Part shown: positions 1 through 64,000 of the stretch, in pieces
How the letters are laid out: each line of letters begins with the position of its first letter
Position numbering within the stretch: the first letter of the stretch is position 1
Origin: Oryzias latipes
Lineage: Eukaryota > Chordata > Actinopteri > Beloniformes > Adrianichthyidae
Assembly: GCF_002234675.1 (NCBI RefSeq)
Contig: NC_019866.2
Location: 12,367,261-12,431,260, forward strand
Length of the DNA stretch: 64,000 nucleotides
Reading direction: 5' to 3'
Position numbers and translations under genes: made by a program
The notes under the pieces: generated by a model
Told to the model about the DNA's origin: nothing
The model's database searches: none
What the model saw: only the letters and a program-made list of their open reading frames with translations

Positions 1-1301
1 GCGCGGGGAACCAGGCCATCCTCTTCTCTTCATTCTCGACAAGCCACCACCCTGAACCAGCAGGACAAACGTGTTAGAACCCCGTGAGAGCCCTCACGCT
101 CATCCGCTGCAGTTGTTGGCTCACCTGTTCTGTCTTTGATGAGAACGTCAAGCTTGTCATCCACAGCCACTTTGAACGGTTTGTTGCGTGTGTCTTTGGT
201 TTCATAGGTGGCCATGCATCTATAAGTCTCGGACACAAACGGCTGCGTCACGTTTCCATCCGGACGATCCCTGCTGCTGCAGTTTTCTGCATCCGTCTGC
301 ATAATCATGATGCTGGGGGGGGGGGAATACGGGTCAGAACCAGAATCAAAAAATCTATTTTCAGCTGTTTTATTCATGTTTAGCTGGAAATAATTTCCAT
401 CTGGGTGGGAATTTCTTTTGCACAGCTTTGAAATTTGGGATTTTTTATCTAAGATTTAGAATATCTTTTAATTACAGGTAAAAGCTCAACCATATAAGTC
501 TGTATCATCATCAAACTTTATAAAAGAAAAATAAAATAAAGTGCAGTTTCCTGAACAAAAAATGTGGAAACTGTTTCTGTAGATAATTTTTTGTTTGTTT
601 CCTGTTGGGCATAAGCTCACCAGTTTTTTGGGAACTCTTTGTCCAAATCCTGATCATTGGGTTGGAAAAACTTGATGAGGCTTGAACTCTGACTGATTCG
701 TGCTTCACAGTTTAGGAGATCGTTGCAATATTTCTCCAGAGACTTGAGGAAAACCACAGACTTGGTAGTTTTTTTCCCCATCCGCCCACCGCCTAAAAGC
801 CACACAGAAAAAAAAACACTTTTTTTTTTTTTTTTAATCTGATAAGCTTCCAGCTGGACATGTAGAATTCAAAAGAAGATGAAAACTCACCTTGTAAGCG
901 GAATCGTGGAAGGACTCGCTCAGATTTTTTCAGCTTCCGGTCAGTTGTGCAGTCTTTTTTTACTTGTTTCTGTGGTTAAAAAGCAATGAATAAATGAAAG
1001 ACATCTACAAATGTATTAAAACACAAGTTCTTCTTAACGTGGCTGAAGCCTGCATGTTAAATGTCATACTCACATGCATTTTCTTGAAATCTTCCAACTT
1101 TCTGTAAATGGCAATGTCATTCTGGTCCGACCAAAGCACAGAGGTCATAAACATCTGAAAGAAAAACATTCAACACCAACTTAAAAAAAAAAAAACATCC
1201 TTTTGACATAAATTGAATAAAAGGAATTTATTTACTTTGCTTTTTTCTTTATGCAATACTCCAATCAAACGCACGCTGACGGGGTAACGCTCAGGCTCCA
1301 T
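1..1301 (-). CDS. noxo1: NADPH oxidase organizer 1 (5' part, cut by window edge)
   Basis: Six coding exons read on the minus strand: 1301-1236, 1154-1074, 969-891, 792-621, 312-125 and 51-1. All junctions are GT-AG and in frame, giving 212 codons before the left edge. Residues 1-125 form a PX domain that starts MEPERYPVSVRLIGV, like human NOXO1 (RYPVSV). The sequence from about residue 155 begins the first SH3 domain (TYETKDTRNKPF, then GWWLVENEEKRMAWFPA, nearly identical to human GWWLVENED..AWFPA). NOXO1 is the p47phox-like organizer that tethers NOX1/NOX3-type oxidases to membrane phosphoinositides and to p22phox through tandem SH3 domains. The second SH3 and C-terminus lie outside the window. 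p47phox (ncf1) was considered, but the PX start and the QDTRDRPF-like SH3 entry fit NOXO1 better. The choice of start is supported by the match to the family N-terminus. Confidence 0.88.
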
Positions 1302-3234
1302 GGTGACAGTCCTCAACAGTCCAGCTGGTTGCTGCTGTACAGTCCTCCCAGCCTCGTCCTGCTCTGATGAACGTACAAAGATCACAACCCATTTGTTTCT
1401 ATCTTCAAAGGGGGCGGAGCTACAGAAATTAACAGGTAGTCTCTTAAATTATCAATAGGAGGAGGGGGAAATCCTGTGGCTTCCTGAGGCTCTTGTGTTC
1501 TAAAAAAAAACACCTATGGGTCCCTTTGGAGGAAGAAGAAGCTTTAAAATAGTTATTCAGCAACTGGATTATCTAAGAAGACCTTTTATGTGAAGATCAC
1601 ACTCAATATCAAACTTCAACACATTTTTTTTGAAATTCTTCAAACTGAAAAATTAGTTGCAAAACTACCACTTTTTTCAATCCTGACTTAACATTTTAAG
1701 GGAGAAAAATAAATAATAAATGCTTGATTCCACTTGTTCCCATGTTTGAATTCCTGAGTTTATTAATATATTAATTTATAATATTTGTGCTAGTTTGGCT
1801 TTCAAGGTGCTGAAGTTAGTTTTATTTGATGGCTGTTTTTGTTGTCAAAGCACATGGAATGAAATCTTTACAGTCACTGTGCAAATGGCCAACATTAGTC
1901 AAGCCAACCAAGGAAGTTAGTGGGGGAAAAAAATAAAGGTGGCAGCTCTTTTCTCTGAGTGATCTTTATCTCTTTACTCTTTAAATTGTCTTCCTGAAGT
2001 ATATTTGGCTGAAACTTTAATGACAAGCCAGAGTCTTAAAGCAACTACACAACGAGTTTGACTCTGAACTGTTCAAAGAAAAAGGAAAGTTATTTTATAA
2101 TATATAATATTATATAATATTCTCAATGCACGAAAGGCATGTTTGTCATGGTGGTATGCAAGTCACAGTGAGGCTGGTTTTCATGTGAACTCTTAGCCAC
2201 AGTGTTTTTCAGGACTCTATAGTGACATCTAGTGGTGATGTCTGTAACTTCTTTCCTCACCTCTGCTGCTCCACATCAAGGACTCAAAGATGAGTCTTCA
2301 GAAATAAACATGCATAGACAACCATACACAATTAAGATATTTAGGTACAAGTTTAAATTAATAAACAAAGTAAATCATAGGAATTTAATATGCAACAACA
2401 TGTGACAGAATGTGGAGCTTAGCATAAGCAGGAAAATGAATGGTTTACATTGGTGACAATGATTGACAGACAGCAAAAGAACAAGGTTGTCAGTGGTTTG
2501 CAATGGTTTCAGAATCAGACCTTCATCACTGACTTCCCAGAATCCCAAGAAGGGAAGAGTCAAACTCTGCGATGAACAAGTCCTAAGAAATGTATTTTAA
2601 GCTGTATAGGCCTCACAGAAGATTTTCAAAGTTAAAGCTCAATAAAAAAAAAATAGAATTACACTAAACCTGATTTTCAGGGGCCTGCAACAGTCTGGAG
2701 ACCTGTCCAAGACGTACCTCGTCTTCATCAAAAAGTAGCGGGATAGGCTCCAGCAACTCCAAAAATGGGTTTGGCAGGTTTGGGAGATGGATGGATGATT
2801 TTTATGAGATCTTTGCATGAAAAATTGAAAGTTTTACCTGTTTGCCTCTGAACAAACAGCTCAGACAAAATGTGCTTAATGGTCAAAACATTTAAGTCAA
2901 CTAATCCAACAGCTAAGACTTTGCTGGATTGGAATGAGAAGAAATATAAACAGCAGTAAATATTTATCAGAAATTATGAAAACAAAAATTCTTTTGGGGA
3001 AACTAAATTAGGCCTAAATTAAATTCAAATGGGAAGAAAAAACAAGACAGAAAAAAAGTATAGAGGATGGAAAATACCCCAAAACATCCTACAAATGTGA
3101 CAAATGCTTAGAAAAAAACGACTAATTGTATGCAGTTGTTTAAACACTAATATTTGGGGAATTTTTTAGAAAAAGGTTTACTGAACAATTTTTATTTTAT
3201 TCTACTTATTTGGTAAATAAAAAGACCAAAACCA
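1302..3234. other. Intergenic stretch between noxo1 and the gid4 3' end
   Basis: AT-rich DNA with no exon I can support. The only recognisable element is an L2-like LINE tail at about 2690-2802. The noxo1 promoter must lie in the first few hundred bases, but I see no clear TATA or CCAAT box there. Confidence 0.5.
2690..2802 (+). mobile_element. L2-like LINE 3' tail fragment
   Basis: The stretch reads GACCTGTCCAAGACGTACC, then GGGATAGGCTCCAGCA, and ends in a GATGGATGGATGA tail. This is the sense 3' end of the abundant fish L2-type LINE. It is a short, decayed fragment. Confidence 0.6.
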
Positions 3235-3254
3235 TCAGCATATAAAATACTTTT

Positions 3255-3260
3255 TTTATT
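3255..3260 (-). promoter_or_regulatory. gid4: Candidate gid4 polyadenylation signal
   Basis: AATAAA on the minus strand about 1.17 kb downstream of the gid4 stop codon. It would define a 3' UTR running from 4427 to about 3235. Nothing in 3261-4427 looks protein-coding. Confidence 0.4.
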
Positions 3261-4427
3261 GTCCTTCCACATTTTTTCATTGCAGAATTATAATACACTT
3301 TAAATTAAAATGACTCAAATACATAAATCATACTCTTAAACATTTTCTCCTTTCATTGCACATTTTCCTCTTTTTTTGTTACATGATTGATAAAAGAAAA
3401 ACCATTTGGGAGTTTAATAAATACAATCCCCTTTTCTTTGGCTTTAAAAAAAATTAAAGTGCCGTTATATTTGACATAGAAACTGAGGATGTGCGGCTGG
3501 TCGGCTGGAAGTCTGCGAGTGAAACCAAAACTGAAGGTGCGTTTGTTTTACATCAGAGCCGTTCAGGACCACTTTGGCTCAGCTGAGGAAACAGCATTCG
3601 TGCAAAAATCCATCTCAGATATACAAAAGAATCGTGACAGCAAATCAAATCCAGCCTCATCAGTCTTTAAAAAAAAAAAAAAGTGTTTACAAACATTAAA
3701 AAAGTGTAAGGCAACTGGTTCTCCACGATTACGTCAAATTAGATTCCTACCCTTTTTGCCCCAAAGAATTATACATAATTACTAAAAGAAATTAGCTTTT
3801 TTTAAGTTTCCTCATCTTTACAGAGCCAAAATTATTTTTGCACAGCTCTAAATGTAAACCTGGAACAAATTTTTTCCCCACTTTAAATCACAACAACAAT
3901 ACTCTTAGTTTTTTTTGGATCAAGTTGATTTTTTTTAACCTGATTTGTTGAGCCTAACAGCTGTAACATAACCTTCCCCACATACAGATCTCCCGTCCCA
4001 CAATCCATCTATCGTATCTTACAAAAGCTGGATTTCTGTTCAGAATTTGTTGGAGCCATAAAACATATTTGTTTGTTTAACTGAAGCCTTTTTCTTGACT
4101 TTTGTTCATCAAAGCATGCACCGGGACAAAAATAAATAATAAAACTGCTTAAGAAAAGAGGCCATGACAGCAAAATGTTTGAACACAGGCGGACTAAAGT
4201 ACAAATTAAAATTCAAGCAGCTTTGCAGCAGAATTGTACTCTTCCCCCTGAACTTTTTCTTTTCTTCTCCTCGTCTTTTGTGTTTTTCCATCTCTGCGTT
4301 CGTTCTTACAGTCCACCTCAAGCATTTCTGAGAACTTGATCACCTCCAGTGTTAACACATTTCAGGAGCTCTCCATCCATTCTGTCCCGCCGAAGCTCAG
4401 AGCAGCGTGAACCGTCCTTTCTGTGCG

Positions 4428-7396
4428 TCATCGGAATTCATAAATAGACATACTGCGCTCTCCGATGTGGTTTAAACTAAGAGATTGGTACCTGCAGAGA
4501 GAAAAGGAAGTGAGCGTAAAAGAAGGTTGGTCAGAAATGCAACAGAAATAACTCAATCGAGTGCTTTTTCTTTCACTTTCAACATTTACCACTCTGAGCT
4601 TCTGTGGTAATAGTAGCCCTCAATGGTGGCTGTGGACTTCTGGAAGCAAATGTAGTAGAAGCCCGCAAAGGAAGCACCGCTGATGTCTTTGATCGTGTGG
4701 TCAGGAACTAGAAACTGCTCCTGAAAGAGCAACAAGAGCAGATGTTGAACGTTTGATCCTGAAACTGAAAGAATAATAAAAAAAGCAACTTGTACCAACC
4801 TTCCATCTCATGAAAATATAGTCACCATTTTCCAACGCTGTGTAGTCAAAGTCATCGGAGTTGAAGGTCTTTGCATATTTGTAAAAAGCCTGAAACTTTC
4901 CCTTTAAGAGAAGACGAATAAGACGCACACAAATGGAATTAGCCGCAATAAAAACATCCATAGTGTCAGCTATGAGGTTTGTTTTAAAAGAATTTTCAAC
5001 AAGATTCCTTTTAACCTGAAAGTGGTCCCTAAATGATTACAGAGTTCCCTTAAAAATCCATTACATTGACTTTTTTTGGACAGGGAATACATTATGGGAA
5101 TGCCAAAAGTATAATTTAATGAAATTGCCCAAAACATTGGAAGAGTATCTTGAACACAATCAGGAAATCATCCGTCCATCTTTTATTCTTGCTTTGTCTT
5201 GTGAGGGGTCATGTGGGTTGCTGGAGCCTATCCCAGCTGTTTCAGGGCAAAGAAGATCCATGCTGTGGACGGTTTTGTCTGTCATACGCAAGCCCACACA
5301 GACAACTCACACTTACTCCTAAAAGGACAATTTAGTCACCAATCAACGTGTGAAGCAGGATTTTGGACTGTGAGAAGATGCAGCCTGCACAAGGAGAACA
5401 GAAACTCCACACAGAAAGGACCCAACTGCTACACCTGCCCATCATGTAATCCACTATATAGAAATACTATTATTGTCTATATATTTTAAAAAAAGTAAGC
5501 CTAGTGTATTAAGTCTTCTAAACCAGCCTGTAAAGATCAGATTCCCATTAGTTCTTATAAAAACATGAAGCTCATTATAAAATTGTATTTGTCTCCAACA
5601 ATGAATATCAATCTATTGCAAGTATGATAGTTTGATTGTTTACCTTCTAAATGGATCAAAACCATTTTCAAAAACACTATAAAACTCTTAAATTTACTTA
5701 AACCAGTTTTTTTCCCCAGTATGTCACTCAGAGATGGACTCTTAGAAGACAAGGACTTGAGTCCCACTTATATTTCACAGCAAAATACCAGAGACTCGAC
5801 CTTCAGACTTGGGGTTTGGGACTTGTGAACAATGTTTATTGGTTCAATTTTAATTTTTACTGCCGGGTCTAAAAAAATAACAGCTCTCTCTTCGCTGCTT
5901 TTGTATAAAAAAAATGCAGAAACACCAACTATTTGTTCTAGTGTTGCCACAAGTTGTTCCAAGTATGAAAATTGGGGAAAATATTCATTTTTAACAACAC
6001 TTTTTGAGACCAGTTCCACTCACATTTCACTGACATTTCCTTGCTTGCATACTCTGAATCACTTTTGATTGATCAACATGCAAAAAATGCAACAACTCAG
6101 ACGAAACAAAAGAACCTATCCAGTAAAGAACTGGGTGTTTTGCAAAATGTAAAAACAAAAACAAAACAAAAAAATCAAACAAACTACTGACTCTTTGTTA
6201 ATAGTCTGATCAAAACCTCAAAACTAGTTGAAGAAGGTTAATAAATCAGACTTTGCACTGTTTGATCTTAAGAATGGTTTCAATGTTTATGGATAAAATC
6301 CTAAAATGGATGAGAAAATGAATAAAAGAAGACCTACCCAGTGTTTTCTGTCCACATCCTCATCTGCATCCCACTTCCTGGTTAAAAACAGCCTCTTGCA
6401 GCTGATAATTTCGCCGACAAAGAACGTCGTAAGAGTGGGATACTCCTATCATACAGAAAAAAGAAAAGAAAAGACCATTGAGGATAAGATAAGGTGGAAA
6501 TGCGCCTCCTTTATACAGCACACACAGTTCTTTTAGACACACACAAGCTGAGTTTGCATCTTTCGCCTAACTCTAGCACAAACATTTACCTCTAGGTGGG
6601 TTGCCGATTTCCCTTTACGTGTTGCGTAAATGTAATGGGAATACAGTTGACAGATAAGTTTCAGGCAGTGGGACTGGACACGACAGCCTCAGGTTAGTCT
6701 CAAACTGACACGTTCCTGATTCAGCCAGCTTCCAGCAGGTGCGCTCACGGAAAGGTGCAAACTTTGCCTTACTGCACCTGACCTGGTGGGAAGGCTTACC
6801 TCAGTTAGGCCTTTGATCTTCAGGTATCCACACAAATAGGAGTTCTCTATAGTCACATGCTGGTCAGGACAGATTCAATATGGAAACACAATTACTAGAA
6901 CTGAAACAGGCTTTAACAGTGTTAAATACACTGTACTGCAGTTTTATTTTGATTTATAATTAAACAGGTTTTTGTATTATTAGCTGAAAATTTCTTGTAA
7001 GAAACATTGTTTCATTTAAAGCAACAATATCAACATCCAAACAAAAAAAATATGAATAGCTTGGTGTGAAGTACGGCTAAAGGAAATGCTGGGGTGTTTA
7101 CAGTGACACCATTCAAAAAACAGCTAACATTAGGCTAGCTAAGTTAATCTTCAGTTCAAAAAGTATGCAAATAAAATTAATAATGTGTAGCAATGGCACC
7201 ATATTACCTGTAAAACAACCTCCACGTCGTAGGAGTTGCCTTTGCTTCTCTGGTAGCCCCGAAACTGCGAGCCGCTGTACAGCAGCGAAGTGGCCACCCC
7301 CGGCTGGTGCGTGTTGACCGGCGCGGGAGGGTGAAGACAGGCCGGGGATGGGCAGGCCGAGCCGGCTGTGCAGCAGCACTCTGCTCGGACGGGCAT
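4428..7396 (-). CDS. gid4: GID4, substrate receptor of the GID/CTLH E3 ubiquitin ligase
   Basis: Six coding exons: 7396-7208, 6859-6800, 6445-6338, 4901-4800, 4720-4590 and 4491-4428, giving 217 aa. The protein starts [12 protein letters not shown] and ends SMSIYEFR. It is collinear with the conserved part of human GID4 (MPVRTEC to IYEFR). An in-frame TAG lies just upstream of the ATG, so the longer human N-terminus is not encoded here. The fold is a beta barrel that binds Pro/N-degrons. Conserved blocks visible include [73 protein letters not shown] and [15 protein letters not shown]. The protein delivers substrates to the CTLH ligase in the cytosol and nucleus. The donor after exon 4 is GTTGGT, which is weak. 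The gene runs tandem to drc3, whose coding end lies 692 bp upstream. Confidence 0.96.
5165..5445 (-). mobile_element. L2-like LINE 3' tail (antisense), in gid4 intron 3
   Basis: The plus strand contains CTGGAGCCTATCCCAGCTGT, GACAATTTAGTCACCAATCAA, TTTTGGACTGTG and AGAACAGAAACTCCACACAGAAAGG in order. These are landmarks of the reverse complement of the fish L2 3' end. Short open frames across it are artefacts of the repeat. Confidence 0.7.
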
Positions 7397-7735
7397 GACG
7401 AACCCCTATATCACTGAAAATCACGGCCCGTTTACGAGCGTTGCCAATGAGCGCGTCCCTTCCAGGGAAACGACAACCGTGGACATAAGAGGGGGTTATC
7501 GGCAAATACAAAAATAAAATCGCAGAGGCCAAAAAACTTTGCTTAAATGTACGAGCCTGTCCATGGGCAGACGTGTGACGAGGTCTCACTCAGTTTGAGG
7601 CCTCATTCGAGGAAGTTTCAGCTTTCTTGAATTTCATTGGCCGAAAATTATGTACTGGATTACTATTGGACAACGATGGGCAAAGAACTCTGGGAGTTGT
7701 ATGCACTTAACAAACTTGCTCAAATTTCAGTTAAC

Positions 7736-7885
<150 letters not shown>

Positions 7886-8088
7886 TACATTAACACAATT
7901 AATTTCAATGTTTGCATGTTTTTAATATTTGATGCAAAAATGTATGTCCGTTTTCATCTGTGGTTTCAAATAGATTCACATGCCTATTTGTACAAATTAT
8001 ATGAACACCAAAAATGTAAAAAAAAAAAAAGTTTTAAAAAATCACTTTTTACTTGCATTTACAGTAACATTTTGCCAAACTTATGAAA

Positions 8089-11000
8089 CTAGTGAAATCT
8101 CTCCAGCTGCTTCCTTAAGAAATCTGCATATCTATGGATGTCTGAAATGCGCGTGCGATTCTGTTGAGTTACTTTGTCATGAACCTGCAATAAGGACAAA
8201 CAAAGACAAGGTAGTGATCAGCCAAAGCCAGTTTCTGTCAATAATTCTTAAATACTTAAATGTTTATTCATAATAAATGTAAGAACTCACATCTTTGAAG
8301 AAGGCAATTTTCCAGGAACTCACTGATGTAAGTAACTTTTGCTCTCGGTCATTGAGAGTCAGCAGGTGGAGTTTATGGTTTGTGTTCAGTGCATGCATCA
8401 CTTTTATTTTGTCTGTAAACAACTGGACACACACAAAAAAGGGTAAAGCAGGTGGCTTTTTAAATCAGAGATAACATATGAAATGTAATAAAACTTCTCT
8501 TTATATGTTACTTGAATGCTATTTAAACCAATTTCTCTATTTTTATGTGCACAGCAAACTGTCAACTACTTTATCTTGCCTTATTAGATCTCTAACATAC
8601 AGAGGTTGACATGAAAAGCACCCATACCATCTTTACATCATGTGGTAAGTTTTCCACCTGACTTCCTTTGGCAACATTCTCCAGAGTTGCATCGATAATT
8701 TCTTGCACTTTGTGATGAAAATCATCTTCCAGATTCCGACATTCAGTAAATGTATAAATATGTCAAAGAAGTAATATACAGAAACAGGAACACAAAAAAA
8801 TGCATACCAGTTATTGTCAAATTCCTTATTCCACTATTGGTCACAAATTATATATAACATTTTCTTTCTTTTAATTTAAGGTGATAAAATTCAACTTTTC
8901 TGTGCATCAGATTCATCGAGCTTTAAAAGTTATTCCTGTGTGTTCCAACTTTTATTGATTACTGCCAACATCCTCTGTCTAAAAAGAAGCTGCAGAGCCA
9001 TAACCTCATCAGCATGTGGCCCTTTTCTTCGGCATTAATCCATACTGCTGCAAACAAGTGCTCACTTCTGACTTCAGTCAAGCTTCCACCACTGATTCCC
9101 ATGAGTTTATTGTGACTCACAGGTTTACTCCTCTGTAATGTAGCTGAGTAAGAGTTGTGGTTCTAAACCACAAATCTATTTGTTAAGAAGTAAAAAGTAT
9201 AGTAGCGAATTTTATTTTGAAAAGCTACAAAAGTAACTATTTGCTGCCCAATTTTGCATGGAACATTTTTACAAATATTTACCATACAGTACATGCTAAC
9301 TGTGAATGTTTATATTTCAGCTGGGCTAAAATCAAGCATTACAATGCAACTTCTATGTGTTAAGCAGATTTGGGAATAAAAGGATATGTTTCTTGAGCAA
9401 TTTCAATGAAGTCTGTGACCTTGTCTGAGATGCAGGTTTCAACGTTTCTGATGTTCTCCTGAAAATATAGAGTTATCAAAGTAAAATGAATAATTTGGAG
9501 ATACATTAATAAAATCTACAACCAAAATCAAACAAAGTGTGAAGAGAACAGATTTGCAGAACGATATTTTTGACGAAAACTGATTAAAATAGAAGTTTTG
9601 GAACATCGACTTTTGAACTTAAGTTAAAGAACTTAAAGACAAGAATACAAGTTATGCTAAAATGGTGAAGTGGCAATGATGAAACCCAACACCTTACCTT
9701 GCTTGTTACATTATGTTCGATTGACAAAACAGTGTTGTTCAATGTTAAGCAATTTTATTAATTTTGAGATTATATTGCCAAATACTGAGTGGTTGCCAAT
9801 CTTTAGGATTATATTACATCCGTGTGCAGAAAGACTTAAAAAAGAAAGGGGAATCCTTTTCACTTAATGTATTAGGAAGCTGACAAAAACAGAAAGATAG
9901 ACATATGATTAATTGATTAATAGACTAAAGTAAAAAGCATGTATAAACCATTTCAAAAGTTGCAGACAGAGACACTTTTGGAGTGCATTTTCTTTTGGAT
10001 CGTCTATGTTCTTAAAAATGACAAATTACTCACACGTGAGAACAATCAAATGCATAAGTACAAACAGAAGTACCTCCAGCTTGCTGATAAGCTTAAACTC
10101 CAGTGTCATCAGCCTTTCAGAGAGTTTGTTGATTTCATCATAGCCACGGCTGAGTTCCTCGGAAACTGAGTTTCGGAGGGTTAATTGCTCCAACTTTTTA
10201 ATCCTCTAAAGGATGACAAAAGAAAATATTGATTAGTTGTACCATATTCTTTTTTACTGAAGAACACTTTTTTTTTCATTTTACAAAGCAGTTCCTGTTC
10301 TCTTGCCTCTTTGTGCTGCCTATTAAAATCCTCCAGAACTTGAATTGCTTGGTTTTTGTAGTGCGTCTCTACCTCATCCTGGGAACTGGAGAATGACTTC
10401 AGCTCTCTTTCCCTCTGTTCACGCTCTGCCAAACCTCTGTCAAACAACTGCTTACACAGCCCCACCATTTGGTTTTCAAATGTAAAGCACAGAGTTAAGG
10501 AGGTCAATGACGGAACTGCTCAGGCTGTTCAACAAGCTGTGATCAATCTGAGTGTTAGAAAATCGGAACAAAGGATATGACTGAAGGAGATCCTCTATTC
10601 CTGGAACAGAACGTCTGTCTGATGAGAACGTATCTTCATCAAACATGCTTTTAAACAAATGTGGCCCATCGAGGTACTCAACAAAGGCCTCCTATGAAAG
10701 AGAAGAGCACACTTTAGACAGCAGGAAAAAATCACGGCATCTGATAATCAGCATTAACAAACTGAAAAAGCGTGTTTGTACTTTGTGTAAATTCAGTTCA
10801 GCTTCTTGTTTTTGCAGAACTTCTTCAGCTAGTTGCTTTTGACTCTCCTCTTGATTCCTTTTCTCGATGTCATCTTGGTATTTGCTGGATGCCTTTTCTT
10901 TCTGCATGCATAGACATAAATGGTTTACCTCAAAGCATTTTACACAGAAAAAATCACATAAAAAATACAGTTTTAATATAGGTTTCATGCTTCTGTGTCA

Positions 11001-11875
11001 TAACTTACCAGCTCCTGGAGAATCAATTTGTTGTCCAAGACTGTCAAGTTTGGAAAAAAAGCAACAATAAAAAACTGGTAATCGTCCTCGTTGGAGAAGA
11101 GATTTCCCTTCATGTAAATGTGGACCAATTTCTTAAACCTCTTTAGGTACAAAACCTGGGAAATGCACAAGGTTTTACAAGGTTTTAAAAGTAAATCTTT
11201 AAAAAGCCACACACAATGTTAAACTATGTTTGTAGCACTAAAAATAAAAATTTATTGTACGAAAATAAATGTTCTTACATTTTCCAGCTGGTTTAGGAGG
11301 TTACATCCAATGAAGAAATGAGTGAGGTTGTCAAGTGTGTCCATGTTCTCTATGACGGTGATTTGGTTGTTTGACAAATTCAGGACCTTGAGTTTCTGCA
11401 GAGATGTCAGACCCTGGATTTTCTCGATCCGGTTAAATGACAGATCTGTAACACAGCAAGTCTGATGGTCATTCATGCTGTTATTTTATATGTCTTTCAA
11501 AGTCATGTGATATTCCTGGCAAGGATAAAACGCCTTTTACTTAGCCATGTCAAATTAATAAGAGAATCCAGGCCCTGGATCTTCTTAATGAGGTTATTGT
11601 TTAGGTCAAGCCGAACCAAGGAGGTATATTCTTGCAACGAGTCAATCCTTTGGATATCTGCAAAACAAATTACCCCCATGTAAATAAAATACTTATTTCT
11701 GCATTTGTTAAGGGTTAACTTTATTACTCTCATTACTTTGGTATTCCAGTTTAATGACATCAGCTTCAGGGAGACAAATGTTGTCCTCTTTGGACATTAA
11801 ATCAGATTTGATGCTGTTTTTCTCTATTGCATTCTGGATCATCTCCCTGTTCATCCTGTTGGGTACTGGATCCAT
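8089..11875 (-). CDS. drc3: Dynein regulatory complex subunit 3 (LRRC48)
   Basis: Twelve coding exons: 11875-11737, 11657-11541, 11445-11279, 11155-11009, 10901-10782, 10691-10579, 10481-10307, 10205-10074, 9458-9388, 8751-8628, 8422-8291 and 8184-8089. Together they give 510 aa (human DRC3 is about 523). Residues 45-150 hold SDS22-type leucine-rich repeats (YTSLVRLDLNNNLIKKIQGLDSL, KLKVLNLSNNQITVIENMD). The rest is mostly coiled coil, with the conserved blocks AFVEYLDGPHLFKSMF, PGIEDLLQ, RLMTLEFKLISKLE and LHLLTLNDREQ. DRC3 is part of the nexin-dynein regulatory complex of motile cilia and sperm flagella. The upstream alternative start in this frame is only TTG. Two introns (10482-10578 and 8752-9387) are AT-AC with U12 signals. 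The exon 7 donor used here is GC; the nearby GT donor at 10284 would create a stop at the next junction. The C-terminus is VHDKVTQQNRTRISDIH...RFH. Confidence 0.93.
8752..9387 (-). other. drc3: U12-type AT-AC intron of drc3 (second)
   Basis: The 5' splice site is ATATCCTTTT at 9387-9378. A branch-like TTCTTTGAC lies at 8770-8762, 11 nt before a terminal AC at 8753-8752. Splicing joins ...IEIAQE to TFTECRNLEDDFHHK and matches human ...IENVQSLMAQCRDLEN without a gap. No AG acceptor fits this junction. Confidence 0.85.
10206..10306 (-). other. drc3: Probable GC-AG intron of drc3
   Basis: The donor GAG|GCAAGA at 10309-10301 matches the strong consensus seen for GC donors. With acceptor TTTAG at 10207-10206, the frame continues as HKE-RIKKLEQLTL. 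The only nearby GT donor (CTTT|GTAAAA, 10284) leaves one base, which joins to TAG or TGA at either available acceptor. Confidence 0.6.
10482..10578 (-). other. drc3: U12-type AT-AC intron of drc3 (first), 97 nt
   Basis: The 5' splice site is ATATCCTTT (10578-10570). An exact branch motif TCCTTAAC lies at 10501-10494, about 13 nt before the terminal TTTAC ending at 10482. Splicing gives GIEDLLQ-S-FENQMVGLCKQLFDRGL, aligned with human GVGELLETYKDKFVIICVNIFEYGL. Without splicing the frame ends in a stop. Confidence 0.92.
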
Positions 11876-12079
11876 GTTGCTGTTTCTGGTGTTGAAAGCT
11901 ATCAAAGTTCAATTTACAACATGTCTGAAACAGATAAATATTCCATCTGAAAAGTGTAAACACGTGGATTTTACTGACAAACAACACTTTCAATTAAAAA
12001 GACTGAGTTAAAACACGCAGAGTGAACACAGACGCACTACAAGATGCAAACTAAGCAGATAATAAACTAAAAAACTCAC

Positions 12080-12199
12080 CTCTTACAAAAATTAATGGGA
12101 TTTTCCAACTCCAAATAGTTTGATAGAAGCTATACGTAACATGCGAGAGTAACACTTGCGTCTGTTTCTACGCTGTTACATAGCAACAGGTTGTTGCTG
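12080..12199 (-). promoter_or_regulatory. drc3: drc3 5' UTR exon end and upstream X-box-like palindrome
   Basis: A GAG|GTGAGT donor on the minus strand at 12081-12074 suggests a non-coding first exon ending at 12080. Upstream, 12175-12187 reads GTTACATAGCAAC, close to the RFX X-box, with an intact ATAGCAAC half. It overlaps an inverted repeat AGCAAC-N5-GTTGCT (12183-12199). RFX control would suit a motile-cilium gene. Both sites are predicted only from sequence. Confidence 0.4.
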
Positions 12200-12414
12200 T
12201 TGATGCGTTCACGTGCCCAAGATTGACTCGGGGGAAAAAAGAACAATTAGACAATCTTTCGAACTTAACTTAGAAAGGTAAAACCAAAGCTCCGAATACC
12301 GTCTATTTATGGAGACGTCTATGTGATCTGAAATGGTTTATACAGAAAAAAAGTTTAATAAAAAATGATTTTTGCAGTGCATCTCTACTTTTAAACATGT
12401 CAAATTTCGTAACA

Positions 12415-12440
12415 ATAAATAAATAAATAAATAAATAAAC
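12415..12440. repeat. (AATA)n short tandem repeat
   Basis: About six ATAA units in the spacer between the divergent drc3 and tom1l2 genes. Confidence 0.9.
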
Positions 12441-12560
12441 TTGTTAGACTGTACCATTAGAAATAAGGAAAAAGACAAATCTAAGCAGAGGGTCTTTTTG
12501 TTGATACTTTTGACAGACATTGACATCAACCAATTGCATATCAGGTATTGTAAGTTTTGA

Positions 12561-12585
12561 CCAATAGGATTCGGTGGGCGGGTCT
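12561..12585 (+). promoter_or_regulatory. tom1l2: tom1l2 proximal promoter: CCAAT and GC boxes
   Basis: CCAAT at 12561-12565 and a GC box (GGTGGGCGGG) at about 12573-12582 lie 60-85 bp upstream of the tom1l2 ATG. No TATA box is obvious. The drc3 5' end lies about 570 bp away on the other strand, so the two genes share a divergent promoter region. Confidence 0.45.
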
Positions 12586-12646
12586 TGACTGTGCCTCCTA
12601 TGGGCCTCAGCTTCTGTCCTCCCTAAGCGTTTTGGTTGTTGTCGAA

Positions 12647-15600
12647 ATGGAGTTCTTACTTGGAAATCCTTATAGCACACCCGTGGGCCAATGCATAGGT
12701 ATGTCCCTAAATTGTGTTACAGAGTTGAAAAGGTTTTTGTTTTAGTGCAGTATGAATTTCGAGAATTTGCACTAAGACTCTGAGGGGAAAAAAGGAGCTA
12801 GCTGGCATGTTCTAACGTCATCTACTTAGCTAAGCTCATGTTAACAACAAACTAACCGAACTTAGTGCATTACACTGTAACAGTAAAAAACACTGTAATC
12901 ACAACTCATCACTGTAATTGACAGTGATAACTTGTGATGCTAAGTCGTTCACATAGCATCTGATGTGTTATGATATTATAACGCTTTGAAACGAACAAAA
13001 CAACGTTAAAATCATAAAGATTGTGTTGACAGACAGGGCGTGTTGTCTTTTTCATTTTTGTCTTTACACCTTCTTCATGGACATTAAATGAAAAATATAT
13101 GCGGCGTAGCGTATTTATGTAATCCTGTAGCATCTATTTTATTAGGTATTTCATTTCCAGTAGTAAGTAAGTGGACTCAGTTAAAATGAATGTGATTTTT
13201 CATTTAGTCTTGGTGCAAACAAAGACAGTTTTCAGTACTACAATGTGTGTTTGGCTCAATTCCATAAATAAAAAAAGGATTTTTGGATGCATGATGATCA
13301 TGCAAATATCATTGAAATCTGGTAAATCACAGTCTGGAGGAATGATGCACATCTACACAGTACAACAGCTTTACACCTCTGCTTCTGCTGACATTTTAGC
13401 CATAGTCTTTGCAATATCTTATCTAATATTCTCCTTTTTTAGTTCTTTAGATGTATTTATTTGATCTAGATTGGTTGAAATCATGTCTGTTTTAGGAAAA
13501 TCATTATGTTTCTGCTGTGCATTCATTTTACTAATACTCCTTTTGCTATATATTTGTCTCCTAAGTCATACTCAGCTGTTGCAGCTCTTGGCCTTCCAAA
13601 CTGAATAAAAAAGCAGGAAATGTTCAACTATTTTTGCCTTTCTCAGCTCGTAAAGGATGCATATTTATTTTTCTGATAAGTTGTCGTGTAGATGTAGCAT
13701 TTAGCTGAATTTCACAGAATTGTCTGTGTTCCCAGTGGAGCTTTTATAAACCAGTCAATTGCAATGATGTGTTTAACTCAACAAAGAATTAATCGATCTT
13801 TATACTCAACAAAAGAGAAGGATACAATGCTGCTAAGTTTTATTTACTATATTGAAATAGAGCAGAAAAATGTTTGTGTGGAAAAAAGTCTTAAAAGTCT
13901 AATCCGAGGAGCCATAGAAGGACTTTTTTTTAAATCTTTGTTGGCATGTGCATGGCACTGCTTGGCTCTTTTTAAGCCACGTGACCGACCCGCTTCATTA
14001 GTGGTGTTAATACTCGGCTGCCGTGTCTTTAAATGTGCATGAATGCTACGATCCGGGCACCCCTCCATGATAATTTAATGCACTTCATTTTTGTCCTGTC
14101 TCCTCCTGTGCTGCTTCTTCTGCCCTGCCCTGCCATGACATGGCAATCCCCTTTAGGAGATTAGGCTGGACGTGGCAGGAGCAGAAGCTGCTGACCTAAA
14201 GGTCGCCGTTCGTGCTCCACAGCTTAGCACCGAAACGGCAGAAGGCAGCAACGGGTTTTACCGTCCTCTTCACGCCTAAGGATAAATTAACGTGAATCTA
14301 GCAACAGCTACACACATTTGTTTGGCCAAACAAAAGGCCGACACTGTGTTTGCCAAGTCTTTAGATGTGAAAGTGAAGATTAGGACTCAGCTGTTGATGA
14401 TTCTTAAAAATGTTGTGGCTGTTTGTGGATTGACACCCTGCTCGGTGGCTCTGAGCCCAAAGGGAGAGGAGCTTTTCATGTTCCAACTCAAAACCCACAT
14501 ATTGAGAATCAGCTCAATCTAAGCCAGTGAAAGCCAGGCCAAAACAAATAGAAGAAGTTATTTTTTTCTACTGCTACATCTCTATGGGGAACAGGAGCAA
14601 AAAAAGAAAAAGCCCAACATGAGTGGCAATACTTTACAGAGTCTTGAAATCTAAAACATGGAGACCAGAATATAATAAATAGTAAGTAGATCAATTTAGG
14701 GTTTTGGTTTCAGTACGTCTGGCTGCATTCATTGCCACCTTCCACTTGCCTGTTGGGTTCTCGCGTTGCACTCAATCATTTCTTTCGATTCAATGCATTT
14801 TTATGCACCTGAGGAGCTGCTGGCGCCTGAAAGGGATGGATAAGAGGGGAGGAAAACTTCCAGCCTCCTTGTTCTCTAACTCTCAACCTGAGACTATATC
14901 CCAGCACTTCTGGCTGTTATTAGTTGTTAGTTATGAATGAATAAAAAGGAAAACACAGTCAGCTACTATTCTTTTGTTGGACATTCTTTGTATGTCTTTA
15001 CTGGACTAAATCAGACCTATTTGTATGAAGGGATGTTTTTCTATTCTCTTGTGAGGAATTAGTTTTTCTAGCTTTTTGGTTGATTTGGAACAGTTTTGAT
15101 CAGGACAGAAAGCCACCCGTTACTTCTATGATTTATTAGAAACAAACAAAAAGAGCGACGTTAGTCTGCATGTCTGCAGTCAAACCCTTTCCTTGGATAA
15201 GTGGCATTAACCTTCTCATGTTTTGCAACAGAGAAAGCTACAGACGGAGGCCTCCAGAATGAGGACTGGACGCTCAACATGGAGATCTGTGACATCATAA
15301 ATGAAACGGATGAAGGGTGAGCAAACGAAATGAATGATTCCTGGTTTATTTGCTTGGGACCATCATTTGTAGGCGTGATGGTGGTATCTGGTCCAGAGTC
15401 ACCTCTGGTCTCCCAGCAGTTTGTAAGGAAACATTTGTTCTTGCTTTGGGCTGGCAGAGGGACTCGAGCAAATAATACACTGACTATTGTTTTAGTCAAG
15501 CACACACACAAACACACAACTCCACACAAAGGCCTTTGTCTTGACCCACTGAATGAATAATTAAAACCTTACATCATCTATCATTTAAAAGTGCTGAACC

Positions 15601-18600
15601 TGAAGGGGTTTTGAAACTGTTCAGTTCCTGAAAGTATTCCTCCATGATATTTTTCTAGCATTTACGAGGAATAAAAGTCTTTGTGCATCAAATTGCTCTG
15701 ACTTGTAGTAACACAGATTCAGTTCAGTCGATGGCATTGCACTCACACTTACCAGCATTTAAAAAAATAAAATGGCAAAATTAACCGTAACGATTCATTT
15801 AATTAGCATTCATTAAAAGCAATTTTTAAAAGAATTTTAACTCGGTTTGTAAAATTTCTATACCATGGATGACAGTTACAACATAAATCTATAATATTAG
15901 AAGCTTTTCAAAATCTAAACTTGTTTTTTTTTTAAATAAAAGACTAAACCCTTATTCTTATGTAGCATGATTGTTTTGAAAATTTGTTTTTCCTGTTGTA
16001 CCTTTTGAATTTTATAACGGGTTTATAAGGTTTGCTCACTTTCAAAATAAAGAGACAATTTCTTTGGTGCTTCGTGGCATTTTTTACGAGTGAGCTTTGA
16101 TTTTTTTGAGCCCCAAAAATCGCAAGATTTCACATCGGAGTCCTTAGAAGTAGTGCTAACATGACGTTGCAAAGACTGATTACTTACTGTTTCGTCTTTA
16201 GCGTTTAAACTCCGACTTTCAACAGAGAATAGCCATAAATTACCGGCGAGACGTAAAAAACCGATTAGAATGCAGATGTATCACTAAAGTTCCACTAATA
16301 GAAAAAAGTTTATAGGAAAAATGTCTTTTTCTCTTCTAAAACCTTCTATTTTCATGTTCTTTTTCTTTTTTTCTCTGGCTCTGGTCACATTCCTTTTCCC
16401 CCCACACGTGTTGCCCTGACAGGGTTCTTTCTTCCACCTCTGAACAAACACATGCAGCAAACGCTCCAGAATCTCACATCGAGAATGGCTGACTTACAAC
16501 AAAATCACCTTAGAGCTACTTTTCCAAGATGTTAACATATGTTTCCTTGTGCTTTCATGTGACAAACTATCTAGTACCACAAGTGTGACAACAGATGGTA
16601 CAGAAAGACACCAAATAAAACCAAACAGATGCTCCATTCTGTTTCAAAAGCCAAATGTTACAAACAATCTTTAACAACATATGAATTAGAAAGATATATT
16701 TCCAACCATTTCCTGCCTACATTTGTCTGTTTTCAGCAGCTTCATACCTAAGCTAATAAAGGAATCGGATCAGGCTTAATGGGTTTCATATTCAGTCTAG
16801 AGGAGTGTTGGGCAGAAAGCCAGTCTGAACCTGCCTCACATGAGTAGTTTTGATCTTGCCTGAGGAGAGCCATGCTGCAAAACGAGAAGAAGCCCAGATG
16901 GTGCATCGTCGGCCCGTCTTTGTATCTGTCACAGTTTTGCTGACAGGCGTGCGTCTTTGTGTTTTTAGTGCTGGAAAGTGCTTGTTCTGTCAGACTTAGC
17001 AATGGGTTGAGAATAGATATTCAGAGAAAATGCTAAACCTTTTTTTCTGTTCCTTTACAGGCCAAAAGATGCCGTGAGGGCGCTAAAAAAAAGGCTGAGT
17101 GGGAATAGGAATTACAGAGAGGTCATGCTGGGGCTGACGGTAAGAAGTGAAATGTTTACTATATTTTTTTTATGGTTTTTATAAATATCAGCTGGATTTA
17201 CCCATTCATTACTAGTTTCCCTTAAAAAAATCACTAAATATCTTGGTTACTAAGAAAACAACGCAGTTGCTGATTCCCATCAGCAGGTGGCACAGTTGTG
17301 TCAGGAAGTCCTTTTAAAGACCCACTCCAATGAAAATTGTGTACCTCCATTGGTCACCCCTTCTTTGGTAGTATCCACTTTCTATTTAACAAAAGGAAAC
17401 ACAAATCATTACACAAATTACAGGAACAATTCATTTCTTTAGGGAAGAATAAGGAAAAACGTGTGAAGTTAAGCTATAAGTCAATCTTGGTCATAAGGTG
17501 TAAACACCTGGTAAATTCCCCCTATGTCAATTTTTTTTTAATAAAAACGTTCCCAGTGGTGTTTTAATCACAACAAAGAAGTTTTTAACCAAAATCTCAC
17601 AACTTAAATTTCATAAAAAGCCATATTTCATGTTTGTCTGAAGCCTCTGAAGCCTCTGTTGCCAAAATCTCCCCTGCATGGGCGTGGCCATTGATGCTGA
17701 CTACCCCCCCCCCCCCCCCTTCTGCTAGCTGTGCCTTGCATGAGTGAATAGCTTTATACAAGGGGGGGACACAAACGACACAGACTGACAGTCTCAGAAA
17801 CTGTGAAAATGGTTGAATTACCTTGCACAGCAAATAAAATCAAATGCCAGAAAAACTATTCGCACGTAATTTTCCAAATACGTGCGGTCAGTGCTGAACT
17901 TTGATCTTGGCCCCAGGGACCTCGACCAGGGGTTCAGTTTAGGATTACGGTTTACAGCTAAGCTGCGTTCACACCAAACCCAATTTGCGCGGTAGAGACG
18001 GCCAGTTTCAATGTTAAGTCAATGGTACAGATGGAATCTGAGGTCCAGCGGTGCGATTTTATAGAAGGGTGCAGTACAAAGGTCTGGAAGCAGCGCGGCG
18101 TGATTTGTTACCCGTCTGAACCAAATCGGGTACACCCTGGACAATCTGTTGCAGGGCCGATGGAGCTGGAGTGATACCGATCACTATGCCGGGTCCCGGA
18201 AGGCCAGCTGGCGGCCAGACAGAAACCCACTGCGGGATGGCAAGCAAGCCTGCTCGGGCCTCCTGAGCTTTATTATATTCTTCTTATTTTCATCGAGGCA
18301 ATAATGAAAAAGCTCCCCTGATTTTATTCTTATTTTTATTTTTACCCTCTGGGTAATGCGAAACAGCAAGCCTTCAAACTCGCCCAGAGCGAGAACACAA
18401 ACATCTGGGACTTCAACTTTAAGTTTAATTTTAAGCTCCCTGCTCCGCTCTATTCTGATGCATTCACTTGTAGACAAATAGATCCATGTATGTCTTTGTT
18501 TTCCTCATCTGAGCTGACATCTGACTCAAACCTGAATGACTGCTCGCCATTTTTGTTGCACCGGTAACGTTAGTCTAGGGGTGTGAGGGGCTGTAAACAG

Positions 18601-21600
18601 ATGGATGACAGAATGTTTAGGTGGACTTACTCCGTGCCAACAGTCTCCTCTCACAACTCAGAGGCAAATTTCCAATGAACTACTACCGTTTTTGCAGAAA
18701 CTATGTCCTAGAAAACATCATAACCTTCGTGAAAAGACCACTGGGAACGCTTTTACAATAAATCAAAGGATGATTGGAGTGGGACTTTAACTGTAAGCTC
18801 GAAAACTCCGTCCTCCGAAATGATAGGTGGTGCTTTTTGACACGAGCTAACATCTCCTGGTTCCACCTCTCTTCTGCTTCACAGGTTCTGGAGACATGTG
18901 TGAAGAACTGTGGTCACAGATTTCACGCCCAGGTTGCAAACCGAGATTTCATTGATGGTGTTCTTGTCAAAATCATTTCCCCCAAAGCAAATCCTCCCAC
19001 GATAGTTCAAGACAAAGTGTTGTCACTTATCCAGGTAGAAAAGCCCCAGAAACTTTGAGATGTTTTCTGCATGATGCTAAAAAATACTCTGTTCTAGTAG
19101 GGTGTATTTGCAGGAATATTATGCACGAAATTGGCTTTTTAAATGGAAAATTGATAATTTCGAGTATTTCTCTGTGTTGTGACAGTCCTGGGCCGATGCC
19201 TTCAGAAGCAGTCCCGATCTAACAGGGGTGGTCCACATTTACGAAGAACTGAAGAGGAAGGGGGTGGAGTTCCCAATGGCGGATCTGGATGCGCTGTCTC
19301 CCATTCACACACCTCAGAGAGTAAGCAGAAGCACAACATAGAGAATAAGAGAGTTAGAAGTTCTGCATTCAATCAAAATGAGGAATTTGGACATTTAGAC
19401 TAGTCAAACAAAACGTTCAAGACTGAATCACAAACTCTTCAAAAGAAAAACCATAAGGAAGGGAATGACAGAGTTAAAGTTTGGCTAAGGTTGGATTAAT
19501 GCAAAAAGACAATCCTCCAAACAAAACAATGAAATCGAAATCAGAACAGCAACAACGGAATGCTGTTCTGGTCTAGAAGGAGTTCCTATTCTGTATAGGG
19601 TAACCTGTAGAGAGTTGTGCGTAAACTGTTGTTTAAACCGTAAATATGTTAAAGTACAGGCGAGTGGTTGTGTTTTCTTTACAACAAAGCTATGGACTGA
19701 TGACATCCAATAGAAGATTATTTCCCCAAGCTTCATCTACTAAATGCAGCTTCAAAAGATGGAGTTCAGCCATCATTGGATAATTTTTTCCCCATGACAG
19801 GGAACACCAGAGATAGATCCCGCCATGATGAAATACCTCGCTCCATCTGCACCCGCTGCAACAACTCCAACACCCACCCCACCCGCTGCTGTTGCCACGC
19901 CCACCTCTGCCGTGCCCGGCCCCATCACGGCGACCCCTGAACAGGTGAGCTGCTCTTCATCCCACCCGTCTACTCGGCTGTCCTGTGACTTCAGCTTGCT
20001 TTGATCGGTCATTCCTAATGGTTTACCATCCACCTACCAGATTGCCCGGCTTCGCAGCGAGTTGGACATAGTGAGAGGCAACATTAAAGTCATGTCAGAG
20101 ATGCTGACGGAAATGCTTCCTGGTCAGGAAAGTGCCTCAGACCGGGAACTGCTCCAGGTAAGACCAGCACATTTTTTTTCAGATTTTTAGAAGTGTAACA
20201 TCCCAAATAACTACATTTTCATTTGTTCATTTCAGAGTTCAGAAAACTTCATACATTAACAGTTTCAAAATAACCACAAACACTTTAGAATTGAGTGTTG
20301 AATAACAATATATGACTTAATCTTTACAAAGATAATTCTAAATTGTCAGATAATTGCACTGCTTTAAGTCAAGTTCTTCACTGCAGCCACCGGGGGGCGG
20401 TGCTTTGTAATTTTATTTATCTATTTACTTTTTTTTTTAAACTTTATTTTCCATAACCCACCCAGAGCTAAAGGAATAAGTCCTAGAGCTGGCAATCGAC
20501 CAGTGTTGAGAGACCCGTGTAGAGTTTAATCGCCTCAGGCCAAATCCTCTCAGGTATTCGTGTCAGCTCCAAGGATCTGGCTCTTTTCTGTGGATTCTGT
20601 GCCAGCTTTAATAACCACACTTTGCCTATTGTGACTCCTACTGTTCCTTTTTCCCCCTGATTTAGTGGAATGAAGTTAGGCAATGATCTGTATGTTCCTC
20701 ACCTCAAAATGGTTGTGGACTTCACAATGACTGCATCAAGGGTTAATTGAACATTAAGTAGACGCAGCTTGATGCTTTATTTTGATTTCTGTTTGCCTGT
20801 TTTTGGAGATTACATATTTTTCTGTCTAGCTTTGATCAACCTTTCAATCTGCTCCATGTGTCCATCAATCCAGGAGCTGAACAGAACATGCCGGGCGATG
20901 CAGCAGAGGGTGGTGGAGCTGATTTCTCGTGTGTCTAACGAGGAAGTGACAGAGGAGCTGCTACACGTCAATGACGACCTCAACAACATCTTCCTTCGAT
21001 ATGAAAGGTGTGTGTGTGTGTGTTGGACCATACTGAATAGGGCTGTGGGCCACTTGGTACCGAGCAGCAGAGAAAAACATATATAATGTACATCGTTTCT
21101 GTTTTATGTGTTTAACTGATTCTGAATCATTTCTTATTTTGAAAAACTACTGGATTCTCTCCTCCACATCCATGTATGACTATTGACGCATGTCAAGATG
21201 CTTGGCTTGGACACGTGTGTTAAAGAGGCTGCTCTAACCACTAAATTGAAAGCCCCTAAGCTAGCAAAGTCAATAAAAATATATATCTTTGGGACGTTTC
21301 ATTTTTTAAGAAGAGCAGGTTAAATAAGAACCTTAGACTCCAAAGAAAAATACATTTTTCTTTGGAGTTCTACTCAAAATATGGTTTTGTTAAGGCAGTT
21401 GTTCCCTGCATAATATGTAGTGACTATAGGTTCTTGTTTGTTATTCTATTAAGAAAATACCAGTTTTTGTGATGGTTGGATAATTTTATGTATTTATACT
21501 TTTCTGCCACACTTTAAAAATGAAATGAATCTGAAGTCGGCGTCTGGTTTTGTAATTTCGTAGTTTGGTTTTCACAGACCAGAAAGATTGCACACAAATC

Positions 21601-24600
21601 AGCAAAATTTGTTTTAGTGAATTTATATTCTGTGTAAGATATCTAACAACATTCAGAAACCGTCTGGATTTCACGTTGGATAGTTTTATCAAAGTAATTA
21701 GATTTTATATGTTAATAATTAGAGAAGGAAAGCGGAAAAAATAGAACTTCAAATTCAGCCTTGTACAGGCTGGCCTTTAAAAAGGACCACTGGTCTATAG
21801 CAACAAAAGCTATATAAACCTGTTAACACTGTATTAAGAAATATTTTTTTGGCTTAAGATATCAAATTTTATTTGTAGATTTCATTATGTGCAAGGAAAA
21901 AAAAGTAGTTTTTCTGTTACTTTTTCTTCCTTCCTTGATTCATATGAAGATTTTTCAGATCAAAGGTCTTTTTTGAAACCCAGCCTTAAAGCACACTTTA
22001 AAATCTTAACTTTGTTTTGTGTTGTTTACAGATATGAGAGGTACAGGATGGGTAGAGCTGCTCAGAATAATGGGGTAAGTTTCCTCCACAAAGGCTTTTC
22101 ATATACAGTGGGGCATGAAAGTGTTTAGTCAGCCAGAAATTGTGCAATTTCTCCCATTTATAAAGATGAGAGAGGCCTGTAATTTTCATTATATGTGTAC
22201 CTCAACAATGAGAGACAAAATAAGAAAACGAAGAATCCAGAAAATCACATTGTCTGATTTTCTTTTAGGAATTTATTTGTAAATGCTGGTGGAAAATAAG
22301 TATTTGGTCAATAACAAAAGTTCAACTCAACACTTTGTTATATAGCCTTTGTTGGCAATGACAGCAGTCAAATGTTTTCTGTAAGTCTTCACAAGGTTTC
22401 CACAAACGGGTGCTGGTATTTTGGCCCATTCCTCCATGCAGATCTCCTCTAGAGCAGCAATGTCTTGGTTCTGTTGCTGGGCAACACAGACTTTCAACTC
22501 CCTTCAAAGATTGTCTATGGAGTTCAGATGTGGAGACTGGCTAGGCCACTCCAGGACCTTGAAATGCTTCTGGGACTGCAGGATTTGAGTCGTTGGCAGT
22601 GTAGTGGGATACTGATGGTAGCTTTTGTTGCAGCTCTCTGCAGGTCATTTACTAGGTCCCCCGTGTGCTTCTGGGATTCTTGCTATTTGAATGTTTGAGG
22701 TTGTGGACAGGTGTCTTTTATGCATAGATAACTAGTTCAATCAGGTGCTATTAATACAGAGGATCAATTCTCTTACAGAAGAAGGTCTGTTGAGAGCCAG
22801 AAATCTTGCTTGTCGGTGACCAAATACTAATTTTCCATCATAATTTACAAAATGTACAAATTAATTCTTTTAAAAATCAGACTATGTGATTTTCTGTATG
22901 TATTTTTCTCATTTTGTCTCTCATAGTTGAGGTATACCTATGATGAAAACTATGGGCCTCTCTCACCTTTTTAATGAAAGAACTTGCATGATTGGAGACT
23001 GAAAAAATGCTTTTTTGCCGCACTGTAGAAATAAAGACACTAAAACTCCTTGGCCGTGTCTTTAAGACCAGTCTTTTTAGCTCTTTACAGCTTGATCATT
23101 ATTTATCTTAGAATTTTAGTTTGTTTGTGTGAAATACCAGGAAACGTCTCTCTGCATCTTACAAAGCAGGCTGTCAAAATTGAGGTGCCATGTGTCACAG
23201 TGTTTCTCTAAGTTCCTTCCCGAAGTCTCCAAAGCACAGATGTTTACCTGATATTTCACAGTCCATCCTCTGTTAGCACTTCACTCTTTTCCAATTTTGC
23301 AGATCCTCAGAGGCGTTTATTTACTTTAATATCTTTGCTTTCTTCTTTATTGCCTCTCAGATGTTAAGTGACGCTATAGAGGACAACCTAATAGACCTGG
23401 GCCCAGGCTCTCCGGCTGTGGTTACACCAAGGATCACATCCAGTCCTCCACAAAGCTTGACTGGTGGAGCCGCCGCTCCTCCAGCCCACAGTCCAGCTCC
23501 AGGCTCGCTTACCTCTGCACTGGCCAATCTGGGTAAAAACCTGATCTTGTTCTTTTAACAAGTGTTACTAAATGGTTAAAAACATAGGCTGCAATAAGTC
23601 AGAGTTAACTCGATTGATTTCCATGTAAATAACTAAAATGCTCTATTTAATTTTAAAGCTTCCATTTTTTTAAGTTTAAATGTAAAAATACAACCTACAT
23701 GCAGTACAGACCAAAGGTTTGGACACACCTTCTCATTCAAAGAGTTTTCTTCATTTTCATGACTGTGTAAATTGTAGATTCACACTCAAGGCATCAAAAC
23801 TGTGAATAAACACATGTGGAATTATATACATAACAAAAAAGTGTGAAACAACTGAAAATATGTCATATTCTTAGTTCTTCATAGTAACCACCTTTTGCTT
23901 CATGTCATGAAAATGAAGAAAACTGTTTGAATGAGAAGGTGTGTCCAACCTTTTGTCTGTACTGTAGATCCTTTTCAGTGTCAAGTAGAAGAAAAAAATG
24001 GTCAAAGCAATCTGACTCGTGTGACATAGCAATTCATTTCCAGCTACAAAAGCTAGAGGCTCCCTTAATAAAGCTTCAAAATGATGTAATCTTTCACAGA
24101 CTCAGATATCGTTTGTCTCTTTTTGTGCTGTCCACTGCAAGAGCCAATATCATGCAAAATCAATTCTTTGAGCTCAATTGTATTATAATGTTCATTCCTC
24201 ACAAAAAGAAACCCCAAAGTTAAATGTGGCAGACCAGCCCCTCCCAACCAACGAAAATGAGCAGGTTCTCACATTGTGTTGTAGAAAAGTCAGAACAGCC
24301 CCTTCCAGGAAGAGTCTGCGTTGCCAGCTAACAGTGACCGGCAAAAACTCTTTTCTTTTATATGCGCAATATGCATATCTGTCTTTGTGGGCCAAACGCA
24401 GACACACGGCAGAGGCCGACTCACGTTATGAAATGGGCGGCACCGTCACGGAGGCCTCAGGGTGGGTTGGTTGGAAAAGAACTCAGGAAAATAAAATGAT
24501 TTAAAAAAAATAGTTCATTTGTGTTCCAAAGGTAATACATTATTATATACATGGATATTGTTAACCAAAAAGTCTTAAGATTAGCAGTCTTCTATTGAAA

Positions 24601-27600
24601 AATTATAATTATTGCGGTGTTTAGAGTTATGTTTACTTATTGTGCTTTTTATGACCATTATATTTTTTGAAAAAACATCTTTTCCGCTTCCTTATGTCTC
24701 CCCTGTTCCTGTATGCAGATGTATCCTCCAACAGTGTGAGTGGTACCCTGTCTTCTCTGCCGGGTCACAACAAAGATGATTTTGACATGTTTGCCCAGAC
24801 CAGGAGCAGCTCTCTGGCGGAACAACGTAAAAAGTATGTAGTTAGTTTAGTTTTCTCCTCTGTGTAATTACTTCAAACTAAATTTAAGTGAAGCAAAAAT
24901 ATGCTTATCTTTAGATGTATCATTTTTATTTGGGCATTTAGGCGTCCAGCATTTCCTCCTTTAGGATTACAGATGTTTTAAACCCCTCACTACACAGACA
25001 GATGTGAACCACAATATAGCGAGGGACCACTGTACTCTATGATGTTAAAATTGAATAAATAATAAAAAGCAAAAGAAAAATGGTTTATATTAATACATTT
25101 CTGTAAAGTCTTTTAAATTTCTAAACGGTACTTTTTTGAATGTGCCTTAAACAGGAGAGAAATGCATTTCTTTTTGTTTTATTTCAGCCGCATTCCCTGT
25201 TTTGTTCCAACTGGAGAATATTTTAAAATGTACTCTTATTGGAAATGTGTTTTATTTTCCTTTTTCTGTCCACACATTGCTCAGAGTAAATAAAAGAATA
25301 GGTAATATTTTCTTTAATAAAATGGCAAAGTATCAGAAGATGACCTTGAAATACACCAGTCAATGTCACACCGGTCAGAATGTTGAAAAATAAAACCTTT
25401 TTCTGTATTTGCTCTATTAGTGGTGTTAATATAATAATAGCTTACTGCTCCTTTCTGACTGATGTGTCTGGTTTTGTGCACAGTGTCAAATATGAGGACC
25501 CTCAGGCTCTGGGCGGTCTGGCCTCAGCTTTGGACATTAGACAGCAGAACACAGTTGGGGTGAGTACAATGAGGCATTTCATTAAGTAGAGCGTTACCCC
25601 ATAAGCCCCGCCTGTTTTTCCTGTCACAGTGTCATTTGATGCTACTCTCATTTTAAAGTCCAAACCGCTAAATCCTAATGGAAGAGCACAGAGATAACTT
25701 TGAGAAAGTAGGAGCTACGGTATTTGTTTTACATTTGCAAAGCTCAAACACTATAAAAGTAACTTTAGGAATGATTTAGAATTCAGAAGCAGATGTGGTT
25801 TCCAGAAGCTGTTTTCACAGAAACGTAAAGATGTTGTGTGTCAGGTTTTCAGCTTCTTCTTCACAAACCACTTGTTTGAATTTGTATTAATAAGTAGAGA
25901 AGTTACTTTTTGTAAATGATCCACCAACACACACAAATATTGACACCTTACATTTTTAGTTATTGTTTATTATGACTTTTTCCAATTGAAGTCTCCACCT
26001 TTTTCTCTTTTCATTTATCTCATCTTCATAGAATATTTTTTCTCTGTCCCCCCCCCCGATTTCAATGACGGCCGTCTCTTGCATTCTTTTACTTCTCTTC
26101 TGTCTTCTCTGTGTGCTTTGCTGTGGTGGGGGCCTTTCTTCTCTTGTATAAGGTGTTATTCTGTTGTTGATTCAGCTGAGGGTTATGGGGGATGATAATC
26201 CAGCAGATCAGGAGCTGCCCATAGACAGCTGGCTTATTACCCAAGGAATGGTGAGGACTCTACCCGTAGTGTGTCCTCCTATCCCTCCATCACCGTTGTC
26301 TTCCATCGTCTTCACACGCTGCTCTTTGTTGCTTCACCTCACCGTTTCTCAAACTATCCTTGTAACATTTAAGCTTCCCATTTCATTAACCTCCACCGCT
26401 GTGCCCAATGATGTTGTACTTTAGTCTTGGGTAATATAATAATATCGTTATTACATATCAGTGGCAATTATTCATTTAAACTAAGTTTTTGTGGAAAAAC
26501 AACAGTTTTGATGCAGGATTTTTCCTGATTAATGAGGCCGTAGTTTGATAAAAAGTCTTATTTTGTATTTAATCCATAGTTGTTTTATAGCAAAAAATAT
26601 ATTGCGCTTCTCAGCATGAAATTGCCCATGTCTATAGTACTTTTTACCACTATTCAAAGTGAAGTCTTCTCATAGATTAAAGATAAATGTGAACTCTTAA
26701 CAACCATGCACTCCTGCAACTCAATGAAATCCAACCAATAACAAGAAAACCCATTACAAGCCTGTTTCCAAAACGTCAACATATGCTCTGAAAAGTGAAA
26801 TAAACAGTTAAATAACCTCTACATTTGTACACTGATTTAAATGAAAGGAAAGTAAAAGTACTTATACTCATTTGTCCACAAAAAGAAGCCTAAAAACCCT
26901 CTTCTTCAGCTTCTGAAGTGAGTCACCTTACAAGCCGAGGAGGACAGAACCTGCATGGTGTTGCATCAACTTAATGATCTATAGTGCAAAATCAGCCGTA
27001 AAGTTATGCGCTTGAGACTTTTTCTACACATTTCAGGTGGAGCTGCACGAACATGCGACGGCTCTTTCAGCCTCACTGCAAAGGAGAGCTTCATTTGAGC
27101 GTGCAGTTCAAAGGCCAGCATCTGTGATGACATGGAAGTGCCCTTTTGTACGTCTCATTAATCATGAACCTTGCATACAGGCTTTGATCCAAACTGCCAA
27201 ATGCTAAAAAACGAATGCTGCAATCTAGATCTTTGACACATATTTGTGGGATTCATAAAATCTAAAAAATATCTTTAAAAAAATCCTGTAAGTTATTTTT
27301 TCATGTTTTTGGGAACAGGGTTGTTGGCTAAAAAAAGACATTTGATGATAATGACCTGCTGGGTTGGATTAAATGTTGTCCATTTCCCCCTAACAATGTG
27401 AAGAACTCATTTATTACTGTAGGAATAAATGAGTTTCCCATTCTAAGAATTAATAAACTAATTCAAAATATGATATTATTGTGTTTGTCATTACGATGTT
27501 TTTAAATGTTTTTACGACATCTAAATCTGTCTTAACTTTAAAGGCAAAACTTCATTGGAGTTTTTGTTACAAATGTTTCACTTTTTTACTGCAGCTCCTT

Positions 27601-30551
27601 CATGTTTAAACTCCAGCATGACTGTTTTTTCTCCTTTCACTGCCCCTCTACCTTGACTTTTCATTTAAAGACCCACTCTGATCATCTTTTGATCTATTGG
27701 AAATAGGGGCCTTTTCATTATTATGATGCCGTTTTGTAGCCCAAATCAAAAAAGCTGTGTCGTTTTCTAAGACATAGTTTCTGCACAGCAGCAGTAGTTA
27801 ACTTGAAATTCACCTCTGGTTTGTCGTAGAGTAGCCCTGCCCCTGCTCCCCAATACTGAGAGCTCTCTCTTTATGTGCTCTCCCGCTAGCTTACAGCCCC
27901 TCACACCCCCAACCTAAAACTACTGGAGCCACAAAAATGGCGAGCAGTATCAGAGCTATCCAGCTGTACAGATTTGAGACGTACATGGATCTAGTCGTCT
28001 CCAAGTGGATGCAGAATGAAGCGGTCCCTGTGGTCCCTTTTATTTTCTGCGTTTCTTTTCTGTCTGCTCCTGATTGACAGCGATTTGAATAAAGCAGTTC
28101 TCATAAATTCCATTTTAAGCTTAATTTTATTTATATAATGCCATCCATCAACAGAAAATCGCAACAAGAACATTTTCAAAACACAAAAAATACCATTTTC
28201 ACTGGAGTGGGTTTTTAAATGCTCTGTCACTAAATGGATTGTGGGATTGTAAAAGTCTGGACTGTTTGAAACAGATTGTCGCACACACTTTAGTGTATTT
28301 TCCGGATCATAAAAAAACAGTAGCAGTTGTGTTTACCGTCCACAAAACCTCATTTTCGAGACCAAACATTCTCTTAAGACCATAAACTCATCTGTCGTAT
28401 CATAAAACATGTTCAGTTGCTTTATGGCACAAATGTGTAGCTCTTTTAAATCCCTTTCCATTCATTCTGATTCAGTTTGAGCTTCAGCAGGTCTCTGAAT
28501 ACATTAAACTGCTGCCACATAATTGGCCTATTACATATTTTCAGTGGGTGGAGTTGATGCTGTGACCTGGAACAGAATTGCTGATTGTGCTATTGAAAGC
28601 ATACCACCGACTGTGTTTTTTTGCATATGCGCAAAAAAGTGCTTCCTTTGCTCACATACCTGCCCTCACTGTTGGCGGCACACGGTGCTCATGCTCCATG
28701 CACCTCCTGCGGCGTTCACGCGTGTCAGCTGAGGTCTTGTTGCTTTCCCCGCCTCTCAGTCAACCCTGTGCTCTCAGATCTTACTCCCCAATCATTCTCT
28801 AAATCGCGTTCAAGCAATTTGCGAATTAACTAATGGAGTGGAATAATTATTGCCGCGGTGTAACATTAGCGGGCGGCTATTAGGCCGTGTCGCGATCATA
28901 AAATGAAGGAGAACAACATACAAACTTGAACATCCGTTCTGGCGGAGAGCAGTGTCAATTAATTGCAGACAAGCGGAAGAGATTTTGTCTTTGGAGCAAA
29001 TGGTAAATTTTGCTTTATTTTTATTTTTTTATCCTTGAGCCTTTGATGATCGTTATTTTTGTTTATGTTCCATCGTGTTTTCCGTTGTTTGTCCTTCGTT
29101 GTTCGGCTTATTGCTACCCCCTTGGTTTGTCCGTGGCTTTGCTCCATAGATCCCCGTATCGCAGTCCTCTGTCATGGATGACATAGAGGAGTGGCTCTGT
29201 GCGGATGTGGTGAGACTTTTTTTTTAAACCTTAATTTGTGTTCTTTATCGTTTCTCTTCAGAATTTCTTTTTCTCCTCAATGCCACAATTCATTCATTTC
29301 ACATAAATAAACCCATTTAACTTTGATTTCCTTTAACTTCTCATCTTTGTCTTGATTATAATATTTTTTTTTGCCACTGATGGACACTTACCAACGCTAA
29401 CACAGTGATAAGAAGCTGCAGAATTTTAAGCATGTAGAGGTTATAGAAAGACTCAAGAAGATTCCTTGAGATGAACTGCATGACTCTGGTTCTTTATGAT
29501 TCTATTTTTGTGGATTCCTCCTGCCTGAAATTAAAGTCCCACTCCGATCATCTTTTGATCAATTTTCAAAGAGTTCTTTTAATTATAATTATGCCAATTT
29601 TTAGCCAAAATCATTAAACCTGTGTTGTTCTCTAGGACATAGTGTCTGCAGAGCAGCAGTAGTCCATTACAAATGTGTCTGTTGGCGTGGAGCAACCCCA
29701 CTCCCCCTTCCTATTGCCTCAGAGCTTTTTGTTTACACTCTCTCCCACTAGCTTATAGCCCCTCACGCCCCCAAACTAACATTACAGGTGACACAAAAAT
29801 GGCGAGCAATTTTGGAGCTGTCCAGTTGTACAGTTCTGAGCCAGATTCCAGCTCAGACAAGGAAAACGAAGACGTACACAGATCTATTTGCATCAGAGTT
29901 TGTGGCTTGCCCATTGTTTAAATATTCTGTCAATTAATAAGCTCTTGTTTCAAACAGCGTTTTTTGCATCTGCTCCTGATTCACAACATTTGAATAAAGG
30001 AAGTCTCAGAAATGCAATTTTGAGCTTAATTTTCTATATATATATGTCCTCCATCATCAGAAAAATGTCACAAGAACGTGTTAAAAACAACAAAAACATG
30101 GTTTTCCTTGGAGTGGGTCTTTAACAGGTGTTTGAACCTTGTCACCAATATTGACTTATTACTAAACTTCCCAAGTTTTTCTTTATTCTTCCCTAAAGTA
30201 ATGGATTCTCCTGTAACTTGTGTAATGATTTATTTTCTTTTTGTTTACAAGAAAGGGGAGACTACCAAGGACGGGGTGACCAGTGAAGGTATTGTCTGAT
30301 TTTCGTTGTAACAGCTGGTTAAAAATCTCATTGCGCAGAAAAAAAGAGAAAAAAAGTGGGAATGTGCCACTTTGATGTCCCCCTGAATCAGACAAATCCA
30401 TTTTCATCTCTTAGACTTCGATAAATTCCTGGAGGAACGAGTCAAGACGGCAGATTCATTGCCATCTCCCCCTGAAGCAAACCCAGCTCACGCCCCCAGC
30501 GGCTCGCGCAAGAAGGCCGAACGGACGGAGGATGCCCTCTTTGCCTTGTAG
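12647..30551 (+). CDS. tom1l2: TOM1-like protein 2 (VHS-GAT endosomal adaptor)
   Basis: Sixteen coding exons: 12647-12698, 15232-15316, 17061-17139, 18885-19034, 19186-19320, 19801-19944, 20041-20157, 20874-21007, 22032-22074, 23361-23532, 24719-24833, 25484-25559, 26176-26250, 29150-29209, 30252-30288 and 30415-30551. All are GT-AG and in frame, giving 536 aa. The VHS domain spans residues 1-150 ([33 protein letters not shown]). A Pro/Ala-rich linker follows, then a GAT domain at about 216-310 ([36 protein letters not shown]). A clathrin-box-like NLIDL lies at 322-326, followed by [10 protein letters not shown] and a C-terminal EDALFAL. TOM1 family proteins bind ubiquitinated cargo, Tollip/endofin and clathrin on early endosomes. 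Human TOM1L2 ends identically (EDALFAL). Exon 13 (26176-26250) is an in-phase 25-codon segment and may be alternative. Introns carry several transposons. Confidence 0.97.
12699..17060 (+). other. tom1l2: tom1l2 introns 1 and 2
   Basis: Two large introns (12699-15231 and 15317-17060) flank exon 2. They are AT-rich. I see no further exon, RNA gene or recognisable transposon in them. A CACGTG E-box occurs near 13979, but its context is not informative. Confidence 0.5.
17318..18786 (-). mobile_element. TTAA-flanked inverted-repeat transposon, copy 1 (longest, 1469 bp)
   Basis: It lies in tom1l2 intron 3. It starts AGACCCACTCCAATGAAAA and ends GGAGTGGGACT, and is flanked by TTAA at 17314-17317 and 18787-18790. 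On the minus strand it carries the family landmarks: TGTTTACAGCCCCTCACACCCC, a TGGCGAGCA motif, and an acidic frame reading [17 protein letters not shown]. It also contains a poly-C run (about 17705-17721) and an L2-like fragment near 18130 (GGTACACCCTGGACAATC), so it has nested insertions. No intact transposase was seen. Confidence 0.75.
22106..23025 (-). mobile_element. Tc1/mariner-type element with decayed transposase remnant
   Basis: It lies in tom1l2 intron 9. Terminal CAGTGGGGCATGAAAG faces CAGTGCGGCAAAAAAG at the other end, with TA dinucleotides on both sides (22104-22105 and 23026-23027). On the minus strand between about 22560 and 22325 is the C-terminal part of a Tc1 transposase. 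It includes [18 protein letters not shown], a stop codon, then [18 protein letters not shown] and [10 protein letters not shown]. The front of the gene is missing, so the copy is inactive. It is shorter (920 bp) than a full Tc1 element of about 1.6 kb. Confidence 0.85.
22325..22565 (-). pseudogene. Tc1-type transposase C-terminal fragment
   Basis: It encodes the DDE-region tail WPSQSP.LN.I.NLW and EEWAKIP of Tc1 transposases. An in-frame stop follows DNLW and there is no N-terminal DNA-binding region, so this is a dead remnant inside the element at 22106-23025. Confidence 0.8.
23702..23964. mobile_element. MITE with terminal inverted repeats of about 60 bp
   Basis: It lies in tom1l2 intron 10. 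The left end CAGTACAGACCAAAGGTTTG and the reverse complement of the right end CAGTACAGACAAAAGGTTG agree for about 60 bp, down to TTTTCTTCATTTTCATGA. It has no coding capacity. The termini and size fit a Tc1-derived MITE common in teleosts. The close similarity of the arms suggests fairly recent insertion. Confidence 0.85.
26176..26250 (+). other. tom1l2: Candidate cassette exon of tom1l2
   Basis: 75 nt, phase 0 at both ends, encoding [25 protein letters not shown]. It has a good acceptor (GTTGATTCAG) and donor (GTGAGG). Skipping it joins QQNTVG to [15 protein letters not shown], which matches the standard human TOM1L2 protein. The exon is therefore probably optional. Confidence 0.6.
27669..28214 (+). 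mobile_element. TTAA-flanked inverted-repeat transposon, copy 2
   Basis: It lies in tom1l2 intron 13. It starts AGACCCACTCTGATC and ends CTGGAGTGGGTTT, with TTAA on each side. It is 546 bp. The shared internal frame starts with ATG at 27937 ([11 protein letters not shown]..) and is then disrupted. Confidence 0.85.
29535..30120 (+). mobile_element. TTAA-flanked inverted-repeat transposon, copy 3
   Basis: It lies in tom1l2 intron 14. It starts AGTCCCACTCCGATC and ends CTTGGAGTGGGTCT, with TTAA at 29531-29534 and 30121-30124. It is 586 bp. An open frame from ATG 29799 to a stop at 29921 reads [20 protein letters not shown] and continues with acidic residues. It is a member of the same family as copies 1, 2, 4, 5 and 6. 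Confidence 0.88.
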
Positions 30552-32660
30552 ACTGTTGTCAGAGAACCTCCAAGAGGATTCTTAAAGGTCTTTGCCTGAA
30601 AGGAGTCCCCACAGCACCGCCCTTCTAGTATCATTCCAGCGACTGTAAGTGGTGTAGCAAGTGGTCTCTGCCTCTTTGTCGTTCTCTCGCTAATGTAGCT
30701 GAAACCCATACAAGGCTAAGATGTTTACCACACCATCAAGTCTGATGTGTTTACTTATAGATGGATGTAATCATTTGATCATGTTGGATGTAGTACTTGC
30801 CGCCCTGCAGCTAATGTCTAACACTCTACTGAATGAGGGCAACTTAACCAGTCATACCTAGTCTAAAAACGTGTTATGTTCAAAAGAGACGGAGCGTGAA
30901 GGTAAAATGCAGGTTCATGCATTAAGTTATTGTAGATCACACTTTGAATAATTGTTTTTTTTACTACTTTTAGCCACTTGCTTATTTATGCATTTCATGT
31001 TTTAAAGGTTTGATCTAAACTGTTGACCCATAACTTTTTTTAAATATAAATCTTAAAAGGCTTTTTATTGATCTGTCTTTAACAACAAAGTTTTCCTAAA
31101 GCACTATAAGGGAAAGACTTGTGTTAACATGTTGAATTTAGTTTAGCAGAATATTATGGGGAATTGCATCCTACCTAAAACTGTTAAGAAATCTCCATTA
31201 TTCCTAAATCAAAGGGAATTTTTAAAATTAAAGATCATCTAAACATCTAAAGAGAAGACATTTTCCCATGAAAGATTTCCTGTTTTTTATTTTTATTTTT
31301 ATTTAATTCAGGTGTCTGAAAAGACCCAAAAAGCCAATGGAGTATAAACTTTGAAAGCTGCAAACACTTGTAGCCCCATTCCAAAGAAAATAAAGGCTTT
31401 AAAGACCAACTTTGACTTAATTCAACTTGTCAAATGTATTTTGACAAGTTTGTTTGTGGAAAAATGCAGGAAAAACAGATTAAAAATAATAATTATTTTT
31501 TTAAAAGATATATCGTTAATTTGCACAAAACTTATATCTGCAACACTTGCATAAAAGTGGAAACCTGCCAAACATCCCACTTTCAAATTCACTCAAGGAT
31601 ATTAAAACAGTTTCAATTAAAATACAAAACCAAAAAAAGCATCTCCATATGATCAATATAAAAAGCACCTGCATCAGAATCCAGTAAAAGGGCAAAACAG
31701 ATGTCTCACTATATTAGTTTTGCACAAAACCTGTTTCCATACTTAAGTCCGTACCTGCTTAGTGCTGCAAGAATACCTCGTAATGTTGGACTTTTAGCTT
31801 CTGAATGTAGTCAAGAACATATTAAAGCTAATTTCTGAAAACATTACAAGGTTAATTTATATTTAATACCACAGCCAAAACATTTTGTTTTATCCATTTA
31901 CTTTTATTTTCTTGTATTCATATGCTCTTTTAAACTGCTGCCAAGCATCTGACATTTATAGATTTTTTGCAAACATGCTTTGACTTTTATCTTTTTGGCG
32001 TATGCAAAAAAACAACACACACACAAAAATTTGAATTTTATCTTCTTTCCATTTTCCATTACGTCCCACTTGTGTCCATTTATTATGAGAAGCCATGCGT
32101 ATAAAAAGCAGTTAAAACGCCACGTTTATCAGTATTTTATTATGCAATTGCCCAAGTGGAGAGAAACATTTATGATTTATAATTCTAAATACGGTAGAAA
32201 TATTGGAATTTTATTTAGGCAACCAATTTTGATTTATGTTTCTCATTTCATACTATATGGTTACATGCATTTACCATGTCTACCTGGTGATTTTTGTAGC
32301 TTTTTAAACAACATGCACCATCCAAGCTGACAGTGAAAGGCACTAAAAATTTAACAAGGTATTCTTTTGAGTGTTGTTTGAGTGGATAACAGTGTATTTT
32401 TTGAAACATTGTTTCTCGAAAGTACAAAAATGAATTCCTTAATGTTTTGTCAAAAAAGAGGTTGCTGCTTTTTTTCTTCTTTTTTTTTTTTAAATGTCAT
32501 TATGCAGGATGTCAACAAGTCAAAGATGGGGAGGGGGGACCTCAGGCCTGTTTTCTGTCTTTGGATATTCCATGCATAATGTCTGCTGTCAGTAATGATG
32601 GTCAGATTTGGGTTGGCCTTATGCACACATGTAACTGCCCAATAAAACACTAGCAGTGTG
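30552..32660 (+). promoter_or_regulatory. tom1l2: tom1l2 3' UTR with polyadenylation signal at 32641-32646
   Basis: AT-rich and without coding signals after the stop codon. The AATAAA at 32641 is followed by a GTGTGTGACC-like downstream stretch, as expected for a cleavage site near 32660. I see no repeat in it. Earlier AATAAA-like hexamers (for example near 31390) could give shorter forms. Confidence 0.5.
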
Positions 32661-33240
32661 TGACCTCTACCTCAAAATGTTGTCATTATTATCCACTGTG
32701 TGTTATTTTCTCCGTCTTCAAATGTATATTGTTGCTACCCGAAAAACATAATGAATTATCTTTTAGCCTATATAAACTAAACAAAAAAGTTATTTTTAAG
32801 GTGTTTTTTATGTTCTGCGATTTTGCCCACTTGTGTATGTGCACATACCTCTGCAATATTAAAAAAGTGCTCACGTTGATAACGTCCCTACATTTGAAAC
32901 AATACGGGTTTACATAAAAAAAAACAATAACTATATGGTGTTATTTAGGTCAGTGACTTACTCTCGCAGTTATTGTTATTTTACCCGTCTAATTTTGAGC
33001 TCATGTTTACTTGGGAAACATTGTTTATATTAGCAGTTGCTGATGTAGGGGTACATTTAATGTATTTACATGAAAAAAAACTTCATCATGGGTATTGAGG
33101 GTTTATTTCTAATTAAAATGTGAATAAAATTTAGCGTTATTGTATTTCCAAAGCAACAGGAGCGTGTGCAATTTGCTACCCAGCTGCCGACTCTACTTTT
33201 ACAGGATGATTACATGATGTAATCACTAGATTCGTGGCTG

Positions 33241-33373
33241 TGACGTAGGATCACCCCACTCGTTTTCCGAGATTCCTATTGGTCAATTGTACTGGTTCTA
33301 CAGAAGGAGCCCTCGCTTCGAGTCAAACAAACTTGGCTGCTAGTAAGGTGACGCCCATGCATCCGCTGATTGG
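33241..33373 (+). promoter_or_regulatory. srebf1: srebf1 upstream (1a-type) promoter: CRE-like, SRE-1 and NF-Y boxes
   Basis: TGACGTAG lies at 33241-33248. The exact LDL-receptor-type SRE-1 ATCACCCCAC is at 33250-33259. ATTGG (inverted CCAAT) follows at 33278-33282, 18 nt downstream of the SRE, and GATTGG lies at 33368-33373. SRE plus NF-Y at this spacing is the usual sterol-responsive arrangement, so SREBP is likely to feed back on its own gene. The ATG of exon 1 is about 650 bp downstream. The start site itself is not visible. Confidence 0.65.
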
Positions 33374-34005
33374 CTGTTCAAGGCAAGCCTACAAAAAACA
33401 GGTACATGCTTTTTTTCGTTAACTTTCAATTTGGTAGAATATATTTGTGAAATTAATTTCACAAAAGTGGATTGTTGTACTTCAGGACTACTACAAGCGT
33501 ATAATTATGTAGTTTTTGAAATATCGTTACTTATTCAAACTGTGTAACTTTAACAGTTTAACAAATGTTGATTTAAAAAAGTATATTTTGTAAAATAGTG
33601 ACTTTTCTCTTTATAGTCATACTATTTTGTGTTTAATCAAAACAATCACAAGAAACGAGAACGTGAGAATCCTGTGCTCAGTCGCTGATAGGCCGGTTCA
33701 TGTGTCAATCATCCACCAGTGGGGCAGGGTTCCTTCGGCTTCCACTACAAGCATGTTCGTGTTGAATGAGCTTCAGTGTTTGTCTCGGTTTGACAAGTTT
33801 CCCAGGTTTATTATGGTGGCAGGATTGAGTAGATAGTTGACACATGAGTAAAAACAGTTGATTGACTGGAAATTGCAGGTTACGTTGTAATCCGATACTC
33901 GGTCAAATGTAGAGATTTAAGGGTGCCATTTTTTTCCTCTTAAAATTTTTGGACAACTAGGCAAGTTTACACTAGAGCAGAGGTAGTTACATTACAACCG
34001 TAAAG

Positions 34006-37000
34006 ATGAATCGCCTATCGTTTGATGATGCTTCGTTGGATAACCTGGATCCCACGCTGTCGCTAAATGACCCCAGCGATATCGACACGGCCCTCCTGAA
34101 CGATATTGATGGTAAAGAAGATGCGACATGTTTGTGTTGTTAACCAGTTGTGTAAATGTTTAGACCAACATACCGCTATGCATTAACGTTCTTTACAGCG
34201 GTGCAAGTTTATTTTTACTGAGTTTATTTGTTCTGTTGATATAAAGTGTTAAACAGAGTTAGAGAACCGAAAGTTTGCAGGCTTAATTAGCTGTCGAATA
34301 TTCGCTCAGAAGATTGGAGAAGCTACCGACGTTTGCCATCTAACTTACAAGTACTTTTAAACGCAAGATGGGACAATACATTGTGATGTTACTGGGGCAT
34401 TTATACGTTTATCATACTATATGAAGTGGTGCAGTAAATCAAAAACAGCCATAAGCTAATAGTTTAAAGCTAACGTGCTGCTAAGTGGTTGTGAGTTGGC
34501 CACGCCCCCAGCATAATTCACAAGCAGGGGTTACTGTCGTTCATTCCTCTTTGCTGAGTTCAGGTTCCCCACTTGACCGAGTTATTGTTCTGTTTTTGCC
34601 GAAATAAAATGTTGTCATGGCTGATCATCATATGAAACATTTAAACGCCACAAACAATCCGCTTGTTAAACTGCCTTGCTATGCTCTTATTACGAAGATT
34701 TGTATTACCCGTAATTTTCATTACAAATTGTGTAAACCGACTTTATTACGATAAATCTGAAGCAATTTCTGGCAATTTACTTGTAATAGCAAATATTTAT
34801 TTTTGATAGCGACAGACATGTAAGATGATAAGGTGGTCTGTGTAAACAGTGTTTGGCAATGCATGTCTTGCTAAGGTGATCCCGAAAATCTAACCGACAG
34901 TAACCCTCGCGCGGCTGCTCGATAGTAACCTCTCCTGAAGCAGCTCTCCCTCTCCTCTGTGTCTTGGGCTGATCGGCATAGCAAGTCTGAGAGGCGCGCT
35001 GTGATTGGTCAGGAGCGATCACCTCATGTGCAACGCTGCTTTAAATCCAGACGGTGTCCACTCTCTTATATTAGGTGTTCATTCATTCCAAATAGATTTA
35101 AAAAATATTTTGTGGGGAGAAAATTGTCTTTTGTTGAAGAATAAATTTAATTATATTTATAATAAAGGTCACCTTTTAATAATTCCTCAATTAAACACTA
35201 TTTAGGTGATGAATCCGTCCGTCATCGTGCAACCTAAATGACAGTAGTTGCAAGACTAAAAAGAAGCACGTGGTCATTTTTCCCCAAAAAAAGAAAAAAA
35301 ATAGCCAAGTAATCAGAAATAATATTAACTATCAAACAAGAATGCATGAAAAAAAAATCACAAGGAAGAAATCACTGTTCCATCTTTAAATTTAAGTTCT
35401 GTAATTGTCAGCTGTTACCACAAGTCATAACTTTGTTTTTATTTATTTACAAAAGAAGAGGAAAAAAAGAAATCAACCATAAGAAATTTTATATTTATAT
35501 ACTATTACATGCAACACTTTTAAAGAAAGGGGAAAAACACATTTTAGTCCCACTCCGATCATCTTGATTTATTTTAAAAGCATTCACATTGGTCTTTTTA
35601 TCATGATTATGCCGTTTTTAGCCAAAATCAATAAACTTTTGTTGTTTTCTAGGACATAGTTTCTGCAAAGCAGCTGTAGTGTATTAGAATTTTGCCTCTT
35701 AGCTGAAATCTCAAAGCTGTTGGTGCGATGTAAGCCTGCCCACACTTCCCAATAGCCCTTTGTTTAGAGACTCTCTCCTGCTATCTTACAGCCCCTCAAA
35801 CCCCCGACCTAACATTATTGGGGCTATCCTGCTGTACATTTTTGACCCAGATGCCAGCTCAGACGAGGAAAACAAAGACCTACACTAATGGCCTGCCATA
35901 GGAGCTTCTGTGTCACAACTACAAGTTTTTTCAAACTGCATTTTATTTCATCTGCTCCTTCATTAGAGTGGGTTAAAAAGCTCCCTATTTTATTAAATTC
36001 ATTAAAAAAAAGTGTATTTCGTTTTAATGTTGAAAATATTGTTGGCTTTTGTCCGCTCAACAAAACAACTCCCTTCAACAAGCTGCATCGTTCCATCACT
36101 TGGGTTTCTAAATTATAATTTTTTTCACAAATATATCCGGTTATTTGAAACTGTAAATATTGTTTTAGTTAACTTTTGTCAAATATTAGGTGATCTATGG
36201 TTTGATGAATCGTTATCAATTAAATTAGATAAAAATAAGTCATTTTATTCCTGAGAAATTTGGTTGTAGAGGTCCCTGTGTCTACGTTTGTTGGGCCGAA
36301 TCCAAATTCTTCCATTACCCCTGCAGTTATGGCTCATCGTGAAACAAGTAAAGCAACGCGTTTCTTCTCCCCACACATGTGCGATGCAGATTGCCCTACT
36401 GACGGAGGGATAACTAGCCCTAAGCTAGTCCCTACCACCTCTCCACTCAAGAAGCATTTTGGACACCACTACAGCTTCAAATGCCCCTACAGCTGGAGGG
36501 GAAGAATTTACATTTTATTTTATTTTTTTCCAAAGACACTTCCCCTAGTCTCAACCTTGTTGGTGAAATTATTGAGTTATGCAGTACGAGTAAAGTTAGT
36601 ACTAAATTACTTTTAACGCTTATGAAAGCTAGGAATTATTTGAATATTCATGTTTTGCACCTGATGTGTTTCCCTTTTTACGCATTTAACATACAGTTTA
36701 CCAAAAGCGTTCCAAGTGGTCTTTTAATGAAGATTAGGCTGTTTTTAGCCAAAAAAAAGTGTGTTGTTTTCTAGGACAGAGCAGCAGGAGTTCATCTGAA
36801 ACTCGCCTCTGAGTTGTGGGAGGGGCTGTGGCCGCGGAAATAGACCTCCGCTCGTTTGCCGTGATCCCTTTGTTTACACGCTCTACCGCTGGCTTACAGC
36901 CCCCCATAACCCTAAGCTAACATTACTGCTGCAACAAAAATGGCGAGCAATATCAACGCTATCCAGCCGTGCAGTTTTGACCCGGAGGCCAGGTCGGGTG

Positions 37001-40000
37001 AGGGGGAGCAGGGAGACTGAGAGCATTTTCACATTTTCATCTGGCCCTGATTAACCACAGTTGGAATAATAAATACTCAGAAATGCAGTTTTAAGCTTCA
37101 ATTCTTCTATACATGTCCTCCATCATGAGAAAAATGTTACAAGAACATGTTAAAAACACCAAAAACACAATCTTCATTGGAGTGGGTCTTTAACGCAAAC
37201 CTTTTTTCTTTTTTTAGTGCTGCCTGAATGCGATCTTAATGTTCTGTTTTTGTTTCCCATTTGAACTGACGAGTTCTTGAAGATCGTTAATGGACTTTTT
37301 GTTTTTGTTTTTTACAGACATGCTGCAACTCATCAACAACCAGGAAATGGAGTTTGGAGGACTTTTTGACACCCACCCTTTTTCTGGGGGGACTCCCAGC
37401 CAGGAGGTTTCTAGTTTATCCCAAACCATCAACCCTGCTGCCTCCCCAGCAACCACTACCACGCCTGCCTCATCGACCTCCTCCATCCTAAGCAGTAACC
37501 CTCACCTGGACGCTCTTCTGGGCCCTCCCATCACACGGAGCTCTTCCACCCCTGACAAGGCCTTCCAGCCTCCCACTTTCCAGCAGTCCCCCCTGGCCCA
37601 GGTCCCCAGCACGCCTCAGAGGCAGCAGCAGCCATCACCCCCCCCACAAGCTCAGAGCCTCAAACAACCTCAAGCGGAACAGCCCCAAGTCTGTCCATCC
37701 AGCCCTGCTCAGGCAGCGTCGCCGGGGCCAAATCCAGCGCTCAGCTCCTCGCCGCAGGCAGTTTACGCCTCTCAATCTCCACCTGCACCTCCGACTCCTC
37801 TGCAGCCTCAGACACCGTCTCAGAACCAGACCATCTACAAGATCCAGCATAATTATACAGGTAAGTCTATTTCAAAAGGCAGAACAGGAAATTATAGCTT
37901 GAACAATTGAGGAACTGATTTAACTTTGTAGAACGGTTGCATCATGGCTTTATTGTTTTATAGACATGTGCAGTATTCTTTATGTTCACTATATACATGT
38001 TATACACAGCCTTCACTGTTATTTCACCTAGAGTTTTAGCAATTACTTTTTATTGATGGCAGACTGATTTCTTTGACCAAGCGGAAACCTTTGCCGACAC
38101 AGCATTTATAGCACCCTGCTTTTGGAATTCTAAGAAATGAACACCAGTTGTTTGCAGTAAAGATATTAAGATACGAGAGGGTTTGAGTGCCACAGTTAGA
38201 AATAATAAAGTTATTCAAAGCCCATTAGCGGCTCAAACCAGAATAACTGGCAAATAAAGGGAATCAAAGCACTTCTCTTTGCTTTTTATTACATGAAATG
38301 GATTTAAACCAATATAGAGAATGTTCAGCCTGTTTCTCATTGTTGTAGGCAGCATTTCAAACCAGTAGAATCATTGTGGTCACAACGTAAAGGAGGATTT
38401 CATGTCTAATTAGTGGTCAAACATAAAATAAATCTGATTTACATTTACTTTTGTTGGACGAGAAATCTTTTCATTCCAAGGAGTTGGAAACTCCCCAACG
38501 TGGCTCAATTAGGCAAAGTTTAGTTGTATCTGATAAGAAATATGAGGTGGCACACTTAAAGTTGTTATCAGGCATCTATAAAGATAGAGCAGGTTACTTA
38601 TTTGGCTCAAGAAAATGCCTGCAGAAACATCAAAACCCATATGCTACTAATGTAAAACACTCTTTTGGTGAAAAATGAGACATTTTGTTGTTGAGAAAAG
38701 GATAAAATAGTGGCTTATCTGTTATTCCCCTCTAAATCTGAACTGCTGTAAAAGTGCAAATAAATCAACTGTTAAACCTGTTTATTTGAACGTGGGACAT
38801 GCTTAAAGGAACAGCAACGATATTGATGCTGGCGTGAGTGTTTCACAGGATTGTAAGAGCTGTATTTGAGGGGGATTGGAGCTTTTCATATGTTTCCCAG
38901 CTGCAAGTCCAATCAGTGCGAACACACCTGCTCCGGCTCTGTCGTCCTCACCTCCAGCCGTCCAACCAATGACCATTCAGACCCAGCTCCATGGGCTGAC
39001 CACTGCCTCTCCTCTGTTGGCCGCCTCAGCAAGCCCCCCAACTCAAGCCATTGCGCCTCAAGTGCAGCAAGTTCCCGTAAGCCTGGTAGTTCTGAGTAAA
39101 CACCAATTTCTTTTGGCGAGTATTTGCTTATTTTTATCGTGGCGTGTGGGTTTTCAGGTGCTTCTGCAGCCCCAGTTCATCAAAGCAGAGTCGGTTTTGC
39201 TCACCACCCTGAAGCCCGAGTCCTGCATGGTCACCACTGTGGCCTCTCCCACATCCCTCGCTACCACCACCAGCCCCATTCAGAGCACCGCGCTGCAGGT
39301 ATGTGCCTCGTTTTAAACGACCCCAGAGACGCCTAAAGGTGTTTGGACTCACCAATCTCGTGTGTTAGGCCTTCGTGGGTGGGGGCACTATACTGACAAC
39401 AGTGCCAGTGATGATGGACACCGAGAAGCTGCCCATCAACCGCATCGCCATCGCCGGCAAGCCGTTGGGGCATCCTCACAAGGGGGAAAAGCGCACGGCG
39501 CACAACGCCATCGAGAAGCGCTACCGCTCTTCCATCAACGATAAAATAGTCGAGCTTAAAGACTTAGTAGCTGGCACCGAAGCTAAGGTAAGAAAAAGGT
39601 TTATCACAGAGAATCATCCAGGTTTTGTCTTCGCTTGCACCACTTAATTTGAAGAAATGTTGAGGTCTAATACTTAAAAAAAACCAAGACAATTTTAGCA
39701 TTTAAGTTGACATTTTTATGTCCGTTTTATTTTATTGTGCCTTTTTTTTTTAGCTTAACAAGTCTGCAGTACTGAAGAAGGCGATTGACTACATCCGCTA
39801 CCTGCAGCAGGCCAACCAGAAACTCAAGCAGGAGAACATGGCTCTAAAAATGGCTGCCCAGAAAAACAGTAAGTGCTTAAATACTTCTGTCGCTTTTCCA
39901 TTTCTTTCTCTTCTCTGAGAGTAAGCTCTTGTTGAAGCCAGTTAAAGCGCCTGCTGTCCTGTAGTGGAAAAAATGGAAAGTGGCTTTAAATAGAAGTGTG

Positions 40001-43000
40001 TTTTGAGGCTTTCATGCCCTGTGCCATTGATTGCCCCCTTCTCACCCGTCTTTGTTATTCTGGTCTGCTCTCCAGAGTCTCTCAAGGACATTGTTGCTAT
40101 GGAGGTAGTTGAACAGGCCGAGGTGAAAAATGAGCTTCCCACCCCACCGGCCTCTGATGTGGGCTCCCCGACCTCTTCCTCTCACTGTGGCAGCGACTCA
40201 GAGCCTGACAGTCCAATGGGGGAGGACACCAAGGTGTGCTGCACCCTCTTATCTTTTCCTAGTCACATTTTTTGGTTGGCTGTGTATCCTTTATCATAGC
40301 TGATTAAAAAAAAATGTCGCAGTAAATGAGTTGCTTCTTTTTAAAAATATTTTTATTTACGTCTGATTACTGAAATCTACTTTCCTGTCTCTGCCGCCAT
40401 GGCAGCCAAACGTTGGCATGCTGGATCGCTCCCGCATGGCTCTGTGCGCCTTCACCTTGCTCTTCCTCTCCCTCAACCCGCTGGCGTCTTTGCTCTGCTC
40501 GTCCAGCAGCAGCTCCGCTGGAGCCAATGGAGACATCGGCGCTCGATACTCGGGCAGGAATGTTCTGGGTGTAGATATTCCAGGTACTGATAAGGTCCGA
40601 CGATGAAATCCTCAGTAGGATTTGTACCTCCAGTTTATTGGGCTGTGTCGGATCACCTTGATTTGGTTCATTATAATGTTTGGATTTATTTTAGGAATGA
40701 AATGATATTGTATGTGCTTCTTTCAGCCGACTCGTGGAGTTGGATGGACTGGATGCTCCCTACTATTCTGGTGTGGCTGGTTAATGGTATTCTCGTATCA
40801 GGAGTTCTGATCAGACTGTTGGTGTATGGAGAACCCGTTACCAGACCACACTCTGGATCATCCGTTTTCTTCTGGAGGCATCGCAAACAAGCTGATCTGG
40901 ACCTTGCTAGAGTATGCCAAAACAAGTACTTACTCATTCATGAATAACCAATCAAATCTAATGTTTATGTTTTGTTCTTCATCACTGTGCAGGGAGATTT
41001 TGCTCAGGCCAGTCACAACCTGCGAACATGTTTGAAGGCTCTGGGCCGTCCTTTGCCCACCTCCCAGCTGGATTTAGCCTGCGCAGCTCTCTGGTCTTTG
41101 CTAAGATTCTGCCTCCAGCGCCTCTGGGTCGGCCGCTGGCTGGCTGCTCGGGCTGGAGGCCTGCGACCGGATCGCCCCCTGCAGGAGGACGCCTGCAAAA
41201 GCAGTCGAGATGCTGCTCTGGTTTACCACCGCCTGCACCAGCTTCACATGACAGGTTCGCGAGAAGAAACACATTCAGATGTCATTTAGAAGTGGTAATT
41301 CAGTTTTCTACAAGAGCCAAAAAAATCTTCTGATGTATGATATAAGCGTAGACACAAACCTATTCAGTTCCATTAAATAACATTGCTCAATAAATTCCAA
41401 CAGGCATCCCTCCATCTTTTGTCAGAGGAGTCATTGTCCTGTTTTCTGCCCCCACAGGTAAACTTAACGGCAGTCGCCTGTCTGCAATGCACATGGCTTT
41501 AAGTGCGGTGAACTTGTCCGAGTGCGCCGGTTCCTCTCTGCCTGTCGGCACCCTGGCTGAGGTCTACGTCTCTGCAGCTCTGCGAGCCAAAGCCAGCTTG
41601 CCAAGAGTTCTGCATTTTACCTCTGTGAGTGATGTCCACACGGAAGAATACTCTTCTGCCCTTTGTGTTGGATTCCAATCTAGTCAAATAGCTGCAGCCT
41701 TAAACTAGTGGAGTTTTCTTTTTTATAAACATAAGCACACTTTTTTGAGTGGCTTCTGAGTGTGCTAAATGACTCAACAGTTCCCATTTCAAACAAACGG
41801 AACCACAATCTTAGAAAATGTTTTTTATTTCCATTTTTCCTGACAGCGCGTGTTCCTGAGCAGCGCCCGCCAAGCCTGCCTGTCCTCCAGCGGCAGTGTT
41901 CCCCCCGCCATGCAGTGGCTTTGCCACCCGCTCGGCCACCGCTTCTTTGTGGACGGGGACTGGGCTATCCGCAGCACCCCGAAGGAAAGCATCTACAGCC
42001 AAGCTGGGAACACTGGTCAGTGACTGCTGAAGCGCCAAAACGCCCAAATGTCACTGAATGGACTCTGCTGAATGCACAGACCTGTTTGTGTTTGTAAACG
42101 CTCTGTTGGGGCTCTTCCAGTGGACCCTTTGGCTCAGGTGACCCAAGCGTTCAGAGAACACCTCCTCGAGAAAGCGCTTTACTGTGTGGCCCAACCAGAT
42201 GAGGAGAAAAGTCCTGGCCAGGAGAAGGGGTAAAGGAAAAAATACATTTTCTTTTGTCTTTTTCCTTCATCCAGCATCAATGAAGTTTGGAGTAGCAATG
42301 ATGCCGCATAATCAGAGGACGTTTCTGTTCTCAGAGAGTATGCTGACGCTCTGGAGTATCTCCAGCTGTTGGTGAGTGCATCAGATGCAGCTGGCGCCAC
42401 CTGCCAGTCTTTTGCAATCGGCTCCAACATGGCGACCGTGACTGGTAGGTCCCATCCCAAGATCTTTTTTTAATTTGTTACATATGCTACATATATTAAC
42501 CTATATTAATAACATATATTTTCCTTTCAATTTCATTAAAGCTTGACTGATTATTTCTGTACGACTGTCAGAAAATAAGTGTTGCAGTTCCAAAAAAAAT
42601 CCATTAAAGTTCTCATATAAGTTTTAGGATTTACTTTGCACTGGGTTGAATTGTTTCTGCTAAAGTGAGCTGAGACTTGGAAAAAGAAAATGCTAATGTT
42701 AGTTCCCTCACAATATCACAGTTCACCTTTTGCTGTTTCACTGAATTTTTTGGGTGCAATTGTGCATGCTTTTCCTTTTTTAAAATTTTTGCTGCGCACT
42801 TTGTTCTGCATCCTGATTGGATGCTGACCTTGTCAATCAAACTCCCCTGTTCCTATTGCCTGTGCAGAATGCGTTCAGTCAGAGAATCGACATAGATTTT
42901 TGATCGCGATCAGATCTTTGTTTTTAATTCTACATTACTGAATTACAATTTTTTTTAACAAAGTTTGAACTTCAGAGTTTAACAAGAGTGAAAAGTGTGG

Positions 43001-45940
43001 AAATGTTCATATCTGTCTAGTGTAAAAAGTGTGTACTGAGGAGTTGTAAAGCCTAAAAACATCTGTAATCCTACTTTGCAGATTTCACCCATTGCAAGTT
43101 CTTTTTAGAACTTAACCTGTAAACTTTTCTTTGACCGTTTCTTTTCTCCAAATGTCCAGGTTGTGACCCCCACTCTAAGTGGTGGTCCTCAGTGGCTGTT
43201 GTCATCATAAACTGGCTCCAAGGAGATGACGCTGCAGCAGAGAGGCTTTACCCCACTGTTGAGCATTTGCCTCGCAGCTTGCAGAATGCAGAGTGAGTTA
43301 GGACCCTGAACGGTGCATCCACGCCATTGCACAGCTTTCATCAGCTGCTGCCGCTGCTGGGATCCTTATATAATTGAAGAAATTGTCTCTGGTCTGATTT
43401 TAATCTTTATTTTTTGTCTCCTTCGTTTTTTAACAGGAGTCTGCTGCCCAAAGCCTGTTTGAATACATTCCGAGCGGTCAGAGCTCTTCTCTCCAAACCC
43501 GAAAACTGTCAGCAGAGTTTGTGCTACATTGACAAGGCCAGCGCTCTGCTCCGAGACAGTCTCAACTTAGGACCGCACTGCCACAGCTCTAATTTAGACA
43601 AGGTACCACAGACTTAGATTTACACACCTGACTCAGATTGAGGGACGTTTTCAAGAATCAGTCAGTCCTTGATTGAGGGGAAAAAAGAAAATCAAGCACA
43701 GGATCATTAATCAAAAAAAGTAATCCCCTCTCCTCCACACAATCCTTTTCTTTTCCTCCTTGAAACAATTCTGCTGTGTGATACTGCAGTGTCCAACCCT
43801 GTAGCACCGAGCAGATGGTGGTGCTGGTGGAGGGGTGTGTGCGTGTGTGCGCGCGCTTCGGCCAGAGCTGCAGTGCATTGTAGTTGCATTGCATGTATGT
43901 TTCTCAAAGTGCAATGTACCTGCAGTGCAACACAGAGCTGGACCACAAACTGGAGAAGACGCACAGGATGATGGGAGTTCTGGCCGTTAATCCTGTCCAG
44001 GATTTCAGAATCTGCTAAAAATCCCATGTTTAGTTTTTAGTGATGGTTTATAAAAAGGCAGTTAGGGTTTTTTTTTGTAGTTTGCTTTGGGGTTGAGACG
44101 AATAAACCAAATTTTTATTTCATTCTGTGTTTTTATTTTTATTTTAAGGCAGTCATATACTTTTAATACAAAGTCTACATTTTCACATTTTGGTGTCTAG
44201 ATCCTTTTTAAAAAAAGGATTTGAAAACAGGTCTATATTTTTGCACTAGCTGATGCAAATTCGTTCACAGGTTACAGAGTTGCTGATTTGCGACCTTTTG
44301 CTGGTTTTGAGGACAAACGTCTGGCACGAGCAGCACAAAAGTCCTGTGGCGCCGGGGCCGACGGCCAGCAGCGCCCCTTCAGGACCTCATCAGGCCTCGC
44401 CACCAGAGCTCCAGGGCTTTCAGCAAGACCTCAGCTCCCTGCGCAAGCTGGCACACACTTTCAAACCCGCAATGCGAAGAGTACGTAAACCACTTTCTTC
44501 TAACTGCGTTAAACTGCTTTTATGCTGGGTTTAGTTTTAGAATTGCTTGTAAACCCCCAAAGAATCCGGTTTAGTCTGTTGAGCTGTGTCAGGTTTTTTT
44601 CTTGCAGTGTTCTAAAATGTCTTTAATTTACAAAAATACATAAACACGTCTTAAAAAAAGTCTTGAAAAATACATTTCAAGGTGCTTTACATAAAAAGAT
44701 GAAATAAAAAGACTTGGACAACAATCCAATCATGCAGTAAAATCAAAATATAAATTGTTAAACTAAGATTGCAGATAAGACTCAGCTGCCATATTGTGAG
44801 CAAAAAGGAATCATTTTAAGCCCTTTCAAAGTAAAAGCTTGTCCTAAATCTTAAGGAAGATTACTCTTAGTGTGGCTTGAAAGGCTCTATATGGCACGGC
44901 ATTGTACGGTAAGGTAGAAATCTGTTGTTTAATGGGATTTATGAAGACTAAATGAAGCAACGAGGAGCATTTCTGTAGAAGCCGCTTGCTTCAACTTCCT
45001 GTGAATATTCACGGCCAATCCATGGTGCAGTGCTGTGTAGAAACCAGTGGAAAGGTGCCATGGCACACATGCACTCACACGCCCTGAGGCGAGCGTTTAG
45101 CTGTGCCGTTCAGCAGGCTTCAAAGGCTCTCTGAGGTGGAGCTAAACACCCAGTGTGAGTCATCATCACTCGCACCCCTCCCTCCGCTCTTCCTCGCCTT
45201 TGCCTCTCATCTCTCTCATCTTCCTCTCTCTGCAGCTGTTTCTCCATGAAGCCACAGCCAGGCTGATGGCGGGAGCCAGTCCCACCAGAACTCATCAGCT
45301 TTTGGATCGCTCGCTGCGGCGCAGGGTAACACCTGGAGCCAAGACGGGTGTGTATAGAAACCACAAGATGGCTCTTCAAGCCACACATTCTTCAGGTTTT
45401 TTTTACAGTTATAGACAGTAATCTAGTTTCTAAAATATCCTTCTCAGTGGTATAATTTGTTATTTTGTGTAACAAAAGTCTCACATTTTAGGATCAAAAC
45501 AACATAACGAATGACCATTAAAAAAAACAAATGCAGCGCTCCAAATGAGAGACGGGATTGTCTTATTTAACAATTTTTGACCAGCTTTTAAGGCAACCCT
45601 AGCACCAATTAATTGCTTTAATAAGATTCCTCTAAATGTTTTAAAAGTGCTCATCAATAGTTGCACAGCTGCTTAAATGGAAACGAAAGAGATTCATTTT
45701 GATCTGTTTGTCTGTGCAGAGGGATGTGAGACGCGGCCCGGTCAGCGGGAGCAGGCGGAAGCCGTGATGCTGGCGTGCCGCTACCTCCCCCCCTCCTTCC
45801 TTTCAGCGCCGGGCCAAAGGATGGGCATGCTTGCCGACGCCGCTCGGACCCTGGAGAAGCTGGGAGATAAGAGGACCCTCCACGACTGCCAGCAGATGAT
45901 CATAAAGCTGGGAAGCGGCACCACTGTCACCAACAGCTAA
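34006..45940 (+). CDS. srebf1: Sterol regulatory element-binding protein 1
   Basis: Nineteen coding exons: 34006-34111, 37318-37860, 38901-39076, 39158-39298, 39369-39587, 39754-39868, 40076-40233, 40406-40583, 40727-40911, 40993-41254, 41458-41624, 41847-42015, 42121-42229, 42335-42444, 43160-43292, 43437-43602, 44271-44480, 45236-45347 and 45720-45940. They give 1159 aa (human 1147). The 1a-type acidic activator comes first ([22 protein letters not shown]), then a Ser/Pro/Gln-rich stretch. The bHLH-zipper spans about 361-433 ([20 protein letters not shown]), with the SREBP-specific Tyr at 374. An FBW7-type degron TPPASD lies at 456-461. The site-2 protease region DRSR is at 493, TM1 at about 497-517, the site-1 site RNVL at 537-540 and TM2 at about 554-578. 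The SCAP-binding regulatory domain fills the rest and ends GSGTTVTNS. The membrane precursor is cleaved in the Golgi to release a nuclear activator of lipogenic genes. SREBF2 was excluded by context and by close SREBP-1 identity. Confidence 0.98.
34891..35046 (+). promoter_or_regulatory. srebf1: Internal srebf1 promoter resembling mammalian SREBP-1c
   Basis: Inside intron 1, TAACCGACAGTAACCC (34891-34906) is a DR4 on the minus strand (GGGTTA-CTGT-CGGTTA). It nearly matches the LXR element known from the mouse Srebf1c promoter. A second, weaker DR4 in the same orientation (AGGTTA-CTAT-CGAGCA) lies at 34916-34931. Downstream come GATTGG (NF-Y) at 35003-35008, SRE-like ATCACCTCAT at 35018-35027, overlapping E-box CATGTG at 35025-35030, and TTTAAAT at 35040-35046. 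The order matches the known mammalian promoter. No coding 1c exon was identified. Confidence 0.65.
35546..35972 (+). mobile_element. TTAA-family transposon, copy 4 (internally shortened)
   Basis: It lies in srebf1 intron 1. It starts AGTCCCACTCCGATC (upstream tetramer TTTT) and ends in AGAGTGGG next to TTAA. It keeps the remnant frame [17 protein letters not shown] but lacks part of the right side. Confidence 0.7.
35977..36705 (+). other. srebf1: srebf1 intron 1 segment, possibly an unclassified repeat
   Basis: The stretch at 36270-36660 has a base composition unlike its AT-rich surroundings. It looks like an interspersed repeat, but I cannot name the family. No exon is supported. Confidence 0.3.
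36706..37189 (+). mobile_element. TTAA-family transposon, copy 5
   Basis: It lies in srebf1 intron 1, just upstream of exon 2. The right end CATTGGAGTGGGTCT followed by TTAA (37190-37193) is clear. The left end is eroded, so its coordinate is approximate. The family frame starts at ATG 36940 ([20 protein letters not shown]). Confidence 0.75.
37861..38900 (+). other. srebf1: srebf1 intron 2
   Basis: A 1.04 kb intron with no recognisable repeat, RNA or exon. Confidence 0.5.
42445..43159 (+). other. srebf1: srebf1 intron 14
   Basis: A 715 bp AT-rich intron. I see nothing beyond splice signals. Confidence 0.5.
43862..43942 (+). ncRNA. mir33: mir-33 precursor hairpin
   Basis: It lies in srebf1 intron 16 (43603-44270), on the gene's strand. 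The 5' arm at 43873-43893 has the miR-33 seed GTGCATTG and is identical over 21 nt to mature miR-33a as I know it. The 3' arm at 43912-43933 (CAATGTACCTGCAGTGCAAC) pairs back. The loop TGTATGTTTCTCAAAG lies between, and CAGAGCTG/CAGAGCTG flanks extend the stem. miR-33 represses ABCA1 and fatty-acid oxidation genes. It is expected to be processed from the srebf1 transcript, so that SREBP-1 and miR-33 act together to keep lipid in the cell. Human MIR33B occupies the equivalent gene. Confidence 0.96.
44481..45235 (+). other. srebf1: srebf1 intron 17
   Basis: A 755 bp intron with no further feature seen. Its 3' end has a long pyrimidine tract (CTCTCTCATCTTCCTCTCTC) before exon 18. Confidence 0.5.
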
Positions 45941-47715
45941 AAGGAAGAAACAGCGGGCAGGGGGAGGCTTGCACAGACTCTGTACTTACAAAGATGTGAC
46001 CAGACAGTCTCATGGAGCTACTTCAACATTTTTTACTGTACAGATTCATATCAAAGTGGATTTCATTCATGATTTGTTCAACCTCAGCTCCAAATCCAAG
46101 AGCACTTCCAGGGTTCACTTCTTTTTTTTTTTACGATGAGTATTATAAAAAAATGTGAAACCCCTTTTCCTTATTTTGAGCTCTTGCAAGTGATTGCAGT
46201 GCCGCAGTTTGGCCACAAAGAGGCGCCACCGCATCCCTGAGGTTGACGGTGAGGCACTGAAGTGTGCCAGATTCTGCATTCTGCGTGTGTGTGTGTGTCC
46301 CCACCCCCCACCCACCCAGCCTGCTTGGCAGGGATGCACCTTCCACAGGGAGCACAGCTCGCTGTGTGGGAGTGGCAGGCTGAACTGACTGGCTGGCTGG
46401 GTTTGAGGTGAGGTGTCTCTTTGTTTGTGGGAGAAAACACAAAAAAAAGCCCAGACCAAACTCTTTGGTCCCGATACGAGCTTGTACTGTGGGGATTCAC
46501 TCCACATGCTGTTCAAAGACTTTAAAAGTCCCTAAGTGACGGTATCAAAAACAAGGTGACCCACTGCCTCAGCCCCATGACGCCGTCTGCACTAGGCCTG
46601 TGAGGCTGCTTCTACGACGTAATATGGCTTTATGAAGTTATTTTCAGAAAGGTCTCGTGTCTGTTTTGCTGTGTACATATTTTACAACGTATTTATAATC
46701 CACATCAACTTTGAGTAATATTTTTGCATAAACTGAGCGATAAATGCTTATTTTTTTCCCTCTGAGCGCCATCAACTCACCAAGACCACAGCCTCTGACT
46801 CATTTGACCTTCAGAGCTGTCAGAACGCCGTTTGCAGAGTTAAAAAAAAAAACATGCGTGGAAATCTCTGAGACCTACAGCACAAACGTTCAAATGTGAA
46901 TGTCAGTAACCTTGCTTTTTCCCAGATGAGGTTCACTGCGGAGTTTTCTTTCTTTTATTTTTTTCCAGAAACAAAGCTTAAAACTCGTTCTTTCAATCAG
47001 TTCACTCTCATGTTTCATGAAGAAAACACAAACCAAAAAAAAGAAAAATAATAGTTAAAGGAAAAAACTGGTGGTATTTCAGGACCGCAATGGTTTTTTT
47101 GTTTGTTTTTTTGAGTAGCACATCATAAACTGACATAAAGTTGAAATGCAGTCATTACTTTAATTCCTGGATTTGCTGTAACTTAAATCATTTCTTGTTG
47201 TCTGCTTTCATGCTCCTGTTCTGTAAATATTAAATCATTTTGTAAAGAAGACTAAAATGTTTCCTGTCTTGTGGTAATTTCATAATTATCATTATCTCCT
47301 AAACAGTAGCCTTTTCTGTCACTGAAAAATAAGCATAAAACTATGTGATTTTGATAAAAAAAATCTTTTTTTAAGCGTTCTTAAATGTTAAGTTCATAAA
47401 AGTGTCTGAAAAGCTTTTCTGTACTCTCCTTTGAGGGTTTTTATGTAGGAATGTCTGAACTTTAAGTATGACTATATTATATTAAGTCTTTATGTACTGG
47501 TTTGAACTCAACTTTCCGGTGCTTTTATGTCGATGTGGCATCAAAAATAATCATAGAAGACAAAAACGGCAGGCTTTGGTTGTAGCAGCATTGAAAAGTG
47601 CTGGTATATTTAACATTGGCGTTACAAAAAAAAAAACATCTCAAACAAAGTGATGCTGCGTCATCAAGTCCAAACAAATCGACATGAAAATCAATAAAAC
47701 GGCATGCTCCCACTT
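45941..47715 (+). promoter_or_regulatory. srebf1: srebf1 3' UTR, candidate polyadenylation signal at 47693-47698
   Basis: There is no coding signal after the stop. AATAAA at 47693 (AATCAATAAAACGG) would give a UTR of about 1.75 kb. Non-canonical hexamers near 47230 could give a shorter form. Confidence 0.4.
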
Positions 47716-49121
47716 AAGACAAGTGACATTCCCAAAAAGATTGGCATTATTATTGTTAGCATTATTTTTTTTTCATGAATGGGTTCTTTTAATAACATTT
47801 TATAAGCAATAACATATTCCATTTTATAGAAAATAAACATCTCTAAGAAATACTATACACAATTATATTAGTACATCACATCTTACATTTAAACAGCATC
47901 AAAGACCTATGTACACCATTAAATAACGAGCCTCAGAAAAGAGAAAAATTTTAATGCAGTTTTTTTTTTTTTTTTTTTTTTTTCCAGTTTCAATACTCAA
48001 AAATGTCAACGTTTGATGTGACCAGAACTGGGGCTCCCGCTCTGAGGTGATGGGCATCACAGTGGAGCAAAAGAGGCTACATTTTTTTCAGACTGACAGG
48101 CGTGTGTCGTAGAATCGTGGCGTGTGACGTAATCACGGTTAATACTTCGGAACTGTACAGACTCATGAGGTGAGATGGGGCTGCTTCCTCATCTGCAACT
48201 ATGGTGACTGTACATCTCGGATGGTCACTCATTTAGAAATAAACTCTTAAACAGAATTCATATTTTTCTTAATTTTTTTTATAAATACCTTTATACATTT
48301 TTTTTGCATGTTTTGAAGAACACAAAGCCTGACATATACCAATATGACGCAATGATGTTTAGTCATAATGCACATTAAAATACATCTCCAAAGATAAGAG
48401 CATTATATTAAAATACTGCGTCCATTATAACTCTTGGATTTTGGAATATTTAGAACCTGTGAAGCACATCAGCATGTACACTTTCCTCACATTTTGTCTC
48501 GTTTTCAACACAAATGCACAGATTGAGACACTACATCCAGTGGTTTGGTTGCTGTTTTTTTTCTTTCGTTTTTTGGATTTTTCTCCTTGTGGTAATGTTG
48601 CACTGAAGATGCTTTTTACACACACACCCATGGAAACCAACCGTGTACTGGTGATGTGCACGTGGAATGAAAATGCTTTTCACACACACTCCCAGAGAGG
48701 CTCCAGCACACGCGTGTGCACCTGTTGGCCCACGGACAAGGTGGCCAGAGGGATGTTCCTGTCCAATCAGTGTCTGCCAGCTGTCTGAGGACGATAGCAA
48801 CCCATCTGAAGGCAGAGCACACACGTTCTCTCCCCTCTGCATTTTAAGCAGCCTCTCCCCTCAAAATGTGCACAAGGCTCCAGACAAAGCGTGTCCTCCT
48901 CCTAAACAGTGCCACCGCCTCGCTGCAACGGACTCCTCTGAGAAATCCCATATCTTAGTCCGAGCTCAGGCGGCAGCCAGGGTTTGAACCGCTCCCGGCT
49001 CCACCGCAGTGCAGCCTCCGGCCAACATCCATCATCTCCATCATCCGTGTGCGCTGGGTGGCTGTTGGAGCCTTGCTGGATTGGTGGCAGAATGGCAGTG
49101 AATGTGGAACACAGGAATATC
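47716..49121 (-). other. rai1: rai1 3' UTR region
   Basis: This region follows the rai1 stop on the minus strand and converges with the srebf1 3' UTR. It includes a T-run on the plus strand at about 47961-47983. Open frames here are short and lack family resemblance. I could not place the rai1 cleavage site. Confidence 0.4.
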
Positions 49122-52100
49122 TTACAGGTCCTTGAGGGGGAAGAAAAAAGAAACTGATGTGAATCCCAAACTTCATCCTCTAAATGCATTTAGCCCTTAA
49201 TTTTCCCTCTTAACAACACCGCAGAGCACTTGAAGGCCTGCAAGCTCCTAATTTACGCTTTTTTGTTGTAAAGTGTGAAATCAGGCAGGTGTGATGACTA
49301 TTGAAAAGCCTCCAGCATCAGGCGGATGCTGCGTGTTTGCAGAGTAAAAACATAAAAGCAAGCAGACTGCAGGAATGGGGAGATGGGTGCTGACCAGTGA
49401 ACCAGCTTCTCTGCAAGAGAAAAAGACCCAGAACGCCATCTAATTGCGTTGGTGTGTTGGTGATGGCGTGCTCACTTTCCTGTTCTGCTCCTCTGCAGCC
49501 CAGCCTCTTGTTCACTTTCACAGTCTTTCCCTTCTGAACTGCCAGCTGCCGATCCTTATGCCCTGGATTCAGACCAGCTGCTTCGCTCTCTGTCTTTTCT
49601 TTCTCATTCTTTCTCTGTCGTCCTCCTGTTTCTTTTCCTGGAGTAACTGTGCCGCTCTTCTCTCGTGTCGTCCTCCTTCTCACTTTTTCTATCTGTTGAT
49701 CTCAGTCTGTCATTCTCTGATGTAACTGTCCTCATTAACTGTTTGTTTTATTTCAGCGAGCAGCACAAATGAGTCTGTTCTTCCCTGTGCATGTCTGTGA
49801 CTCTGATGCCCTCATCATGTGGAGCTGCAGCTGATGGAGGCGCCTTTGCGTTTGTTTTCCAGTGAATACAGGGGAGAGGAGGTGAATTTCTCATGGGTAG
49901 GATGCTCATGAGGAAACGTGCATATCGCTCCTCTTCCCTTTGATTAGGCTGCTCTGCTCAAATTGGCTCGGCACAGACCCACACAGACACACACACATAT
50001 ACACACACACAAAGGCCTTCAGATCCCTCAGCTGATGACAGCTCTGCCTCAGCCAGACAACAGCAACAGCTCCCCGACTTGCTCTCCTTCTCTCAGTTTT
50101 GCACTCAGGGCTTCTGCTGCTCAGACGTAGGAGTTGAGGTGAAGGGGAGGTGGGGAGTGGAGGCGCGAAGATGAGAAAGAAAACGGGAAAAAGGGATGAG
50201 AACGGATGACGGGAGGATGACTGAAAATGGAATAGCAAGCTTGTAGGAGATGAGAGGTGAACAGAGTGAAAAGCTGAGGGAGCTGGAGCGGCAGGGAAGC
50301 AAAGCGGCTAAATAAGGGGAACAGGAAGAAAAGAGGAGGGAAGAGAAATAACGAGAAGTGGAGAGCTAGGAGAGAGTGTGTGTGTTGGGGCAGCAGGCAG
50401 TCATGGTGGGGATGGTTTTTTTTTTTTTTTGATCAGGAGCCAGCTTTTTATCCCCGTCAGTCTGCACAGAGGAGATCAGGAAAGAAAGAGGGAGCAAAGG
50501 AGGGAGGGGAGGAGAGACGCAGGGAGAGTAGGCAACCGCCGCTCTCTGCTGAATGTCAGCATCTTCAACTCCCACCACCCCCCTCGCATTTGACCTTCCT
50601 CTCTGCGCTGCAGTGTAAATACATCACCACCAGACGGTGTGTGTCTCACAGGAAAGCTGATTGTGTTTGCGCCACTGACAGGTGAGGCGATTTGCAACAC
50701 CGCACGACTTTTACAGACTTTTTAGACAAGAGCTGAATATCAAGCTTTAGGCTGAAGGCTGACACACCACAGTTTCATCATATACATATAAAAACAGCCT
50801 TATGAAAGCTTCAGAGGATTTGTATACCTGGCATTCACCCGAATACCATAGATAGGACCTAAACTTGGGCCACAGTTTCTTTACCCATGATGCTGCTTGA
50901 GCTTAGGGCCTTCACAGCATTTCCCACGTTCCATTTAGCACAAACAGCAATCAACAACCACAGTAAGGCTCAATTCAGGATTAATTGGTCATATTTGTTC
51001 CACAGAAACTTGCAACTGCAAAAACAGGCCCCCTAAAAAAAATAAAAAAATAAATGTCTTTAAATAGGCCAATGGAGTAAAACAAAATGGTCTTGCCAAG
51101 CATTCTTATTTTAAGAAAGAAAATATGCTAGTCACTAAGGCACTCAAGTATTTTCAAACTAAAATTATTTAGCCATTAATAACTTTTCTTTACCATTTTT
51201 CTTGAAACAAGGGTCTTCTTTACTTTACTCAGATTGAGTTTTTGCAGTGTAGTACTGTTATGGAGTTATAAAAAACAAGAATCATCAATATTAGTACAAG
51301 ATGCGTCTACTATTGATGTTTTTCTTTTACACAAGGAGCCATGATGTGGTTGGATAACTGGACATAGCCCAAGGCAATACAAATATTTTTAAATTTCTAC
51401 ACTAATGTGATCCTTCAAAATCAACAGAGCAAACCCCTTAAAAGACAATCAATAGAATTTTCCAAATTTCTTTGAATCCTTTTCATTTCTTTAAAATGCC
51501 AGGTTCAATCATGACTCAGCATTTGTGACTGTATACGAGACCTGGACAGAGTGAGTGTGATGTCACCCGTAGAAAATGGCTTACTTCCGGCTCCAACCAA
51601 ATGAAGTCAATTCAGTCGCCATTTTTCGGCACGTTGGAGCCAGACATTGTCAATAAGCAGTGATTGGTCTGAGTCCCCATGAGTCGTCATTTCTATCCAA
51701 TCAGGAGTGAGCTTGCTGGAAGTCCACACCCTTATCACTTGAAAACGCGCTGAGGAGAATCTGTCAATCAAACGCTTCAACATAAGGCCACATACTTGCA
51801 TTGAAACTTTTGATTGGTCGGTTTATAACTTGAAGAATTGCACTAATATGCAAAAAAAGAGCATTTGCAAGAACATGTTAAAAAAGTAGCATAGCAAAAA
51901 TGGTGATTCTAACAAATGCAATGACTAATGAGTAATAGCTGTTTATTTCCTAACAGAACTCTATGGGATTTTTGCTTCCTATTTGGAACGTGAGGGGGAG
52001 GAGTCCAGTTTTCATCTGCAGTTAATGGTCAGTTACTGTCAAATGATGTATTGGTGTTGATTCTTATGCAAGTTTTAATGAAGTTTTCTTTTTCTTACCT

Positions 52101-55100
52101 CATGTTTAGGACATTTGATGGAGAAATCATCTTCATGGAATGTACAGCCTGCAAGGCGGATAGACAGACAAAAGGAGTGTTACAGACAAACAATAGCTAA
52201 AAGGACAAAACAAAAAACCCCAAATGCATGATAGGGAGTGGGTGTGTACAAAAAGCACTATTCCCCCCATATGAAGGGTAGAAGCACATAGAAATGAAAG
52301 CATGAACGAGGACGACAGAGTGGGAGAGACTGAGTGGCTGACATGCAGGGAGATTTGGATGGTCCACTCAGCAGGATTAAAACGGGCCTCGCTCTGCTTC
52401 CTGTGCTGGCTCGGCGGATGTGGCGGCCCTTTAATCCTCAGGCTGTACCTCTTTGTTGTGAGGTTTCACGAGGGGGAGCCATGTCACATATGTGCTGACT
52501 TGAAGACACACAACCACTGACAGCAACGCACATGCGGAGGCGCTGAGGAGACATACGTATAGGACACATAGAAGATGCACACGGGGAGGCGTTTAGATGG
52601 GCGAAACACTCATGCTGCGATGCTTGAGCACACACACACATGTTTCAGTGTCAAACAGCAGCTTGGATAGATGGAGCCACGGGGGGTTGCAGTCAATATG
52701 CAATGCACACCACCTTTCCCTCCACCTTTTCCTTTTCTCCTTGTTTTATACTCCCACTTTCTTTATTCTCCCTATTTGAAACTCCCTCCCTCTTTTATAG
52801 TTTTGTTCTCTTCTAGAGCTCTGAGCCATATCGTCTCACACTCAATAATGTTTTTCCTTGGTGCGTTTACCTTCTCGTTTTACCAACGTTCACTTTTTTC
52901 TGTCTTTTCTCATCTTTTATTAATTTTTTCCCCATTTTTTTCCTTCGCTTTCCTCCTTGGTTCCATTCCAACTCACCCCCCTCCACCACATTCTTATTTG
53001 TGCCGCTCTCAAGTATTTTCAAACCTTGCTCCTCCCTTTCTCTCTTTCTATGGTCTCTTACCTATCTCTTTGGCGCAGACATAGTGGTATTTATGAGAGC
53101 AGCCTCTCCAACAGCAGCTGAGGGATGCCCCCTCAGTCTGGCACTTGTAGCAGTTCTGGGGTTAGTCAGACAGATGGACATATGGACAAAGACAGAAAAG
53201 AAACAAACAAATTGACCAAGAGAGGCACATAGAGAAAAGAAATGTGGGAAATGTTATAAGTTAAGAGTAGTTTGAGCAGAACTTTAACAGTATCTGTGTC
53301 ATTTTTTAACACAAAACTAAACGATCGTCTGGCGGTATTAAAACTGACGTACCGTTTGTGCTGAGCTGTTGGCAGCCTCCTTCAGTCCATACAGTCTCCC
53401 AGCTACCATAATTACCCCCTTGGTCCAAATGGCACAGTTTTCATGAGCCCAGTGCTCACTGGCCTCTGCTTCCATTCGCAGCCGTTGGAAGATGCTGTTG
53501 GTTCCCTCTTGGTCCCCTGAAGCCCCTTTGCTGACATTCTGAAGCTGCTTCATTTTCCTGAACCTCTCTCGAAGCGTTAATCTTCGTGGAGCGCCTTCCC
53601 GACATGACCTTTCAGGTCTCTCTGCTCTTCGATAGCGCCAGTGATGATGCCTGCTGCTGCTGGGCTCTTGAGATGATGCTTCTGCGTTTCCTTCTTTGTC
53701 CACGTTGACCTCGGCGTCGTTCTCCGAAGCACCTGGTTTTTCAGCAGTGCTACAGTCATTGCCACAAGTTGTGTTTGACTCTTCTCTGAAGGATTCTGTG
53801 TGTGTGATGGTCAAAACTTTACGCGGAACACTATCTTCTGCGTAGTATGGTCCACACAAATCCCCGAGGTCTTTGTAATTTGCTGGCTTTCCACAAAGAC
53901 AACATGTAAGACTCCTACCAGATATATCTGTATTGACCATAGGCCCCTGTATCATGGCGGCAGTGTGTGGCGTCACCTTAGCCACAGTGAAAGGATTCCT
54001 CATTCTAAGAATGCCCTTTTTTCTCCGCCTCTGAAATACCACCGCGTCGTCAGGCTTGTTGACTATGGCACACCAGGATGAAAAGTCCCTGGAGTTGTTG
54101 ATTCGTACGTAGGGACAAAAAGACAGCTTTGAGTTTTGATAGATCGGTTTGCGCCTGATTCTTTTCACAGAAATGATCTCTGTCAGTTTCTCCGTTGCAG
54201 TCACCACAGGACCCATGATGCCCGTGTCCTCCTTGTCTGGATTCTCCCTTTCCAATCTTGTCCTTTCTTCTATTTCTCTCTCTTCTTTTTTAGCCTGTTC
54301 GCAACCAGCAGCTCTAACAACTGCCTCAATTACCTCAATAGCATCCTTCATGCCAGGTTTTGGGCCTGGCTTTTTATGAACTTTCAGCAGCTTGACAGGT
54401 AACTGTTTTATTGGGGTTTTGCTTCTTTTTCTTTTAGTCGGGTGTGCTGATGGTTTTCGTCCTCTTCGAGGTTTTTGAACGATTTCGGTTTTGATAAACT
54501 GGGGGTTTTCTAGAATCTCATCCTGGCTAACTGACAGCGGTGTTGTTGTTTCCATAGGGGTCACTTTCTCATCTGCTGATTCTTCTTGTTTTATCCCTTC
54601 AGTGTTGGTTTCTTCAGCTGTATCACTTTTCTCTGTGGACTCCTGATCTTTTCTCTTCTTCCTTCTTTGTTTAAGGTGCATTTCGTGGTTGTTTTTGATG
54701 GCCCTCTGTTTTGCTAACCTGGGGGTTGTGACTATTAGGCTTCCGGCTTCTAAGGCTACAACTGAAACATCTGCACTCTCTACCATTGCCCATCTCTTCC
54801 TTTTGGCTCTAGTGGATTTAAGGGCAGCAGTGATTACACTTTCCGATGCCTGGTGTGTCAACTCACCTAAACCTCCTACATCTAAGTGGGTGTCTGTTGA
54901 ACCCAAAGCATTATACTCTGTGATATCCTGCTGTGTGTCTACTTTAAAGTGTTCCTCTTTCTTCTCTGTCTTATTTGATACCTCATCCTTCTGTCTGTGT
55001 CTTAACCCTTCTGTTAACTTCTCCTCAGTCATTTCCTGATTTTCTCTTTCCTGTGTCATCTCTTCCTTAATGACTGATGCTTTCTGCTGCTTTGACCCCT

Positions 55101-58100
55101 CTTTCCCAGGTTCTAACATCTCAGTATTGTTTGTCTGAACTGGACTTTCACTTTCCTTTAGAACATTCTCAGACAACACTTTGTTTGCGGCATCATCCAT
55201 TAGAATGCTGTCTGGCTGAGGTGTTGGCATGTGTTTCTTGGAGCTTGGCGAAGTAATCTTCTGTACCATAGCCTCATATTTTTGACCCCTGCCTTTACGT
55301 GGTGGGAGAACTTTTGTTTTGGTAGGGCACTGATGAGGATTTGCTGCCACATCACCCACGACGTCAGTGACACTAATGTCTTTGGTTATGAGGGTGACTG
55401 TGGAGGTCTTCTTGGGTGGGCCGCGCTTTCTTCTGGGACCTTGCACATTTTTTTCTGTGAGTGTTGGGTCAACCTCTTCCTGTGTTTCTGTTTGAGGTGG
55501 TGCAATTTTTGGTTTGGGCTTTGGACCCCTCTTTTTCTTGATGGGTGTCTCTGGGGTAGATTTACGCTGATTTACATTTAGTGGTGGGGAGGTCTTTTTC
55601 TGAGATTGCAGGAGGAAATCTGATGGTGAAGGTGGTGCAGGTGTGTCAGAAGCATCTGGTGTTTTAACCATGTCAGAACCAGTAGTTGGAGTTAGTTCTA
55701 CATCAATATTGTCTTCTATTACTGGAGAAACATCCCTGACTTTAATTTTTAATAATGTATGGGTGTCTCCTTGTGTGACTTTCTTTTTGTCATTTTCCAG
55801 TTTGTCTTTTGGGGGTTTTCTGGATCTCAAGACCATGTTCTTACTCTCATTTTCTACTGCCTTTGCCTCAGGTTGTACTTGGCTGTCTGCTTGCGCTGGT
55901 TTAGTATCCTGGTTCAGTTGGGGTATTGAGGTTTTAAGGCTTTTTCTACCTCTACTTTGTTGCCCTGCAACAGCTTCAACTGTGACTTCCTGTTGCACTA
56001 CTTTTGCTTTAGTTATGGAGCCTTTGGGCCGACCTACTACACCTTTAATAGAGGGAATATCTATTGGTGTCAAAGCATCCTCAAGCTTGAGTCCAGGCTT
56101 AGGAGTCAGTTTAGGTCCAGGTTTTGGGACTGTTTTTGTAACAGATTTTGAAACAGGCTTTGATCTGAGCTTTGAACCTGGTTTGGGTCCTGGTTTACGT
56201 TTAACAACAGAGTCAATTTTTAGCGGTATTTCTGTTTCATTTGGTAAAGGTTTTGGTCCAGGTTTAGGTCCTGGTTTTGAAATGGACTTTTGTCCAGGCT
56301 TAGGCCCTGGCTTCATCCCAGGTTTTATTCCTGGCTTTGGTCCAGGTTTTGAACCCGCCTTTGGGCCGGGCTTTCTCTTCAAGTTGAGTTCAGTTTTGGT
56401 TTGCACATCTGTTGCATTAAACGAGCGGGTGCACATTCTTGAACGAAAACCATCTGTCACTATTTTGGAAGTCTGACTTACAATGGAGTCCTGATGTGGT
56501 AGATCAGTGTGATCTGAGTATAGCTCAGTCTTGCTGGGAGTCACGTCCAACATTTGTGAGGCAGGTGTGGCTCTTTCCTCATCCTTTTCCTCCTCCCTCT
56601 CTAAACGTAACTGTTGCCGTATCCTCACACCTGAATGAGTTATTCTCCGTCGACCTCTGGCGTGCTTACGTCCAAATGATCTTGGTTGGGAAGATGGAGC
56701 TACCGGCTCTGGTTTAGCCAATGGAGTCATGGCACTAGTGCAGCTGATGCCCGATTCTAAATCCTCATCACCTTTTTTGGGGGAAGGTGGCGTGTTTGCC
56801 CAGGAAGGAGCTGACGGGAGTATTGACTTCCCTGGCAGTTGAGGAGAGTCTGGCTCCAGCACTTTAGCATCACTGTGATCAATATGATCCCTTCCCTGCA
56901 CCGGAGGTGCTGCCTTTTCGGTGAGAGCAGAAAATACAGGCATGGCAGATTGAGACTGAGGGACAGTGTCACCAATGGCTGACTCTCTCGCAGAAGGATC
57001 CATCCCTGCATTAGCTGATGCTAAATTAGCTCTGACAAATGCCCCTGCAAATTCATCATCTGTATTGAACTCAGAACTCAAACTCTCTGTTCTACTGAAA
57101 AGATCTCCAGAAGGATTCTCTTGGCTAACTCTATTATTCATGTGCTCTTCAGTCGATGACTGGCTGAGTTTCTTCCCCTCCCCTTGGTCTACTCTCACCT
57201 CTTCAGAGAAATGAGGGGAAGCTGAGCTTTTACGTTTTTTCTGCATGTCTTCCTCATTTTCAACGACCTTCTCCTTTCCCATACCCTCTTCTCTTTCTTC
57301 ATTCTCTTGATCTCTGCTCTCTCTTTTATCCGAGTCACAGTCTTCCAAGACTTCAGCTTGGGGTGTTGGGCTGGCGTTCTCTGAGCTATCATCCTTTTCA
57401 ATGGAATATTGATCCTGCTCAAGGTCACCCCTTGAAATAAAAGAAAATGTTTTCACTGAGCTTTCAGAAGCTGTTGGAGATTCTGATTTGAATGCCTCTG
57501 TCTTAATCTCCCGACCAAATGGATCTTTGTTGCTTGAGTCAGAGAGGTCTGCTGGTGACTCTTCAACAGAATCTGCTGCATCAGGGTCATATTTGCCCTG
57601 GACCTCTTGGTACACTGTGTTCTCATAACAATAGTGTTTTTCTGTCATACCTGTATTTATTTTGCTGTAAGCTGCTTGACATTTTTCTTCATCTGACCAC
57701 TTATCTGGCTTCTCCATTGACTTGGCTGAATCTGAAAGTCTCTCCCAGTCATGTTTTTTCTCTATTGTCACCTCGTCTTTGTCAACCGATTTATCCATCC
57801 ATGCTGACTCTTCAAAATTCTCTTTGCCAGGCTCTATGATGCTCTGCACATTTGATGGGGAATCTTGTTCTTGTTTCATGGGGCTGGGAATCATGACACT
57901 TGTGGGAGACCGCTCGTCACTCAAGCTTTTTGCAGGAGTACTCATGCCGTCACCTACCTGTCCTGGCTGACACCTGGTAGGGTCAGGAGTTAGGTTGTGG
58001 AGACCTGAGTCACCAGACCTGGTTGACATGTCATCAGGAGAAGCAAGCGAGCAAGACGAGGCTGTGTCAAGACTGATTTGAGTGTTGTTGTGGGCCTGAG

Positions 58101-59814
58101 CCGGACTTCTGCTCTGGCCAAAGTAATAGTAGCCTCTATCTAGAGGTTCTTCACTACTACTGGAGTAACCACCCTCATGGATTTCCATGGGTATTGACTG
58201 GTGTTGGGGGGTGGAGTAGCGGTCCTGCATGGGTCCCCCACCCACACCACCACTGCTATCTGCATAAGAAGGACTTTTGTACTCTTCACCCTTTTTAGAG
58301 GACACTCCACTTCCAGCACTGCTGGTACTCCCACCACTGCTGCGTTTACTGGCTTTCTTGTTTGCAACCAATGCCTCAGAAAGCAGCAGCTGCTGGACAT
58401 TATTTGAGATGTTCTCCACCTGAGAGGTGAGGGCATTCAGGCTCCACAAGCTGGGGTTAGATAACAGTTTCTCTGAAAAGCGTTCTTTCATGGTGGGAAC
58501 TTGTGGTGTTGTAGTGAAGCTGTGGGGGGCTGTGAGCGACACGTTGGGTGATGGGTGTGACCGCGGGGGCAGCAGCATGTTGTTTGCATTGGCCTGATCC
58601 TGCATGCCAGTTGAGGAGGACGAAGAGGTTGAGGCTGCCCCAGGTGTCATGGGCGGCTGGCTGTACTGGAATGAGTCTGGATTTGTCATTAGTGGTGAAG
58701 GGGTGGAACTGTACGAGGGTGAACGCCCGACAGAACGTGCAGGGGAGTGATTGGAGGAGGGGCTACAAGTCTGATAATACTGCTCTGGAGATCTGACTGG
58801 CAGGTCTGACAAACAGTAGTTTTGTTGGGGTTGGTTGTACTGTTGGTACTTCGGGTGGGGCTCTGAGGTGTTGGTCAAGGACTGTAAAGAGGGCTGCTGC
58901 TCATAAACTCTGGGGAGGGCCTGCTGATAACTGTAATTATTCTGGGTCGACCTGTAGTTTCCTTGCTTTAGATTGCTGTGGCTGCTCATTTGTCTTACGT
59001 ACTGGGAATTCGGAGGTATGTTGTAACCTTTATAGCAGTGGGGCATTGGATTGCACTTTTCCATGTATGGAGATGGAGAAGGGGAAGGCTGTGGGTAGTG
59101 CAGGTGGCTCTGGGGATACATAAGGGGTGAAGGGGCAAGGTTAGGAGGGTGAGGCTGACTGTGGGGGCTGGTATAAATAGAGGTAGAGGGCTGATGGCAC
59201 TGGGTCTGAGAATGCCCCATAATGTTCAGGTCCATGTACTGAGAGGAAACCGGCGTGGGGGTACTGCCAGCTTCCAAACGTCCCACCATCTCCTGTTCAA
59301 ACTGTGCAAGTTGGGGTGAGTCCTCCCACTTTTGTTGGGGATGCCCCTCACTTAAATACTGGGCCGAGTAACTACTTGGGCCCATGTGGTTATTGTACCC
59401 TCCAGAACCCTGCAGATGCTGACCAGGGTTTGTTGGGGGCACTTTGTTTCCTCTGAAGGACTTCTTTGTCTGTGAGGCTGCTGAGCCCCCATTTCCACTG
59501 CCAGTCCCTCCAGCAGTCCCTGGGTATCCAGCATAGGTTTGCTGGCTGTAACAGTCTTTGGATCCTCCTCCCATCCCTCCTCCTCCGGCCGGAGGCATGC
59601 TAGCAGTGTTTGCCAAGGAGTGTGTTTCATAGCCCGGTCTGCTCTGCCCCGGGCCTGGGCCTGGATGTGGTCCAGGGCCTGGATGTGGATGCTGAGGGTG
59701 GGGATGATGAGGGTGTTGCCGGTAGGTCTCCAGGCGGGATAATTCATGGGGCTCCTGCTGGTAGCAAGGCTGGTTACTGTGGTAACCGCTGCTGTGCTCA
59801 CGAAAGGACTGCAT
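49122..59814 (-). CDS. rai1: Retinoic acid-induced protein 1 (chromatin regulator)
   Basis: Four coding exons: 59814-53353 (one giant 6462 nt exon), 53155-53062, 52148-52099 and 49130-49122, giving 2204 aa (human about 1906). An in-frame TGA lies two codons upstream of the ATG. The N-terminus MQSFREHSSGYH, RSPEQYYQT..PSS.HSPARSVGRSPSYSSTPSPLM (about 340-377) and TKVLPPRKGRGQKYEAMVQKITSPS mark RAI1 over its paralogue TCF20. The middle is disordered and acidic, then has a Lys-Pro-Gly-Pro repeat tract (about 1145-1240) and several AT-hook-like RGRK/RGPKPKP/VGRPKGS motifs. The C-terminal extended PHD runs from CCLCGKPANYKDLGDLCGPYY across exons 2 and 3 (CYKCQTEGASLSCCWRGCSHKYHYVCA, then DDFSIKCPKHE), ending DL. 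RAI1 binds nucleosomes and controls neural and circadian genes. Human haploinsufficiency causes Smith-Magenis syndrome. Confidence 0.96.
49133..52098 (-). other. rai1: rai1 last intron
   Basis: A 2.97 kb intron that separates KCPKHE from the 9-nt coding tail. It contains purine-rich low-complexity DNA (about 50150-50560) and a hAT-like MITE at 51014-51249. No other exon is supported. Confidence 0.55.
51014..51249 (-). mobile_element. hAT-like MITE with CACTGCAAAAAC ends
   Basis: The left end CAACTGCAAAAAC is mirrored by GAGTTTTTGCAGTG on the right. The interior includes CCAATGGAGTAAAACAAAAT and GTCACTAAGGCACTCAAGTA, familiar from a widespread teleost non-autonomous hAT element. It has no coding capacity. 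Confidence 0.65.
56090..56385 (-). repeat. rai1: Coding repeat tract in rai1: KPGPKPG units
   Basis: The tract has many imperfect copies of Lys-Pro-Gly-Pro-Lys-Pro-Gly (RKPGPKAGSKPGPKPG, KPGMKPGPKPGQ, RKPGPKPGSK), making a basic, glycine/proline-rich segment around residues 1145-1240. I do not recall an equivalent in human RAI1. A further copy (KKPGPKPGMK) occurs near residue 1811. Confidence 0.85.
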
Positions 59815-60674
59815 ATCTCACTCCTGTAGCCAGGGCAGTGAATGGGGAGGAAAGGTGAGAAGGGAAAGGGGGAAAGGGGATGGTTCTGGATGTTGAGAAT
59901 GAGGGAAAAGAGAACAAAACAAGAAGTTCTGAGGATTAGTGAACCTTGTCAGAATTGTAAACATCAATTTAAAAACTCTTCAGGATTTAAAGTGAAAACA
60001 TTTTTATTTATTTACAAAAAAAGTTTGAAATCCCTTTATAAATAATAACAGGAAACCGGCATAGAAATCTGAAACAAAAAATATTTGTCATAAAGTAATA
60101 TGGCATGATTAAGATAAGTCATACAAAACAATTATCATTGATGGAAAGACTTACAATACGTTGCAATGAAGGATTTTGCAAAATTTAATCTAATAAAGTA
60201 TTTTTTTAAATTTGATTTAAGTGATGTTTTCTGGTCTCAGTTACTCTGAGATCCCCTTTCTCCTCTTTTGGAAAACCTCCACTACCGGATATTCAAGCAG
60301 TGTGATATTAGTGTGAGCTCCAAACACAGAATATTTGTCATGATCTTGAAACTGCATTAGGAGTCTGTAACCTTTAGCTAAAACAAAAGAGAGAACTAAG
60401 GAGAGTCTTTCCCGGAGACAGAGCATTGTGTGTGTTTTTCTATGTGTGTATCTCCATGTGTGTGTCAGCCACCTTTAGCATCACACCCTTGCATTTGGTT
60501 CTCACCAGGGACGGAGGTTCATCCCACCAGACACGGCGTCATTGAAGCTGATAGCACGTGAGGCTTGTGTGAAGTCATCCTTGTTTTCAGGAGTTTGTGC
60601 AGCTTTTGGAAGTTTCTAAAGTCAGACAGTTTCATCTTCACACTTTACTTTGCTCTGAGTTCACTTGTTTTTCA

Positions 60675-61190
60675 AGACCCACTCTGATGGAAATTGTGTT
60701 TTTGGTGTTTTTAACAGGTTCTGTGGCATTTTTTCATGATGGAAATGAAGAAAATTAACCTTAAAATTGACTTTCTGAGTATTTCTTTATTCAAATTGTT
60801 GTGAATCAGAAGCAGACAAAAAAAGCAGTTTGAAAAAGAGCTCATTTGTAATGTAGAAAACAAAATGAGTGGGTCAAAACCTCTTAGTACGTCTTTGTTT
60901 TCCTCATCTGAGCTGCCATCTGACTCAAAACTGTACGCCTAGACAGTTCCAACATTGAGAGGGGCTGTAAGGTTGTGGGAATAGGTGTAAACAGAGAGCT
61001 CTCAGAAACAGGGAGCATGCCAATGGCATTTTTGTGGTTCCACCCACAATACAGAGGGGAATTTTTTAATCAAGTACGGCCGCTCTGCAGAAAAGATATC
61101 CTAAAGAACGACACAGATTTTTAAAATTTTTGATTAAAATAGATAAATTAAATGCTTTAAAATGGCTCAAAAGTTGACTGGAGTGGGTCT
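60675..61190 (-). mobile_element. TTAA-family transposon, copy 6, with TTCA target duplication
   Basis: It starts AGACCCACTCTGATGG and ends GACTGGAGTGGGTCT, flanked by TTCA on both sides (60671-60674 and 61191-61194). It is 516 bp. On the minus strand the remnant frame reads [16 protein letters not shown]. The duplicated non-TTAA tetramer supports a 4-bp target duplication. Confidence 0.85.
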
Positions 61191-63395
61191 TTCAGCTCCA
61201 AGGTTCTGTCTGAATGTGTTAATGCTGGTTCACAGAAGGACCTTAATGGGCTGCCTTTAGAGGACAAGGAACATGAGTCTCCAAGATAAGACTCACTGAA
61301 GACAGCATCAGGGATGGACACAGGACTTCTGGATTTCAGTCCTTTTCGAGGACATATCTTAGTGCTTTTGTTTGAATATTTTCCTTCATATCTGCTTTTC
61401 TTCTCTACAAACCAATCTGGAGGAACAGCTAATTGGATTTTTCGCTGATTGTCTCACGCTTAAGACGAGGCAAACACACCAAAGAAACCATCTCTCTAAT
61501 CAATTTACTCCACCCCTGCTTCAGTCTGTTCAAATACACGTGTGGAGTGGCGAGTCTACATTCCCGTCACGTCTCCTCTCCACCTCCATGCTGTTCCTCC
61601 TCCACACAGGGAGCGCTGGCACTGTGGCACTCTGCTGAATTGGTGGATGCTCTGTGCTTCTGCTTTAGTGAGGGGTCAGGTAGGAGTGAGGATGAGATGT
61701 GTGTGTTTAGATGACCAAATATTACTTGTTGATCGTCAAAAAGGTTTGTGTGTTGGGTAGTGCTTGCACTGATCGAAGGGGCAACGACCAAGAGACAAAA
61801 CCCGCTGTCTGTCTCTTTCTTCCACTCACAGATCTACGTGCACCCTGGCGCACAGTCAGCAAGACTCCCACAGTCTGATTCCTTATGTGTGTGGGTTTTA
61901 TGTTGTCCTCATTCTTCCTTTTGTTGCACCTTCCTTCCTCCTGAAGCTGGCAGTCTTTTTTTGCATCTCTCAGCACAGACTCATCTGCATAAATAGAGCA
62001 TTCTCTTCCTTCTTCAACCCTTCCTTCCTTCTTTTTTCTTAAAAACTGTCTCCAATCTTTCTGATGGGAAAGGAAAATGGCTACAAGAGAGAAAGACAAG
62101 GCTGTTGGGGTCTGAATGAAATCTACAGAGGGGGGGGTGGAAATTATGAGGGAGATGGAGGGTGAGGGGATGAAGAAGCAGTGGGGAAGAAGCGATAAGA
62201 TAATAAGTTTGATGAGGAGGAGGATGGTTGGAAGGGGCTGCAGAGGACAGAGGAGGAGAGAAGATTTACTGAGTGGGCTTTACAACATGGCCTCATGGGA
62301 AATAGGAGACGCCGCAAACACCACACGGGGGCCTTTGCATGCAAAACTGCAGATTCTGTTTAGGATTTCAAAGTGTTATAAACTGGAAGAGGGCTTCAGC
62401 TCCACAGACAAACTGCTAGACAAGTGACTGATGAATGTATTCAGCCCTTGTGTTGTGCTGCACTCCTCTATACCCAGGATGTGCTCCCCATGCATGAAAA
62501 TGTGTCTGCTTCTAAGAAAAGAAGGGAGAACAGAAGGGAAAGAGGGAGAGGAAAGGATAGAGGGGGAATCTGATTGTTCCGCTGGATGTTCATAGTGCAC
62601 ACAGAGCTTCTCCCCCCATTTCATTCCTTTTTTATCCTCTCTTCCTCTCTTTCACCACATCATCCTCTGAGAAAGCTGGAGATTGGATTTATCTCCTTTC
62701 TCAGCATACATGCATACGCGCACACCACAAAAAAGACAGAGAGACAGCTCCCTCGTTCTGTCAAACCCTGCCTCTGAATCACTTTTGCTTCAAAAGCTTT
62801 TTTTCCCCCGTTTTTCTGCTCTCTGCCTGTCTTGACACCAATAAACACACACATGGAAACACACACACGCATAAATGGAGGTGCAGAGTGGAGGGATTGG
62901 AGCGTCTCTGTACGTGTTTACCTCCCCAGCCGTCCTGGTTAATTATGCATGCGGAAGGCAGTTTGCTGGTGAGGTGGAGCGACCTGGGAGGAAACGCACT
63001 CGATCGCTCACACATCCCGTCACATAAAAAGTAACACCTCACCGCCACAGCCGGAATTGTTCCAACGCAAACTGGCGCAGTGCACGGCAAAGTTCAGCTC
63101 GCACGCTCCCTTGACACCCCCACCTAAATAAACCAAACACGTTGCCACCCCTGCTTCCTCTTTGGTTTGCGCTCTTATCTACCACATCTGGCTGTAATGC
63201 CCTGCTTAGCACAGCGTGCTCCAAAATAACACAGCAACCAGCCCCATCACTGCTCCCAATCAGTGCACTGAAGCCCCATTTCTAATTGCACAAACATTAC
63301 AATCTGGATTCATCTTTCCCTCTCTGCATCCTCCTTTTCCTGATAGGGTTGTTCCCTTTTTACCAAATGACCTGAGGACGAACACAGTGGATGAG

Positions 63396-63418
63396 CAGAC
63401 AGACAGACAGACAGACTG
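63396..63418. repeat. (AGAC)n short tandem repeat
   Basis: About five AGAC units (GCAGACAGACAGACAGACAG). Confidence 0.9.
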
Positions 63419-64000
63419 ATGCAAAGACAAACACGCATCATCTGTGTGTCTCTCTGCAGTGTCTGACCAGACAGTGTGGGTGGCTTCCTACCCAGGAGGG
63501 AGGCTTAGGAGATTGAGGAAGCCAATATCTACTCAGACATTTGTCAGTGTCCCGTTGTCATGACACTCAGCTGGAGGTCACAGGGGGTCACTGGCAGCCA
63601 GTCACATAGATTATTGGAAGACACGTATAAGAGACCGAGATGTGCCACAGATACTGATAGACAGGCGACAGATGTAAGTTGACATGACCGTTCAGGTAGA
63701 AAATAAAATCTGTCAGATGGCAAAGTGGTAGAAATGTGTGCGTAAGGAAATATGATATTTATGATGAAAAACAAAAATAAAAGGAAACAGTGTATTACTT
63801 TGTAGGAAATAGAAAAATCTGTCTGTGCTTTTTGCAGTGCAAGACAAAGTAGTTCACTATACAACAATGTATAAAGCAGCAACAAACCCTGCATATGATC
63901 TAAACTATATATATCAAAACCATAAAAAAGAAAAAAGAGCAACAAGCAGAAAATGAGCCTTAATCATTTTGAGACTATTATGGTTCAGTTCACGCAAGGT

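Follow-up and report, generated by a model that had tools for sequence, protein, structure and literature searches.

Putative U12-type AT-AC introns 6 and 9 in the drc3 gene of Oryzias latipes

Described minor introns and the drc3 locus

Genes with more than one minor intron are well documented in mammals, with two minor introns reported in 50 genes and three in 3 genes in both mouse and human (PMC6717393) and about 50 human genes with two in a further account (PMC3584512). U12 introns were described as clustering significantly within the same genes in each of the 21 genomes tested (PMC7367187). The AT-AC subtype accounts for about 22-26% of human minor introns (PMC6717393, PMC7367187) and 22% of U12 introns in zebrafish (PMC7367187), and because of this human share two AT-AC introns in one gene should be less common than two minor introns. 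With independent subtypes, two AT-AC introns would be expected in a few of these 50 genes, making the arrangement uncommon and not unprecedented; a published count of genes with two AT-AC minor introns was not found. An earlier note on this DNA had called two AT-AC introns in one gene very unusual, which overstates the case given the approximately 50 human genes with two minor introns and the established clustering, and drc3 with its intron 9 is a good example of the known two-minor-intron genes rather than a new kind. A literature search of main texts returned no paper tying LRRC48 to U12-type introns, or LRRC48 or DRC3 to minor introns, and among the papers listed by broader searches none linked DRC3 with the minor spliceosome; the drc3 AT-AC introns may well already be present in supplementary tables or U12 intron databases.

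Three described systems come closest to drc3 intron 9. Syntaxin 6, among the vertebrate A-type introns, has the same donor ATATCCTTT, a similar branch motif, a short distance from branch to AC, and a position off phase 0, whereas intron 9 sits in a gene with another such intron and contains an old repeat. The SCN and CACN1 channel genes likewise carry two minor introns amid major ones (PMC2831892, PMC3584512), whereas the two in drc3 are both AT-AC and the gene belongs to the motile cilium and not to a channel. The third, SCN4A intron 21, is a U2-type AT-AC intron that has its terminal dinucleotides in common with intron 9.

The window, i.e., the whole 64,000-nucleotide stretch of O. latipes contig NC_019866.2 that was analyzed, holds a minus-strand gene (Table 1) whose predicted protein matched the solved chains 9fqr (residues 4-508, E 2.2e-91) and 8j07 (residues 7-508, E 6.5e-91). 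As both chains are named Dynein regulatory complex subunit 3, the gene was identified as drc3/LRRC48. Eight of its 11 introns had GT-AG ends and introns 6 and 9 had AT-AC ends, while GC-AG was the reading adopted for intron 7; the two AT-AC introns were also the only ones in phase 2, the remaining nine being in phase 0 or 1. The earlier note had taken intron 9 for the second AT-AC intron of its gene, and intron 6 is indeed the other. The boundaries of intron 7 (10306-10206, minus strand) were ambiguous, with GC-AG scoring 119 and GT-AG alternatives 116.

Table 1. Positions in the window of drc3 and of the features assigned to introns 6 and 9.
Feature	Position	Strand	Details
drc3 (LRRC48) coding region	8089..11875	-	12 exons, 510 aa
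drc3 intron 6, putative U12-type AT-AC	10482..10578	-	97 nt, phase 2, donor ATATCCTTTG, branch TCCTTAAC
drc3 exon 9	9388..9458	-	71 nt; homology to DRC3
drc3 intron 9, putative U12-type AT-AC	8752..9387	-	636 nt, phase 2
Putative U12-type 5' splice site ATATCCTTTT	9378..9387	-	starts at 9387; sequence and U11 pairing
Putative branch-site motif TTCTTTGAC	8762..8770	-	A at 8763; final intron base 11 nt further on
Terminal AC of intron 9	8752..8753	-	sequence and in-frame candidate enumeration
drc3 exon 10	8628..8751	-	124 nt; homology to DRC3

Splice signals, reading frame, and alternative boundaries of intron 9

Intron 9 (9387-8752) is very probably a U12-type AT-AC (A-type) intron that would be removed by the minor spliceosome, a reading based on its motifs, their spacing, the reading frame, gap-free homology, and four minor snRNA genes, from which we infer splicing in RNA. 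In the proposed mechanism, U11 would base-pair with CCUUUU within AUAUCCUUUU, and pairing of U12 with UUCUUUGAC would leave the A of the latter as branch point. U6atac would then take the place of U11, and ligation at the AC, 11 nt beyond the branch A, would connect exon 9 to exon 10 with the reading frame preserved.

The consensus of the U12 branch site is TTCCTTRAC. Intron 9 carried the 9-nt donor ATATCCTTT without mismatch and a branch motif with one mismatch to the consensus (T at position 4), and its 3' end read ...TTCTTTGACATATTTATAC, closing at 8752. Compared over the 11 drc3 introns, donor mismatches across the eight bases TATCCTTT numbered 0 in introns 6 and 9 and four to seven in the other nine, while branch mismatches numbered one in each of introns 6 and 9 and three to six in the others. 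The donor and the branch-like motif 11 nt before a terminal AC that the earlier note had read here were all present, and its assignment of a U12-type AT-AC intron was borne out when motifs, their spacing, the reading frame, and homology were tested.

Chance occurrence of these signals was assessed in the window and by shuffling. The 8-mer ATATCCTT occurred four times on both strands of the window, about the number expected from base frequencies by a rough estimate, and therefore the strength of the donor motif rests on its combination with exon edges. The 9-mer ATATCCTTT occurred twice on both strands, each time bordering a drc3 exon. A U12 branch motif (at most one mismatch) lay at the right distance from seven of the 7,016 AC dinucleotides counted on both strands. 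Among 20,000 dinucleotide shuffles of intron 9 with its first and last base retained, two contained the exact donor, 13 the branch motif plus AC, and none both together.

In the genome, U4atac, U11, U12, and U6atac were each matched a single time with a score exceeding the Rfam cut-off. Pairing of the U11 5' end was the most favorable of the 11 donors for intron 9 (-6.1 kcal/mol), with -5.3 kcal/mol for intron 6 and -4.4 kcal/mol for the best of the other nine. The predicted pairing between U12 snRNA and the intron 9 branch region fell in the expected register and left the A at 8763 unpaired. The U12/branch duplex of intron 9 (-4.6 kcal/mol) was weaker than those of seven of the nine control introns (-3.9 to -10.8 kcal/mol) and that of intron 6 reached -10.5 kcal/mol; the energy of this duplex does not discriminate between intron classes in drc3.

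The exon 9/exon 10 junction coded for ...DFIEIAQETFTECRNLEDDFHHKVQEI, which in phmmer alignments was gap-free against ...LFIENVQSLMAQCRDLENHHHEKLLEI of 8j07 and 9fqr (the letters given are those of 8j07, 9fqr being slightly different), in keeping with the gap-free splice alignment described in the earlier note. The more distant chain 8glv also aligned across the junction without a gap. Chains 8j07 and 9fqr we take to be mammalian DRC3 and 8glv presumably algal. Alternative boundaries were enumerated by holding the start of exon 9 and the end of exon 10 fixed and admitting introns of at least 60 nt with GT-AG, GC-AG, AT-AC, AT-AG, or GT-AC ends that left an open, in-frame product of 40-95 residues, each product being scored against the DRC3 of 8j07 and 9fqr. 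Among the 18 open in-frame candidates, the intron 9387-8752 ranked first with a score of 115, its terminal AC restoring the frame. A processed drc3 copy, in which the spliced junction would be directly visible, was sought genome-wide with the 65-residue exon 9-10 peptide as sole query, and the two matches obtained were the exons at the locus itself.

The runner-up in this enumeration used the same U12 donor with an AC six bases downstream, at 8746, which also kept the frame open and scored 104. Use of this AC as 3' splice site, whether mainly or as an alternative, is very unlikely, as its product would be two residues shorter than the DRC3 homologues at this point and its branch distance of 17 nt lies outside the optimum of 11-13 nt reported in PMC6717393, although some use of it is possible. 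Slightly less probable still is removal of intron 9 by the major spliceosome as a U2-type AT-AC intron. Such introns exist, SCN4A intron 21 among them (PMC2831892), and the last 50 nt of intron 9 appeared fairly pyrimidine-rich by eye, but the sodium-channel examples are described with G at +5 (PMC2831892), whereas intron 9 differs from SCN4A intron 21 in having C at this position within a full U12-consensus donor, together with a U12 branch motif at the right distance, and the U2-type identity was rejected on these three features. An intron bounded elsewhere by GT-AG or GC-AG ends is barely credible and was rejected by the enumeration, in which the start of exon 9 and the end of exon 10 were fixed, since the 18 open in-frame candidates included no GT-AG intron and the top GC-AG candidate scored 38 versus 115 and would remove conserved sequence, in agreement with the earlier note's statement that no AG is usable.

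An old dispersed repeat was observed inside intron 9, with an approximate outer span of 9139-9009 (minus strand; intron positions about 249-379). Copies 72-83% identical to it were listed at 24 or more other genomic sites, and it accounts for no more than roughly 130 nt of the 636-nt intron.

Predicted consequences for DRC3 and motile cilia

By translation, the reading frame would end after 402 codons if intron 9 were retained and after 301 codons if intron 6 were, and therefore failure of either intron to be spliced should cost functional DRC3; loss of intron 9 splicing would thus be expected to reduce DRC3. The A-type class appears to be especially dependent on CENATAC, whose depletion affected 92% of A-type versus 24% of G-type minor introns (PMC8280824), and ZCRB1 loss was reported to cause mis-splicing of ciliary genes, with minor-spliceosome disease overlapping ciliopathy (PMC13216214). 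For DRC3 itself, a Lrrc48 missense mutant was described with hydrocephalus, laterality defects, and male infertility (PMC4978901), and Drc3-null mice with shortened N-DRCs and infertile males, and with no further phenotype related to PCD (PMC9832115), so that the effect may lie mainly in sperm.

Sensitivity of motile cilia to minor-spliceosome activity through drc3 is plausible, the link from intron class to ciliary sensitivity being one that we infer. Because of the response of A-type introns to CENATAC loss, the DRC3 phenotypes, and the overlap of minor-spliceosome disease with ciliopathy, drc3 with its two putative A-type introns would be a sensible readout for asking if motile cilia and sperm tails are limited by A-type splicing. 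A stronger proposal, that the minor spliceosome and especially the AT-AN factor CENATAC sets drc3 output in cells that build motile cilia or sperm tails, with a skipped short isoform possible, is unlikely. Joining the intron 6 donor to the intron 9 acceptor would skip exons 7-9 (378 nt) and, as introns 6 and 9 are both in phase 2, keep the frame to give 384 residues; a short isoform could therefore arise solely through exon skipping by the minor spliceosome.

Further U12-type patterns and the surroundings of drc3

Additional U12-type introns were sought in the window from 14 listed RTATCYTT donors, with partners searched within 6 kb and at most one branch mismatch. Five donors had no partner AG or AC, six paired only with AG, two were those of the drc3 introns, and the donor at 13825 had its nearest partner 3.3 kb away, so that the span would extend into drc3. 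In this motif-based survey the 12 donors other than those of drc3 were not accepted as introns.

A genome-wide survey with an AT-AC U12 pattern, weak in that it covered short introns and exact motifs only, was run in two versions alongside a reversed control. The stricter version gave three matches and its control one, the slightly looser version six and its control one, the two versions together marking seven distinct places including drc3 intron 6. Matches that spliced into coding frames were found in syntaxin 6/10, VPS52, and a BRCT-like frame, the last scoring 24.8 and thus below the Pfam cut-off of 27, while coding flanks were not visible by eye for three of the seven (L008, L009, and L013). 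The gene matched at G000:C4:1649557-1649655, whose AT-AC intron is of the U12 type, was ambiguous between the syntaxin paralogues 6 and 10. Syntaxin 6 is listed with an AT-AC U12 intron in PMC2831892, and therefore the pattern recovers a known member; the same source reports a switch to GT-AG in fish, in contrast to the AT-AC ends of the medaka syntaxin 6/10 intron.

Beyond drc3, the first exon of a neighboring gene (7396-7208, minus strand; 63 codons) matched GID4, and human GID4 is presumably also located near DRC3. The GID4-like gene and drc3 are separated by a long ATCT simple repeat (7876-7737, minus strand).
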